Source of the DNA: Spirochaetales bacterium
Lineage (GTDB): Bacteria; Spirochaetota; Spirochaetia; JAFGDJ01
Reading direction: 5' to 3'
Length of the DNA: 52,612 nucleotides
NCBI GenBank assembly: GCA_016932135.1
Contig: JAFGDJ010000212.1
Coordinates: forward strand, 1-52,612
Shown piece after piece: positions 1-52,612 of this stretch (position 1 is the stretch's first letter; the number at the start of each line of letters is the position of its first letter). The notes beneath the pieces were generated by a model that saw only the letters and a list, made by a program, of their open reading frames with translations, was not told where the DNA came from and did not search any database. Position numbers and translations under genes: made by a program.

Positions 1-132
1 CGGTGTCCATACGAAGAGTCCAATTTTACCGAAAAACCGGTAAAACAGGAGGATCATCAAAAAGTTTACCCCCAGCATCAGAAACCACAGAATTTCGTTG
101 GACGGGGGAATACAACCGATAGAGAGAGCCAT
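1..132 (-). CDS. queuosine precursor transporter (YhhQ/VUT family), N-terminal part
   Basis: Only the first 44 codons are inside the window; the gene runs off the left edge. The translated start has the pattern NEILWFLMLGVNFLMILLFYR followed by a short FFGKIGLFVW stretch, which matches the first membrane helix of the VUT/YhhQ family. These inner-membrane proteins import queuosine precursors (preQ0/preQ1) for tRNA modification. The ATG lies 6 nt downstream of the stop of the small gene at 139-447, so it is probably the last visible gene of the leftward run that starts near 2661. The family call rests on a short segment and is an inference. Confidence 0.7.
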   Translation of the reverse strand, partial: MALSIGCIPPSNEILWFLMLGVNFLMILLFYRFFGKIGLFVWTP

Positions 133-138
133 AGGTCT

Positions 139-447
139 TCAGTTTACCTTGCTGTGTTTGTCCCGGTACTGCACCAGCTGCTTCTTCAGGGCGGGGAAGA
201 TCTTCACGTTATTCTCTTCGAAAACCTTTCTTTTATCCACATAGTCTTTTACCGCTTGGGCATATTGATCGGGAACGTTAAAGGTTCCGAAATGATTCAG
301 GGCGGTCCTGGGGGAAGGGCTGTGAAAAGCCCCTCCCCTCTCGTTGGCACAGACCTTCAGTTCTTCGATCCAGATCTCCAGGACCACATCGCCATCCTGG
401 TCCGTGCCCCGTCTTTTATGTCTCGTAGAATAGATAACCGCTTTCAT
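139..447 (-). CDS. hypothetical protein, 102 aa
   Basis: I do not recognise this family. It is a soluble, charged protein with no signal peptide or membrane segment. The N-terminal half (MKAVIYSTRHKRRGTD, then VVLEIWIEELKVC) looks beta-rich and the C-terminal half (about 60-100) looks helical and lysine-rich. It sits 6 nt after the stop of the large LPP20 lipoprotein gene and 6 nt before the transporter gene, so it is almost certainly co-transcribed with both. The ATG at 447 is the only sensible start. Real because of tight operon packing, but function unknown. Confidence 0.6.
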   Translation of the reverse strand: MKAVIYSTRHKRRGTDQDGDVVLEIWIEELKVCANERGGAFHSPSPRTALNHFGTFNVPDQYAQAVKDYVDKRKVFEENNVKIFPALKKQLVQYRDKHSKVN

Positions 448-453
448 ACAGCC

Positions 454-1842
454 TTAATCGAAGGAAAAAGCTCCGGTTATCCCCTGGATAAAGGCTCCAT
501 CCAGCTCCAGGTCGCCGAAGAGTTTCTCCAGGGCCTTGGTGTTCGCCTGGCTCCAGTTGAGACCGCCGCCCTTGGCTTCCGGGGTCTCGTAGGTAAAAAT
601 GCTCTTTGATTGCCTCATCACCGAAAAATTACCCTTGACGTAAATAATGGTGAATCCGTAATCGTTGGGCGGAGCGTTCCGGTATTCCAGGTTAAAGGTC
701 AGGGTATAGGTTTTGTCTCCCGCTCCTTCCTCGATCTTTACGGGCAGGGTTTTAGAAAAGAGAGCCTTGGCGGTGTTGTACACCGCGCTTTGAGAATATC
801 CGGGATCCACGTCCCCCCCGGCGGAAACAATGAGCTCGGCTTTTTGCTGCCGGATATCCAGGAGAAAATCCCGCTGTGCCACAATTATTTCGGTCTTCAC
901 GCTGCCGGGTCGAATACCGAACTCTGAAAGATCCAACGTCGCCGTGAGGTAGCTCTTGCCCACGGAAAAGCCGGAAAAATTGACGTTCTCGGAATAAGTC
1001 CCTGTTTTATCCGTCACAACCTTGAGGGATGGTCCGTCGGCCATGTCCTTAGCCTTGATAATGAAGGCCAGCTGTCCCGGCTGAAGTCCCAGGACGGAAG
1101 AAACCTTCAGGCTTAGCCTGGCGGGCCGCCCGGCTTCCGTTTCGACAGCCGCGGGTGATACCTGAACGGACAGGCTGTTCACATGAGTGCCTATCTGCCG
1201 TTCCAGGAGATCAATCAGGGAACCCGACTCGCCGGATAAAGAAGTTTTGATCATACCGGTATAGGGCGATTCGGCCACGATGCTCCAGCCCCTGGCCAGC
1301 AGGGTGAGTCTTTCGGCCACACTGACTTGAGGGTTTCCTAAGGCCGGGGCCACCAGATCCTGAACCCGTTTATCCAGCTCTCTCATTTCCCGCTGCTGGA
1401 TTTCCGCCCATTTCGCCTTGTTGATCCTTACATAATACCAATAGCCCCAATCGGGAGCGTAAAAGGAGTCCATAATTTCCACAGCCTGGAGATTCTGGGC
1501 TACCGTTTCGTTGATTTGAACATCCGCCGAGCGGGATACCCCTCCGGCACCATCGTCCACTTCCCGGAAAGAAGTCTCGGATTTGATGTTTGTGGAAATA
1601 GCTGCCGCCAGGTTGGTCATAGCGTTCTTTCTGGCCACTTCGTTATCTTCCGCCTGGTTTCCCATGTTGGACGAACCGATCCCGATAAAATAGGCGTTAT
1701 CGGCGGGAAAACTGGTTACCCATGCCGGAGCTCGCGAGCTTCCCGCACCACCGCTGGAAGGGGCACTCGCGCAGGCACTGAAAAAGCAGACTGCCGCCAG
1801 AAGAGTGAGAGCGGCGGTTACGGTAAAAATCTTTCCTTTCAT
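454..1842 (-). CDS. LPP20-family lipoprotein, 462 aa
   Basis: A probable outer-membrane or periplasmic lipoprotein. The signal peptide ends in a lipobox with Cys at residue 24 (CFFSAC). It is followed by a Ser/Gly/Ala-rich linker and an LPP20-type domain at about 38-165 containing PAWVTSFP, YFIGIGSS, an Ala/Asn-rich helix (ARKNAMTNLAAAIS) and YWYYVRINKAKW. Residues 220-460 look beta-rich and are not recognised; they may be Ig-like and LPP20-like repeats. The ATG has AAGGAAG 8 nt upstream. It is 15 nt downstream of a second LPP20 gene, so the two are one operon. Members of this family are often found near flagellar or envelope genes; no such link is visible here. Confidence 0.75.
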   Translation of the reverse strand: MKGKIFTVTAALTLLAAVCFFSACASAPSSGGAGSSRAPAWVTSFPADNAYFIGIGSSNMGNQAEDNEVARKNAMTNLAAAISTNIKSETSFREVDDGAGGVSRSADVQINETVAQNLQAVEIMDSFYAPDWGYWYYVRINKAKWAEIQQREMRELDKRVQDLVAPALGNPQVSVAERLTLLARGWSIVAESPYTGMIKTSLSGESGSLIDLLERQIGTHVNSLSVQVSPAAVETEAGRPARLSLKVSSVLGLQPGQLAFIIKAKDMADGPSLKVVTDKTGTYSENVNFSGFSVGKSYLTATLDLSEFGIRPGSVKTEIIVAQRDFLLDIRQQKAELIVSAGGDVDPGYSQSAVYNTAKALFSKTLPVKIEEGAGDKTYTLTFNLEYRNAPPNDYGFTIIYVKGNFSVMRQSKSIFTYETPEAKGGGLNWSQANTKALEKLFGDLELDGAFIQGITGAFSFD

Positions 1843-1857
1843 CGTCGGCTTCCTTTA

Positions 1858-2661
1858 TTACGATTTTCTGGTATTTTTATCCCTCGGACACAAGGCAAGG
1901 GAATAATAATTCGCACCGTCCGGCGATACCCAACGGGCGAAGACATAGAAACCAAGAACCACGGCCTCGGAGACCTCCTGCCGTTTCTGCGCAAAAGCGG
2001 TTCCCACGGTGTCCACCTCGATATCCCGCCGGTCCGTGGATTGCCGGACGGAAATTTGCCGAATGATTTCCTCCAGGGCCCGGTCATCCGCGGCGGCTAC
2101 CGAGGTATCGAACCTGCCGGTTCTCTGGGCTACCCCAACCCCCACGTAATACCCCGAAATGGAAGGAAAATCTTTCACCCAGGCTGGTTCCCCGCCTACC
2201 GGAGAAAAGGAATAAGGCACCGTCGGCATGGTATATCCATCCAGGCTCGCCAGGATATAGGACCCGTTCCTGTCCTGCATTTCCCGAAGGATCACCAGTT
2301 TATCCACCAGTTCTTCCGCCAGGTCCCGGTCGTAGAGGATATCCAGGTCTTCCAGATAAAAGAGGTCCCGGTTGTTTTCATTCACCAGGAAGGTAGAGAC
2401 GGCCTGGACCGCGACAAAACGGGAAGCCTGAACGGCGGCGTTCTGCAGGCAGAAACCCCATTCATCGTCCCGATTGGACATCCTGGGTGAGGCGGCAAAA
2501 AAGACGGGAAGTTCTCCCTGGGGAGGTGTTTGAAGAAAGGAAACCCAGGAAGGGGACGAAAAATCAGCGGCACTCTCCAGGACTACCCTGGAGGATTCGG
2601 TCCCGACGGACACACAGGCTAGGCATATCATAGCGCAGAAAAGAACTGATAATGCTCTCAA
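1858..2661 (-). CDS. LPP20-family lipoprotein, 267 aa, TTG start
   Basis: Second member of the LPP20 cluster. A short signal peptide ends in a lipobox (MICLAC, Cys16). Two LPP20-like units are visible: PSWVSFLQTPP...ELPVFFAASPRMSN near residues 34-60, and PAWVKDFPSISGYYVGVGVA near 158-180, each followed by an Ala/Arg-rich helix. The start codon is TTG at 2661, chosen because a strong GGGGGAG lies 7 nt upstream and the signal peptide begins there; there is no ATG before the lipobox. It is first of the leftward operon with the 462-aa lipoprotein. Confidence 0.72.
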   Translation of the reverse strand: MRALSVLFCAMICLACVSVGTESSRVVLESAADFSSPSWVSFLQTPPQGELPVFFAASPRMSNRDDEWGFCLQNAAVQASRFVAVQAVSTFLVNENNRDLFYLEDLDILYDRDLAEELVDKLVILREMQDRNGSYILASLDGYTMPTVPYSFSPVGGEPAWVKDFPSISGYYVGVGVAQRTGRFDTSVAAADDRALEEIIRQISVRQSTDRRDIEVDTVGTAFAQKRQEVSEAVVLGFYVFARWVSPDGANYYSLALCPRDKNTRKS

Positions 2662-2663
2662 AT

Positions 2664-2720
2664 CACGCTCCCCCGACTGTCTAAGAACTTTTGCTTAAGG
2701 ATACTGTAGCAGGAAAACTC
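2664..2720 (-). promoter_or_regulatory. possible promoter of the leftward LPP20 operon
   Basis: On the minus strand a TTTTCA hexamer, a 17-nt spacer and an extended -10 TGCTACAGT lie upstream of the TTG-started lipoprotein gene. The match is moderate; the interval given is approximate and no regulator site is evident. Confidence 0.35.
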
Positions 2721-2761
2721 CATCATGAAAAGACTTACAGCACCGAGGAACCGGGGTGAAG

Positions 2762-2801
2762 AAAAAAAACGGGCGCATTTCCCCGAGAGGAAAGGCGCCC
2801 C
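2762..2801 (-). terminator. Rho-independent terminator after the 181-aa LPP20 gene
   Basis: Read leftward, a GGGCGC...GCGCCC stem (plus-strand arms 2771-2776 and 2795-2800) with an inner TTTCC/GGAAA pairing is followed by a run of eight T (plus-strand A run 2762-2769). It starts 13 nt after the stop codon at 2814. It separates this monocistronic gene from the operon beginning at 2661. Confidence 0.9.
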
Positions 2802-2813
2802 GTGGTACCGAAA

Positions 2814-3359
2814 TTAGCGGACGGGCTCGGATTGAGGCGGGTTGTTTTCTAACTCGTGGTTCAGCCGATCCACCGCCTGGGCTGCTTTGAATTCAGCGAA
2901 GGCCGCTCCTTCGTTCCGCACAAAGGAATCTTCCGCCGCGTCAAGTAAGGCCTGCTTCGGATACTGCATAAGAACCCATACTCCGCCGTCTTTATCCTGC
3001 TCCATTCGAACGGGTGTAGCGCCGGAAAGGGTCTGATCGGTAATTTCCTTGGTTACGGTCTCAAGGAACTGAATTGTCTGGGTGTCACCATCCACTCCGG
3101 CTTCCTGGGCATAACTGATAACGGCGGATTGAATGGTTGTTTCAACCTGCTTGGCGATATCAGCCCGGGCGTTGGTCTGAGCCACCGTCCGAGACAGGGC
3201 AAAGGTGGACTGCTTGCCGTAACCCACTCCAAAGATAGCGTCGGAAGCTACGGGAGGATTAAGAACAAAGTCCGGCAGGCCGCTGACCTGATCGGACGCG
3301 CAGGACGCGACGAGAATAAGGGCTATTCCCGCCAACAGTATTAGGGTTAATCGTTTCAT
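2814..3359 (-). CDS. LPP20-family lipoprotein, 181 aa
   Basis: Third and smallest LPP20-type lipoprotein. The signal peptide ends in LVASC (Cys20). The mature part contains PDFVLNPP, IFGVGYGKQ, a long Ala/Arg helix with ALSRTVAQTNARADIAKQVE at about 53-72, and a GGVWVLMQYPKQALL strand-helix near 125-139, the pattern of the LPP20 domain. The C-terminus is hydrophilic. ATG at 3359 has GGAGA upstream. It has its own promoter and its own terminator, so it is separately expressed from the neighbouring two LPP20 genes. Confidence 0.8.
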   Translation of the reverse strand: MKRLTLILLAGIALILVASCASDQVSGLPDFVLNPPVASDAIFGVGYGKQSTFALSRTVAQTNARADIAKQVETTIQSAVISYAQEAGVDGDTQTIQFLETVTKEITDQTLSGATPVRMEQDKDGGVWVLMQYPKQALLDAAEDSFVRNEGAAFAEFKAAQAVDRLNHELENNPPQSEPVR

Positions 3360-3397
3360 CGATGGTCTCCTTTTCTCTTCTAAAATACTATATAAGA

Positions 3398-3426
3398 ATA
3401 ATATCCCTCCCCAGGGCTTTTATCAA
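3398..3426 (-). promoter_or_regulatory. sigma-70 type promoter of the 181-aa LPP20 gene
   Basis: Minus strand: TTGATA (3426-3421), 17-nt spacer, TATTAT (3403-3398). The start codon is about 40 nt downstream. It is divergent from the promoter at 3452-3480, with an AAAGAAT/ATTCTTT inverted repeat between them. Confidence 0.7.
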
Positions 3427-3430
3427 GGCT

Positions 3431-3446
3431 AAAGAATAAATTCTTT
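3431..3446. repeat. 16-nt inverted repeat between divergent promoters
   Basis: AAAGAAT, two A, ATTCTTT: 7-bp perfect arms. It lies between the -35 boxes of two divergent promoters (3421-3426 and 3452-3457), a typical place for a shared operator. No family of regulator can be named. Confidence 0.4.
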
Positions 3447-3451
3447 CTCCT

Positions 3452-3480
3452 TTGACAAAAATCACTTCAAAGGCTACTAT
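3452..3480 (+). promoter_or_regulatory. strong promoter, probably leaderless, of the HMA-like gene
   Basis: Consensus TTGACA (3452-3457), exactly 17 nt, TACTAT (3475-3480). Only 7 nt separate the -10 box from the ATG at 3488, so transcription should begin at or next to the A of the start codon. A longer reading frame starting with TTG at 3452 would use the -35 box as coding sequence and is not credible. Confidence 0.8.
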
Positions 3481-3487
3481 CCTTACC

Positions 3488-3721
3488 ATGGCCAGAACGA
3501 AAACCTATTACTATCTTGTGGATAAATTGAACGATCAATCGGCGCCTAAAATCAGGTCTGCCCTGAAAGCCCTGGAATCGGTGGAGGACGTGCGCCCCCG
3601 CCTCGCTTCGGGGATTATCGAGGTGGACGCTAAGAAAGACGTGGAACAGGAATTGAAGATGGCGGCGGAAATCGCCGGATGCATCTTCAGGACCAAGGTT
3701 CAAAAGAAACAGGTTCGCTGA
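3488..3721 (+). CDS. HMA-like small protein without CxxC, 77 aa
   Basis: A small soluble protein with the beta-alpha-beta-beta-alpha-beta order of heavy-metal-associated (HMA/ferredoxin-like) domains: TYYYLVDKL, a helix with APKIRSALKALESV, EDVRPRLASGIIEVD, a helix to AAEIAGCIF, then a basic tail. The metal-binding CxxC of true copper chaperones is absent, so a metal role is doubtful and a regulatory or adaptor role is possible. ATG at 3488 is chosen over upstream TTG because of the promoter. Its last 35 nt overlap, tail to tail, the THEP1-like gene. Confidence 0.7.
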   Translation: MARTKTYYYLVDKLNDQSAPKIRSALKALESVEDVRPRLASGIIEVDAKKDVEQELKMAAEIAGCIFRTKVQKKQVR

Positions 3722-4214
3722 GAGAACAGTCGGTAATTTCTACCACCCGGTCTTTCAATCCGTAGAAAGTCATCAGCTCATCCAGCAGGGGACGTCGGAT
3801 AACCAGCACCAGGGTTCCGGCGTATTTCCTCAAGACTTCCCTCAGTACGGGGCCGAAGCCCTTTCCTTTCAGTTCCTGGGGACCCAGTTCATCGATAACC
3901 AGCATGTCCGACCCCACTCCCCGAAGAATCACCTCGGAAGCCCGGCGAAACCCCTCGTCGGAAAAGTGAAAGGACCCGGTGGCCTCTTCCGAATCGAGCT
4001 TCTCCCGGGATACCAGGAGAAAACGCTCACCATCCTTAATATCCACGGCCATGTAGGCCTCCTTACGGCCGTCCCGCATCAGGGCTTCCGAAAGGACCCC
4101 CGCGACGGAAAGCCCCCGGGCCAGAGAAGAACGCAGATATTCTTTGAGCTTTCCGGTTTTTCCGGCATCCACGGGTCCGGTGAAGATATGGATTTCAGGT
4201 CCGGCGGCACTCAT
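3687..4214 (-). CDS. THEP1-type nucleoside-triphosphatase (NTPase_1 family), 175 aa
   Basis: P-loop NTPase related to bacterial and archaeal THEP1. Walker A is GPVDAGKT at residues 13-20; Walker B is the LVIDELGPQEL segment near 104-114, with the DELG signature typical of this family. Length fits the family. Members hydrolyse NTPs in vitro, but their physiological role is unclear. The gene is divergent from mobB, also a P-loop protein, with overlapping promoters. The start codon lies 8 nt after a TATAAT box, so the mRNA may be nearly leaderless. Confidence 0.8.
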   Translation of the reverse strand: MSAAGPEIHIFTGPVDAGKTGKLKEYLRSSLARGLSVAGVLSEALMRDGRKEAYMAVDIKDGERFLLVSREKLDSEEATGSFHFSDEGFRRASEVILRGVGSDMLVIDELGPQELKGKGFGPVLREVLRKYAGTLVLVIRRPLLDELMTFYGLKDRVVEITDCSLSEPVSFEPWS

Positions 4215-4222
4215 ACCCTCTG

Positions 4223-4251
4223 ATTATAGCGGTATAACCCTCGGTTGAAAA
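4223..4251 (-). promoter_or_regulatory. promoter of the THEP1-type gene
   Basis: Minus strand: TTTTCA (4251-4246), 17 nt, TATAAT (4228-4223), then 8 nt to the ATG. Its -35 box overlaps the -35 box of the divergent mobB promoter, so the two cannot easily be occupied together. Confidence 0.75.
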
Positions 4252-4274
4252 GCCGGCGTTATCCGTGATAGAAC
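4245..4274 (+). promoter_or_regulatory. promoter of mobB-bioYMN, probably leaderless
   Basis: TTGAAA (4245-4250), 18-nt spacer, extended -10 TGATAGAAC (hexamer 4269-4274), then only 6 nt to the mobB ATG. No Shine-Dalgarno sequence precedes the start. Confidence 0.65.
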
Positions 4275-4280
4275 AGTGCC

Positions 4281-4799
4281 ATGAGTCATACAGGGGAACT
4301 GGTGGTATCTTTTCTGGGATGGTCGGGCAGCGGTAAAACCACCTTTATCGAAGACTGTATAAAAGGCCTTACAAAGCGTGGATTGAAGGTTGGAGCTCTG
4401 AAGTCCACCCATCGAGAGGTCGGGCTGGACTTCCCCGGAACGGACAGTTATCGTTTCCGGAGCGCCGGAGCGGTAGAGGTCTGCCTTTTGGCGGCTAACG
4501 GATCGGCCCTGTTCTGTTCCTCCGGCGAGATGGATCGAGGGGATTTTCCCCGGCTTTTTAAAGGTGCTGATATCATTCTCGCCGAAGGGTACCACGGTTC
4601 TTCGGATCTGCGCTTCGAGGTGTTCCGGCGGGGGTTCCCCTCCCAGGATATGAAAATACCAAAAGAACAACTGGACGGGGTTATCACCGAGGACGATGAG
4701 ACCCTTCACCTTTTTAAAGAGCTGGGAAAACCGGCTTTTTCTCCGGCCCGGCCGGAGGAATTCTTCGTCTACCTTCTTTCCAGGATCCTCCGCCGATGA
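4281..4799 (+). CDS. mobB: molybdopterin-guanine dinucleotide biosynthesis protein MobB
   Basis: GTP-binding accessory protein for molybdenum cofactor (MGD) synthesis. The P-loop is GWSGSGKT at 13-20. VGALKSTHREVGLDFPGTDSYRF (residues about 37-59) carries the conserved K-x(n)-H and D-S/T-x-R of MobB, and a later ILAEGYHGS segment matches the LVEG motif. Length 172 aa is normal. The stop overlaps the bioY start by 4 nt (ATGA), so it is translationally coupled to the biotin transporter. That link is unusual; no other molybdenum gene is in the window. Confidence 0.85.
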   Translation: MSHTGELVVSFLGWSGSGKTTFIEDCIKGLTKRGLKVGALKSTHREVGLDFPGTDSYRFRSAGAVEVCLLAANGSALFCSSGEMDRGDFPRLFKGADIILAEGYHGSSDLRFEVFRRGFPSQDMKIPKEQLDGVITEDDETLHLFKELGKPAFSPARPEEFFVYLLSRILRR

Positions 4800-5356
4800 A
4801 ACGGGGGAACCTTAAGTCGACCGTTTATATTTCAGCCTTCGCCGCCCTGATGGTCCTGGGAGTCTTTATCCGCATTCCCCTGGGGCCGGTGCCTATTGTC
4901 ATGACCAATTTCTTCGTTCTTCTGGCGGGATATCTTCTGGGTCCCGTTTCCGGTTCGGCGGCGGTCCTTCTGTACCTGTTTCTCGGTGCCGCGGGACTCC
5001 CGGTGTTTTCCGCCGGGGGCGGCGCCGCATTGTTTCTCGGACCCACGGGGGGCTACCTGGCGGGATACCTGCCCGCCGCCTTGCTGACGGGTTTCCTTGC
5101 CGATAAGAATCGACGCAACAAAACCTGGGCGGACATACTGATCTTTACCCTGGGAGCCCTGATCATCTACCTGCCCGGGGTGCTCTGGCTGAGCCATGTC
5201 ACCGGTCTTCCTTTTAAGGCATCCCTGCAAACGGGGATGCTTCCCTTCCTCCCGGGGGATATCCTTAAGATCGCCGCGGCCACGGCGGTGGCGCGACGCC
5301 TGAAGAACTATCTTCCGGAACTTTTTCCCCCGGCAAAGAACGGGCGGGATCAATGA
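4796..5356 (+). CDS. bioY: biotin ECF transporter substrate-binding protein BioY
   Basis: Integral membrane S component that binds biotin. It has about six hydrophobic helices, with the BioY hallmarks IPLGPVPIVMTNFFVLLAGY near 25-44, LLGPVSGSAAVLLYLFLGAAG, and PTGGYLAGY near 83-91 (all within 186 aa, the usual length). It overlaps mobB and bioM by 4 nt each. With bioM and bioN it forms the three-part transporter, which imports biotin for carboxylases. Confidence 0.93.
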   Translation: MKRGNLKSTVYISAFAALMVLGVFIRIPLGPVPIVMTNFFVLLAGYLLGPVSGSAAVLLYLFLGAAGLPVFSAGGGAALFLGPTGGYLAGYLPAALLTGFLADKNRRNKTWADILIFTLGALIIYLPGVLWLSHVTGLPFKASLQTGMLPFLPGDILKIAAATAVARRLKNYLPELFPPAKNGRDQ

Positions 5357-6096
5357 AGATCATCGAAACTCAGGGCCTGGGGCATCGTTTCCCCGACGGC
5401 ACTCTCGCATTAAACGGGGTAAACCTGGTGGTGGAGAAAGGGGAATTCACGATCCTGGCAGGGAGAAACGGATCGGGTAAAACCGTTCTGATGAAACACC
5501 TGAAAGGGCTCCTGACTCCCAGTAGCGGCAGGGTGTTGATTCATGGCGCGGACCTGCGGCACCTTCCGCCGGAATACAGGACTACCGTGGGATTGGTGTT
5601 TCAAAACCCGGATTCCCAGTTTGTCGGTCAGACGGTGATGGAAGATCTTCGTTTCGGGCCGGAAAATCTCCGGCTCCCGGAAGAGGAGATTCAGCGGAGG
5701 GTGCAGCGAGCGCTGGACATTACCTCCCTGAGGGACAAGGCAGATCGGCGGCCCCACACGCTTTCGGGGGGGGAAAAACGGCGGCTCGCCGTGGCCGGGG
5801 TCCTGGCCCTGGACCCGGAGGTCCTGGTGCTGGACGAACCTTTTTCAGGTCTCGACCTGGAAGGAACGAAAGACGTGCTGCGGGGAATTCTGGCTTTACA
5901 CGACCTGGGGCATACCATCCTTTTAATCACCCATGAGGTGGAGAAGGTCTTAGCTCATGCCGGCCGCCTGGTGATCATGGAACACGGCCGGGTCGTGGCG
6001 GATGACCATCCTTCCGCTCTTTTACAAACAGCTCCCCGCTTCGGCATTCATATACCGAAAAAGGCGGACCTTTCGGATATGACATGGATAGAGTAA
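5353..6096 (+). CDS. bioM: biotin ECF transporter ATPase BioM
   Basis: Energy-coupling ATPase (EcfA type) of the biotin transporter. All ABC motifs are intact: Walker A GRNGSGKT (about 36-43), Q-loop QNPDSQF, signature LSGGEKRR, Walker B LVLDEPFSGLD, and H-loop THEVEK. A single 247-aa ATPase is expected to act as a homodimer beneath BioN. It is placed between bioY and bioN with overlaps of 4 and 13 nt. Confidence 0.92.
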   Translation: MKIIETQGLGHRFPDGTLALNGVNLVVEKGEFTILAGRNGSGKTVLMKHLKGLLTPSSGRVLIHGADLRHLPPEYRTTVGLVFQNPDSQFVGQTVMEDLRFGPENLRLPEEEIQRRVQRALDITSLRDKADRRPHTLSGGEKRRLAVAGVLALDPEVLVLDEPFSGLDLEGTKDVLRGILALHDLGHTILLITHEVEKVLAHAGRLVIMEHGRVVADDHPSALLQTAPRFGIHIPKKADLSDMTWIE

Positions 6097-6800
6097 TCTT
6101 CCGGTATTTTCCCGGAGACAGCCTGATCCACCGGTTTGATCCCCGGATAAAGCTTCCCGGCTGCGCCCTCTTCTGTTACGCCGCCCTGCAACCCGGCCCG
6201 CGAAACCTGGCGATAACGGCCGGGGCCTTACTGGCGGCTTTTCTTTTCGCCCGGATTCCCTTAAAAACCTTGCTTATCGACTTTCTGCGCTTCGTGCCCC
6301 TGCTGACGGCACTGTTTCTGGCGGTGTTTTTCTCCTCCGACGACGGGGGACCCCTTGTACCCGCCGCCCTGGCGGCAGGCCGCTTCGCTCTGCTTATTCT
6401 GGCGGGGAACCTGCTGATACAGACCACTGCCTTGAGCAGGATATCCGCGGCGGTCCGGTGGTTCTTAACACCCCTTCCCCGAAGACTTGCCGGAAGACTG
6501 GGGACCATGATCGGCCTGTCGGTGGGACTCATTCCTCTTTTCTTTCAAGAGCTGGAAGAATCCAGGGATGCCCTGAAAGCCCGCGGTCTGAGAGCGCGGA
6601 AACAGCCCCTCCGTTGGGCGGTCAAACTCCTTACACCCCTTCTGGCCCGGGTGTTTCTCCGAACGGAAGAAATGGCGGAAGCCATGGAAGGGAGATGTTA
6701 CAGTGACGAAAGGTCTTCTCTGCCGCTGAAAGCTCAAGGCATAGACTGGCTCTTCGGTCTCGCCGTCATTCTGCTGGTTCTGGCAATCTGTCAGACGTGA
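6084..6800 (+). CDS. bioN: biotin ECF transporter transmembrane protein BioN
   Basis: T component that couples the ATPase to BioY. It has an N-terminal DSLIHRFDPRIKL motif typical of EcfT/CbiQ proteins, about five membrane helices, and two cytoplasmic coupling helices. The first coupling motif is intact (KARGLRA); the second reads MEGRCYSDE, where the usual pattern is an ARG-like triplet followed by a bulky residue. It overlaps pssA, tail to tail, by 10 nt, leaving no space for a conventional terminator. Confidence 0.88.
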   Translation: MDRVIFRYFPGDSLIHRFDPRIKLPGCALFCYAALQPGPRNLAITAGALLAAFLFARIPLKTLLIDFLRFVPLLTALFLAVFFSSDDGGPLVPAALAAGRFALLILAGNLLIQTTALSRISAAVRWFLTPLPRRLAGRLGTMIGLSVGLIPLFFQELEESRDALKARGLRARKQPLRWAVKLLTPLLARVFLRTEEMAEAMEGRCYSDERSSLPLKAQGIDWLFGLAVILLVLAICQT

Positions 6801-7615
6801 TCTACCTCGATTTCTTCTTCCGGTATCTCTGGTCTACCTCGCCGGGCAGCGGCTAAGCGGCTTATTTTCTCCAGCACCGGGCCCAGGGGTCCCGAAAGCA
6901 GGTAGAGAAAAGAAAACACCACCACCGCCGACATGGGGCCTAAGATGATAGCCAGGGAAAAGAAAAAAACCGCTGTTATGAGATACCTTAAACCCCGGCG
7001 TTCGGAAACGAACCACTTCCACATGTGAAGGTAGGAAAGCCGGCTGATCATCAGAGCCCCGGCGGCCAGGGCATACAAGGCCATAAAACCGAGAAGCAGG
7101 GGACTCATCCCCTGGCGCCCCGCCAAAACCAGGGTACTGACAATTCCCGCCGCCGCTCCGGGGACCGGAAGCCCCCGAAAAGATGAAGACGAGCCCCCCT
7201 CCAAGGCCATGACATTGTACACCGCCAGCCTCCAGACGGCGCAGCAGAGATAAAACCCCGCCGAAATAGGCAGCAGCACCCGAAGGCCGGGAAAACCCGA
7301 GGCGAGGCCGACGAAACCGAGGATCACCGCCGGAGTCAGCCCGAAGGTGATCACATCGGCCAGGGAATCGAGCTGCAGCCCCGTGCTGCTGGCGGCGTCG
7401 AGCTTCCGGGCGGTAAAACCGTCCAGACCGTCAAACACCACGGCAAAAAGAACAAACCAGCCGGAAAGAACCAATCCCGAAAGAATCTCACCCCGCCAGG
7501 CGGCGAAAAAAAAGATCAGCAGAGCCGTAAACCCGGCCAGGGCATTGGCCAGGGTAAGCAGATTCGGAAGCATCATCATAAACCTATTGTGCTTTTTGCC
7601 GTTCTTTCTCGTCAT
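6791..7615 (-). CDS. pssA: CDP-diacylglycerol--serine O-phosphatidyltransferase
   Basis: Membrane enzyme that makes phosphatidylserine from CDP-diacylglycerol and serine. The CDP-alcohol phosphatidyltransferase signature DG(x)2AR(x)8G(x)3D(x)3D is present with all residues between about 62 and 87 (DGLDGFTAR, then G, D and D). There are roughly eight hydrophobic helices. It follows psd with a 4-nt overlap, so both steps of phosphatidylethanolamine synthesis are coupled. The C-terminal extension after 245 is charged (RRGRPEIPEEEIEVDHV). Confidence 0.92.
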   Translation of the reverse strand: MTRKNGKKHNRFMMMLPNLLTLANALAGFTALLIFFFAAWRGEILSGLVLSGWFVLFAVVFDGLDGFTARKLDAASSTGLQLDSLADVITFGLTPAVILGFVGLASGFPGLRVLLPISAGFYLCCAVWRLAVYNVMALEGGSSSSFRGLPVPGAAAGIVSTLVLAGRQGMSPLLLGFMALYALAAGALMISRLSYLHMWKWFVSERRGLRYLITAVFFFSLAIILGPMSAVVVFSFLYLLSGPLGPVLEKISRLAAARRGRPEIPEEEIEVDHV

Positions 7616-8316
7616 TCCTTCTCCTTTTGTATCACCGCGAGGATCGACTGCCCCGCCTTCACCCGATCCCCCAGGGCAACCCGGAGTTCTTTCAGAAAAC
7701 GCCGGGGTATCAGGAGCTCCGTTCTTGAGCCGAATTTGATCATCCCGTAGGCTTCTCCCCGAATAAGACGGTGCCCCGGAGCCGTATCGCAGACGATCCT
7801 ACGGGCTACAGCACCGGAGATCTGACGGACAGCCAAGGGTATGCCCGGGATAGACCCTTCGGTTCTGCCGTAGAGAGTGCAACTTTCATTCCTGGACGAG
7901 GAAAGGGGATTCCGGGCGTTCAAATGACCGCCCCGGCGGTATTCCAGGTCCTTAATTTCGATAGCCCAGGGAGCCCTGTTGATATGAACATCCCAAATGG
8001 ACAGGAAAATTCCGATTTTGAAGAGCTCTTCCCCTTCAAACCAGGGAAACTCTTCGGGGGAAGGGTTTTCCAAAGCAATAATCTTCCCGTCGGCGGGAGC
8101 CAGAAGGGTATCCTCTCCCTGAGGGCTGGGGCGCGGAGGGTTCCGAAAAAACAAGGATACCGCTCCTCCGGTCAGAAGAACCAGCAGTCCCAGCACGAGC
8201 TTCACCCGGCCGGGAGCTCCGCTGAAGAGAAGCATACAAACTGACAGGGCTAAAAGGGTTATGCAAAGCAGGAGAAGAAGCTCTCGTTTGCCATACTTGG
8301 TATAGTGAAATCCCAT
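7612..8316 (-). CDS. psd: phosphatidylserine decarboxylase (short, archaeal-like type)
   Basis: Converts phosphatidylserine to phosphatidylethanolamine. Two membrane helices lie near 12-32 and 38-56, followed by LLAPADGKI (71-79), FLSIWDVHINRAP (104-116) and the self-cleavage site FGSRTE, where Ser197 should become the pyruvoyl group. The 234-aa length fits the short Psd type. It sits between the small gene at 8322-8555 (5-nt gap) and pssA (4-nt overlap). Confidence 0.92.
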   Translation of the reverse strand: MGFHYTKYGKRELLLLLCITLLALSVCMLLFSGAPGRVKLVLGLLVLLTGGAVSLFFRNPPRPSPQGEDTLLAPADGKIIALENPSPEEFPWFEGEELFKIGIFLSIWDVHINRAPWAIEIKDLEYRRGGHLNARNPLSSSRNESCTLYGRTEGSIPGIPLAVRQISGAVARRIVCDTAPGHRLIRGEAYGMIKFGSRTELLIPRRFLKELRVALGDRVKAGQSILAVIQKEKE

Positions 8317-8321
8317 GGCGT

Positions 8322-8555
8322 TTAAAAGGAAAATTCCTTGCCCACCGCTTTGCCGGCTTTCTTGGTGAAAGAATCTTCCGTCTCTACCAGTTTAGCCCTG
8401 ATGGCGTTGAACATTTTCTTTACATCGTCATCTTGATACTCATAGCTCCGGGTATCGGAACATTTCGAAAGATGATCCAGAGCATCCAGGACCTTCTGTA
8501 CCCGCCGGGCTCCGACTCTTTTAAACCGGGCGGTCTTGACTATATCCTGATCCAT
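8322..8555 (-). CDS. hypothetical small protein upstream of psd, 77 aa
   Basis: A helical, basic protein starting MDQDIVKTARFKRVGARR, with VLDALDHLSKCSDTRSY in the middle and a lysine-rich end (KKAGKAVGKEFSF). No signal peptide or membrane segment is seen. The ATG at 8555 is preferred over upstream in-frame starts because AGGTGG lies 6 nt upstream and the promoter at 8589-8616 gives a leader of about 27 nt. It is first gene of the phosphatidylethanolamine operon. Function unknown. Confidence 0.7.
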   Translation of the reverse strand: MDQDIVKTARFKRVGARRVQKVLDALDHLSKCSDTRSYEYQDDDVKKMFNAIRAKLVETEDSFTKKAGKAVGKEFSF

Positions 8556-8588
8556 AGTTTCCACCTTTCCTTCCATATATTCAAATAA

Positions 8589-8616
8589 AGTATATACCAA
8601 AAAATAGTTGTGTCAA
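8589..8616 (-). promoter_or_regulatory. near-consensus promoter of the psd-pssA operon
   Basis: Minus strand: perfect TTGACA (8616-8611), 16 nt, TATACT (8594-8589). The transcription start should fall near 8582, upstream of the ribosome site of the 77-aa gene. Confidence 0.8.
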
Positions 8617-8652
8617 TATTTACTAAGTATTAACAAATATATTATCATTACT

Positions 8653-9981
8653 ATGTCAAGACATAACGCAAAAAGAGAGGTCCTTGCCTTTTCCATGGAA
8701 GCGCAAAGCACGATTTGTCCCTATCCCCCCCTGCTTTCTCCGTCCTGGCAGGATCGGATGGATCAGCTGACCGGTTCCAGGGAATTGCCGGCGGAATCGG
8801 TGGAAATTCTCTATGAACAAAACAGAGCCTATCAGGTCTGGAAAGAAACCCTTCTGAAAGCAGAAAAGTCGATTCGTCTTTATACCTACTACCTCCGGGC
8901 GAAAGGCCCTGTGGGAAAAGAACTGGTTTCTCTGCTGGAAAAGAAAGCCCGGCAGGGCCTGACGGTCCGGATTATCGCCGCTCGGTATGCCCAGATGGCC
9001 TGCGACCCGCGGGCTGTTCATCGTCTTCGAAAAGCCGGGGCTGAGGTTCTTCTGGTGGGGAATATCTCGCCTCCCTTTTTTGGCTTCAGCCGAAAAAGGA
9101 AGCGGCACCGCCTGGTGGCGCCCCTGCCCGAAGGAATTCATCGAAAAGAACGGCGGACCGCCACGGGCATACTGATCGATTTTTCCCTCCACATTAAAAC
9201 CCTTCTGGTAGACCACACCACGGCCTTAGTCGGTGGAAGAAATATCAACGATAACTATTTTACCTCCTGGGAAGACACTGATCTTTTCATTACCGGTCCC
9301 GTGGCCGCCGAACTGACCAGGCGGTTTGACATTGAATTCAGTCTTTTCAGCGGCGGTGATGGTACGAAGGAAGAGATCCCTGCACCTCGGGAGAGGGAAA
9401 AGCTTCCGGGCCTTCGGTGCATTATTTCCAACCCCTGGGAGCAATCCTACGAAACCCTGGCCGCCCTTATCCACGCGGTAAGGGCAGCTGAAAAGAGTAT
9501 CCACATTGTAACCCAGTACGTCATTCCTCCTCGCGCCCTGCTGGAGGCCCTGGAAGCGGCGGCCCGGCGGGGGGTGGACATCCACATCATCACTAATTCC
9601 CGGGCTTCCGGAAAAGCCGTAGCCGGGGGGCTTTGCTGGTATCTTTCGTCCAACTGGTATGGGGCTTTACTGCGGCAGGGAATCCATATCCATGAATGGA
9701 AGGGTCTGGAAAAACTTACCTATCTGCATACGAAACTGTTCCTGGTGGACCGCCGCTGGCTGGCCATAGGGTCCTTCAATCTTTCGGTCCGCAGCGCCTA
9801 CCTGGAATCGGAGATTCTCTGTGCCCTGTATGAAAATCCCCATATTGAGGAAGCCGGAAACCTTCTGGATGACTATCTCAACCGCGGCAGTACCGAGGTG
9901 ACCCTTGAGGACCTTCGCCGAACATCCCTTTCAACCAGGATCATAACGAAAGCCGCCCTGTTTTTCCGCCTCTACTACTGA
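8653..9981 (+). CDS. cardiolipin synthase-like phospholipase D family protein, 442 aa
   Basis: Two HKD motifs: HIKTLLVD (about 180-187, followed by GGRNINDNYF) and HTKLFLVD (about 359-366, followed by GSFNLSVRS). This pair is the active site of phospholipase D enzymes such as ClsB/ClsC, which make cardiolipin; other PLD-family phosphatidyltransferase roles are possible. There are no obvious membrane helices. The start is uncertain: ATG 8653 (MSRHNAK) lies 7 nt after a TATTAT box, and ATG 8695 (MEAQST) has a distant AGAGG. The position beside psd-pssA fits a phospholipid role. Confidence 0.8.
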   Translation: MSRHNAKREVLAFSMEAQSTICPYPPLLSPSWQDRMDQLTGSRELPAESVEILYEQNRAYQVWKETLLKAEKSIRLYTYYLRAKGPVGKELVSLLEKKARQGLTVRIIAARYAQMACDPRAVHRLRKAGAEVLLVGNISPPFFGFSRKRKRHRLVAPLPEGIHRKERRTATGILIDFSLHIKTLLVDHTTALVGGRNINDNYFTSWEDTDLFITGPVAAELTRRFDIEFSLFSGGDGTKEEIPAPREREKLPGLRCIISNPWEQSYETLAALIHAVRAAEKSIHIVTQYVIPPRALLEALEAAARRGVDIHIITNSRASGKAVAGGLCWYLSSNWYGALLRQGIHIHEWKGLEKLTYLHTKLFLVDRRWLAIGSFNLSVRSAYLESEILCALYENPHIEEAGNLLDDYLNRGSTEVTLEDLRRTSLSTRIITKAALFFRLYY

Positions 9982-10033
9982 TTTCATTCCTTCCCATCCA
10001 CCCCTCCTCCCGGGCTGTACCGGGAAAATCCTT

Positions 10034-10053
10034 TACTTTGGGAAAACAAAGTA
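10034..10053. repeat. inverted repeat upstream of ftsH
   Basis: TACTTTG, six nt, CAAAGTA: perfect 7-bp arms. It overlaps a weak promoter (TTGGGA 10038-10043, 16 nt, TAAATA 10060-10065), so it may be an operator. It does not match the CIRCE element of HrcA. Confidence 0.45.
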
Positions 10054-10065
10054 CTACCTTAAATA

Positions 10066-10082
10066 AGGGGAAAAGCCCCTTG
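10066..10082 (+). promoter_or_regulatory. short hairpin next to the ftsH ribosome site
   Basis: AAGGGG and CCCCTT pair around a short A-rich loop, ending about 8 nt before the ATG and directly abutting the GGAG ribosome site. It could influence translation of ftsH, but the stem is only 6 bp and this is speculative. Confidence 0.35.
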
Positions 10083-10090
10083 GAGATAGC

Positions 10091-12034
10091 ATGAAAGACA
10101 ACGAAGACGACAACAGGCTTCAAGCCAACAAGAAAAAAGACGACGACTGCTGGAATAAAAAGGGCAAGGATTGCGGTCCCCAAAGGAACGACAATCCCTT
10201 CTCGTTTTTTAAAGGCGGTAAATTTAAATTTTCCGCCTGGTATTTTTTTATCGCCCTGCTGATTCTGATGTTCCTCAACACCTTTCTGGCTCAGCAGCGG
10301 ATGGCCTCCACGGTGAGTTTCAGCGAATTCAAACAGCTGGTAAGGGATGGGCAGATCACCCAGGTGCAACTGAGTCCCGATTTCTACTACGGCCGAGGCA
10401 CCTCGGCGGATGGAGAAAGCGGCGGTATCACTTACCGAACCGTGCCGGTGGAGGATCCCGGCTTTATTCCCCTGCTGGACGAGGAAGGGATCAGCTATTC
10501 GGCGGTATCCCAGCGGGGAACCAATATGCTCAGCACCCTCATCTCCTGGATACTCCCCCTGGTGCTGCTGATTTTTGTCTGGCGGCTGATGTTTAAGCGC
10601 ATGGGCAACATGGGTTCCGACGTCATGACCTTCGGAAAGAACCGCTCTCAGATCGTGGCCGAGGGGCAGACCGGCGTAACCTTTGCCGACGTGGCCGGGG
10701 CGGACGAAGCCAAGGAAGAACTGGAAGAAGTGGTGGATTTTCTGAAAAATCCCCGAAAATACACCGTCATCGGCGGTAAGGTTCCCAAGGGAGTCCTCCT
10801 GGTGGGGTCCCCCGGCACGGGGAAGACCCTTCTGGCCAGGGCCGTGGCGGGAAACGCGGGAGTTCCCTTTTTCCGGATGAGCGGCGCCGACTTTGTGGAG
10901 ATGTTCGTCGGTGTGGGTGCCGCCCGGGTACGGGATCTTTTTAAACAGGCCCGGGAAAAGGCCCCCTGTATCGTTTTTATCGACGAGTTGGATGCCATTG
11001 GAAAAAGCCGCCTGCAGGTGGCCGCGGGCAACGATGAACGGGAGCAAACCTTGAATCAGCTCCTGGTGGAGATGGACGGATTCGACGCCACCACGGGGGT
11101 GATTATTCTGGCGGCCACCAACAGACCCGAGGTGCTGGACCCGGCTCTCCTGCGGCCCGGCAGGTTCGACCGGCAGATCGTGGTGGACAAGCCCGACCTG
11201 GAGGGGCGGGAAGCCATTCTGAAGATCCATTCCAAAGACGTAAAGCTGGCCAAAACAGTGAACCTTCGGGAGATCGCCAAGGCGACCCCCGGCTTTGTGG
11301 GGGCCGACCTGGCCAACGTGATCAACGAAGCCGCTCTGCTGGCGGTCCGATCGGGAAGAACCGAGGTGCTCCAGGAGGACCTGCAGGAGGCCATCGAAAA
11401 AGCCGTGGCGGGGCTGAAAAAGAAAAACCGCCTGATCAATCCCAAGGAACGGGAGATTGTGGCCTACCATGAAACAGGTCACGCCCTCACCGCCGCCTTC
11501 ACCGAAGGAGCCGATCCGGTGCAGAAGATCACCATTGTTCCCCGGGGTATCGGGGCCTTGGGCTACACCATGCAGACCCCGGTGGAAGACCGTTACCTCA
11601 TGACGGAGGAAGAACTGCTCGGGAAGATCGACGTTCTTCTCGGCGGCCGGGCGGCGGAAAAAGTGAAGTACGGCAGCATCTCCACCGGCGCGGCCAATGA
11701 CCTCTCCCGGGCTACGGACATCGCCAGAAAGATGGTCACCGATTACGGCATGAGCGACAAGTTTCATAACGTCGCCCTGACAAAACAGGCCAACCCCTTC
11801 TTAGGGGATACCGGGCAGGCCATGATGAGCAGGGAATACTCCGAGGACACTCAGACCTATGTGGACCAGGAGATCGCCCGGATTGTAGCCCAGCGGTACG
11901 ACCGGGTGGTGAAACTCCTGGAATCGAAACAGGACACCCTGGAAGCCGTGGCCCAAAGACTTCTGGAAAAGGAAACCCTGGAAGCCGCGGAATTCGCCTC
12001 CATGACCGGCCTGAAAGAAAAACAGGCTCTTTAA
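10091..12034 (+). CDS. ftsH: ATP-dependent zinc metalloprotease FtsH
   Basis: Membrane-anchored AAA+ protease for quality control of membrane and regulatory proteins. An unusually charged N-terminus (about 40 residues rich in Asp, Asn and Lys) precedes TM1 (about 47-66), a periplasmic domain, and TM2 (about 145-168). The AAA module has Walker A GSPGTGKT (near 238-245) and Walker B FIDELDAI. The zinc site is HETGH (near 460), with the third ligand Asp in [10 protein letters not shown] near 535. Length 647 aa is typical. It is monocistronic, followed by a hairpin shared with ilvY. Confidence 0.96.
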
Positions 12035-12045
12035 AAACAGACACT

Positions 12046-12089
12046 CCTCCTGTTCCTCCCGGCGGATGCTTCTTTCGGGAGGCAGGAGG
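12046..12089. terminator. bidirectional hairpin between ftsH and ilvY
   Basis: CCTCCTG-TT-CCTCCCG (12046-12061) pairs with CGGGAGG-CAGGAGG (12076-12089), 14 bp with a two-base bulge. A short T-rich tract follows to the right (TTACCTTT) and a run of T follows to the left on the other strand (GTTTTT). It fits a terminator for both convergent genes. Confidence 0.7.
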
Positions 12090-12095
12090 TTACCT

Positions 12096-14539
<2,444 letters not shown>

Positions 14540-14550
14540 AACTCACCTTG

Positions 14551-14580
14551 CCCGGAGAGACCGGAAGCGGTTTCTCCGGG
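14551..14580. terminator. long hairpin between ilvC and the leftward gene
   Basis: A 13-bp stem (14551-14563 with 14568-14580, one G-U pair) closes on a GAAG loop. It lies between two convergent genes, 11 nt after the ilvC stop and 2 nt before the stop of the next gene. No strong T run follows, so termination efficiency is uncertain. Confidence 0.65.
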
Positions 14581-14582
14581 TA

Positions 14583-15731
14583 TCAATAAACCGATTTCTT
14601 CCAGTCCCCTTCTCGGGGATTCGGAAGAGCCTGGGTTTCGATAAACTCCGTAAGGTCGATCTCCCGGTACAGCATGGTAACCTCATGCACCAAGGCCGGC
14701 AGCCTGGTCCAGTCGGGGGAAGCCGGGGCATACAGTCCCAGATAATCCATAAAGCGCCAGGAATCGCCGTCCCGATACACCACCGCCCCCTCCGCTTCGG
14801 TCAGACCGTCCAGGGAAGCTACGGCTAAGAACCGGACCTCCCTGTCCAGCCTTCGGAGTATGTCATAGAGGAAAAAAGCCATATCGAAACTGTCCCCCCG
14901 CATGGTGCGGATAAAATATTCCGGCAACTGGAGCTGTTCCCCCGGCGGGTTAAGTTGAAAGGAAGCAGCCGCCAGTTTATACAGGTTCTCCTCAGAATCT
15001 CCTTCCATTTCTTCCAGCTTCATCAGGAAAAGATTGATATCATCCTCATGGGCTGCCAGGGGGCGATACTGCATACCCAGGGGCTTCTTATAGTTTTGTT
15101 CCAGCACCAGGTAGCCGATATTCCCCAGCAGGTCGTAGCCGTCCCGGATTCCCAGGAGATGCTGAAAGGGTTCCCCCAGGACGGTCGCCGCCAAAAGGGC
15201 TTCGCCGAAATCTACCCGGTTTTTTTCCGGTTCCAGGACATTCTCCGCCTGGTGAATGCGCACCACGTAATTATCGGAATAATGAGCCTTGACCTCCGCC
15301 GCCGCGTCCTGCCGGGCGGGGTATATAAGGTCGATTACATCATAGACAGGGTCACCCGGCTTTTCCAGGGAAAAGGTAAAACGAAGATCCGGCGGAAGGT
15401 AATGGAGGGAGAAGAGATCTCGGCCGTTTTTTCTGTACCGGGTCAAAGTAACGCCGTCCCGGGACCACCGGCCGCCTTCTTCCACCAGGTTGAGCAGGTC
15501 GTCCCGGATTCCCTTGGCCACGGTGACCGCGGTGAGGATTCCATCTCCGGAAACATCCAGGCTTTCGGAAGCATGAAAATCCTCCAGGGAAAACCACAGT
15601 ACCCCTCTTCGGTCCCGGGCGGCTCCGTAGAGGGTTTCCTCGTAGGCTGAGTAGATACCTATAACCGGCTCGCCAAAAAGCCGGGGATACAGGAGGAGGA
15701 AAAGAGAAACCAGAAGAGTGGCTCTTTTCAT
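14583..15731 (-). CDS. periplasmic protein with degenerate transglutaminase-like region, 382 aa
   Basis: A signal peptide (MKRATLLVSLFLLLYPRLFG) ends near residue 20 without a lipobox Cys, so the protein is probably periplasmic. Most of it is unrecognised. Near 295-360, RGDSFDMAFFLYDILRRL, REVRFLAVASL and a later DSWRFMDYLG resemble the Cys-His-Asp core of transglutaminase-like proteins, but the position of the Cys is Ser and no His is seen, so it would be a pseudoenzyme. This is an inference. The ATG at 15731 is chosen because AGGAGGG lies about 12 nt upstream and the signal peptide begins there. Confidence 0.6.
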   Translation of the reverse strand: MKRATLLVSLFLLLYPRLFGEPVIGIYSAYEETLYGAARDRRGVLWFSLEDFHASESLDVSGDGILTAVTVAKGIRDDLLNLVEEGGRWSRDGVTLTRYRKNGRDLFSLHYLPPDLRFTFSLEKPGDPVYDVIDLIYPARQDAAAEVKAHYSDNYVVRIHQAENVLEPEKNRVDFGEALLAATVLGEPFQHLLGIRDGYDLLGNIGYLVLEQNYKKPLGMQYRPLAAHEDDINLFLMKLEEMEGDSEENLYKLAAASFQLNPPGEQLQLPEYFIRTMRGDSFDMAFFLYDILRRLDREVRFLAVASLDGLTEAEGAVVYRDGDSWRFMDYLGLYAPASPDWTRLPALVHEVTMLYREIDLTEFIETQALPNPREGDWKKSVY

Positions 15732-15760
15732 ATTTCCAGGACCCTCCTTCATTTTTTTCA

Positions 15761-15789
15761 AGGATATGCTCTTTCAGCGGGAAGTTCAA
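15761..15789 (-). promoter_or_regulatory. promoter of the pseudo-transglutaminase-like gene
   Basis: Minus strand: TTGAAC (15789-15784), 17 nt, TATCCT (15766-15761). The start codon is about 30 nt downstream. Confidence 0.6.
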
Positions 15790-15801
15790 CCGGAAAAGTC
15801 C

Positions 15802-15830
15802 TTGATGGCGGGCACAAGGGGTTATATAGT
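15802..15830 (+). promoter_or_regulatory. promoter of the 605-aa glycosyltransferase gene
   Basis: TTGATG (15802-15807), 17 nt, TATAGT (15825-15830), followed by AAGGAGG and the ATG at 15867. It is divergent from the promoter at 15761-15789. Confidence 0.65.
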
Positions 15831-15866
15831 GGAATACCTTAATTCGGAAAGTGTAAGGAGGCGAAG

Positions 15867-17684
15867 ATGCCCCGAGACCTATCACCGGCCTTTCGGCTTT
15901 TTCAGAAAACCATCGCCCTGGCCGCGGGCCTGGACGGAGAAACCCCGGCCTTGTCGGGAATTACGCCCCCTTCCGATGCCGGCGGAAAGGCCCATGATAT
16001 TATGGAGCTGCTGAAAGCCCTGGCCGCCGGCAGGGAATACCCCTTCTCTTTCGATCAAGCCCTGATGAAGGAATCCTGTAACACCGCCGTAAAAACCTTT
16101 ACGGATTATTACTCCCGGAAATCCACGGACGCTGAGGAGAAACTGAATCTCCTTGAGAGGGCTGCGGAGCCGGAAGAAAAAGCCCGCCTGGTAGCGGAGA
16201 TCTGGGCACCCGAGCTGGCCGTGGCGGACGAGGAGATCCTTCCCCGGTGGCGGTTGAAAGACTGCGTTCCTCATCCCGTCCCCGTAAGGCCCACGGAAGT
16301 GGTTCTTCAACTGAATGCCCTCTATACCCTGCCGGAAGAATCCTGCCATGACCCGCGGAGGAAGACTCTTCCCGACGATCCCGGCCCTCCGGCGGCCCAT
16401 TACGATCACCCCGTCCATCTGTATGAAACCGGCCACCACGAACTCATCACCTGCCTGAAGGAACTGGATAGGGATCTGGCTTTTGAAAAGGAACAGGGAG
16501 TGTTTCCCCGGGACTACCGCCTTCCGGTGCTGGTTTCCCTTTCCGTTACCCACCCGGTACTGGATCAGGCGGTAGAAACCTGGGTTCGGGATCTCCTGCG
16601 AAAAGGGGACTACCGGCACATGGAGATTCTCCTGTTGACGGAAAGAGCCTGCCGCAAGATCGACGGTGAACTTTTTCAAGGGGAAGCTCCCTTTTTCACC
16701 GTCCTGGGGGCTTATGGAGCCCATTTCAACGCTTTGAAATACGCCCAGTTGCTGCTGGAACCGTCCAGGGGTATCCGCGGGGGATTTAAACTGGATACCG
16801 ATGAGGGGATCCATTCGCGGGACCTCTTTGAAGCCACGGGAAAGACCTGGTTCCAGACCCTCTGCCATCCTTACTGGGGAGGCCGCGGCCGGGACTGGCA
16901 GAACCGGGAGGTTCTGCTGGGGGTCAATGAAGGCGAATATGTCAATGAAAAGGATGTCCGGGAATTCGGCTATGCCGGAGCCTTACGGAAACCCGATGTC
17001 CTGCCGCCGAAGAGCTGCCTGGGGTCGGAGATCTTCTTTCTCAAGGGGATGGCTCACGGCCGGACAACGGGGCTGTATAATCGATTCGATCGTCTCGATG
17101 ATCTGATATCCCACCCGGTGGTTAAAGGCGGGGGGTACGGTATCACCAACGAGGCCCTGCGGCTGGCCGCACCCTTTACCCTCTCGGTGGTCGGGCGGGC
17201 GGAGGATCAGCAGTTTTATTTCTCCGGTTTACCCGGGGGAATACGGGGGATCTTTCATCCGAACCTGAGAATCGTCCACTACAAGGATAGGGTTGGAAAG
17301 AGCGAGAAAAAAACTGAATTGACCCGGTTCGCCGGTGATATGTTCCGCCTGGTTCTCTTCAGCCACCTGGTGGAAATTCTGGATGTGAAGGAAGATATCG
17401 ATCCCATGCCGGGTATTTTTGCCTCGCCCCTGGCAGGGGCTCAGAGTTTCTTTCATACCCTGATGAAAACCTATTCCCTGTCCGCCGCCGGCAAAGAGGA
17501 TGAAGCCCTTTATCTTCTGGAAGAGGTTCTTCAGACCTTACAAACCTTACGCCGGGATATCGCAAACGGTTCCATTAAAAACCTTTTTTTCCGGGAAAGG
17601 GAGCAGTGGTGTTTTTTTATCAAGAGGGTGTCGGACTTGAAAAAGGAAAACCTTCAGAGGATATTATCCGACCTTCGGGTATAG
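15867..17684 (+). CDS. putative glycosyltransferase with GT-A-like fold, 605 aa
   Basis: No close family recognised. Residues about 215-330 have GT-A features: LPVLVSLSVTHPVLDQAV, then HFNALKYAQLLLEPSRG and GGFKLDTDEG, where DTD near 310-312 is a candidate metal-binding DxD. A second motif, GRAEDQQFYFSG (about 443-454), and the following HPNLRIVHYKD resemble the ED and acceptor part of GT2-like enzymes. The N-terminal 200 residues and the C-terminal helical part (about 490-605) are unknown. AAGGAGG precedes the ATG. Soluble, so the acceptor may be cytoplasmic (sugar, glycerate or protein). Moderate confidence in fold, none in substrate. Confidence 0.55.
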   Translation: MPRDLSPAFRLFQKTIALAAGLDGETPALSGITPPSDAGGKAHDIMELLKALAAGREYPFSFDQALMKESCNTAVKTFTDYYSRKSTDAEEKLNLLERAAEPEEKARLVAEIWAPELAVADEEILPRWRLKDCVPHPVPVRPTEVVLQLNALYTLPEESCHDPRRKTLPDDPGPPAAHYDHPVHLYETGHHELITCLKELDRDLAFEKEQGVFPRDYRLPVLVSLSVTHPVLDQAVETWVRDLLRKGDYRHMEILLLTERACRKIDGELFQGEAPFFTVLGAYGAHFNALKYAQLLLEPSRGIRGGFKLDTDEGIHSRDLFEATGKTWFQTLCHPYWGGRGRDWQNREVLLGVNEGEYVNEKDVREFGYAGALRKPDVLPPKSCLGSEIFFLKGMAHGRTTGLYNRFDRLDDLISHPVVKGGGYGITNEALRLAAPFTLSVVGRAEDQQFYFSGLPGGIRGIFHPNLRIVHYKDRVGKSEKKTELTRFAGDMFRLVLFSHLVEILDVKEDIDPMPGIFASPLAGAQSFFHTLMKTYSLSAAGKEDEALYLLEEVLQTLQTLRRDIANGSIKNLFFREREQWCFFIKRVSDLKKENLQRILSDLRV

Positions 17685-17690
17685 ACCGGT

Positions 17691-17897
17691 TCAGTCCTGA
17701 TCCCGGAACTCGGGCCGCCGGGGCATCAGAAGCCAGGCAATAAGATACGCCAGCACACCGGAACCGAAGATAATCGCCGCGATAACCCACAGAACCCGGA
17801 TTAGGGTTGAATCAACCTTTAAATATTCCGCCAGGCCGCCGCAAACCCCCGCGATTTTTTTGTCTTCCTCGGACAGATAGAGTTTCTTCTCAGCCAT
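17691..17897 (-). CDS. PspC-domain protein, 68 aa
   Basis: A PspC domain: KLYLSEEDKKIAGVCGGLAEY then a membrane helix (about 33-58, ending AYLIAWLLMP). PspC proteins sit in the inner membrane and take part in envelope stress responses. It overlaps the LiaF-like gene by 8 nt, a common PspC/LiaF pairing. It is convergent with the glycosyltransferase gene, with 6 nt between stops. Start at the ATG at 17897, preceded by AAGGAG. Confidence 0.85.
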   Translation of the reverse strand: MAEKKLYLSEEDKKIAGVCGGLAEYLKVDSTLIRVLWVIAAIIFGSGVLAYLIAWLLMPRRPEFRDQD

Positions 17898-18504
17898 GGT
17901 TTCTCCTTCGTTTTTTCTTCGAGGGATATTTGATATCCACCCCGCCCATGAGCACAATTCCGCGGATTCGCAGAGTCGGCGCTCCCGGGCATCTTTCTTC
18001 GGAAGTATGATTGTCCGTCCCACCCATGATGGATACACAGCTGACATCCACGTTAATACCCGGCGGAACAATGATATCCACCCCGCCCATGAGGCAGAAG
18101 AGATTGATTTCCATAACCTCAGGGGCAAGCTTCGCTTCGGTAAAATCAAGATCGATGCCGCCCATAAAGGCAATGAGATTGGTATACTTCGCCGGAAGCC
18201 AGGGACCCTTCCGTTCGGTTCCGCTGAGGATACCTACCATAATGTCATCGTGTTTAACTGAACCGAGATTCAACTGATAGGCAGCCCCTTCCTGAGTGGC
18301 CGATGGATCGTCTTTCAGGGTAGGAAGATCCGCTACCAAGGCCAATAATGCGCTCTTCGACTCCGCCCCGGTGGCTTCTTCCAACCGCCGTTCGAATTCT
18401 TCTTCCTCCAGGTTGTTGTGGGCGTAGTTGAGAGTCAGCTGCTCAATGACCTCTTCCCGTATTTTCGGCAGGGGAATCTTTCCGTACTCTTCCAGATAGG
18501 ACAT
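17890..18504 (-). CDS. DUF1707 / LiaF-like envelope-stress protein, 204 aa
   Basis: An N-terminal helical DUF1707-type segment (about 10-65, LTLNYAHNNLEEEEFERRLEEA) precedes a cell-wall-active-antibiotic response domain (LiaF C-terminal type). That domain shows four repeated strands with the pattern MGG(I/V/T)D: MGGIDLDF, MGGVDIIV, MGGTDN and MGGVDIKY, one turn each of a beta-helix. There is no membrane segment. ATG at 18504 is chosen because AGGAGG lies 6 nt upstream. With PspC downstream it probably forms a small envelope-stress module. Confidence 0.75.
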   Translation of the reverse strand: MSYLEEYGKIPLPKIREEVIEQLTLNYAHNNLEEEEFERRLEEATGAESKSALLALVADLPTLKDDPSATQEGAAYQLNLGSVKHDDIMVGILSGTERKGPWLPAKYTNLIAFMGGIDLDFTEAKLAPEVMEINLFCLMGGVDIIVPPGINVDVSCVSIMGGTDNHTSEERCPGAPTLRIRGIVLMGGVDIKYPSKKKRRRNHG

Positions 18505-18524
18505 CTGCTTCCTCCTTGCCTTAT

Positions 18525-18554
18525 ACAATAAGTACAGAACCCCTATCGGGTCAA
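18525..18554 (-). promoter_or_regulatory. possible promoter of the LiaF-like/pspC operon
   Basis: Minus strand: TTGACC (18554-18549), 18 nt, TATTGT (18530-18525), then a leader containing AGGAGG. Confidence 0.4.
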
Positions 18555-18624
18555 CTCTTTCCTTACCTGAAAGACCGTGAGGGAAAATATATTCATATTT
18601 CAGAGAAAAAATACGATAAACTAG

Positions 18625-18653
18625 TTGATACACAAAATATAGCGTGGTATGAT
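18625..18653 (+). promoter_or_regulatory. promoter of the nrdR-nrdD operon
   Basis: TTGATA (18625-18630), 17 nt, TATGAT (18648-18653). NrdR box 1 fills the spacer, so binding should block RNA polymerase directly. Confidence 0.8.
18630..18645 (+). promoter_or_regulatory. NrdR box 1
   Basis: ACACAAAATATAGCGT matches the NrdR consensus acaCwATATaTwgtgt at 14 of 16 positions and lies between the -35 and -10 boxes. Confidence 0.85.
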
Positions 18654-18672
18654 GGGATTTAACAGGTTTTTA

Positions 18673-18688
18673 ACACTAGATATAGCGT
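18673..18688 (+). promoter_or_regulatory. NrdR box 2
   Basis: ACACTAGATATAGCGT also matches the NrdR consensus at 14 of 16 positions. It starts 43 bp after box 1, about four helical turns, just downstream of the expected transcription start, as expected for cooperative NrdR binding. Confidence 0.85.
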
Positions 18689-18764
18689 CATTTCTAAAGC
18701 AAAAATTATATGGTCAGGCTGCCGGATCATGCCGCGCCTGTAAAAGATGGAGGAAGGATTTCCC

Positions 18765-19217
18765 ATGAGATGTCCACGCTGCGGTATGGTGGAAGATAAG
18801 GTGGTGGAATCCAGACAGAATGCCACGGGATCAGGAATTCGGAGAAGAAGGGAATGCCTTTCCTGTGGATACCGCTTCACTTCTTACGAGCGTATAGTGG
18901 AGAAACCCCTGATGATCATTAAACGAGACGGCCGGAGGGAGCCCTTTGACACGGCCAAACTGGAGCGGGGTATTCAACGATCCATCGAAAAGCGTCCTAT
19001 TCCCGCCGATGTGGTGGAAGACCTGCTGCACCGGATCGAGGATGAAGCCTTGCTGGCCGGGAAAGCCGCCCGGGAAATTTCTTCAGCGGAGCTGGGGAAC
19101 ATTGTGTTGAACAAGCTATCTTCTCTTGATCGGGTTGCATATATCCGCTTCGCGTCGGTATATCGAAATTTTGAGGATCTGGGACAGTTTATTAAAGAGA
19201 TTGAAGTTATCTCATAA
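18765..19217 (+). CDS. nrdR: transcriptional repressor NrdR
   Basis: Represses ribonucleotide reductase genes according to ATP/dATP levels. A zinc ribbon (MRCPRCGMVEDKV, then CLSCGYRF, residues 2-40) is followed by an ATP-cone (about 50-140). Length 150 aa is normal. ATG at 18765 is chosen over the upstream in-frame ATG at 18747 because the zinc ribbon starts there and GGAGGAAGG lies upstream. It is first gene of the operon with nrdD, so it is likely autoregulated through the two boxes above. Confidence 0.95.
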   Translation: MRCPRCGMVEDKVVESRQNATGSGIRRRRECLSCGYRFTSYERIVEKPLMIIKRDGRREPFDTAKLERGIQRSIEKRPIPADVVEDLLHRIEDEALLAGKAAREISSAELGNIVLNKLSSLDRVAYIRFASVYRNFEDLGQFIKEIEVIS

Positions 19218-19241
19218 TTGAAAAGGGGATCTGTAATCATT

Positions 19242-21383
19242 ATGTCGAAGGCTGAGCTGAACACCTGGGATGAATTGCTGAAAAAACAACCGCAGCGGGA
19301 ATCGGTGGTGAAACATGTTATCAAACGCGACGGCACCATGGAAGATTACGACCGCTGGAAAATCGCCAGCGCCATCGGCAGGGCGATTAAAGCGGTTCGG
19401 AAAGAAGAAGAAGACCTGGACCTGGTGGAACGGCTGACAGAGGAAACGGAAAAGCGTCTGCGGAACTTTATGGCGGGCAGACACCCGAACAGTGCCCCGG
19501 CCATCGAGGAAATCCAGGATATCGTGGAAACGGTCCTCATTGAATCCGGTGATGTAAACCTGGCCAAGGCGTATATTCTCTACCGGGCAAAGCACGAAAC
19601 GCTTCGGGACGCCAACCGGTTGATGCTGGACATTAACCGCACCATGGATGGATATCTCTTTCAGACCGACTGGCGGGTAAACGAGAATGCCAACGTCAAT
19701 TTTTCCCTAGGCGGCCTGATTCTCCATAATTCGGGAACGGTAACGGCCAACTACTGGTTGAAGAATATTTACCCGAAAGAAATCGCCGATGCCCATATAA
19801 ATGCCGATTTCCATATCCATGATCTATCCATGTTTTCCGGATATTGCGCCGGCTGGTCCCTGCGGCAGCTCATTTTGGAAGGTCTCGGGGGGGTTCCGGA
19901 TAAAATCACCTCCCGTCCGGCCAAGCATCTTTCCACCCTGATACAGCAGATCGTCAACTTTCTCGGGATCATGCAGAACGAATGGGCCGGGGCCCAGGCC
20001 TTATCCAGCTTCGACACCTATCTGGCTCCCTTCGTCAAGATAGACAATCTGACGGAAGAGCAAGTCAAACAGGCAATCCAGAGTTTTATCTTCGGTGTCA
20101 ACACTCCTTCCCGCTGGGGCAGCCAGGCTCCCTTTTCCAACATCACCCTGGATTGGACGGTTCCCAAGGACCTGGCGGAAAAGCAAGCCATTGTGGGAGG
20201 CCGGGAGCAGGACTTCACTTATGGAGACTGCCGCAGGGAAATGGATATCATCAACAAGGCCTTTATCGAACTGATGATCGAGGGAGACGCCCACGGCCGG
20301 GGATTTCCCTACCCCATTCCGACCTATAACATTACCGAAGACTTTGACTGGGATTCGGAAAACGCCAGGCTTCTCTTCGACATGACCGCTAAATACGGCA
20401 CTCCCTACTTTCAGAACTTCATCAACAGCGACCTCGACCCGGGGGACGTCAGGTCTATGTGCTGCCGCCTGCAGTTGGACAAACGGGAACTGCGAAAACG
20501 GGGCGGCGGCCTCTTCGGTTCGGATGAACTGACCGGTTCCATCGGCGTTGTTACCCTGAACCTGCCCAGAATAGGGTATCTCTCCTCCACCCGGGGACAG
20601 TTTTATCGCCGCCTGGACGATCTGATGGAAAAAGCCGCCGGCGCCCTGGTGATCAAACGAAAAATCATCAGTCGGCTCATGGACACCGGGTTATTTCCCT
20701 ATTCCAAACGATACCTGAAAAATCTTTCCAACCACTTCTCCACCATCGGCATCGTCGGTATGAATGAGTGTCTGGCGAATTTTCTTGGCGAGGACATAAC
20801 CACCGAAAAAGGAAAGAACTTCGCCCTGGAAATTCTGGAATACCTCCGGGACCGGCTGGCAGATTTCCAGGAAAAAACCGGCGATCTCTTTAACCTGGAA
20901 GCCACCCCGGCCGAAAGCACCAGTTATCGCCTGGCGAAACACGACAGGGAACGGTATCCCGATATAAAAAGCGCGGGAACGGACGAACCCTATTATACCA
21001 ACTCGTCTCAGCTGCCGGTGGGGTTTACCACCGATATTTTTGAAGCCCTGGACAACCAGGAAGCCCTGCAGATCAAGTACACCGGCGGAACGGTCTTCCA
21101 CGCTTTTCTCGGCGAAGCCCTGGACGATTACAGGACCTGCCGGGAACTGGTAAGAACCATCATGATGAACTACAGGATTCCATATCTGACTATCTCGCCC
21201 ACATTTTCCATCTGCCCCATTCACGGGTATCTTCCGGGGGAACACTTCAGTTGTCCGAAGTGCAGAGAGGAAAAAAAAGTGGCTATTGAAAAAGAAATTC
21301 GCGCTCTTGAAGCGCAAAAGGATGTCCTGGCAGGGGCATTACGGGAGGGGATAACAAAGGATGACGAAGCTGGAAGAGATTGA
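19242..21383 (+). CDS. nrdD: anaerobic ribonucleoside-triphosphate reductase, barrel subunit lacking the glycyl-radical loop
   Basis: Class III ribonucleotide reductase, reducing NTPs to dNTPs without oxygen. An ATP-cone lies at about 22-110 and a ten-stranded barrel follows, with SRWGSQAPFSN, SMCCRLQL and VTLNLPRIG motifs. The C-terminus has a metal-binding cluster, CPIHGYLPGEH then CPKC, near 657-674. The usual RIVGY-type glycyl-radical loop is missing: the protein instead ends in a charged helix (about 675-705) and stops at residue 713. The missing loop is in the overlapping next gene. Start at ATG 19242, with AAAAGGGG upstream; a TTG at 19218 is less likely. Confidence 0.9.
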   Translation: MSKAELNTWDELLKKQPQRESVVKHVIKRDGTMEDYDRWKIASAIGRAIKAVRKEEEDLDLVERLTEETEKRLRNFMAGRHPNSAPAIEEIQDIVETVLIESGDVNLAKAYILYRAKHETLRDANRLMLDINRTMDGYLFQTDWRVNENANVNFSLGGLILHNSGTVTANYWLKNIYPKEIADAHINADFHIHDLSMFSGYCAGWSLRQLILEGLGGVPDKITSRPAKHLSTLIQQIVNFLGIMQNEWAGAQALSSFDTYLAPFVKIDNLTEEQVKQAIQSFIFGVNTPSRWGSQAPFSNITLDWTVPKDLAEKQAIVGGREQDFTYGDCRREMDIINKAFIELMIEGDAHGRGFPYPIPTYNITEDFDWDSENARLLFDMTAKYGTPYFQNFINSDLDPGDVRSMCCRLQLDKRELRKRGGGLFGSDELTGSIGVVTLNLPRIGYLSSTRGQFYRRLDDLMEKAAGALVIKRKIISRLMDTGLFPYSKRYLKNLSNHFSTIGIVGMNECLANFLGEDITTEKGKNFALEILEYLRDRLADFQEKTGDLFNLEATPAESTSYRLAKHDRERYPDIKSAGTDEPYYTNSSQLPVGFTTDIFEALDNQEALQIKYTGGTVFHAFLGEALDDYRTCRELVRTIMMNYRIPYLTISPTFSICPIHGYLPGEHFSCPKCREEKKVAIEKEIRALEAQKDVLAGALREGITKDDEAGRD

Positions 21384-21882
21384 AAGCCGCATCGGAGAAC
21401 TGAAAAGTCAGCTTGAACAGGTGGAAGGCACACCCACGGAGGTTTATTCCCGGATTGTGGGATATTACCGTCCGGTAAAAAACTGGAACAAGGGAAAACG
21501 GGAAGAGTACGGTATGAGAAAGGTCTTTTCAGATCTGGATTTCAACCCGTCGAAAGAAACAAACCGGCAGGAGGAAAAGAAAGCCTCTCATCGGGAAGAA
21601 GAAGTCTCCACGGAGACCATCGGATATCTGTATTTTTACCGTCCTTCCTGTCCAAACTGCCCCCCGGTGGCGGAGGCTCTGGAACAGACAGCCTTACCCG
21701 GACGCCGGATCGATGTGGATACCGAGGAAGGTTTTTCCCTGGCTGAAGCTTACAGTGTTCTGACCGCTCCTACGGTGATCTTTACCAACCCGGAAGGCCA
21801 TGAGACTTTGCGGGCTTCCACGGCCCAGGCCGTACGGTCCGCCGTCGGGATAGCGGAAAAGGCCGAAGCCGGCGTTCTTTAG
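21361..21882 (+). CDS. separate glycyl-radical subunit of NrdD fused to a thioredoxin-like domain, 173 aa
   Basis: Residues 2-22 form a charged helix (TKLEEIESRIGELKSQLEQ). Residues 26-50 are the glycyl-radical loop of class III reductases (TEVYSRIVGYYRPV, then WNKGKREEY), with Gly34 as the likely radical site. After a hydrophilic linker, residues 87-165 form a thioredoxin/glutaredoxin-like domain with CPNC (97-100) and a cis-Pro motif (TAPTVIF, Pro137). The ATG overlaps the nrdD 3' end by 23 nt in the +1 frame, after a GGGAGGGG sequence, so coupled translation is likely. Inference: it supplies both the radical and the reducing thiols to the nrdD barrel. Confidence 0.8.
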   Translation: MTKLEEIESRIGELKSQLEQVEGTPTEVYSRIVGYYRPVKNWNKGKREEYGMRKVFSDLDFNPSKETNRQEEKKASHREEEVSTETIGYLYFYRPSCPNCPPVAEALEQTALPGRRIDVDTEEGFSLAEAYSVLTAPTVIFTNPEGHETLRASTAQAVRSAVGIAEKAEAGVL

Positions 21883-21896
21883 CCCTTACCCTGGCC

Positions 21897-22622
21897 ATGG
21901 CAATCCGGCATCTGGGACTGATAAAGACATCTCTGGTAGATTACCCGGGGACCGTAGCCTCCGTAGTATTCACCCATGGATGTAATCTGCGATGTCCTTA
22001 CTGTCACAACCCCGAATGTGTTCTGGGTTCGCCTCCTGGTGATTTCCTGTTACTTGAAGAGGTTCTGGCTTTCCTGGAGAAAAGGAAATCGATACTGGGA
22101 GGGGTGTGTATCACCGGGGGCGAACCATTTCTTCACTCCGAACTGCCCGATCTGGTTAATACCTTTCACGCCCTGGAGCTGAAGGTAAAGGTCGATACCA
22201 ACGGTACCTTCCCGGAGCGGCTGAAAAAGGTGCACGCCGATTTTATCGATATGGATATCAAAACATCGCCGGAGAACTACGGAAGGCTGATACCGGAAAT
22301 GGAGAAGGAATACCCCGGCTCATCCGAAAAACTCGGGAAAGCCGTGCAGGAGTCTTTAGCGTGGATCAAAACATCGGGTCTTCCCCACCGATTCCGTATA
22401 ACCGCGGCGCCGGGAATCGTCGATGAAAAAGACGTGGAGGAAATCACCCGTCTGCTGGGACCGGGGGAAGAGGTTCTGGTTTCCGGTTTCAGCCCCTCGG
22501 TTACCCTGGACCCCTCCTGGCAGAGGGTTCAGCCCTTTCCGGATACAATCCTGGATGCCTTTGCCGAGATTCTCCGTCGGGGAAATATCACGGTAAAGGT
22601 TCGTTACAACCATTTTCATTGA
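21897..22622 (+). CDS. nrdG: anaerobic ribonucleotide reductase-activating protein (radical SAM)
   Basis: Radical SAM activase that makes the glycyl radical. CxxxCxxC is CNLRCPYC with Cys29, Cys33 and Cys36 ligating the 4Fe-4S cluster. GEPF (GGEPF) follows as the SAM-binding motif. Length 241 aa fits the pyruvate formate-lyase-activase-like NrdG type. It starts 14 nt after the radical-subunit stop. No Shine-Dalgarno sequence precedes ATG 21897, so coupled or weak initiation is possible. Confidence 0.92.
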   Translation: MAIRHLGLIKTSLVDYPGTVASVVFTHGCNLRCPYCHNPECVLGSPPGDFLLLEEVLAFLEKRKSILGGVCITGGEPFLHSELPDLVNTFHALELKVKVDTNGTFPERLKKVHADFIDMDIKTSPENYGRLIPEMEKEYPGSSEKLGKAVQESLAWIKTSGLPHRFRITAAPGIVDEKDVEEITRLLGPGEEVLVSGFSPSVTLDPSWQRVQPFPDTILDAFAEILRRGNITVKVRYNHFH

Positions 22623-22640
22623 AATATTTACTTTTCCCGT

Positions 22641-22669
22641 TTGCTTTTCCCGATGAAACAACCTATTAT
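22641..22669 (+). promoter_or_regulatory. promoter of the REC-GGDEF-EAL gene
   Basis: TTGCTT (22641-22646), 17 nt, TATTAT (22664-22669). The ATG lies about 36 nt downstream. Confidence 0.65.
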
Positions 22670-22705
22670 TATGGGTAGATAAGGACCCACGAAAACTAGG
22701 ACGAG

Positions 22706-24775
22706 ATGGAACGGGAAAGACTGCTACTTGTTGAAGATGAACGAATTATCGCCCTGGACCTCCAACGAAGGCTGGAACGTTTCGGCTATCAGGTAATAGG
22801 CATAGCCGCCAAGGGTCAGGAAGCCCTGGAAAAGGCGGAGGCTGAGAAACCTGATATTATCCTGATGGATATCATGCTTTCCGGAGATATGGATGGTATC
22901 GAAGCGGCCAGCATCATCAAGGAACGATTTCAGATACCGGTTATCTTCCTCACAGCTTATTCGGAAGAAAAAACCCTGGAGAGAGCCAAAGAGGCGGAGC
23001 CCTTCGGTTATATCATCAAACCCTTCAAGGACAGAGAACTCTATACCACCATCGATATAGCCATCTATAAATACAAAATCGACCAGCAGCTGAAGAGGCA
23101 GGAACGTCTTTCCTCCGCTATTCTGCACAGCATTGAAGACGGGATCATCGCCACGGATATCAACGGTAAGGTTGCCTTTATGAATCCCGTGGCGGAAAAG
23201 ATCACCGGCTGGTCGGAGAAAGACGTAAAACAGAAACACATCGACAAGATCCTCAATCTGAAACACGCCACCGACAGAACGACCATAACGATCCCCTCGC
23301 TGCATCAGAGCAGTGAAGGCGGGGCACCCTACATGTTCAAAGAAGTCATCCTGGAAAACAGGAAGGGAGACCTGATCAACATTGAAGGAAGCGTAGCCGC
23401 CATCCGGGACAGGAACAATAATCTTGAAGGCCAGGTTTTCGCCCTGCGGGACACCACCGCCATGAAGAGGCTGTCGGAAACCATCGACTATCAGGCTAAT
23501 CACGACAATCTCACCGGTTTGGTAAACCGGGATAGGTTCAATTCACGGCTGGAACAACTCATTGTCGAAGTGGCTTCCATCCCCATGGAACACGCCTTTA
23601 TCTATATCGACCTGGATCAATTCAAGGTTATCAACGACACCTGCGGCCACGCTGCCGGGGATGAAATGCTCTTACAGGCCACTCAGATAATAAAGAACGT
23701 GGTCCGAAGCAGTGACGTTTGCGGACGCTTAGGGGGGGATGAATTCGGTATCATCCTGGAAAATGCCTCCCGGGATCACGCCCTGGAAATCGCCAAGCGT
23801 CTCCATGAACGCCTTCGGAATACCCGGATCATCTGGGACCAGAACATCTTTTCCATCAAATCAAGCATGGGGATCGTGGTAATCAACGATAAAACGGAAA
23901 GCCTGGGAAACGTTCTCGCCGCGGCGGATGATGCCTGCTACATAGCCAAAGACACGGGGGGGAACAAGATCCAGGTCTATGAAGACACCTCGAATATCTT
24001 CCAGAAACGCCGGGGAGAAATGGAATGGATCTCCAAGATTACCCATGCCCTGGAAGAGAACCGTTTCATTTTATACTACCAGCCTATTGTGCCCCTGAAC
24101 CCCGACATTACCACCGCCAAGTGCGAGATCCTCGTCAGGATGAAAGACAGCGACGGTCAGATCATCATGCCCGCCGATTTCATCCCCGCGGCTGAGCGGT
24201 ACAATCTCATGCCTTCCATCGATCGATGGATTATCAGGAACGCCATACACAGTTACCCGACTTTCCTCAGCAACGGGGGAAAAGACCAGAATATTTCAAC
24301 CTTTACCATCAATCTTTCCGCCCATTCCCTGGCGGATGAAAATCTCTCTCACTACATCAAGCACCAGATTGAGGATACCGGAGTATCCGCCCAATCTTTC
24401 TGCTTCGAACTGACCGAAACGGCAACCATAACCAACATGGCCACGGCGACAAAATTTATCACGGAAATGAAGAGCTTCGGATGCACCTTCGCTTTAGACG
24501 ATTTCGGCAGCGGCTTCTCATCCTTTAATTACCTGAAAACCCTGCCGGTTGATTTTCTTAAAATTGACGGTACCTTCGTGAAAGACATGGATGTGGATTC
24601 GGTAAATCGGGCCATGGTGGAATCCATCAACACCATGGGCCATATCATGGGTATAAAGACCATCGCCGAGTTCGTTTCCAACGCCGAAGTAAAGCAGCGC
24701 CTCATCGAGTTAGGGATCGATTACGGCCAGGGATATGAAATAGCCAAGCCGGTACCTTTACTTCACGAGACTTAA
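22706..24775 (+). CDS. response regulator with PAS, GGDEF and EAL domains, 689 aa
   Basis: A cyclic-di-GMP signalling protein. REC domain at 1-125 with phospho-acceptor Asp55 (ILMDIM) and a KPF motif near 107. PAS domain at about 133-265. GGDEF domain at about 270-435 with intact GGDEF near 344-348. EAL domain from about 445. The EAL triplet reads EIL (KCEILVR), but other catalytic residues look present (NLSAHSL, FELTET, ALDDFGSG, FLKIDG, IAEF, YGQGY). It could both make and break c-di-GMP; the activity balance cannot be told from sequence. Its last 4 nt overlap the hexokinase gene, tail to tail. Confidence 0.88.
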   Translation: MERERLLLVEDERIIALDLQRRLERFGYQVIGIAAKGQEALEKAEAEKPDIILMDIMLSGDMDGIEAASIIKERFQIPVIFLTAYSEEKTLERAKEAEPFGYIIKPFKDRELYTTIDIAIYKYKIDQQLKRQERLSSAILHSIEDGIIATDINGKVAFMNPVAEKITGWSEKDVKQKHIDKILNLKHATDRTTITIPSLHQSSEGGAPYMFKEVILENRKGDLINIEGSVAAIRDRNNNLEGQVFALRDTTAMKRLSETIDYQANHDNLTGLVNRDRFNSRLEQLIVEVASIPMEHAFIYIDLDQFKVINDTCGHAAGDEMLLQATQIIKNVVRSSDVCGRLGGDEFGIILENASRDHALEIAKRLHERLRNTRIIWDQNIFSIKSSMGIVVINDKTESLGNVLAAADDACYIAKDTGGNKIQVYEDTSNIFQKRRGEMEWISKITHALEENRFILYYQPIVPLNPDITTAKCEILVRMKDSDGQIIMPADFIPAAERYNLMPSIDRWIIRNAIHSYPTFLSNGGKDQNISTFTINLSAHSLADENLSHYIKHQIEDTGVSAQSFCFELTETATITNMATATKFITEMKSFGCTFALDDFGSGFSSFNYLKTLPVDFLKIDGTFVKDMDVDSVNRAMVESINTMGHIMGIKTIAEFVSNAEVKQRLIELGIDYGQGYEIAKPVPLLHET

Positions 24776-26112
24776 TTCTCACCTTTCTTCAGGGAAGAAA
24801 CGGCGGCCAGGCCCGCTCCTATAAGGGACCCCTGGGTAATCTGGTGGATTTCCACATTATTCCTAGCGCCCCCGGGAAGAAAACCGATAAGGTACTTCCG
24901 GATTTTTTCCCTGTAACCGGGGACCTTGAAGAGGGTCGAGCCCTCCGCCGAGATAAGAACTCCCGAGTACTCCTTCTCAGGAAAAACTGAAAAGAACCGT
25001 GTAATCACCGCTCCCGGAGCCAGGGAAGCCGCCAGGGCGGCTCTCTCCAGGAGCAGTTCCCCCAGATACGCCGCTACAGCATAATCCTTCTCGGAAGAGT
25101 GGAAGATCCTGACAACCGGAGCATCCTTCCGGAGGGAAAGAACATCACTGAAATCACGGGTAGACAAGGGCGTCAATTCCTTGAAGGCTTCCGATACCGT
25201 ACGGCTGAACAGCCCCTCCCCCGCTCCCCGCCGGAGAAGCAGCCCGTAAAGAGCTCCGAGATAGACCCCGGAAGCCATCTTTTCCAGAATATAACAGTTT
25301 TTCTGAGTGGAAGTTTTGTCCAGTTCCTCATCCACCGACCCCCGGGGAAGAGAAGTGAATCCGCCGGATTCCATATTGATGAGCTGATAGTCTTCCGGAT
25401 CCTCTCCCTGAATCTTGGGGATCCGGCTGTTTTTCTCCATATAGCAGCAGTTCGTTCCGGTCCCCAGAACAAACCCCAGGTGCAGCATTCCCCCCGGCGG
25501 ATCTATTCGCTGCCGCGCATGATGCCAGCCGGATAGAAAAAGAGCCGTGGTATCGTTCAACACGGGAATGCCATGAAGGTGTGAAACTCCCCTTTCCCGC
25601 AGGGCTTCAAGAAGTTCTTTTCCCAGAAAGACCCCGTGAACGTTCCGTATCTGCAGTTCCTTCGTCATGGCAATGACCTGGGCGTCTTTATCCGGACTGT
25701 TTCCGATGGGATAGGAAAAACAGAATCCCAGCCTTCTGCCATTGGTCAGAAGAGGGGCGATAAAATCCGCCAGGGTACCGATGAACTCTTCTTTCTCCAG
25801 GGGCCGAGCGGTACCCGGCATGGTTCTCTCGCTGAAGGCGGTGACTTCAGGTAAACGGTCCGAAGGCCTTAAGATTCCCCTGCGGAGATTCGTTCCGCCG
25901 GCGTCCATGACCGCCACTTCTTCATCCGCCGGAATGGTGATGGGGGTGCTGTAATAGGTGGGAATCATAGCCAGGGAAGAGGGGTCTCCCCGGAGTCCGG
26001 AATCCATATCTTTCAGAAAAGCTTCCACCAGTTGAGGCAGATTGTAATCTTCATACAGCATTCCCTGATCGGAGACGAACCTGCGAGCCTTGCGAAGATC
26101 TTCTTCATTCAT
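24772..26112 (-). CDS. hexokinase (eukaryotic-type family), 446 aa
   Basis: Phosphorylates glucose and related hexoses, the entry to glycolysis. ATP-binding DAGGTNLRRG near 70-79, FSYP, and the LNDTTALFLSG segment near 199-209 with the catalytic Asp identify the hexokinase family found in treponemes. MESGGF (near 255) and KTSTQKNCYILEKMASG follow as in this family. It is probably in an operon with the DUF2148 gene upstream (42-nt gap). Length 446 aa is normal for single-domain hexokinases. Confidence 0.9.
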   Translation of the reverse strand: MNEEDLRKARRFVSDQGMLYEDYNLPQLVEAFLKDMDSGLRGDPSSLAMIPTYYSTPITIPADEEVAVMDAGGTNLRRGILRPSDRLPEVTAFSERTMPGTARPLEKEEFIGTLADFIAPLLTNGRRLGFCFSYPIGNSPDKDAQVIAMTKELQIRNVHGVFLGKELLEALRERGVSHLHGIPVLNDTTALFLSGWHHARQRIDPPGGMLHLGFVLGTGTNCCYMEKNSRIPKIQGEDPEDYQLINMESGGFTSLPRGSVDEELDKTSTQKNCYILEKMASGVYLGALYGLLLRRGAGEGLFSRTVSEAFKELTPLSTRDFSDVLSLRKDAPVVRIFHSSEKDYAVAAYLGELLLERAALAASLAPGAVITRFFSVFPEKEYSGVLISAEGSTLFKVPGYREKIRKYLIGFLPGGARNNVEIHQITQGSLIGAGLAAVSSLKKGEN

Positions 26113-26154
26113 CCTGTACCCCCACGGAGGAATAGAGTTCTCTCTTTTACCTTT

Positions 26155-26673
26155 TTATCGATCGAAGTAGATGCTCTTGCCGCTGACCGAGAGAGGTATA
26201 CCCATAATAAAATCGGCATCCATCAGCCTCATCTCCCGGGCTACCACACCGATGCGGTACATAATCCGGTTGTCCACATTGAGCATCGACGCGGTTTTCG
26301 CCGCCGATCCCAAAGCAATACCCATATCCAGGACCCGGATAGGGCACTGGGGGCCGGCAAATTCCCCGGGCTCGGTTGCCGTGTTCGGGGTGATACATTG
26401 AGGAAAGCCACAGGCTCCGCAATTCAGACCCACCGCTTTCGCGTCCTTCATGCCCACCAGCAGTACCGCCTGAGAATCCAGGACGTTCTTTCCGTCTCTA
26501 TCGAAGTTCTTCTTTCCTTTTTCTTCGCCGTAAGAGACCATCCTCTTTCCCAGATTCCGCAGATCCTCCCCTTTTATTACCCGGGTTACGATATAATTCT
26601 TTCCCAAGGCCTTCGGGGCGGTGATAGCGGCTATTTCCATTAACTCGGCCACATATTCGACAGTTTTCTCCAT
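26155..26673 (-). CDS. DUF2148 Fe-S (ferredoxin-domain) protein, 172 aa
   Basis: A 4Fe-4S cluster motif, CGACGFPQC (Cys85, Cys88, Cys93) with a fourth Cys at 110, matches the ferredoxin-like DUF2148 family of strict anaerobes. N-terminal and C-terminal parts are alpha/beta with no membrane segment. GGAGGGAAGG precedes the ATG. Function is unknown; the family is common in anaerobes and may bind a redox cofactor. Confidence 0.8.
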   Translation of the reverse strand: MEKTVEYVAELMEIAAITAPKALGKNYIVTRVIKGEDLRNLGKRMVSYGEEKGKKNFDRDGKNVLDSQAVLLVGMKDAKAVGLNCGACGFPQCITPNTATEPGEFAGPQCPIRVLDMGIALGSAAKTASMLNVDNRIMYRIGVVAREMRLMDADFIMGIPLSVSGKSIYFDR

Positions 26674-26700
26674 TCCTTCCCTCCTTAAGAGCTCGTTATA

Positions 26701-26729
26701 AACCTAGCCGTCCATAGGCACTTTGTCAA
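26701..26729 (-). promoter_or_regulatory. promoter of the DUF2148-hexokinase operon
   Basis: Minus strand: perfect TTGACA (26729-26724), 17 nt, TAGGTT (26706-26701). Leader of about 21 nt with a good ribosome site. Confidence 0.7.
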
Positions 26730-26737
26730 CAACTACC

Positions 26738-26766
26738 TTGACGCCGGAGCCTATCCCGCGTACTGT
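26738..26766 (+). promoter_or_regulatory. promoter of aroK-aroC
   Basis: TTGACG (26738-26743), 17 nt, TACTGT (26761-26766), 12 nt before the ATG. A very short leader with no Shine-Dalgarno sequence. Divergent from the promoter at 26701-26729. Confidence 0.65.
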
Positions 26767-26778
26767 CAAGAGCTGACT

Positions 26779-27327
26779 ATGGGGAAAAAGATCTATTTTT
26801 TAGGAATGAAAAGCTGCGGAAAAACTACAGTGGGTGCCCGGGTCGCCGAAGCCCTGGCTTTGCCTTTTATCGACCTGGACGACGTTCTCCTTCGCCTGGC
26901 GGAAGAAGAAACGGGAGAGCCTTTTGCTTCCTGCCGGGAGGCCTATAAAAGCCTGGGGAAGGAAGCCTTCCGCCGTCTGGAAGCCCTGGCGGCGGGGGAA
27001 CTGGCTTCGAAGGATATTCCGGAAATCTGCGCTTTAGGAGGCGGAACGGTGGAAAACCCGGAGGCCCGGCGGGCTCTGGAAGGGACCGGATTCTTCGTCT
27101 ATCTTCGGGAATCTCCCGATATTCTCTACCGTCGTATTTCCTCCCGGGGTATTCCCGCCTTTCTGGATCCACAAAACCCGGAAGATGCTTTTTACCGCCT
27201 CTTTGAAAAACGGGAAAAGGATTACAGCGCCCTGGCCACCATCACGCTGGATTGCCGGGGCAGAGCGGCTGCGCCCGTGGCGGAAGAGGTGCTGACCCGA
27301 TTGAAGGAGGCCGGGTATGGGGGCTAA
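26779..27327 (+). CDS. aroK: shikimate kinase
   Basis: Phosphorylates shikimate at the 3-OH. Walker [10 protein letters not shown] (about 9-17), the shikimate-binding FIDLDD segment near 31-36, and [11 protein letters not shown] (near 86-96) are typical. Length 182 aa. Its stop overlaps aroC by 11 nt, so the last steps of the pathway are coupled. Confidence 0.93.
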
Positions 27328-28387
27328 CACCTTCGGGACGATCTTTCGTGTTACCACTTTCGGAGAATCTCACGGACCTGCCCTGGGTGCGGTCCTTGAT
27401 GGGGTTCCTCCCAGGCTGCCCCTGACAACGGAAGATATTCAAAAAGACCTGGACCGCCGAAAACCCGGGGGATCACCGGTGTCAACCCCCCGGAAAGAAG
27501 AGGACCGGGTGGAGATTCTCTCCGGCGTGTTTGAAGGTTTTACCACCGGCACACCCCTTGCCCTGCTGATCAGAAACCGGGACGCCCGCCCGGAAGCCTA
27601 CGATGAGCTGAAGGATCTTTTCAGACCCTCCCACGCGGACAGAACCTACCTGGAGAAATACGGTATCCGGGATCACCGTGGAGGCGGAAGAGCCAGCGGC
27701 CGGGAAACCGCCGCCCGGGTGGCCGCCGGAGCGGTGGCGAAAAAATTTCTCAGCCTTCGGGGTATTTCCCTCCGGGGCTACACCCTGGAAGCTGGGGGAA
27801 TCCGATGCGCCTCCTTCGATGAAAGGGTCATCGACGACAACCCCCTGTACGCTCCGGACAGCCGGGCGGCGGAAAAGATGCTCAAGACCATCGGCCGCCT
27901 GGCCGAGGAGGGGGACAGCGCCGGGGGTATCGTGGAGTGCCGGATTACCGGTTGCCCGGCGGGCCTGGGAGAACCGGTCTTCGACAAACTGGACGCGGAC
28001 CTGGCCAAGGCGATGCTGTCCATCGGATCGGTAAAAGGAGTGGAATTCGGCAGCGGGTTCGCCTGTGCTCTCATGCGTGGAAGCGGCCATAACGACAAAA
28101 TGAACGCCTCCGGGTATCTTTCCAATAATGCCGGGGGTATTCTCGGAGGAATCTCCACGGGTCAGGATATCCTTTTCCGAATAGCGGTAAAACCTACACC
28201 CTCCATAAGGCTTCCGCAAGCAACGGTGGATACCTCAGGATCGGAACGGGAAATTTCCATCCAGGGAAGGCACGACGCCTGCATATGCCCGAGGATTGTC
28301 CCCGTGGTGGAAGCCATGGCGGCCCTGGTCCTGGCAGACCATCTGCTGCGCTCCGCCGCCTCGATTTCCCTGGATCAGACCGAATAG
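27317..28387 (+). CDS. aroC: chorismate synthase
   Basis: Converts EPSP to chorismate with reduced FMN. The signature [20 protein letters not shown] (about 9-28), [18 protein letters not shown] (about 118-135) and [10 protein letters not shown]-like segment (GSGHNDKMN) are present. Length 356 aa matches the family. It ends 13 nt inside the 3' end of the opposite glycosyltransferase gene. Confidence 0.95.
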
Positions 28388-29763
28388 AAAGCCCCTCCCT
28401 GGCGGATTCGGCGCCGGGAGGCCTTTATCTCATCACTGTAGTCTTCCAGTACCTCCTTAAGGCGGCAGCGAAGGGTCTCCAGGCCGAATTCCCGCCCGGC
28501 GATGGCGCTGTTCCTGTCGGTGATAATCTTTCTTTCCTCCGGATTGGTGAGGACATAGTGAATCTCTTCCAGGGCCCTCCGGGGAATCACCAGGCCGCCG
28601 TCCGGGCCGTAGACATCCCGGATCTCGATGTTCCTCAGGAGGGTCCCCCGGATATCGGTTTTGTACACCAGGTAGGTGGTGGTCACCACGGGAACCCGGG
28701 CGGCCAGGGCTTCCAGAAGGGCATTCCCAAAGCCTTCCCAGATGGGAAGATAGGTAACCAGGTCCGCATGGGCCAGCACATCCCGGTTTGTATAGATCTT
28801 CCGTCCTTGAGTATCCATCCCCCGGCGGGAACCTACCCGGGAAGCGATGAGATGCAGGGGAACTCCCCTTTTCTCCGCCAGGTCCGCCACATATCCGGAA
28901 TAATCGGTATCCGGTTCATCCCCCTGGCCCAGGGACACCACCAGGTGGATTCTGCCGGCCAGATCGGGGTAATCCTTGGCCAGGGCGGCACAAAGGGCGA
29001 TGGAGTCCTCGATCCGTTTCCGGGGAACCATCCGGGTAGGCTGCAGAACCAGGATATCCCGGGGTGAAAAACCCAGCTCCTTGCGAAAATCTCCGTTGTA
29101 TTCGTCCATTACCACGGGGTGCTCAAAGTCCTCACAGTTGGGGATCACCTTCGGCTGCACATGCTTCAGGGATCGCAGAATATGGGCGGCGTAGGACGAC
29201 AGCACTACATGTTCCAGCCCCGGGTCCGCCGGAGGCATGGTGCGGGTAAGGAGCGGTTCTATTCTGCTGTGGCTGAACCGGCTTCGCTCCCACCAGAAAT
29301 CATGGTGGTGGAAGATCGTCGCCACCCGTCGGTTTACCGCCAGCTGGTACACAGCCATTCCTCCCAAGAGGGTCATGGGCATGGCATTGGTGTTCTCGGC
29401 AATCAGCACGTCGATTCCCTGGCTGTAGATGAACTCGAAAAGACGGTTCGCCGTTTCAGCCCCCCGCTTCTTCAATTCTTCGATGATGCGTTTTCGGCGC
29501 CGGCTGTTGACGTGGGGGGTGAGTTTTCCCAGATGGGGAAAGACTTCCTGCTCCAGAGCCCTCTGGAAAGGGCTGTCGAACCGAAGGGATTCGTCGGTAA
29601 ACCGGTTTTCCTCCGGGACGGCTTCCAGGGGACCGCCGTACCGGCCAGACAGAGTATACACCTGGTGCCCGAAGCCCTGAAGCACGTTGATCCATTTATC
29701 CACCTCCAGAGAAACCCCGTCCACATCCCCCAGCTTACCGGCAATAAAGCCGATGTTATACAT
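28375..29763 (-). CDS. GT4-family glycosyltransferase, 462 aa
   Basis: A GT-B fold retaining glycosyltransferase. The N-terminal half has [16 protein letters not shown] and [12 protein letters not shown]. The C-terminal half has [16 protein letters not shown] and the GT4 E-x7-E motif in [10 protein letters not shown] (Glu343, Glu351). It could belong to the mannosylglucosylglycerate or related solute-synthesis type, or make surface glycans; the substrate cannot be told. Its start overlaps the end of the PRPP synthetase-like gene by 8 nt, so the two are co-expressed. Confidence 0.75.
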
Positions 29764-30946
29764 GAGGAGGCACCCAGTCCTGGTTGGAAAGAAGCGGCCC
29801 CATCCGCCCTTTCCATCGGGGATTCTTGGAGGACATGTCCTCCGTGTACAGCGGCGGCTTCAAGGGTTCGGCCTGAGGAAAAAGAAAACCCAGGATATAG
29901 GCGGCGATCCACCGTTCGATCTTCAGTACTACCAATTTATGCCGCAGTCTTCCCTGCACGTCTCTGTTTAAGATACCCGGGATGGTGTCCGTCGTTACGA
30001 TCTCATCGATCACCGGGTCATTTAAATAGATCCTTCCTTCCCGGGATGAATAAAAATGGGTGACAAAGAAAACAATCCGCCGGGGATTTCCTTTTCGCAG
30101 CAGGCGGCAGCATTCAACAATGGTATGGCCGGTGCGGACCATATCGTCAAAAACCACCACGTCTTTTCCCGAAAGATCCTTCAAGCCGATCTCACTGTCC
30201 TGAGCGACGCGAACATTGATTTCCTGCTCCGAGAGACGTTCCTTGTCTATGGTAATCAGGGGAATCCCGGCAAAGGGAAAGGCTTTCCTGGTTACCTCGG
30301 CGAAGGGGCGGGCGCCCCTGTCCGGGGCGCAGATAACCAGCTTGTTTTCATCGATGACATCCGAGTCGAAGATGTAGTGAGCGTAGAGATCCGCGGGAAC
30401 GGCATTGTGAAACCTGCCGGAGAGGCGATCCATAAAGACGCTCTGCACGGAACAGGAATGATTATGAACGGTAAAAACATCGTCCACCCCGGATTGTTTC
30501 AGAAGATCGGCGTATATTCGGGCCGAGAAGGGTTGGCCGTCGAATTTTTTATAATCCTCCAGGTCCCTTTTAAAACCGGTAAGTCCGTGTTCATTCCTGG
30601 GCCCCCGGTCCTGGGCACTGTAGAAAAGATCCGGTTCCAGGAGAATGACCCTCTGGGCGCCGTTGTCCTTAGCCGCCCGGATAATGAGAAAGTTTCTCAT
30701 GGCCAGTTCATCTCGGGTGTAATGGGTCAGCGTGGTACTGACAATAAGAACCGTCTTCCCCTGCAACTGGTTACCGATATCATCAAAATTTCTTTCATCC
30801 ACTAAAAAACGGGGGCAAAACTCGGTATTAAGAAAGCTTTTTAAGGAGATCAGATCGGAATAGTCTTCCTGCTGGGCAATATGATGGGCGATATCGTCCA
30901 CAAAGGGATTGTCCGCCGTGTTACCTACAATTAAAAAAGTGTTCAT
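29756..30946 (-). CDS. ribose-phosphate diphosphokinase-like (PRPP synthetase family), 396 aa
   Basis: Makes or binds PRPP, the precursor of nucleotides, His and Trp. The N-terminal domain has the PRPP synthetase pattern (TLTHYTRDELAMRNFLIIRAAKDNGAQRVILLEPDL), and the C-terminal domain carries the PRPP loop VVVFDDMVRTGHT (263-275), following APDRGARPFAEV. It is longer than the usual 310-330 aa, with a C-terminal tail of about 60 residues. Ribosome site GAGGAA precedes the ATG at 30946. Whether it is the main PRPP synthetase is not known. Confidence 0.75.
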   Translation of the reverse strand: MNTFLIVGNTADNPFVDDIAHHIAQQEDYSDLISLKSFLNTEFCPRFLVDERNFDDIGNQLQGKTVLIVSTTLTHYTRDELAMRNFLIIRAAKDNGAQRVILLEPDLFYSAQDRGPRNEHGLTGFKRDLEDYKKFDGQPFSARIYADLLKQSGVDDVFTVHNHSCSVQSVFMDRLSGRFHNAVPADLYAHYIFDSDVIDENKLVICAPDRGARPFAEVTRKAFPFAGIPLITIDKERLSEQEINVRVAQDSEIGLKDLSGKDVVVFDDMVRTGHTIVECCRLLRKGNPRRIVFFVTHFYSSREGRIYLNDPVIDEIVTTDTIPGILNRDVQGRLRHKLVVLKIERWIAAYILGFLFPQAEPLKPPLYTEDMSSKNPRWKGRMGPLLSNQDWVPPHV

Positions 30947-30964
30947 AATCTCAGTTCCTCTATA

Positions 30965-30993
30965 ACTCTAGGTGAGCAAAAGAAGCCTGTCAA
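30965..30993 (-). promoter_or_regulatory. promoter of the PRPP synthetase-like/GT4 operon
   Basis: Minus strand: perfect TTGACA (30993-30988), 17 nt, TAGAGT (30970-30965). The leader of about 12 nt contains the GAGGAA ribosome site. Confidence 0.7.
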
Positions 30994-31030
30994 GGGGAAG
31001 AGGAAAAAAGACCGGGTGAAGAGAAGTCTC

Positions 31031-31059
31031 TTGCCAGAAGAAAGGCTTTTTCTTATACT
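31031..31059 (+). promoter_or_regulatory. zupT promoter, probably leaderless
   Basis: TTGCCA (31031-31036), 17 nt, TATACT (31054-31059), then TCCGCC and ATG: 6 nt from the -10 box to the start codon, with no Shine-Dalgarno sequence. Confidence 0.75.
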
Positions 31060-31065
31060 TCCGCC

Positions 31066-31869
31066 ATGATACCGGAAAATTTTTGGTTTGCCATCTCACT
31101 GACCCTCCTGGCCGGACTTTCCACCGGCATCGGCAGTATCCTGGCCTTTTTATCCAAGTCCTTCAATCCCAAATTCCTCGCCGGCACCCTGGGTTTTTCC
31201 GCCGGGGTGATGATCTATGTATCCATGATAGAGATCTTCGGTAAAGCCAAAGACTCATTATCGGAAGTGTACGGCCTTAAAACGGGATATGTGGTTACCA
31301 CGGTGGCCTTTTTCATCGGTATCGCCGTTATAGCTATCATCGACGCTCTGGTGCCGGAACGGGAAAACCCCCATGAGATTGCTCACTGCGAAGAATGCCC
31401 CGAAGGAAGAAACCATGCCGGGCTCATGCGGATGGGGCTCTTTTCGGCTTTAGCCATCGGTATTCATAACTTTCCCGAGGGCCTGGCAACCTTTATGGGA
31501 GCCTTGGGAGACCCGGCCTTAGGAATCAGCATTACCGTAGCCATCGCCATCCACAACATCCCGGAAGGTATTGCCGTTTCCATGCCTATCTATTACGCCA
31601 CCGGCAGCCGGAAGAAGGCCTTCTTCTACTCCGCCCTCTCCGGATTTTCCGAACCCTTAGGAGCCCTGGCGGGGTATTTCTTATTACGGCAGATCTTCGG
31701 CGAATCCATGTTCGGCATCACCTTCGCGGCGGTAGCCGGTATCATGGTGTATATCTCCCTGGACGAGCTTCTCCCCACGGCGGAGAAATACGGAGAACAC
31801 CATGTGGCCATCTTCGGCCTTATCGGCGGCATGGCGGTTATGGCCCTGAGCCTGCTGCTCTTCGCGTAA
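31066..31869 (+). CDS. zupT: ZIP-family zinc transporter ZupT
   Basis: Inner-membrane divalent-cation importer. It has about eight membrane helices and the two ZIP motifs HNFPEGLATF (near 138) and HNIPEGIAVS (near 163). A His/Glu/Cys-rich loop (HEIAHCEECPEGRNH) near 102-118 could bind metal. Length 267 aa is usual. It is monocistronic, with a leaderless-type promoter and 283 nt of noncoding DNA downstream. Confidence 0.9.
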   Translation: MIPENFWFAISLTLLAGLSTGIGSILAFLSKSFNPKFLAGTLGFSAGVMIYVSMIEIFGKAKDSLSEVYGLKTGYVVTTVAFFIGIAVIAIIDALVPERENPHEIAHCEECPEGRNHAGLMRMGLFSALAIGIHNFPEGLATFMGALGDPALGISITVAIAIHNIPEGIAVSMPIYYATGSRKKAFFYSALSGFSEPLGALAGYFLLRQIFGESMFGITFAAVAGIMVYISLDELLPTAEKYGEHHVAIFGLIGGMAVMALSLLLFA

Positions 31870-32152
31870 AAGAAACCCGGTGCCTTGAATCACGGAGATC
31901 GAAGGAAGATGCCGCAGCACGGAGAGCTGAATAAACACCCTCGATATTCAGTAGAAAAGCTTCCCGACAGGTCAGTTTCCATCAGGTCTTCCGCTTAGCT
32001 TGTTACTATTAATTCTATCCGGAGAAAGAAATTAGTTCCGGAGGGTCCTTCCTTTTCACTGAACGAAAAAAGAAAATTCCATCGGCAGCTTTACTTTCGT
32101 ATCCCTAGAGTATAGGATTTATACAAACAGATAACTTCAGGAGGCACAACCA
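31870..32152. other. 283-nt intergenic region before gltS-like gene
   Basis: No open frame or RNA gene is evident. A TTTACT/TATAGG pair with 15-nt spacing (32090-32116) is a weak promoter candidate, and AGGAGG lies close to the next ATG. I see no clear terminator or riboswitch. Confidence 0.4.
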
Positions 32153-33574
32153 ATGGAATTTCCCTGGAAGATCTTCATAGATTTCGGTTGTATCGGTCTT
32201 GCTCTGCTGCTGGCAACCCTTATTCGTTCCAAGGTTCGTTTTTTTCAACGTTATCTGATACCCAATGCTTTGACGGCCGGGTTTATCCTTCTTCCTTTTT
32301 ACAATTTTCTCGCCCCGCCGCTGAACATTACCACCGAAGGTTTGGGAGGCCTGGTCTACCACCTCTTGAGCATATCCTTCATCGCCATGACCCTCCGGAA
32401 AACCGAAGGCAAAGGCAAGCCCAAGGGGCCGGGAATTTTCGGAACCGCCGTGGGAATCATATCTCAGTACGCCATCCAGGCCATGGTAGGACTGCTGTTC
32501 ACCCTGCTCTTTATGGCCACGATCATGCCGAAGCTCTTTCCCGCTTTCGGCATGCTCCTGCCCCTGGGGTTCGCCCAGGGTCCGGGGCAGGCCTTTGCCA
32601 TCGGCCAGGGTTGGGAATCCTTCGGGTTTATCGGCGGTGGAAGCATCGGGCTTACCTTCGCCGCTATCGGATTCCTTTGGGCTTGTTTCGGCGGGGTATT
32701 CCTGATTAATTACGGCATCCGTAAGGGATGGATCACCAAGGAAGCCTTGGGGGCCATCAAGAAAAAGGACGTAACCTCGGGGATCCACCCCCGGGGAACG
32801 GATCTTCCTTCGGGGACCCGGCTTACCACGGAAAGCGAGGCCATAGACTCTCTGACCTACCACCTTTGTTTTGTTCTTTTTACCTATTTTCTTTCCTACA
32901 TGCTCCTCAAAGGGCTGACCTTTCTCCTTTCCTTTGCCGGAGACCTGGGAAATGACCTGGCGGTGAACCTCTGGGGAATCAGCTACATTTTCGCAGCCCT
33001 GCTCTCGCTGGTGATGAAAAAGGTCATTTCCGTTCTGAAAGTAGACCACACCCTGGACAACGGCACCCTTACCAGAATCTCCGGAACCGCGGTGGATCTC
33101 ATGGTGGCCGCATCCATCGGGGCTATCTCCCTGGTGGTGGTGATGGAATACTGGCTCCCGATTCTCGTCGTCAGTACCGTGGGGGGAATCCTGGCCCTGG
33201 TCACCCTGCCGTGGCTCTGCTCAAGGATGTTCAAGGATCACCGGCTCGCCCGAACCCTGATTATCTACGGAGCTTCCACGGGCACCATGCCCACCGGGCT
33301 GGCCTTGTTACGGGTGATCGACCCCGATTTTGAGACCCCCGTGGCGGCGGATTACATGTACTCCACGGCTATCATCTTCGTCATCGTAATCCCCTTGATT
33401 CTTTCAATCAACCTGCCGGCCTATGCCTATAAAACGGGGAACATGCTGTATTTCTATCTGATGCTCGGCGTCGTGGCTGCCTATATGGTAGTGGTACTGA
33501 TCATGTTCGTGGTTCTCGCCCGCCGCAGAGCTTTCAAACAGAAACGGCGGGTGTGGCTGCGGGAAGAAGAGTAA
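32153..33574 (+). CDS. sodium:glutamate symporter-like protein (GltS family), 473 aa
   Basis: A multispan membrane protein, probably a Na+-coupled amino-acid importer. Its order matches GltS: an N-terminal helix with GLALLLATLIRSKVRFFQRYLIPNALTAGFILL (about 13-45), a GLGGLVYHLLSISFIAMTLR segment, FGMLLPLGFAQGPGQAFAIG near 128-147, and a second half with GASTGTMPTGLALLRV (near 378). Both halves contain the inverted-repeat features of the family. AGGAGG precedes the ATG. Substrate by family is glutamate; not certain. Confidence 0.75.
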   Translation: MEFPWKIFIDFGCIGLALLLATLIRSKVRFFQRYLIPNALTAGFILLPFYNFLAPPLNITTEGLGGLVYHLLSISFIAMTLRKTEGKGKPKGPGIFGTAVGIISQYAIQAMVGLLFTLLFMATIMPKLFPAFGMLLPLGFAQGPGQAFAIGQGWESFGFIGGGSIGLTFAAIGFLWACFGGVFLINYGIRKGWITKEALGAIKKKDVTSGIHPRGTDLPSGTRLTTESEAIDSLTYHLCFVLFTYFLSYMLLKGLTFLLSFAGDLGNDLAVNLWGISYIFAALLSLVMKKVISVLKVDHTLDNGTLTRISGTAVDLMVAASIGAISLVVVMEYWLPILVVSTVGGILALVTLPWLCSRMFKDHRLARTLIIYGASTGTMPTGLALLRVIDPDFETPVAADYMYSTAIIFVIVIPLILSINLPAYAYKTGNMLYFYLMLGVVAAYMVVVLIMFVVLARRRAFKQKRRVWLREEE

Positions 33575-33589
33575 CAGAAACGAGAGAAG

Positions 33590-34159
33590 TTACCAACTGA
33601 ATCTTTCTACCGGGGGATAAGCCTTTCTCACCGCCGCGGTCAGGACTATCCCTCCGGTAAGACCCACGGCGTTCTGTATCAGGTTCCCCGGGACCTCCAC
33701 CAGGGCCGCCCCGAAGCCTACCATCAAGCCTCCCGCCAGAAAATAGAAACCCGTCATAACGACTGTCCCGGCAACCCCCCCCAGAGTGTATCCGGCGGCC
33801 TTGCCCGAAGGGCTCTCACTCCGGCGTCTTGAAAGAAGCCGGAAAAGATACCCCGCCAGGAGTCCCTGAAGACCGTGAATCCCCAGGGTTATGGGCGCCC
33901 ATTGGGAATAACCGGCAAGGATATCGGCGATGGCGGGCCCCAGGCCGCCGGCAAACAGGGCGGTAAGGGGTCCGAAGGTAAAGGCGGTGAAGTAAATGGC
34001 CACATCCCCCAGGTTGATGTATCCCCGGGTGGGGGCAATGGGAACCCGTATTATATAGGTGAATACCGTCGTAACGGCTGTAAGAATTGCCACGGCGGCC
34101 AGGTGCTTCGTACCGTTTCCACCGGCAGCCTGGTCTTCCTTGTCCTTTCCACTGTCCAT
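33590..34159 (-). CDS. ECF transporter substrate-binding (S) component, substrate unknown, 189 aa
   Basis: Integral membrane S component, about six helices, with the segment INLGDVAIYFTAFTFGPLTALFAGGLGPAIADIL typical of vitamin-binding ECF S subunits, split here around residue 55-90. It differs from BioY. The ATG at 34159 is chosen over upstream starts because GGGGGA lies 6 nt upstream. No riboswitch or vitamin gene nearby reveals the substrate. It is last gene of the leftward ATPase-T-S operon. Confidence 0.75.
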   Translation of the reverse strand: MDSGKDKEDQAAGGNGTKHLAAVAILTAVTTVFTYIIRVPIAPTRGYINLGDVAIYFTAFTFGPLTALFAGGLGPAIADILAGYSQWAPITLGIHGLQGLLAGYLFRLLSRRRSESPSGKAAGYTLGGVAGTVVMTGFYFLAGGLMVGFGAALVEVPGNLIQNAVGLTGGIVLTAAVRKAYPPVERFSW

Positions 34160-34176
34160 GCTGTTTCCCCCTGAAA

Positions 34177-34950
34177 TTACCGCCATAGAATCGGCAGCAG
34201 TTCCGCGGCTACTATGATACATGAAAGAAACATCTGTGAAAAGAACCTTGCTCCCCCGGGAAGGACCCCGTAGGAGGTTCGTGCCTTCCCCCCCCCCACC
34301 CCCCGGATCTCCAAAGCCATGGACAGGGGATCGATGCTCTTTACCGACTGTATCAACACCGAAGTAAGGGTGGGGAAAAAGGCTTTAACTCCTTTAAGAA
34401 AACCCCGGGAAGACGAAGTGCCTTCCCCCGCCCTGAGGGAATGGGCATCGGATACCTGCCGGTACAGATCGGCAAAATGGGGAATATAGCGGAAAGCCAA
34501 GGTCACCACCAGGGAAGAGCGGAAAGGCAGACCGAACCACCGGAGGGAAAGGAGAATTGTCTGCAGGTCCGTGGTTCTGAAATAGAGATAAAAGGTCAGG
34601 GTAACCCCGGAAAACCGTAAGAGCATCCTTACCGTTTCCTCCAGCCCCGCCGTTGTCGCCAGCACCATCCCTTTCACGCTGATTAAGGGGGTCCCCTGGC
34701 GGTTGAATAAAGGGGTGAGCAGGGCAACCAGAATCAGCACCGGCAGAATGGACCGCAAGGGGGTGCCCGCTTCTTTCAGCCCGATGGTCAGGGCAAAGAC
34801 CAGGACCCAGGCGACCAGAGCGGCGGCAAGAAAAACCGGGGGCAAGGGGTAGAAGAAGAAGGCCGCTGAACCGACGAGAAGAATCAACTTTGCCCGGCCG
34901 TCAAAGCGGTGAAAGGCACTGTTTCCTGGAAGAAAAAAATCCCCCGTCAC
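34177..34950 (-). CDS. ECF transporter T component (EcfT-like), GTG start, 257 aa
   Basis: Membrane coupling protein of the second ECF transporter: LPGNSAFHRFDGRAKLILL at the start is the EcfT N-terminal pattern, followed by about five helices. Coupling motifs are LRAGEG and IRGVGG near the C-terminus. A GTG at 34950 is the preferred start, one base after the ATPase stop, because GGAGGAG lies 5 nt before it; an upstream ATG at 34983 would overlap the ATPase by 32 nt. Confidence 0.8.
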   Translation of the reverse strand: MTGDFFLPGNSAFHRFDGRAKLILLVGSAAFFFYPLPPVFLAAALVAWVLVFALTIGLKEAGTPLRSILPVLILVALLTPLFNRQGTPLISVKGMVLATTAGLEETVRMLLRFSGVTLTFYLYFRTTDLQTILLSLRWFGLPFRSSLVVTLAFRYIPHFADLYRQVSDAHSLRAGEGTSSSRGFLKGVKAFFPTLTSVLIQSVKSIDPLSMALEIRGVGGGKARTSYGVLPGGARFFSQMFLSCIIVAAELLPILWR

Positions 34951-34951
34951 C

Positions 34952-36421
34952 CTACTCCTCCAGTTCCCTGACGGGACCGGCAAAACCGCGGGGATATTCC
35001 GAGATTATCCGGCCGTCCTTCATGATGCATAACCGGTCTCCCACAACCCTGGCCAGCTCAAGATCATGGGTAATCACCACAACGGATCCTCGGGAATCGG
35101 AAAGGCTCCGAAGCATGAAAGAGAAATCCTCATAGGATATCCCCGAATCGGCTTCATCCAGGATATAGATCCGCCGTTTCAGAAGATAATAACAGGCCGC
35201 CTGCAGGCGTTTTCTGGTACCGTAACTCAGCAGAGCCGGCGGAGCGTCCAGGTTTTCCAGCGAAAAAAGTTCCGCCGCTTCTTCCACCTTCCGGACAGTC
35301 CCCTGATCCTTCGGTAAACCGTACAGGAGCTCCTCCCGTACCGTGGGGAGGAAAATCTGGTAATCCGGGTTCTGGAAAATATACCCCACCCGTCGGCGAA
35401 GGTCATCGGGGTGAGCCGGTTTTTCCGATTCCCCGTCTTCGTGAAATGAAAGCCGCCCCTTGTCCGGGCGAAGAAGCCCGCAGAGAATCCGTCCCAAGGT
35501 GGATTTACCACAGCCGTTTCTCCCCACCAGGCAGACCGTCTCCCCGCGGTGAAGAGAGAACCCCTCTACCCGCAGGGTAAAAGAGTCCGCCTCGGGGTAG
35601 GAAAATTCGATTCCCTCCGCCTTCATTAGTTCCTCACCCCGGGAGGGGCGAGGTTCCTCGAGCCCTTTCGAGCTTTCCAGGAAAAGGCCGTCTCTTTTCA
35701 AGGCGGGTAAAAGGTCTTCCTTTTTTTCAAGAGAGAAGGGTCCGTTAAAACCTGAAGGGGTCAGCACGGCGGCCTGAGAAAAATACCCCCTCAGGGGGGC
35801 GGAATACCGGGAGGAAAACACTACGGCCCCCCCTTGACGCTCCGAAAGAAATGAAAGGATCTGTCTTCGGGCCGGAGCGTCGATCTCTTCCAGGGTTTCA
35901 TCCAGGATCCAGAGATCGGGACGTTGAGCATAGAGAACCGCCAAGAGAAGCTTGCGCTTTTCACCGCCGGACATCCGACCGGGGTTTCTCTCCCGAAATT
36001 TCTCCAGGCCTAAGGCTTCCAGAGCTGCGGCCACCCGCCGGACCATTTCCTGCCGGGGGACCTGTAAGGATTCCAGGGGAAAAGCCACCTCCCAATCACA
36101 GCGGGTCATAATGATCTGTTCATCCGCGTCCTGGAAGATAAGCCCCAGGGTATCCATCAATTTCTGAGGAGCCGGCATGCCTGAGGTCAGGCCGGGGAGA
36201 TACATCTTTCCCTTCAGGGTGCCGCCGGTATGCCGGGGCACCAGGCCTGCCATGATCCGGGAAAGGGTGGTTTTACCGCACTCCGGTTTTCCCATGATCA
36301 ATGAGAGGCTGTCTTTAGGAAGCTGCATAGAAAGTCCGCGGAATACCGGTTCACGGGGAAGGCCGGAATACGAGGGGTAGCAGAAAGAGAGGTCTTCAAA
36401 AATAATCGATTCGCAGCTCAT
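34952..36421 (-). CDS. fused double ABC ATPase of an ECF transporter, 489 aa
   Basis: Two ABC domains in one chain. Domain 1 (about 1-235) has Walker A GKPECGKTT, signature MSGGEKRK and Walker B LWILDETLEE, but FSSRYS replaces the usual H-loop histidine. Domain 2 (about 265-489) has Walker A GRNGCGKST, a changed signature LSYGTRKR, Walker B IYILDEADSG and H-loop THDLEL. The two sites are therefore asymmetric: site chemistry may be concentrated in one. It powers the T and S components downstream. Confidence 0.85.
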   Translation of the reverse strand: MSCESIIFEDLSFCYPSYSGLPREPVFRGLSMQLPKDSLSLIMGKPECGKTTLSRIMAGLVPRHTGGTLKGKMYLPGLTSGMPAPQKLMDTLGLIFQDADEQIIMTRCDWEVAFPLESLQVPRQEMVRRVAAALEALGLEKFRERNPGRMSGGEKRKLLLAVLYAQRPDLWILDETLEEIDAPARRQILSFLSERQGGAVVFSSRYSAPLRGYFSQAAVLTPSGFNGPFSLEKKEDLLPALKRDGLFLESSKGLEEPRPSRGEELMKAEGIEFSYPEADSFTLRVEGFSLHRGETVCLVGRNGCGKSTLGRILCGLLRPDKGRLSFHEDGESEKPAHPDDLRRRVGYIFQNPDYQIFLPTVREELLYGLPKDQGTVRKVEEAAELFSLENLDAPPALLSYGTRKRLQAACYYLLKRRIYILDEADSGISYEDFSFMLRSLSDSRGSVVVITHDLELARVVGDRLCIMKDGRIISEYPRGFAGPVRELEE

Positions 36422-36490
36422 AGTCTTTCGTCATTTGTCCTGGAGTGAGTCTGTATGATAGTCAATAAGATCATTTTATGGAAGCAACCC

Positions 36491-36519
36491 TTGCTTTTTT
36501 TCATTTCCAATACTACCCT
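36491..36519 (+). promoter_or_regulatory. possible promoter of the XPB gene
   Basis: TTGCTT (36491-36496), 17 nt, TACCCT (36514-36519). The likely start ATG is only 12 nt downstream and has no ribosome site. The -10 box is weak. Confidence 0.4.
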
Positions 36520-36531
36520 TTCCCGTTGACT

Positions 36532-38226
36532 ATGAAGAATACACCCCTGATTGTACAGAGCGACGGCAGCCTTCTTCTGGACGTCCATGCCGAAGGTTTC
36601 GAAGAGGCCCGGGCGGACATTTCCCCTTTCGCGGAGCTGGAAAAGTCGCCGGAGCATATCCATACCTACCGGATCACTTCCCTTTCCCTCTGGAACGCTT
36701 CCTCCGCCGGAATAACCGGTGAAAAGGTTCTTCACACCCTGGAAGAGTGGTCCCGCTACGAGGTCCCCGATAACATCTCTTTTCTCGTGAAAGAAACCAT
36801 GGCTCGTTTCGGCGTTGTTACCCTGGTTCCGGGAGAAAAGGCAGGAGTCTTTCAGCTAAAGGTGGCCGAGGCGGCGGTAAGAAAGGAACTGGAGCATAAC
36901 AGGAAGCTGACGGCTTACCTGACCCCTGAAGGGGACGGCTATACCCTCCCCCTGATTCACCGGGGCACGGTGAAACAACTGCTCCTGGAAGCGGGATATC
37001 CGGCGGACGACCGGATACCCCTTACCACCGGAGATCCCCTGTCCTTCAGCCTTCGCGAAGAAACCCTGCAGGGAGAGGCCTTTTCCTTAAGGGATTACCA
37101 GGAAGACGCCGTTCGAGCCTTTATCGGCGGCGGGCGCCCGGGAACGGGGTACGGGGTGCTAGTGCTGCCCTGCGGAGCGGGGAAGACCCTGGTGGGAATG
37201 AAAGTGATGGAGCAGCTTTCCACCCACACCCTGATCCTGGCCACCAACGTGACGGCGGTTCACCAATGGATTGACGAACTGCTGTCAAGAACCACCTTGA
37301 AAGAGGAAGAGATCGGCGAATATACCGGTTCCAAAAAAGAAATACGCCCGGTTACCATAGCCACCTACCAGGTGCTTACATGGAGACCCGACCGGGAGGG
37401 GGATTTTCCCCATTTCAAGATCTTCAGCGAGAGGAACTGGGGGCTGATTATCTACGATGAGGTGCATCTGCTGCCGGCCCCGGTCTTCCGTATTACCGCG
37501 GAAATTCAGGGAATTCATCGACTGGGACTGACAGCCACCTTGATCCGGGAAGACGGGAAGGAAGGGGATGTCTTTTCGCTGGTGGGACCGAAGCGGTTCG
37601 ACGTTCCCTGGAAAGAGCTGGAATCCAAGGGGTGGATCGCCGAGGCCTATTGCCGGGAAATCCGGGTATCCCTGCCGGAAAAGCTGAAAATCGCCTATGC
37701 CCTGGCGGATAAGCGAGGGAAATTCCGCCTGGCCTCGGAGAACCCTTTAAAAAACCTGATCGCCAAACATATTATCGCCAACCGCCGGGAAGACTCCATC
37801 CTGGTGATCGGTCAATACCTGGACCAATTGAAAAGCATAGCCCAGGAGCTCAAAGCCCCCCTTATCACCGGCAGCACACCCAACGCTCGCCGAGAAGAGA
37901 TCTACAGCCAGTTCCGCCGGGGAAAAGTACCGGTGCTGGTGGTATCCAAGGTGGCAAACTATTCCATCGACCTGCCCGACGCCTCGGTGGCCATCCAGAT
38001 CTCCGGAACCTTCGGATCACGGCAGGAGGAAGCGCAACGGCTGGGCAGAATTCTCAGGCCGAAGGAAAAAAACTCCTGGTTCTACTCTTTGACCACCCGT
38101 TTCTCGGAAGAGGAACACTACGCCATGAAACGTCAGCAGTTTCTCACCGAGCAAGGCTATAAATACCATATCGATGTGTGGGAAGACTCGGAGGACCTGG
38201 AAGAACCTGCGGAAAACCGATTTTAA
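36532..38226 (+). CDS. XPB/Rad25-type DNA helicase, 564 aa
   Basis: Superfamily-2 DNA helicase like the nucleotide-excision repair helicase XPB. The start PLIVQSDGSLLLDVHAEGFEEARADI matches mycobacterial XPB, hence ATG at 36532, not 36478. Motifs: Walker A PCGAGKTLVG (about 211-220), DEVH box (about 309-312), the RED motif in TLIREDGKEGD, and motif VI QRLGRILRPK. Damage-binding N-terminal domain about 1-180. A partner gene follows (see next). It may act in repair or recombination. Confidence 0.9.
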   Translation: MKNTPLIVQSDGSLLLDVHAEGFEEARADISPFAELEKSPEHIHTYRITSLSLWNASSAGITGEKVLHTLEEWSRYEVPDNISFLVKETMARFGVVTLVPGEKAGVFQLKVAEAAVRKELEHNRKLTAYLTPEGDGYTLPLIHRGTVKQLLLEAGYPADDRIPLTTGDPLSFSLREETLQGEAFSLRDYQEDAVRAFIGGGRPGTGYGVLVLPCGAGKTLVGMKVMEQLSTHTLILATNVTAVHQWIDELLSRTTLKEEEIGEYTGSKKEIRPVTIATYQVLTWRPDREGDFPHFKIFSERNWGLIIYDEVHLLPAPVFRITAEIQGIHRLGLTATLIREDGKEGDVFSLVGPKRFDVPWKELESKGWIAEAYCREIRVSLPEKLKIAYALADKRGKFRLASENPLKNLIAKHIIANRREDSILVIGQYLDQLKSIAQELKAPLITGSTPNARREEIYSQFRRGKVPVLVVSKVANYSIDLPDASVAIQISGTFGSRQEEAQRLGRILRPKEKNSWFYSLTTRFSEEEHYAMKRQQFLTEQGYKYHIDVWEDSEDLEEPAENRF

Positions 38227-38252
38227 AAATTCTTTACTCCCCTTCTGCCTTC

Positions 38253-38281
38253 TTGAAGGAAAAGCTCCTTTGTTGTATGCT
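38253..38281 (+). promoter_or_regulatory. possible promoter of the XPB partner gene
   Basis: TTGAAG (38253-38258), 17 nt, TATGCT (38276-38281). The gene therefore may be transcribed separately from the XPB gene as well as with it. Confidence 0.5.
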
Positions 38282-38313
38282 GTTCTGTTACGCCATCCCG
38301 GAGGAAAAACCTT

Positions 38314-40305
38314 ATGGTCGATGATCCTGACGAAGCCTGGAAATCCTCACTGCTGACCCTGCCGGACCAGGTCTTCTTCACCTTGATGAGGAATTATCTG
38401 GGGGGTATCACCACTCCCTTTAACAAACATGACCTCATAGAGAAGCTGACGGTCTTCATGAGAAAAGAAACCATTCAGGAACGGATTATCAGCCTGCTGG
38501 ACGAGAAGGACCGGTTGATCATTAGCCTGGTCTGCGCTCTGGATTCGGTATCTCGAGAGAATTTATATCGGATCACGGCGCATCGCTTTTCCTACGGTTC
38601 GTTTCTCCACCTTTTGGCTTCCCTGCAGGAACGCCTGCTGCTTTACACCTGGGGTTTCCAGGAGACCTTGTATGTACGAATAAACCCCCTTCTGAAACAG
38701 ATACTGGAGAACCGGGTAGCGGGCTTTCCTTCCATCTTTCGCTGTCGGACCGTTGTGACACCGAAATCCCGGGTACCCTGGAGTGAAGGCTTTATTACTG
38801 CCCTGCTGGCCTATGTGCACTGGAGTCCCCAGGCCTTTGAGAGCGACGGAAGTCTTAAAAAGCGCGCTCAAGGGAGCTTTGAAACGGTATTCCCGGGGAT
38901 GCCGGGTAAAACGGTAAAAACCCTGATGGAGGCTCTCCTTTCGCTGCATCTGGTCTACCGACACAATGAACGGTTTCATTTCAGACCGGAGGTTTATCAG
39001 GATTTCCTCCTCCTGCCGGAGGTAAGGCGTAAACAACTCTTCGGCGCCGCCTTTGTCTTTCCCGGAGCCGGTAACCCGGACGAAAGAGAGGCTTCCCGGA
39101 GGGTGTACCACCGTCTGACCACCTCTTTTCCCGATAAAACGGCGGTACACCCGGAAGATTTTAAATCTTATTTACTTACCTGCGGACTTTTCGAGGATCT
39201 TCACCGGGATATGGAAGAAGAAGGGAAAAACCTTTTTTTCCTGGGGGCTTTCCAGAAGGGGAAGGACGGCTGGGTATCCTTTAACCCCGGATTCCGGGAG
39301 TGGATGGGGATCTTCGATCAGGAAGCCGCTGTGTTTCAGGCGAATTTCGACCTTCTTCTACCAGAACACCCCAGGATTCAAGGCCTGGCCTTTGTGCCGG
39401 TCCTCTTTCATCCTGTTCGCTGTGACCGGGCGGCGGAATTCCGTCTGGACCAGGACAGCTTTGTTTCTTTTCTCGATCATGGAGGAACCGCTGAAAAAGC
39501 GGTCGCGGCCTTGTCGGAGCTGACGGCCCATCCTCTCCCGCCCCACGGTGCCACCACTCTGCGGCTTTGGGAGGAAAAATACAGAAGTCTGAGCTTCTAT
39601 TCCGGGAGGATCGTTCGGGTAACCACGGACCTGGCTCCTTTTCTCGATCACTCGCCGGCTTTTCAGGCTCTTGTCAGGGAAACCCTGGCTCCGGGGCTTT
39701 ACTTCCTGGGTGAGGTATCGGAAGAATCCCTGCGAGAGGCTCTAAAAGCAGCGGGGATACATCATCCTCCGGCGCCCCCCTCGACGGTCACCTTGTCATC
39801 CCGCCAGATGCCGGTCTTCCAGGTTGACACGTCCTCTTCTCCCGAAAATCCACTGTTCGAGGCTGCCTGCCCCGAGATAGTACCGTCCCGGGGACGGCCT
39901 CCCTTTCTGGAAGATCTGAAACATTCTCTGCAGGAAAAGAAACTGCTGCAGCCCCTGCACAAGGAGTACCTTCACCGGATAAAAAGGCGGCTTATTCTGG
40001 ATGAAAGCCAGCTCTCCCGGGACCTGGATGCTCCGGGGCAGAAAGAAGCCCGGGGCTTAGATTTTCCGGGAAAACTTCGCCTTATCCAGGAAGCTTTAAA
40101 TCGAACGAACACGCTGCTGGAGATTCCTCTGGAGGCAGGGTCGGAAGAAACGATGATTCTGCAGCCTTTGACCCTGAAAAAGCAAGACAATGAAGAGGTG
40201 CTGCTGGCTTTGATCCTGCCGGAGGGAGAAGAAAGGGAATTCCCCGTAAAGAGATTCCCCCGCATCCGCCTTTTATCCGGATACCTGGTACCCTTGAACG
40301 GTTAA
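38314..40305 (+). CDS. XPB-associated helical/winged-helix protein, 663 aa
   Basis: A long protein with repeated short helices, no signal peptide and no membrane segment. The N-terminal 200 residues look like tandem winged helix units (LLDEKDRLIISLVCALDSVSRENLYRI, then SFLHLLASLQERLLLY). It resembles in position and build the helicase-family partner gene found beside XPB in mycobacteria; in archaea the partner is the nuclease Bax1, but I see no nuclease motif. It follows the XPB stop by 87 nt. GGAGG precedes the ATG. Role: XPB loading or regulation, by inference. Confidence 0.6.
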   Translation: MVDDPDEAWKSSLLTLPDQVFFTLMRNYLGGITTPFNKHDLIEKLTVFMRKETIQERIISLLDEKDRLIISLVCALDSVSRENLYRITAHRFSYGSFLHLLASLQERLLLYTWGFQETLYVRINPLLKQILENRVAGFPSIFRCRTVVTPKSRVPWSEGFITALLAYVHWSPQAFESDGSLKKRAQGSFETVFPGMPGKTVKTLMEALLSLHLVYRHNERFHFRPEVYQDFLLLPEVRRKQLFGAAFVFPGAGNPDEREASRRVYHRLTTSFPDKTAVHPEDFKSYLLTCGLFEDLHRDMEEEGKNLFFLGAFQKGKDGWVSFNPGFREWMGIFDQEAAVFQANFDLLLPEHPRIQGLAFVPVLFHPVRCDRAAEFRLDQDSFVSFLDHGGTAEKAVAALSELTAHPLPPHGATTLRLWEEKYRSLSFYSGRIVRVTTDLAPFLDHSPAFQALVRETLAPGLYFLGEVSEESLREALKAAGIHHPPAPPSTVTLSSRQMPVFQVDTSSSPENPLFEAACPEIVPSRGRPPFLEDLKHSLQEKKLLQPLHKEYLHRIKRRLILDESQLSRDLDAPGQKEARGLDFPGKLRLIQEALNRTNTLLEIPLEAGSEETMILQPLTLKKQDNEEVLLALILPEGEEREFPVKRFPRIRLLSGYLVPLNG

Positions 40306-41747
40306 AGATCCGGCGGGTATTCACGACCGGTGAAAAGGCGGAACTGAAGCACCCCCTGAGCCTTCAACATAGCCAGGCCGTTCATGGTTCTGCAACCCGC
40401 TTCCCGGGCTCTGCGGAGAAAACGGGTTTCTTCCGGATAGTAGATGATATCCACCACGGCCTCACGGCCGCTGAACCGGTAGTCCGGCGCCGGGTCACTT
40501 TCCTCATGGGGATGCATTCCCACACCGGTGGCTTGAATAATCAAAGGGTAATCCCCCTCCCGATGGAAATCCCGCAAGGAACCCCAGGAACAACCATACT
40601 TCTCGGCGCATTGGAGGGCTTTTTCCGTGGTTCGATTGTACACCGTTACATCGGCCCCCCGACTTACCAGGCCGTAGACAATCGCTCCGGCCGCTCCCCC
40701 CGCCCCAAGAACGGCGGTTTTTACGGAAGAAAGACCCCGGGGGAACCAGGAGTCCAGGGAGAAAAGAAACCCCTCCACATCGGTATTGCAGCCCCACCAC
40801 CGATCCCCCCGACGGACCACGGTGTTACAGGATTTCACCGCGGCAACCCCTTCGGTCATCTCATGGAGAAAGGGAAGAACGGCGTTTTTAAAGGGCATGG
40901 TAACCGAAAAACCCCGGATATCCAGCTCCCGGGATAGGCGGAAGAAGGCCTCCGGATCATCCGTGGGGAAAGGCAGATACACGGCTTTCATACCGATGAC
41001 TGAGAATCCGGGGTTGTGAATGGCCGGGGACTTGCTGTGCATCACCGGGTTTCCGATGATTCCGAACACCGCGGTCTCCCGGTCAATCTCCCGGACCCGG
41101 TACAGTTCATCCATAACTTCGACTGGAAACTCATCCTCTCTGTCCGCCGTCACCGCAGCGGTGCAGTAGGTGAAAGCCGCTCCCAGTTTCCCGGCGAGGA
41201 TCCGCGCGGGTGAACCGAAAGCCCCCTCCCCCAGGAGCAGGTATTCATCAATCCCCTCCAGCCGACGGCTCAAGGTCAGCAACTCTTCCTGCTCCCTGGA
41301 GGTTTCTAAGCCCATGACAACCCGGGGGATCTCTCCCCTATCAGCCCGGTCTTTCATCAGAGCCGGAAGTTCCGGAGGAATTTTCCCGCGGCAGTAAAAC
41401 GAGCGGATAATCCGCGTTCCCTTGGCCCGCCCTTGTTCCTCCAGACCCGTGTCCAGGCAGTCGGATTCCAGGTCCAGGTAAGCGTATGAGCCTTTCAAAC
41501 CTTCTTCCAGCAGACTCAGCCTCGTCGGTTCATCGGAGGTACATCCGCCGCCCTCCCGGGCTCTGCGGCATGACAGGATCGCCGGTACGTCCAGCCTCGC
41601 GGGAAAGGAGGCAAGCTCTTCCCGCTGATCCTCCTGAAGATAATCCGCCCTGATCTCCGCCAGGTCGAAATGCCCCTTCAGCTCTTTGAGCAGGGCGATA
41701 TTCTCACCCAGGGTTTTTCCCTGTAAAGAAAGACAAAGAGGAATCAT
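40302..41747 (-). CDS. aroDE: bifunctional 3-dehydroquinate dehydratase (degenerate) / shikimate dehydrogenase
   Basis: Shikimate-pathway fusion. Residues 1-200 resemble type I dehydroquinate dehydratase, keeping EIR (31-33) and CRRAREGG, but the catalytic His is Tyr118 (IIRSFYCR) and the Schiff-base Lys is Arg142 (IPRVVMG), so this half is probably inactive. Residues 226-481 are shikimate dehydrogenase with all key residues: Ser238/Ser240 (SKS), Lys287 (TMPFKN), Asn308, Asp323 (NTD) and a GAGGAAGA Rossmann loop. ATG at 41747 overlaps the preceding stop as TGATG. Both steps sit upstream of aroK in the pathway. Confidence 0.88.
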   Translation of the reverse strand: MIPLCLSLQGKTLGENIALLKELKGHFDLAEIRADYLQEDQREELASFPARLDVPAILSCRRAREGGGCTSDEPTRLSLLEEGLKGSYAYLDLESDCLDTGLEEQGRAKGTRIIRSFYCRGKIPPELPALMKDRADRGEIPRVVMGLETSREQEELLTLSRRLEGIDEYLLLGEGAFGSPARILAGKLGAAFTYCTAAVTADREDEFPVEVMDELYRVREIDRETAVFGIIGNPVMHSKSPAIHNPGFSVIGMKAVYLPFPTDDPEAFFRLSRELDIRGFSVTMPFKNAVLPFLHEMTEGVAAVKSCNTVVRRGDRWWGCNTDVEGFLFSLDSWFPRGLSSVKTAVLGAGGAAGAIVYGLVSRGADVTVYNRTTEKALQCAEKYGCSWGSLRDFHREGDYPLIIQATGVGMHPHEESDPAPDYRFSGREAVVDIIYYPEETRFLRRAREAGCRTMNGLAMLKAQGVLQFRLFTGREYPPDL

Positions 41748-42184
41748 CAAAAATCCGCCCTGTACAGATACAGATCGACCACGACCCCGTCCTTCACCAG
41801 AACCCGCAGACGGACGGGGAAACCGGAATCCGGCAGGTTGAAGACCAGGGAATCCTCCGTTTCACCGAAGGGTTCTCCCAACAGCTCTTCCAGGGAATCC
41901 ACCGGCTCTCCGATGCTCACCCCCGCCAGGGTTCCTTGAGAACGGACCCGTACCTGCCATACCCGGTTCTGAAAAAGAAACAGGGAATAATCCTCACCGT
42001 AACGGAAGACCAGGTCATCCTGCCAGGGTTCATCGCCTCGCAGGGGAAAGACCTCCGTGGGAACACCGCAGGTGTTCCAAAGGGTTGCAAGGTCAAACCC
42101 GAGATAGGCCGCCGGGTCACCCTCCGCGGACAAAAAGCCGGAGATAAAAAGAAGAAGCATAAACAAAAGAGATAGTTTTCTCAT
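41747..42184 (-). CDS. small secreted protein, 145 aa
   Basis: A signal peptide (MRKLSLLFMLLLFISGFLSA) is followed by a soluble beta-rich domain with repeated strands (VWQVRVRSQG, PVRLRVLVKDGVVVDLYLYR). I do not recognise a family. The start codon at 42184 follows a TTGCAA/TACAAT promoter by 6 nt. Its stop overlaps the aroDE start by one base (TGATG), so aroDE is translationally coupled to it. Confidence 0.65.
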   Translation of the reverse strand: MRKLSLLFMLLLFISGFLSAEGDPAAYLGFDLATLWNTCGVPTEVFPLRGDEPWQDDLVFRYGEDYSLFLFQNRVWQVRVRSQGTLAGVSIGEPVDSLEELLGEPFGETEDSLVFNLPDSGFPVRLRVLVKDGVVVDLYLYRADF

Positions 42185-42190
42185 GGCGGC

Positions 42191-42220
42191 ATTGTATAAA
42201 GAAAAAGGATTCCGTTGCAA
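42191..42220 (-). promoter_or_regulatory. promoter of the secreted-protein/aroDE operon, probably leaderless
   Basis: Minus strand: TTGCAA (42220-42215), 18 nt, TACAAT (42196-42191), then GCCGCC and ATG: 6 nt to the start codon, no ribosome site. Confidence 0.7.
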
Positions 42221-42234
42221 CCGACAGGCCGGGT

Positions 42235-43896
42235 CTATCTGGCCAGCTCTTCAATCTTCCGGTAGCTGCTTCGTATATCCGGGTCGTTGGGGTTGAGCAT
42301 ATAGGCTTGATTGATATAGCGGAAGGCCTTTCGATAATCCTCCAGTTCGACATACAGATCCGCCAGGGCGGAGAGGGCATCCAGATTATGCAGATTCTCC
42401 AACAGAGCGGAGCGAAGAGCATCCAGCCGGCGGGGAGTATCCGTGAGGATCCTGGAAAGGATATAAAATAGAGTGCTGCGGGTCGTGCTATCGGTTTCCT
42501 CGGCCAGGGCTTTTAGACATTCCTCCTCAGCCATGACTCGCTGGCCGGTCTCTAGGAGGCTTTCAATATAGAGAATCCTTATCCTTCGATCCTCGGGCTG
42601 ACGGTTGTGGAGAATTTCGCTGTACTCCAGGGTTTTTTCCCAATTTTCCAATAAGCGGTACAACTCCGCTGCGGTTCTGAGGGTATCGTTGCTTTCATCC
42701 AACCTCAGAAGTCTCACTGTGTATTCTTCGGCTTTCTCCAGGTTCCCCCTGTCCAGGGAGTCCCGGATAAGAATCCTGAGACTGGGAACATGTTCCGGGG
42801 TATTTTCCAGCTTGGCTTCCAGGTAGCGCCGGGCCTCCTCATACTTCCCCGCCGCGATGAGTACCTCCCCGTATAATCCTGACAGCCGGTCCGAGGTGCC
42901 GTATTTTTTCAAGGCACCTTCGAGAAAAATCGCCGCCTCGTCGTATTGTTCCTGTTTAAAAAGGATTCTTCCTTTCAGGTACACAATATCCTCGTTCTCC
43001 GGCATCTTTTTTTCCACAATGAGCAATATCCTTCTGGCCTGCTCGACATTCCCCTGGGCTTCCAGAATCTTAACCCGCAGAAGAAGATAGGGAGGGTGCT
43101 CGATCCGGATCCTCAGGGCTTCGGTGATAAAATCCAGGGCTTCGGTGTAACGCCCCTGAAGAAAACAAGCCTGGGAACGGAGATACAGGTATTCGGCGTT
43201 TTCGGCGAGTTCTTCGGACCAGGTTTCCAGTCGTTTTTCCGCCTCAGCCGGTTCTCCGGTTTGAAAAGCTGCCCGGGCCCACCCCAGATCGGCGGGATAA
43301 CAGGATGAGTCTCTTTCCAGGGCTTTGGTGTAGTACTCCTGGGCTTTATCCCATAATTTCTGCTTCTCCCGGATAATACCGAGAAGGTAGGGCGGCAGGA
43401 CCGAACGAGTATCCAGGCTCTCGGCTTGCAGGAGGTTTTCCTCGCACTGCTCAAGAACCACCGGGTCGGAAGTAAAGAGGCTGGATAAGGGGGGAATAAT
43501 AAGGGTGAGAAAGGAAACATCTTCCTGCCTCACCTGGGGGAATTGTCCCTTTCTGACGGTCTCCAGCAAGGGAGCATACAAGCTTCCCGGAGGCATGGGA
43601 ACGGAAGGCAACCCGGAGGATAGTTCCGGGTAGAGAATCTGAAAGAGCGCCACGGTAAGGTGCCTCAGTTCCAGACCTTCTTCCGAAGTCCCCACCTCGT
43701 TGACCCCCAGGCCGTCCAAGGCCCGCTTCAGAGACCGGGGGGAACAAATACCGATCTCCCGAAGAATTTCATCGGAGAACCGGGTCTCCGCTTGAGGACT
43801 CGTATCGGAGCTTTCAGGCGGCTCTTCCGCCGGCGGGGCCGTTGCGCAGGCTGATATCAGAATGGCGAGCACCAGGGCTGTCGCTGTTTTTTTCAC
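42235..43896 (-). CDS. TPR-repeat lipoprotein, 553 aa
   Basis: The signal peptide ends in a lipobox (LISACA, Cys17). After a Pro/Glu-rich linker and an unknown region (to about 170), at least eight tetratricopeptide-like helix pairs follow to the end, for example KLWDKAQEYYTKALERD, GRYTEALDFITEAL, EQYDEAAIFLEGAL, GKYEEARRYLEAKL and EDYRKAFRYINQAYMLNPND. TPR lipoproteins of this size often act as envelope assembly or scaffold factors. It follows the LiaF-like gene with a 4-nt overlap. Confidence 0.8.
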   Translation of the reverse strand: MKKTATALVLAILISACATAPPAEEPPESSDTSPQAETRFSDEILREIGICSPRSLKRALDGLGVNEVGTSEEGLELRHLTVALFQILYPELSSGLPSVPMPPGSLYAPLLETVRKGQFPQVRQEDVSFLTLIIPPLSSLFTSDPVVLEQCEENLLQAESLDTRSVLPPYLLGIIREKQKLWDKAQEYYTKALERDSSCYPADLGWARAAFQTGEPAEAEKRLETWSEELAENAEYLYLRSQACFLQGRYTEALDFITEALRIRIEHPPYLLLRVKILEAQGNVEQARRILLIVEKKMPENEDIVYLKGRILFKQEQYDEAAIFLEGALKKYGTSDRLSGLYGEVLIAAGKYEEARRYLEAKLENTPEHVPSLRILIRDSLDRGNLEKAEEYTVRLLRLDESNDTLRTAAELYRLLENWEKTLEYSEILHNRQPEDRRIRILYIESLLETGQRVMAEEECLKALAEETDSTTRSTLFYILSRILTDTPRRLDALRSALLENLHNLDALSALADLYVELEDYRKAFRYINQAYMLNPNDPDIRSSYRKIEELAR

Positions 43897-44444
43897 TGAT
43901 GGTGATTATTTCCTTTCTTATCCAGATAGCGACCGCCTATATAGACCACCAGAAGAATAATACCCAGGATAATGATAAGAACCGGCCACCAAAGGGACAC
44001 AAAACCGGTGAGAGATCGATTCGTTAATCCCAGGCTGAAAGGGAGGAAGGAAACGGCCAGGAGAATAACGGTAATACCCGAGATAATAAAGGAAAGCCGC
44101 CGGTAGCCTCTCTTCCTTCCCGCGTAGGGGAAAAAGGCAATTCCCGTGATCATCATAAACACAGGCCAGATCATCCCCAGGGTGCTTTCCGAGAGAAACC
44201 GTTCCTTTAAAATCACAAATATACCGACCAAGCTGATTATGACCCCGGGGAAGATGTATATATCCGGCCCCCCCTTGAAAAAGGTGACATAGAGAAGAAA
44301 CAGGCCTAAGAGAATCAGTGGAACAGGCCAGAGGCGTCCAAAACTGGACAGGAATCCGGAGGTCCATAATAAAAAGGAACCGCCTAAAAGTATGAAGAGA
44401 ACACTGAGAATGAGGGTTGTATTGTTTTTATCATTTTTCATCAT
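43893..44444 (-). CDS. LiaF-like membrane protein (DUF5668-type), about 183 aa
   Basis: Four to five membrane helices: ILSVLFILLGGSFLLW, LWPVPLILLGLFLLYVTFF, ISLVGIFVIL, MIWPVFMMITGIAFF and IILGIILLVVYIG, a pattern shared by LiaF/LiaI-type membrane stress proteins. The start is one of two adjacent ATGs at 44444/44441, after a weak AGG. It overlaps the TPR lipoprotein start by 4 nt. Confidence 0.65.
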   Translation of the reverse strand: MMKNDKNNTTLILSVLFILLGGSFLLWTSGFLSSFGRLWPVPLILLGLFLLYVTFFKGGPDIYIFPGVIISLVGIFVILKERFLSESTLGMIWPVFMMITGIAFFPYAGRKRGYRRLSFIISGITVILLAVSFLPFSLGLTNRSLTGFVSLWWPVLIIILGIILLVVYIGGRYLDKKGNNHHQ

Positions 44445-44574
44445 TATAGCCTGTGTTATCTCATTAATGTTATCGGCAGAAGAACCTTTAACCTCTGCAT
44501 GATAAGGATATATTTCGAGTCTACCAAATACTACCCTCCGGTGCAACTGTCTCCTATAGACCGGTTAACTCCTC

Positions 44575-44586
44575 TTATGGTAGCAT
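44575..44586 (+). promoter_or_regulatory. extended -10 promoter of the 379-aa lipoprotein, probably leaderless
   Basis: TGGTAGCAT (hexamer 44581-44586) with no clear -35 box, then GGGCCG and ATG: 6 nt to the start codon, no ribosome site. Confidence 0.5.
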
Positions 44587-44592
44587 GGGCCG

Positions 44593-45732
44593 ATGAATCG
44601 ACCGAAAAACCTCAGGCTTTTCCTTCTGTCCGCTTTGTTTGTTTCGCTGCTGTCGGCTTGTGAGCAGTTCTCCATACCCGATATACTGAAAAATGAGAAT
44701 CCCTATGCCTATTATCTGTCGGAAACGGGAAACGACCGGGAAGAGCTGGAGCAACTTTTTGAGCTCTATGACAGCGCCGGGGAATCCTATGAGAGCAGAT
44801 TCATTGTAATCCAACAGATCATGAAGATTCTCCACGCGGCGGGGCAGGAAAAAAAGCTCAATCTTTTTCTCACGACCTATATCGAAGAAGAGCCGGAAGA
44901 TCCTTTTAACGCTTATTATCTGCTTATCGTGGCGGAGAACTACCGGGAACAGGATGCCCTGCCCCTGGCAGTCCATTATTACGAGCGTATTATAAAAAAT
45001 TACCACGATCTGCTGGTGCAGGGAAGATCGGTCCATTATATCTGCCTGAAAAACCTGGTGACCATGGTGGAAGAACCGGAAGTCCGGGTTACCTATTACA
45101 AGGAGCTTATCGCTCGATTCAGTGAACCCGGCGGCTCCACATCCCTGGCCGACCAGGTGGACCCGGGACCTACCTACTACGCCCTGGCCGGCACCTATGA
45201 AGAGCTGGGAGAATGGGACCTGGCCATCCAGGCGTATAAAAACTTTCTCAAGTACCCGGACTGCGTGATCCCGGGGAACCCCAACGCCCAGAAGGAAATA
45301 GAAGGGCGGGTCGCCTTTTATGATTACCGGGACAAGAACTGGTCCGTGGAAAGCCTGGAAGAACTGACACAGATCATACAATACGCCATCTACCGCCGGG
45401 ACCCCAGGACCTTGAACCGCTACCGGGCCAAGGTGAATTTCTTCGCACAATCCTGGGAACAGGAGGCATCGGAAGCCAACGTGGAAGAATTCTGTTCCGA
45501 CTTCGGGCGTTTTATCACCGTTCGCCTGTATTGCGCCTCATCTCTCGATCCGGATTCCAACAACAGGGAAGCCTATCTGGAAACCTGGGGCTGGGCTTAC
45601 TATATCCGCACCTGGTATCTCTATTTCAGAAGAATCCATTTTCCCGCCAACCCGGAAATAAACGGACGCTGGGAATGGGCTGGGATTTACTTCGGAGAAA
45701 AACCTTTCGCCGGTTCCGGAGGAAAAACCTGA
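44593..45732 (+). CDS. TPR-like lipoprotein, 379 aa
   Basis: The signal peptide ends in a lipobox (SLLSAC, Cys23). Residues 40-300 are helical with TPR-like pairs (YYALAGTYEELGEWDLAIQAYKNFL is clearest, near 196-220). It is aromatic-rich towards the C-terminus. First gene of the operon with the LysM lytic transglycosylase (5-nt gap) and a small secreted protein. It may help assemble or guide the transglycosylase, an inference from operon position. Confidence 0.75.
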   Translation: MNRPKNLRLFLLSALFVSLLSACEQFSIPDILKNENPYAYYLSETGNDREELEQLFELYDSAGESYESRFIVIQQIMKILHAAGQEKKLNLFLTTYIEEEPEDPFNAYYLLIVAENYREQDALPLAVHYYERIIKNYHDLLVQGRSVHYICLKNLVTMVEEPEVRVTYYKELIARFSEPGGSTSLADQVDPGPTYYALAGTYEELGEWDLAIQAYKNFLKYPDCVIPGNPNAQKEIEGRVAFYDYRDKNWSVESLEELTQIIQYAIYRRDPRTLNRYRAKVNFFAQSWEQEASEANVEEFCSDFGRFITVRLYCASSLDPDSNNREAYLETWGWAYYIRTWYLYFRRIHFPANPEINGRWEWAGIYFGEKPFAGSGGKT

Positions 45733-45737
45733 AAGGG

Positions 45738-47069
45738 ATGAAAAGGTTTTTTCTTCTCGTCTGCTTTTTTTCTCTGGGAAGCCTGTCTTCGTTTTTAACG
45801 GCGGAGGATAAACCGGTTATCAATCGCAGAACCGTGCCTTCGGAAACAGCCCTGGGACATTCTCCCGTGCAGACTCACGCGGGACCGGTGATCCACTCTC
45901 TCAATCCCGGAGAGCGGGAGTTACTGTCCGCCTGGCTTTTAAAACTTCAGGAAGACGCCTACCTTGCCTGGATAGAACAGGCCTTAAGGCGGGGACAGCC
46001 CTACCGCTCCTTTATCCGGGCGACCGTCCGGGAATACGGGCTGCCGCCGGAGATCGAATTCCTTCCGGTACTTGAATCGGAGTTCAAAAGTTACGCCGTC
46101 AGCAGCTCCGGCGCCACCGGTTTATGGCAATTCATGACCAACAGTATTCGACCGTATAACATCCGGCTGAACGAATGGTCCGATGAACGCCGGGACTTCT
46201 GGAAAGCCACCCACGGAGCCCTGGCGAAACTGCGGGATAATTACAACGAGTTGGGGGACTGGCTTTTGGCCCTGGCGGCCTATAACTGCGGGATAAACCG
46301 CATGAAAAGCGCCCTGGAAAGAGCTCAAACCCGGGATTTCTGGGAGCTGGCCGAGGGGGGGTATCTTCCCCGGGAAACGGTTCAGTATATTCCCAAATTT
46401 CTCGCCGTGTGTCACCTGGCGGGTTACGCGGGCCGTTACGGCATCCCCCTGGACTGGACACCCGGGGTACGGTGGGAACGTATCCCCCTGGACCAGGCCG
46501 TGGATCTTTCCCTTCTGGCTGCGGAAGCCGGGGTTCCCAAGGACATCCTCTTAGCCGGGAACGCCGAGCTGCGGTACGGCATAACCCCTCCCGGCGACAG
46601 TGCCTATTTTCTGAAGGTTCCGGCGGAATATTCCGATGCTATAAAAGAGACCCTGGCACGGCAGGATATAAAACTGATGAAATTCTACCTGCATACCATA
46701 CGAACCGGAGACACCTATTACGCCCTGGCGAAACATTATGGAGTCAGTGTGGCCATGATTGAACGCTACAATCCGAAGCTTGATCCTCTTTTTCTTCGGG
46801 TGGGAGCCACCGTGGTGGTTCCGGCGCTGATCGAAACCGGTCCCTATATCGGAGAGTCCCCGGCCGAGTCCTTCTCCGGAGGAGCCTTTCAGGGGGTCTA
46901 CACGGTACAGCCCGGGGACAGCCTGTGGAGTATTTCCCGGCGTTACAATATCAGCCCGGAAGCCCTGGCCATGAATAACAATATCGGTCTTAACGGTACA
47001 CTCTACGCCGGCACGATAATCCAGGTACCGGGCCTAGAGGACCTGAAGGAGGCAGGGGTAGTTGATTAG
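45738..47069 (+). CDS. MltD-like lytic transglycosylase with two LysM domains, 443 aa
   Basis: Periplasmic peptidoglycan-cleaving enzyme. Signal peptide 1-22. SLT catalytic domain at about 95-260 with LPVLESEFKSYAVSSSGATGLWQF; Glu113 is the likely catalytic residue. Two LysM modules follow: YLHTIRTGDTYYALAKHYGVS (about 317-360) and VYTVQPGDSLWSISRRYNIS (about 388-435). Length and order match MltD. ATG at 45738 is chosen because AAAGGG precedes it and the signal peptide begins there. Confidence 0.92.
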   Translation: MKRFFLLVCFFSLGSLSSFLTAEDKPVINRRTVPSETALGHSPVQTHAGPVIHSLNPGERELLSAWLLKLQEDAYLAWIEQALRRGQPYRSFIRATVREYGLPPEIEFLPVLESEFKSYAVSSSGATGLWQFMTNSIRPYNIRLNEWSDERRDFWKATHGALAKLRDNYNELGDWLLALAAYNCGINRMKSALERAQTRDFWELAEGGYLPRETVQYIPKFLAVCHLAGYAGRYGIPLDWTPGVRWERIPLDQAVDLSLLAAEAGVPKDILLAGNAELRYGITPPGDSAYFLKVPAEYSDAIKETLARQDIKLMKFYLHTIRTGDTYYALAKHYGVSVAMIERYNPKLDPLFLRVGATVVVPALIETGPYIGESPAESFSGGAFQGVYTVQPGDSLWSISRRYNISPEALAMNNNIGLNGTLYAGTIIQVPGLEDLKEAGVVD

Positions 47070-47931
47070 AAAAATCATCCTCCTGACGGCGGTTCTTTTC
47101 TCATCGGGGCTTCTCTTTTCCTGGGATATCCGGTCCGAGCACACCGTGGACTGGTCCGCCAACGCTTTATACCTGGAAGCTACGGCATATCGGGAGTCGG
47201 GAGACCCTGCCCTGCCCTCGGCGAGAGGGTTGGCGGAGAAAGCCCTGGAGAGGGCCCTGCCGGAACTCCTGCTGAAGGCTTTATCCGATATTCCGGCGGA
47301 TTCCCAGGCGACCTTAGGGGAGCTTTCCAGAACCAATAAGGATGTCCTGGAATGGTACCAGTCACTTCACCAAAAGGTGTCCACCGGAACCGGGCATTTC
47401 ACCTCGGATCTGTCGGGTCTCACCGTCAGGTTCACTCTTACGCTGTGTCCCGACCTGATTACCCCCCTGATCGAACACCAGCGGTCTTATAAAAGCGAAT
47501 TACGCCTTGACTGGGAGCCCTCAGGTCCTTTTACCGGTATTATCATTTATATTCCCCGGGATCTGCCGGTTTTCAACACCTCCCGTACCGCAGCTCTGGA
47601 ACCCTGCCTGTTGCCGAAGATCTATGACCAGGAACTGAAGCTCTTAACCGCTCCCTATATGATAGATCCCGACGCCTTGCGTGCCTGGGGCGCGGTCCTG
47701 TATACCCACGACCTCAATGAAAAGAGCTACATCCATCGGATCGGCTATTATCCCATGCGCCTTGTCGCCCGGGGCGTTTTCGGCAGCAGACCGACCGATC
47801 CGGTTATTCCTCAGGAATGGGCGGATAAAATCCGTTCTTCCCGGGATCTGCAGCGCCTTATCACCCAGGGGAGGGTTGTTTTCGTTCTTCAGGAATCCCT
47901 GGATACCCCTGAAGCATCAACCGGGCCATAA
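47062..47931 (+). CDS. secreted protein, 289 aa, TTG start
   Basis: A signal peptide (IRKIILLTAVLFSSGLLFS) is followed by a soluble domain. The start TTG at 47062 overlaps the transglycosylase stop by 8 nt, and GGAGG lies about 10 nt upstream. The middle has an ARG-rich helix and strands (YKSELRLDW, FTGIIIYIPRDL). I do not recognise a family. Its 3' end overlaps the M20 peptidase gene by 71 nt on the opposite strand. Probably acts with the transglycosylase at the cell wall. Confidence 0.65.
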   Translation: MIRKIILLTAVLFSSGLLFSWDIRSEHTVDWSANALYLEATAYRESGDPALPSARGLAEKALERALPELLLKALSDIPADSQATLGELSRTNKDVLEWYQSLHQKVSTGTGHFTSDLSGLTVRFTLTLCPDLITPLIEHQRSYKSELRLDWEPSGPFTGIIIYIPRDLPVFNTSRTAALEPCLLPKIYDQELKLLTAPYMIDPDALRAWGAVLYTHDLNEKSYIHRIGYYPMRLVARGVFGSRPTDPVIPQEWADKIRSSRDLQRLITQGRVVFVLQESLDTPEASTGP

Positions 47932-49132
47932 TCCGGCAGTCCCCCAGCAAATTATCGATCTTGCAGTATTCGTTGGGCATATGGGCTGTCTCATCGATTC
48001 GTGACCAGACCACCGTTTCAAGATCGTAATTCCGCAGATAAGCCCCCACCGTCCCCCCGCCGATGCCGACAGGCCGGGCCTGAATACCGTACTCCTGTAA
48101 AATCACCTTTTTCATCACCTCGAGAAATCCGCTGTCTTCCGGTGTGGCTTTGGACTCCGTTCTTTGAACCTCGGAACGCCTGATTGTTACACCATAGTGC
48201 TTCTCGATTCTTTCCTGGATTTCATCCATGGATCGGAAGACCTCCGCCAGGGGAATCTCCGGCAAAATCCTCGAGTCCAGGTAAAAGACATCCTCTCCGG
48301 GGAGGGTGTTTATGTTGGGAACATTGGCTTCCTTTTTCGTCGGTACGAAGGTGGACCCCGGGGGATCGAAGAGGCTGTTTTGCTGCGGATACAGGTCTTT
48401 CAATTTTTCCAGGGCACACACCAGGGCTGAACCGGCGACAAAGGCGTTCACCCCCTGATCGGGCCGGGAGGCATGGCATTGTTTTCCCGATACACAAAAT
48501 TTCAGCCACAGGGTGCTTTTCTCGGCTATTTCCAGGGTGGCGCCTTCCGGATCGCCTCCGTCGGGTACCAGGACATAGTCCCGGGCGCCGAAAAGATTCT
48601 CCTTGGCCAGGAGGTACTGAATGCCGTAGACCGATCCGTTCTCTTCATCCGCCACAAACAGAAGCTTAACCGTGTCGGCGGGCATGATACCCGCCTCAAG
48701 CAGGGCTTTTACGGCAAAAATGGAGCAAACCATCCCCTGTTGATTATCCTCCACCCCCCGGCCGATCAGACGGTCGCTTTCCACCTTCAGCGTGAAGGGG
48801 TCACTCTTCCACAGCCCCTCTTCGCCGGGCGGAACGACGTCCAGATGGCTCATAATCCAGAAATTACGCTTGTCGGATCTCCCCGGCAGGGTTACCACCA
48901 GGCTCGGCCGTTTTCCCTCCGCGGCCCGGTCGTCCGGAGCGAAATACCATTCGGGTTCGGGAAAACCTTTTTCCCGCAGCCAGGAGGCCAGCTCCAGGGC
49001 TTTTTTCATCTCCCCTTCTCCCCCGGATTCTGGAGATAAGGCCGGCACGGCGGTGAGACGCCGCTGCAGATCTATCATATCGTCCAGGCTGTTCGAGATA
49101 GCCGAAAGAATTGTTTGTAACGTTTCGTCCAT
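47861..49132 (-). CDS. M20-family metallopeptidase (Sapep-like), 423 aa
   Basis: Zinc-dependent di- or aminopeptidase. Metal ligands by family: His96 and Asp98 (MSHLDVV), Asp129 (GRGVEDN), Glu163 and Glu164 (ADEENGS, the catalytic Glu and a ligand), the VPDGGD segment near 190-194, and a His near residue 393 (DETAHMPNE). A dimerisation lid lies between. AGGAGG precedes the ATG. It may recycle peptides. The 71-nt tail overlap with the opposite gene is long. Confidence 0.85.
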   Translation of the reverse strand: MDETLQTILSAISNSLDDMIDLQRRLTAVPALSPESGGEGEMKKALELASWLREKGFPEPEWYFAPDDRAAEGKRPSLVVTLPGRSDKRNFWIMSHLDVVPPGEEGLWKSDPFTLKVESDRLIGRGVEDNQQGMVCSIFAVKALLEAGIMPADTVKLLFVADEENGSVYGIQYLLAKENLFGARDYVLVPDGGDPEGATLEIAEKSTLWLKFCVSGKQCHASRPDQGVNAFVAGSALVCALEKLKDLYPQQNSLFDPPGSTFVPTKKEANVPNINTLPGEDVFYLDSRILPEIPLAEVFRSMDEIQERIEKHYGVTIRRSEVQRTESKATPEDSGFLEVMKKVILQEYGIQARPVGIGGGTVGAYLRNYDLETVVWSRIDETAHMPNEYCKIDNLLGDCRIMARLMLQGYPGIPEERKQPSPG

Positions 49133-49235
49133 GTGGTGCCTCCTGTCCTAGGTAATATCATAGTTCAGAATGATGGTAAACCTAGGAAGCCCTCCCATAG
49201 CGCCCTTTGACGGCCCTCCCGAAAGATACATAACC

Positions 49236-49270
49236 GGCGGGAAAACTTGACTTAATGAAGCTTTCCCGCC
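49236..49270. repeat. 35-nt palindrome across the SH3 lipoprotein promoter
   Basis: GGCGGGAAA-A-CTT ... AAG-C-TTTCCCGCC: 13-nt arms with one mismatch and a 9-nt centre. It covers the -35 box and spacer and reaches the -10 box, so it is a candidate operator. Confidence 0.6.
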
Positions 49271-49275
49271 ACAAT
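49247..49275 (+). promoter_or_regulatory. promoter of the SH3-domain lipoprotein gene
   Basis: TTGACT (49247-49252), 17 nt, CACAAT (49270-49275), embedded in the palindrome above. A GGAGG ribosome site precedes the ATG at 49292. Confidence 0.6.
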
Positions 49276-49291
49276 GACAGCGGAGGATACC

Positions 49292-50572
49292 ATGGGCAAA
49301 AAACGACTGATTCTCACAGGTGTATTTTTTTCCACCGTTCTTTCGCTCTTCATGGCCTGCGGACCCAAATCAATCGGTTACGGTGTGGTCCTCTGGTCGA
49401 CGGACGAAGAAATCCTCGCCTCAGGTTCCCTGGTTCCGGTGCTTGAGGAATCTACCCTGCGGGATGTCTATATTCTAAAGCTTGAAGATGACGATGAACT
49501 CTATGAAATATCCCGGTCCCGGGTGTCCTTGTTTACAAAAGAGAAAGAAGCCCGGATCTTTTTGGAGGAATACACCCCCTACAGTCATCTCTTCGGTAAG
49601 AATATGAAGGATGGCCTGGCTATTCGCGAATCGGCGGACGATGCCTCCGAGAGGGTGTATAAGCTCAGGGAAGGACAGATAGTAAAAATTACCGGCCGAA
49701 ACGATGAACGGCGAACCGTCGGCGATTATGAAGACTACTGGTATCGGGTCATGACGGAAGACGGTTTCTCCGGTTATGCCTTCGGACACCACCTGGATAT
49801 CTTCGACAGTACAAAAGGAACACCGGACAGGGAAATTCAAAGCAGGAATCCGAACCTTGAAGCCTTTCTCACCCGGATCTACCGCCCCGAATACTACAAA
49901 ACCATGATAGATGAAAACCGTATCGACCTGAGAAGGTTCACCCCCGACTACGGTATCTTTCCGAATCCTGAAGCAAAGAGGATCATCATTACTCTCCCTG
50001 CGAAAGAATACACCATTCAATACGAAAGCATAGAAACCACAGGAACCGAACGCTATATTTTTACCGGTTCCAACCTTCAGATAATCGCCAATAAAATGAA
50101 CAGTGTGATCCTCACCTACACCGAGGGCACGGAGACCCTGAACGAAACCTTTCATTATATCGAAGGTATCGAAGACCTTCGAACGGCGGAAGAGGAACGC
50201 CGGGCAACCCTCCTCCTGCGGTTCTCAGAGCTGGGACTTCTGCAAAGTGGAGCTTATGGAACCCTTCTTTTCCGAGAAGACGGCAGCTTTTCCTGGGAGG
50301 ACTACGACCGCCTGGTACCCGATATCATCCCGGAAAACGCCGGGAATGAGGGGGTCCTTGATTTCAACCGGTTTCCGGCTAAAGAGCTGACAGGGCTGTA
50401 TGAAGGTGTTATTACCTTTCGCTTCAAAGGGTCATCCGGTGAGGGTTTGAGTTTTCTCTATTCCATCACCGGGGAGGGGCTGCGCCTGGTCTACGCGCCG
50501 CAAGCCGATATACGAGATGGCCTGGTGGTAAGAGAGAACCCCTCTCCCATCGTTTTGTTTTTCTCGTTTTAA
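49292..50572 (+). CDS. lipoprotein with SH3-like domain, 426 aa
   Basis: The signal peptide ends in a lipobox (FMAC, Cys24). A bacterial SH3 domain follows near 110-160 (GLAIRESADDASERVYKLREGQIVKI, with a GFSGYAFGHHLDIF strand). The C-terminal part, about 220-426, is beta-rich and unrecognised. ATG at 49292 has GGAGG 7 nt upstream. SH3-type lipoproteins often bind cell-wall peptides. The promoter palindrome suggests it is regulated. Confidence 0.75.
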   Translation: MGKKRLILTGVFFSTVLSLFMACGPKSIGYGVVLWSTDEEILASGSLVPVLEESTLRDVYILKLEDDDELYEISRSRVSLFTKEKEARIFLEEYTPYSHLFGKNMKDGLAIRESADDASERVYKLREGQIVKITGRNDERRTVGDYEDYWYRVMTEDGFSGYAFGHHLDIFDSTKGTPDREIQSRNPNLEAFLTRIYRPEYYKTMIDENRIDLRRFTPDYGIFPNPEAKRIIITLPAKEYTIQYESIETTGTERYIFTGSNLQIIANKMNSVILTYTEGTETLNETFHYIEGIEDLRTAEEERRATLLLRFSELGLLQSGAYGTLLFREDGSFSWEDYDRLVPDIIPENAGNEGVLDFNRFPAKELTGLYEGVITFRFKGSSGEGLSFLYSITGEGLRLVYAPQADIRDGLVVRENPSPIVLFFSF

Positions 50573-50594
50573 TAGGATTTATTGGTTTCCACCT

Positions 50595-52544
50595 ATGTCT
50601 TTAGTACAGGTTCACAACGTTTCTTTAGCCTTTGGCGAACGAAGAATCCTCGATGCTGTCAGCTGTAATATCGACGAAGGAGCCCGGATCGCCCTCTCCG
50701 GCGATAACGGCAGCGGCAAGTCCACCTTTCTCAAGATCATCGCCGGAATCCTGCAGCCCGATGAAGGCCGGATTCTGACAGCCAAGCATCTCCGGGTATC
50801 GTACCTGCCCCAATCAACGGCGATCATGCAAAGCACCACCGTCATGGAGGAGGTCGACCGGGCGTATGATTGGATACGGCCCCTGGAAAGGGAGAAGACA
50901 GAACTGGAACACAGCCTGGCCGACCCGACTCTCCGGGCGGAAGAAGCGGCCCGCCGGGTTGAACGTAGGCATGACCTGGAAGAAAAACTCCTGCAAAGCG
51001 GTTATTACTACCGCGAAAGCCAGGTGTCCAAGGTCTTAACGGGCTTAGGCTTCCGGGAAAAGGACTTTCACACCAGGCTGGAACAACTTTCCGGGGGCTG
51101 GAAAATGCGGGTTTCCCTGGCAAAAGTGCTGCTTGAACATCCCGACCTGCTTCTCCTGGATGAACCGACCAATTATCTCGACCTGGAAGCCCGGGGGTGG
51201 CTTGAATCTTTCCTCTCCGATTACTCCGGAGCGGTTATCCTGGTCTCTCACGATCGATATTTCCTCGATGTCACCGTAAACCGCATAGCCGAAATTTTTC
51301 TAGGTTCCTTAAAGATCTATCACGGGAATTACAGTACCTATCAGAAACAACGAACCGCAGAACTGGCCGAGCTGACCGAGGCGTATCACCGGCAGGTAAA
51401 GGAAATCCAAAAAATAGAAGATTTTATTTCACGCTTCCGATACAACGCCTCCAAGGCCTCCCTGGTGCAGAGCAGAATCCGTTTCCTGGAAAAACTCGAA
51501 CGCCTTGAGATACCCGATAATTTAAAACGGATTCAGGTGAAGTTTCCCCCGGCCCCTCCTTCGGGAAACCGGGTTCTGCTGGTGGAAAACCTCAACAAAT
51601 GTTACGGGGAGATCCGGGTAATTAAAAACCTCAACCTGGAACTCACCCGGGGGGACCGCCTGGCCCTGGTGGGGATGAACGGTGCCGGAAAATCTACCCT
51701 GATGAGAATCCTCGCCGGGCTGGATACCGATAGAACGGGAAACCTGATCCTGGGAACAGGGGTGCGCATGGGCTACTATTCCCAGGACTCGGCGGATGTT
51801 CTCACCGGTTCTTCTACGGTGCTGGAGGAAGCCGAAACCTTATCAACCCATATGACGGATCAGGAACTCCGAAACCTCCTGGGAGCTTTTCTTTTTCGGG
51901 GTGAAGATATCCATAAGAGCCTGCAGGTGTTAAGCGGCGGAGAAAAGTCCCGCTTGGCCTTGTTAAAACTCCTTCTTTCCCCGGTTAACCTCCTGCTGCT
52001 GGATGAACCGACCAATCACCTGGATATGCGGTCCAAGGAAGTTCTCTTGAATGCCCTGAAACAATATGACGGCACCCTGGTCTTTGTTGCCCATGACCGA
52101 AGCTTTATCGAGGAGCTCTCCGGCAGGGTCCTGGACCTGGAGGGGGATGAACCGGTGTATTACTTCGGGGGGTACGATTATTACCTTTACCGAAAGGGGC
52201 AGGAAACCTCCTCTCAGAAGGATGAAAACTCTTCCAAACCCGAGATCACCGCGGCGGGAAAACAGGACCGGCTCGCGGAAAAGGATCGGAAGCGGCTGAT
52301 ACGAAAACTTCGACGACGAGAAGAGGAGATTATGGAACAATTGGCGGCGCTGGAAGAAGAATACACCAGGCTGGAAGGAGACCTGGCGCTACCGGAAAAC
52401 TACACCGACGGCGAGCGGGTAAAAAAACTCAAGGAAGCCCTGACAGTCAACCGGAAAAGCCAGGAAGCCCTCCATGGAGAATGGGAAACGGTGGATGGGG
52501 AACTGGCGGATCTAGGAGCCTCGGAGGAAGAGATCCCCTTTTAA
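50595..52544 (+). CDS. ABC-F family ATPase (Uup/EttA-like), 649 aa
   Basis: Cytoplasmic protein of the ABC-F group, which act on ribosomes or, for Uup, also at DNA and replication. Two ABC domains (Walker A GDNGSGKST near 36-44 and GMNGAGKST near 361-369; signatures LSGGWKMR and LSGGEKSR; Walker B LLLDEPTNYLD and LLLDEPTNHLD) flank a linker near 245-310. A C-terminal coiled coil (about 565-645) is of the Uup type. No membrane segments, so it is not a transporter. Follows the SH3 lipoprotein by 22 nt. Confidence 0.9.
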   Translation: MSLVQVHNVSLAFGERRILDAVSCNIDEGARIALSGDNGSGKSTFLKIIAGILQPDEGRILTAKHLRVSYLPQSTAIMQSTTVMEEVDRAYDWIRPLEREKTELEHSLADPTLRAEEAARRVERRHDLEEKLLQSGYYYRESQVSKVLTGLGFREKDFHTRLEQLSGGWKMRVSLAKVLLEHPDLLLLDEPTNYLDLEARGWLESFLSDYSGAVILVSHDRYFLDVTVNRIAEIFLGSLKIYHGNYSTYQKQRTAELAELTEAYHRQVKEIQKIEDFISRFRYNASKASLVQSRIRFLEKLERLEIPDNLKRIQVKFPPAPPSGNRVLLVENLNKCYGEIRVIKNLNLELTRGDRLALVGMNGAGKSTLMRILAGLDTDRTGNLILGTGVRMGYYSQDSADVLTGSSTVLEEAETLSTHMTDQELRNLLGAFLFRGEDIHKSLQVLSGGEKSRLALLKLLLSPVNLLLLDEPTNHLDMRSKEVLLNALKQYDGTLVFVAHDRSFIEELSGRVLDLEGDEPVYYFGGYDYYLYRKGQETSSQKDENSSKPEITAAGKQDRLAEKDRKRLIRKLRRREEEIMEQLAALEEEYTRLEGDLALPENYTDGERVKKLKEALTVNRKSQEALHGEWETVDGELADLGASEEEIPF

Positions 52545-52612
52545 GGGCGATCTTCTTTGATGGCCACACCCTCGATATAAAAATCGATTACTCCCGACAC
52601 CACGAAAATGGA
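52541..52612 (-). CDS. C-terminal end of an unknown protein
   Basis: The last 23 codons of a leftward gene; it runs off the right edge. The residues read SIFVVSGVIDFYIEGVAIKE then DRP. The pattern could be the tail of a TetR-family regulator, but this is too short to be sure. Its stop overlaps the ABC-F stop by 4 nt, tail to tail. Confidence 0.4.
   Translation of the reverse strand, partial: SIFVVSGVIDFYIEGVAIKEDRP

Follow-up and report, generated by a model that had tools for sequence, protein, structure and literature searches.

Can the glycyl-radical loop of a class III ribonucleotide reductase (RNR) reside on a polypeptide other than the one that carries the active site? This question is raised by two overlapping genes in a spirochaete contig of 52,612 nucleotides (the window, as the whole analysed stretch of DNA is called here). 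An initial annotation of the window proposed that its nrdD ends soon after a CPIH/CPKC metal cluster and that the radical loop is found in a separate redoxin-fused subunit. In our opinion, the two genes very probably encode an obligate two-subunit class III RNR, in which the small protein supplies the loop in trans and probably also the electrons.

Organization of the Locus

The catalytic gene nrdD extends from the ATG at 19242 to the TGA at 21381–21383 (713 aa), and the small gene from the ATG at 21361 to the TAG at 21880–21882 (173 aa). A check of the open reading frames (ORFs) agreed with the overlap of 23 nt and the +1 frame of the small gene that had been annotated. The reading frame of the small gene is open from 21355 only, so that a single indel could join both genes. 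The features of the locus are as follows.

18630–18688, strand not assigned: two NrdR-box-like palindromes (18630–18645 and 18673–18688) upstream of nrdR; pattern scan, 1–2 mismatches
18747–19217, + strand: nrdR, RNR-specific transcriptional repressor; TIGR00244, 173 bits, above cut-off
19242–21383, + strand: nrdD, catalytic subunit without glycyl-radical loop, with ATP-cone (aa 24–119), barrel, Zn-type site and C-terminal helix; Pfam NRDD and ATP-cone
19845–19847, + strand: Cys202, counterpart of the conserved RNR active-site cysteine (T. maritima Cys125); aligned with T. maritima NrdD, invariant in a 32-row alignment
20457–20468, + strand: finger-loop MCCR (aa 406–409), double-cysteine type; invariant in the 32-row alignment, motif classes from PMC9669993
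20898–20900, + strand: Glu553, possible equivalent of the glutamate in the active site of thioredoxin-dependent class III RNRs; placed against FNIE in T. maritima NrdD by alignment, invariant in the 32-row alignment
21213–21263, + strand: Zn-type site C658-x2-H661 ... C671-x2-C674, end of the NrdD core; from sequence, invariant in the 32-row alignment
21267–21344, + strand: C-terminal helix of NrdD with heptad hydrophobic positions; 96 sequences, model helix 672–701
21343–21350, + strand: Shine-Dalgarno-like GGGAGGGG for the small gene, inside nrdD; from sequence
21361–21882, + strand: small radical subunit, with N-terminal helix, glycyl-radical loop, linker and thioredoxin-like domain
21367–21429, + strand: N-terminal helix of the small subunit with heptad pattern; 92 sequences, model helix 707–725
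21433–21528, + strand: glycyl-radical loop domain, with the radical Gly34 codon at 21460–21462; NRDD model 532–562, RIVGYYR invariant in 17 proteins
21613–21855, + strand: thioredoxin/glutaredoxin-like domain, with CPNC at 21649–21660; profile match to 1a8l, Glutaredoxin model, CxxC and cis-Pro motif
21897–22622, + strand: nrdG, radical-SAM activase (NrdG2 type); TIGR02495, 158.6 bits, cut-off 131

The Pfam model NRDD (PF13597, 562 positions) is divided between the two genes at 533/532. Its positions 1–533 match nrdD (E = 2e-176), which also has an ATP-cone (E = 8e-21), and positions 532–562 match aa 25–56 of the small protein (E = 3e-8). The absence of the loop from nrdD was thus confirmed, and the CPIH and CPKC motifs at the end of NrdD, the loop with Gly34 and the CPNC motif (aa 97–100) of the small protein were all located as had been described. 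A search of the whole window genome (G000, a MAG, 82% complete) gave no further NRDD match.

The locus shows other hallmarks of a class III RNR. There is a dedicated radical-SAM activase NrdG with a TIGR02495 score above the cut-off, the barrel is recognized from the PF13597 match together with the invariant C202 and M406-C407-C408-R409, and the glycyl-radical loop is present, though encoded by the second gene. Loop and barrel do not share one chain; they belong to separate ORFs, which are unlinked in seven genomes. The double-cysteine MCCR finger loop and the candidate glutamate E553, both invariant, make the enzyme NrdD2-like. Glu553 is a candidate for the catalytic glutamate of thioredoxin-dependent class III RNRs. 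The role ascribed to Cys202 is that of the T. maritima Cys125-type active-site cysteine (PMC4493059).

The NrdR-box-like pattern was matched 7 times in the window against 1.04 expected, and none of 100 shuffles reached 7. The two palindromes upstream of nrdR suggest that NrdR may control the operon. They lie 43 bp apart.

Conservation of the Split in Spirochaetes

A relative of the small protein is encoded in 28 of 41 genomes (that of the window and 40 others from its class), mostly as a separate ORF adjoining a truncated nrdD. A scan of named genomes, which may overlap as a set with the G-numbered ones, gave 80 spirochaete loci, 76 of them with nrdD on the same contig; among them are Treponema bryantii, T. 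berlinense, T. brennaborense, Brucepastera parasyntrophica, Candidatus Marispirochaeta associata and many MAGs. In all 76 loci holding nrdD this gene is split. The relative frames 0/+1/+2 are distributed as about 31/24/21, and the small gene starts from −26 to +306 nt relative to the nrdD stop. Some relatives have both genes in one frame with a single stop between them.

At the level of the phylum, NRDD matches were found in 160 of 296 Spirochaetota genomes. About 100 of the matches listed, by manual count, end at model position 525–539, and 41 of 43 such cases read as sequence are truly split; the exceptions are one gene joined through a long linker (L154) and one of another NrdD type (L132). 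NrdD1-type paralogues in Treponema-like genomes (L118–L120, L131), with an ordinary loop and a different motif, have nothing to do with the split.

In seven near-complete genomes (G023, G069, G161, G198, G206, G303 and G313; 99% complete, on a single contig except for G206, which has two), the distance between nrdD and the small gene is tens to hundreds of kb; in G023, for instance, they map to 1,446,491 and 919,317, respectively. Judged from these positions, the two subunits are expressed separately. The gene nrdG adjoins the small gene in 7/7 of these genomes (L175, L176, L178–L182), and no nrdG was found near nrdD in the four unlinked nrdD loci read (L133–L136). Thus, in genomes with unlinked genes, the activase goes with the radical subunit.

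Purifying selection acts on both genes, dN/dS in close pairs being 0.01–0.08 for nrdD and 0.04–0.26 for the small gene. Five genomes at least 96% complete (G010, G036, G247, G286 and G289) contain the split NrdD and gave no match to a class I/II large chain, a class II enzyme or a class I small chain, so that the split NrdD appears to be the sole RNR there; in most genomes tested, a class I or II RNR is encoded as well. The conservation of the split, the unlinked pairs, the genomes with no other detectable RNR and the purifying selection together bear out the proposal of a radical loop on a separate redoxin-fused subunit.

The expectation that other spirochaetes have the same split architecture holds for all named loci with nrdD and has to be qualified for some relatives, which are joined. 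An uninterrupted nrdD in close relatives had been named as an observation that would speak against the split. Such genes do exist, but they are fusions of these very parts in unchanged order and so favour a shared function. The single-chain NrdD–loop–redoxin relatives (L122–L127) have this domain order and branch below the split forms. Two further joined forms, L172 with redoxin and L117 without it, fall inside the split forms or at their edge, and L172 is near the window in one of two trees. The data (AU p = 0.31) do not reject a single clade of the split spirochaete type-A forms (the window's type), and they are compatible both with one fission followed by re-fusions and with several independent events. 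The simplest scenario, though not the only one, is a joined NrdD–loop–redoxin ancestor, its fission at the Zn/loop border with the acquisition of two helices, and later re-fusion.

Helices at the Point of Division

The charged helices that end NrdD and begin the small protein had been thought to pair as a coiled coil. Type-A NrdDs have a tail of 21–33 residues (median 27, n = 96) past the last cysteine of the Zn-type site, in which hydrophobic residues occupy positions 8, 12 and 15 in 99% of sequences and positions 22/23 in 76–79%. Upstream of the EVY of the radical loop, the small proteins have 25–34 residues (median 28, n = 92), with positions −23, −20, −16, −9 and −6 before EVY hydrophobic in 86–100% and position −13 in half of them. 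Both segments show the 3–4 spacing of heptads and are matched in length. In eleven joined relatives, exactly four residues occupy the same interval, and a twelfth (L154) has a long linker; a joined product of the window would hold about 65 residues there versus 4.

The heptad periodicity, the matched lengths and the absence of both helices from the eleven joined NrdDs speak in favour of the suggested pairing, and an antiparallel coiled coil probably replaces the four-residue covalent link. An AlphaFold2 model of the window chain, joined artificially by one 4-base step up to residue 66 of the small protein, which favours a hairpin, has helices at 672–701 and 707–725 with a short turn between them (pLDDT mostly 82–94), followed by the loop strands at 733–744 (pLDDT about 75). 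The nearest solved structures are class III RNRs. The model was read from per-residue pLDDT. Structure prediction, which had been recommended for the two chains together, therefore agrees with the proposal in the two confident helices and the succession of loop strands; as a single artificially joined chain with a less confident loop it supports helix pairing, short of proof.

The Redoxin Domain

The C-terminal domain of the small protein matched protein disulfide oxidoreductase 1a8l in a profile comparison (E = 1e-10). The Glutaredoxin model matches 17/17 small proteins, and the CxxC and cis-Pro motif is kept in 97/97. For one relative, a model built by reading through the stop codon predicts the redoxin at about 80 pLDDT, preceded by a disordered linker of about 50 residues. 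The profile match, the motif and the strand–helix order in this model indicate a thioredoxin/glutaredoxin fold.

Since the motif is so uniformly kept, the redoxin is probably the reductant. A double-cysteine finger loop can use thioredoxin and, with Met, possibly formate (PMC9669993), and a glutaredoxin fused to NrdB, the radical subunit of a class I RNR, is a working reductant (PMC6187632). By analogy, the linked redoxin likely delivers electrons to NrdD. The idea that one subunit brings both radical and electrons is thus favoured by the conserved CxxC and cis-Pro and by the fit of a double-cysteine NrdD with a glutamate, and as regards the electrons it is a reading of sequence. The finger loop retains Met406, so that formate could be the reductant. 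The domain is absent from relatives in the G023 genus and at L025 and L026, and is consequently dispensable there. In L022 (G021:C11), the small gene is interrupted by a TAG and has just 77 aa of open frame; nrdD and nrdG seem intact there, and loss of the redoxin may be under way at this locus.

Proposed Two-Subunit Enzyme and Alternative Explanations

In the proposed enzyme, NrdD would provide the ATP-cone, the Zn-type site and the cysteine-bearing catalytic barrel, and the small protein would provide the glycyl-radical loop in trans and, probably, electrons from its C-terminal redoxin. The helix leaving the Zn site of NrdD and the helix of the small subunit that ends at the loop would zip into an antiparallel coiled coil, setting the loop as if the chain were continuous, and the loop would enter the barrel so that Gly34 faces the finger-loop cysteine. 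NrdG would generate the glycyl radical on Gly34, from which the radical would move to the cysteine, and reduction could proceed as in other class III RNRs. Finally, the flexibly tethered CPNC redoxin would reduce the active-site disulfide. We infer the radical on Gly34, the geometry of binding and the delivery of electrons; the sequences themselves show the split and its conservation, the expression of the subunits from unlinked loci, some genomes without another detectable RNR, the selection on both genes, and the motifs of helices and redoxin.

The short overlap of reading frames in the window invites two simpler explanations. It may be supposed that one nrdD was broken by a 1-nt sequencing or assembly error, or is a pseudogene, since one indel could join the frames over these 23 nt. 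However, the same break recurs in 76/76 named loci with nrdD, in all frames and with start codons, both genes are under purifying selection, and the joined product would place about 65 residues where joined relatives have 4. Together with the unlinked gene pairs, this leaves such an error a practically negligible chance, and it was rejected. Alternatively, programmed frameshifting or readthrough could yield a single fused chain, for which the overlap and the relatives with a single in-frame stop could be cited; but neither the relative frame nor the spacing is constrained, and in seven near-complete genomes the genes lie far apart. This explanation was likewise rejected as highly improbable.

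Other explanations accept two proteins and concern what the small one does. Its size and the position of its radical loop are similar to those of YfiD/GrcA, and GrcA restores pyruvate formate-lyase (PFL), with spare parts having been suggested for other glycyl radical enzymes (PMC8683613), so that the small protein might be a repair part for O2-cleaved NrdD and not an obligate subunit. This is improbable, because NrdD has no radical loop of its own to be repaired, none is found elsewhere in the genome of the window, and the genomes without another detectable RNR have the split form only. Somewhat more weight, though still in the range of the unlikely, may be given to an obligate split radical subunit that works with formate, its redoxin serving, for example, to protect or regulate the radical or to reduce NrdG. 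The Met retained in MCCR is linked with formate use (PMC9669993), and some small subunits have no redoxin domain. On the other hand, the double-cysteine loop and the conserved Glu553 fit thioredoxin-type reduction, the redoxin is retained in joined forms too, and its CxxC and cis-Pro motif is present in 97/97. A loop-bearing subunit that also donates electrons through its redoxin is, in our opinion, the preferable reading.

Comparison with Known Systems

The closest known enzymes are the double-cysteine NrdD2-like reductases of T. maritima and N. bacilliformis, which share the ATP-cone, barrel, MCCR finger loop, Zn-type site, radical loop, NrdG and NrdR with the spirochaete system; here, however, the loop belongs to a second polypeptide, together with a helix and a redoxin. 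In the papers that could be searched, every class III RNR described has the radical on the active-site chain, and no description of a class III RNR with the loop on a separate subunit was found.

The spare part of PFL, YfiD/GrcA (and T4 Y06I), is also a small glycyl-radical-loop protein that completes a large enzyme in trans. GrcA, however, mends an enzyme owning a loop, whereas the large subunit here never has one, and the small protein belongs to the NrdD family and contains in addition a redoxin and a coiled-coil helix. Only NRDD and thioredoxin-type models match it, and no membership in the GrcA/PFL family was detected. By homology, the split enzyme is thus placed among class III RNRs, from whose single-chain arrangement it departs, with a predicted trans-acting loop that is GrcA-like without being GrcA.

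Other RNRs have been divided or fused in different ways. In the split class II RNR NrdJa/NrdJb of Pseudomonas aeruginosa, a C-terminal functional domain is also encoded by a separate gene (PMC5704485), but NrdJb carries a cysteine-rich reduction domain and not the radical. The NrdB of Facklamia ignava is fused to a glutaredoxin shown to be a reductant (PMC6187632) and so resembles the small subunit in joining a redoxin to a radical-carrying RNR subunit, although it belongs to class I and its radical subunit is unrelated. A grx::nrdD fusion is listed in one Lachnospiraceae bacterium (PMC6187632). Phage RNR genes split by homing endonucleases or introns, such as Aeh1 nrdA (PMC3653736), also give RNRs in pieces; these are sporadic breaks, mostly tied to mobile DNA, whereas the spirochaete split coincides with a domain border, is retained in different families and is accompanied by added interaction helices.

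The proposed enzyme would be a case of a glycyl radical entering in trans, in a reductase on which some genomes seem to depend entirely for dNTPs, and would offer a natural setting for separating radical formation, docking and turnover. Class III would thereby gain a counterpart to the separate radical subunit known from class I RNRs. The enzyme also bears directly on the question, raised in the literature, of whether other glycyl radical enzymes than PFL have spare-part proteins. Together with the lone copies of the loop in phages, it suggests that the radical part of an ancient anaerobic reductase can be a detachable module.

A Second Split Type, Other Phyla and Viruses

In other classes of the phylum, a second split type was found, in which NrdD ends with CPYEHT... 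and is accompanied by a loop protein of 45–75 aa, mostly with a short N-terminus and no redoxin and sometimes unlinked (G049, G061). Neither helix nor redoxin is therefore needed for the split as such. Truncated NrdDs with 'hypothetical' partners of 45–70 aa may be misread in many genomes. G061 seems to carry one truncated nrdD and, on two other contigs, a lone radical-domain locus each (L184, L188).

The genome scan listed spirochaetes only, and other phyla were sampled through plasmids and viruses. Among Pseudomonadota, Paracoccus ferrooxidans, Cereibacter azotoformans and Cupriavidus metallidurans CH34 have a split similar to this second type, with a short loop protein and at the same model position (529–531/530–532), the loci being L260:1693–3635, L259:1639–3617 and L261:1329–3593 (Paracoccus, Cupriavidus metallidurans CH34 and Cereibacter). 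The loop protein of P. ferrooxidans is annotated as hypothetical in its record.

In IMG/VR, the loop was found in a short ORF at 56 of 69 loci (L189–L257). The viral lone NrdD-type glycyl-radical domains have 43–166 aa, and in 37 of 38 viral records tested NRDD matches nothing but the loop region. Many viral records are fragments, so that a virus may still encode a core outside its record. The heptad helix is present at at least 11 viral loci, and a 45 kb viral contig encodes a loop-plus-redoxin protein (L190:4001–4501). The ANMV-1 virus of an uncultured archaeon (KP703175.1) has a lone 144-aa protein with Zn site and radical loop (L263:2686–3120), and no NrdD core was found in its 38 kb record, despite the annotation 'anaerobic ribonucleoside triphosphate reductase'.

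With such lone radical-domain genes in viruses, the replaceable radical cartridge envisaged in the initial annotation becomes plausible, and these phage domains suggest a simple means of controlling the nucleotide supply of the host. The chances seem evenly balanced that the glycyl-radical domain is a free, exchangeable module of class III RNRs, split off in cells more than once, among spirochaetes with a redoxin and a coiled-coil adapter. The copies in viruses of bacteria and archaea would then plug into the host enzyme, either renewing its radical part once O2 has damaged it or letting the virus take over the synthesis of dNTPs. Examples of viral lone domains are L193:4001–4192 and L211:1066–1245, and L216 and L224 share one contig. 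At L240:3900–4413, also on a viral contig, the radical loop and the redoxin are encoded as separate ORFs.

Follow-up and report, generated by a model that had tools for sequence, protein, structure and literature searches.

Is a fused AroDE protein still bifunctional when its dehydroquinate dehydratase half carries neither of the two catalytic residues, which enzyme then accounts for the dehydratase step, and why would the altered half be retained? These questions are raised by a gene in a 52,612-nucleotide stretch of DNA from a Spirochaetales bacterium (assembly GCA_016932135.1, contig JAFGDJ010000212.1, forward strand), termed the window in the following. The draft assembly of the window genome consists of 260 contigs and is 82% complete, with 3.5% contamination.

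The fused aroDE gene

The gene comprises the following parts:
40302..41747, minus strand: aroDE, fused type I 3-dehydroquinate dehydratase-like domain and shikimate dehydrogenase, 481 aa (Pfam/NCBIfam, AlphaFold2 model, PDB match)
41151..41735, minus strand: DHquinase_I domain, very probably catalytically degenerate (PF01487, E 1.1e-21 in the genome search)
40302..41066, minus strand, border approximate: shikimate dehydrogenase half (Pfam; residue table)

The aroDE open reading frame (40302-41750, minus strand) is intact, and its natural ATG at 41747 overlaps the TGA of the upstream gene. Pfam places DHquinase_I at residues 6-199 of the protein (6.3e-21) and also recognizes Shikimate_dh_N (3.4e-21), Shikimate_DH and SDH_C, i.e., the AroDE architecture of an N-terminal PF01487 joined to a C-terminal PF08501/PF01488/PF18317. 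The AlphaFold2 model predicts a confident two-domain fold (pLDDT 94.4), and its top match in the PDB is the Arabidopsis DHQ-SDH structure 2o7s, with a TM score of 0.88 over the full length. The two halves fare differently in NCBIfam: the AroE half passes the cut-off (TIGR00507), whereas the AroD half falls far under the aroD cut-off (51 vs 139 bits), which fits a degenerate first half. The family for bifunctional AroDE, NF006802, gives the window protein 160 bits vs a cut-off of 598.

Two genes in the window (36478-40305) converge on aroDE: one for an XPB/RAD25-like helicase, followed by one for a 663-aa protein with a weak match to Helicase_C_3. The latter open reading frame shares 4 bases with the aroDE stop.

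Active-site residues of the two halves

The earlier note had placed two substitutions at the catalytic positions of the dehydratase domain. Residues were positioned by phmmer against the PDB and by MAFFT alignment with E. coli AroD and about 50 relatives, and both assignments were confirmed, the numbering and coordinates being exact:
41394..41396, minus strand: Tyr118, codon TAC, at the position of E. coli AroD His143 (alignment)
41322..41324, minus strand: Arg142, codon CGG, at the position of the Schiff-base Lys170 (alignment)

In the alignment, the window motifs SFYC and IPRVV pair with SFHDF and IPKAA of the relatives. Thus, of the two residues that define an active type I dehydroquinase, the general acid/base His143 corresponds to Tyr118 and the Schiff-base Lys170 to Arg142. 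His and Lys were recovered by none of the alignments tried (phmmer, a profile, and MAFFT runs that comprised about 50 and later 176 relatives). A further change, which the earlier note did not record, affects the lid or substrate loop, where Ser232/Gln236 are replaced by Asp/Glu. Other residues of E. coli AroD are retained: Glu46 (E31), Arg48 (R33), Arg82 (R61), Glu86 (E65), Asp114 (D92) and Arg213 (R182). The AroE half keeps the catalytic Lys65/Asp102 and the binding residues S14, S16, T61, N86 and Q244 (SSTKNDQ in the residue table), and its motifs are likewise preserved (the substrate-binding Ser/Ser, the VTMPFK Lys, the NTD Asp and the C-terminal Gln), in agreement with the claim that the fused shikimate dehydrogenase is conserved. 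Judged by its residues, the AroD half is very probably catalytically dead, as had been proposed.

Could the domain nevertheless act as a dehydroquinase by an altered mechanism, with Tyr118 as general acid/base and no Schiff base? The retained ligand-binding residues E31, R33, R61, E65 and R182 would suit such an enzyme, and Tyr at the His position recurs in nine genomes with type II aroQ, including the window genome. We regard this reading as highly improbable. An Arg in place of the Lys is unable to form a Schiff base, the Ser/Gln pair of the substrate loop is gone, and other aroQ-carrying relatives have Arg, Gln, Cys or Phe where the window protein has Tyr. One base change suffices to turn a His into a Tyr codon, and the recurrence of Tyr thus needs no function. 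Moreover, the E. coli AroD variant H143Q is inactive (PMC9074039).

The same single-base distance between Tyr118 and a His codon, in a single draft genome, might point to an assembly or sequencing error. The probability of an error is practically negligible, since two separate codons and the substrate loop are altered, the reading frame is intact and parallel losses occur in many genomes.

Type II dehydroquinase genes in the window genome

The dehydratase domain of aroDE is the sole PF01487 match of the window genome, which thus has no second type I gene. The note had argued that another dehydratase, for example of type II, would be required, and a genome search indeed located two adjacent type II aroQ genes on contig C23. 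The other genes of the pathway that bear on this step are:
26779..27327, plus strand: aroK, shikimate kinase (PF01202, 4.4e-28), on the same contig as aroDE
27317..28387, plus strand: aroC, chorismate synthase (PF01264, 2.5e-139)
C23 9881-10345 and 10352-10825: tandem aroQ pair (PF01220, E 6.2e-59 and 2.6e-50; domain matches at 10385-10792 and 9905-10315), whose two products are termed AroQ1 and AroQ2; the assignment of C23 rests on genome binning

The gene aroB is located on contig C95. Given aroB, aroK and aroC, the pathway still calls for a dehydratase, and the genome can supply one of type II. The GC content of C23 is 0.50, compared to 0.54 for the window; the first 5 kb of C23 are window-like, the aroQ end less so. 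This composition is compatible with a lateral gain of aroQ. In view of the composition difference and the draft state of the genome, C23 could in principle be foreign, though its first 5 kb resemble the window.

The two AroQ proteins are not equivalent. AroQ1 contains the catalytic-His motif EVHISN or a close form of it, whereas in AroQ2 the catalytic His is replaced by Phe in nearly all pairs and rarely by Tyr or Thr. AroQ2 is nonetheless well conserved (mean column identity of 82% among ten sequences), and the His-less form was always seen beside AroQ1. AroQ2 resembles either a subunit that obligately pairs with AroQ1 or an enzyme whose chemistry has changed, and a His-less second AroQ may be more unusual than a dead AroD half. 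In most pairs, as on C23 (9085-9852), aroQ1-aroQ2 is followed by a gene for an AP_endonuc_2 TIM-barrel protein, which might use the same metabolites as the AroQ pair. About ten families of the class share the order aroQ1-aroQ2-TIM, as does one SAR324 record, while two Oceanospirillaceae records hold both aroQ genes without the TIM gene. No TIM gene turned up in the genomes with a degenerate or fused AroQ2 (G057, G121, G180). Genomes with a single aroQ (e.g., G052, G161, G258 and G354) have it near aroC and aroE, and mostly near aroB too. Clusters of aroB, aroC, aroE and aroQ occur in several genomes of the class (G354, G258, G052, G161, and G010 on its contig C61).

Upstream of aroQ1, C23 (10883-14861) encodes a TRAP transporter, a second shikimate/quinate dehydrogenase, a glyoxalase-like protein, an Asp/Glu racemase-like protein and one further protein, an arrangement that resembles a cluster for hydroaromatic-acid uptake and utilisation. 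With the transporter and the second dehydrogenase close by, the aroQ genes may be expressed for catabolism, which would speak against the scenario that we prefer (see below). Taken further, the bacterium would make no 3-dehydroquinate (DHQ) de novo and would obtain DHQ and 3-dehydroshikimate (DHS) from imported quinate or shikimate via the C23 proteins, the TIM-barrel protein included, and AroQ would be purely catabolic. We consider this unlikely, as aroB is present in the window genome and in most aroQ-carrying relatives, and many genomes contain the aroQ1-aroQ2(-TIM) core with no such transporter or dehydrogenase in the stretch examined. A quinate-only life style was likewise judged unlikely because of aroB.

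Association of active-site loss with aroQ across the class

A search for related loci with the window protein returned no match; relatives were accordingly taken from a genome search of the class. PF01220 is present in 33 of 395 genomes of the class, and 176 genomes have a readable AroD domain, 20 of them with aroQ and 156 without. The comparison with AroDE proteins of relatives, which the earlier note had suggested, was carried out on this sample. His and/or Lys are lost in 18/20 genomes with aroQ, and clearly lost in only 5/156 genomes without it. The residues at the His and Lys positions of the 18 losses are YK (seven genomes), YR (two), HR (two), and RH, RQ, QH, CR, HH, FK and HM (one each). 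The remaining two aroQ-carrying genomes, G012 and G362, retain His and Lys, yet lack Asp144. Among the 156 genomes without aroQ, 146 keep both residues, two yield fragments in which the Lys is present, and three (G020, G181 and G289) show apparent losses that proved to be alignment artefacts or fragments and were left out of the count. As these 146 relatives retain both residues and the window protein has neither, the loss is not a matter of chance.

Most of the five real losses without aroQ have a distinct context. G099 and G314, both at 99% completeness, have neither aroB nor aroC; here, the whole pathway is being lost. G091 and G156 are 79% and 77% complete, respectively, and the same genus holds genomes with aroQ. 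The last case, G219 (His to Arg, Arg213 to Gln), contains aroB and aroC, and its assembly (94% complete, 8% contamination) yielded no type II aroQ; this exception is unexplained.

Fisher's test for loss vs aroQ gives p 5.6e-18, a value that ignores kinship. The genomes without aroQ deliberately included weak AroD scorers, which biases the sample against the association. On a tree of the AroE half, loss and aroQ each require 14 changes, and the parallel losses span at least ten families of the class. For independent pairs on well supported branches, loss went along with aroQ in 4.2 of 7 and was opposed to it in 0.0 (averages). The kinship-aware pair test is not significant (median p 0.125), the number of pairs being too small.

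Decay and constraint of the two halves

The decay is concentrated in the AroD half. Its profile score is lower in genomes with aroQ (203 vs 260 bits, p 0.003), whereas the scores of the AroE half do not differ significantly (323 vs 343, p 0.19). The catalytic Lys and Asp of AroE are intact in 16 of 18 fusions from aroQ-carrying genomes, including the window genome. In the two exceptions, G258 and G354, the AroE residues have decayed, and aroQ clusters with aroB, aroC and a stand-alone aroE, so that the AroE half of the fusion is redundant too. This pattern is expected if each half decays once its own step is covered elsewhere. G052 and G161 are counter-cases, in which a separate aroE is found near aroQ, yet the Lys and Asp of the fused AroE are retained.

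The dead domains have not simply dissolved. In G027 and G065, AroD is still a full-length open domain despite the loss of catalytic and binding residues. Pairwise dN/dS values for dead AroD halves of relatives are all below 1 (0.29, 0.07, 0.31 and 0.17), and the matching AroE halves yield 0.27, 0.09 and 0.09, with one pair saturated; as these values were obtained by NG86 and several pairs are saturated, they are a rough guide only. In the G027/G065 pair, the AroD half exceeds AroE in dN/dS by a factor of 3.5 (0.31 vs 0.09). Constraint is thus relaxed at most about 3.5-fold and still present, and the fold of the dead domain seems to matter.

The earlier note had called the dehydratase half a structural or channelling remnant. 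The structural part of this proposal fits the folded model and the dN/dS values of the relatives, while nothing favours channelling. A dead barrel with a non-catalytic role, either in helping AroE to dimerise or stay stable or in binding DHQ/DHS as a sensor or docking site, is a possible, if on balance doubtful, refinement and is compatible with the explanation we prefer (see below). In its favour, frame and domain length persist even where all catalytic residues are lost (G027, G065), the dead domains evolve at dN/dS 0.07-0.31, the fold is predicted with confidence, and there is a precedent in QutR, which is derived from AROM, presumably inactive and thought to bind an inducer (PMC10512348). 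Against it stand the faster change of AroD than of AroE in G027/G065 and the loss of substrate-binding Args there. Part of the measured constraint, moreover, may predate the loss or reflect the avoidance of misfolding. Candida albicans grows normally when the dead domain of Aro1 is deleted (PMC9074039), so that even a structural need for such a domain is uncertain.

More speculatively, the dead AroD barrel might bind DHQ/DHS via its conserved Glu and Arg residues and, in the role of a sensor or docking platform, link AroE with an oligomer of AroQ1 and AroQ2. The resulting mixed dehydroquinase-shikimate dehydrogenase complex would combine a pseudo-type I domain with a subunit of pseudo-type II, namely AroQ2 with its Phe in place of His. 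We give this idea very little credence at present.

A probable scenario for the decay of the dehydratase half

We consider it very likely that the AroD half is a pseudoenzyme: AroQ1 encoded on C23 would have taken over the dehydratase step, the type I site would have decayed, and the fusion would have been kept for AroE. The sequence of events may be pictured as follows. A type II aroQ was gained, probably laterally, as part of an aroQ1-aroQ2 cassette, and AroQ1 would then have taken over the dehydration of 3-dehydroquinate, so that the biosynthetic flux presumably runs through this enzyme. Selection on the type I active site would thereby have been removed, allowing the changes of His143 to Tyr and Lys170 to Arg and the loss of the substrate-closing loop. 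Acquisition of AroQ would thus have come first and decay after. The polypeptide would have been retained for the sake of its AroE half, by which 3-dehydroshikimate is still reduced, and the AroD barrel, probably devoid of dehydratase activity, may persist as a folded passenger or a scaffold.

If this scenario is correct, the non-orthologous replacement of one step repeatedly kills one half of a fused enzyme, and the fusion persists. AroD domains of the class range from intact (G012) to fully eroded (G027, G065), a natural series in which the order of acquisition and decay and the reasons why dead domains stay become testable. The label "bifunctional" for AroDE is probably wrong for such genomes, with consequences for metabolic models and for studies of type I dehydroquinase inhibitors.

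Comparison with known systems

A literature search with little subscription coverage, directed at dead AroDE proteins and at the dehydroquinases of spirochaetes, found no description of an inactive AroD half in an AroDE protein of bacteria or of its repeated occurrence. In domain order and in its full-length match, the window protein corresponds to the plant DHQ-SDH enzymes (2gpt, 2o7s) and to bacterial AroDE (NF006802). In the Arabidopsis enzyme, the corresponding positions are occupied by His and Lys, whereas the window protein has neither. AroQ1 carries the motifs of the type II family (PF01220, TIGR01088), and it differs in being encoded in tandem with a His-less AroQ2. AroQ1/AroQ2 are also on record for Ralstonia.

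The fungal proteins QutR/QA-1S, GaaX and TanX, which derive from AROM, also contain DHQase I and SDH domains and are regarded as catalytically inactive (PMC10512348). They act as repressors of transcription and possess a shikimate kinase domain in addition. A QutR-like repressor is improbable for the window protein, which lacks a shikimate kinase-like domain (only PF01487 and SDH domains are found) and retains its SDH residues; its SDH half looks intact, and no regulatory partner was seen.

The closest parallel is Aro1 of Candida albicans, whose DHQase domain lacks activity (His to Gln), with the type II enzyme Dqd1 compensating for it; across Candida species, loss of the dyad accompanies DQD1, and relief of selection by the type II enzyme is the mechanism that has been proposed (PMC9074039). 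The active sites of Candida Aro1 are over 40 A apart, with no obvious tunnels (PMC9074039). Aro1 and the window AroDE share a type I domain within a shikimate-pathway fusion, loss of the dyad, a domain that folds (predicted in the window protein) and the presence of a type II enzyme. As in the Candida case, the type II gene of the window bacterium lies in the same genome, and relatives without such a gene keep the dyad (146/156). The systems differ in that Candida Aro1 is a eukaryotic five-domain protein characterized by assay and genetics, whereas the window AroDE is a bacterial two-domain protein known from its sequence. The principle is known from Candida Aro1, and the AroDE proteins described here are its bacterial and strongly recurrent version.
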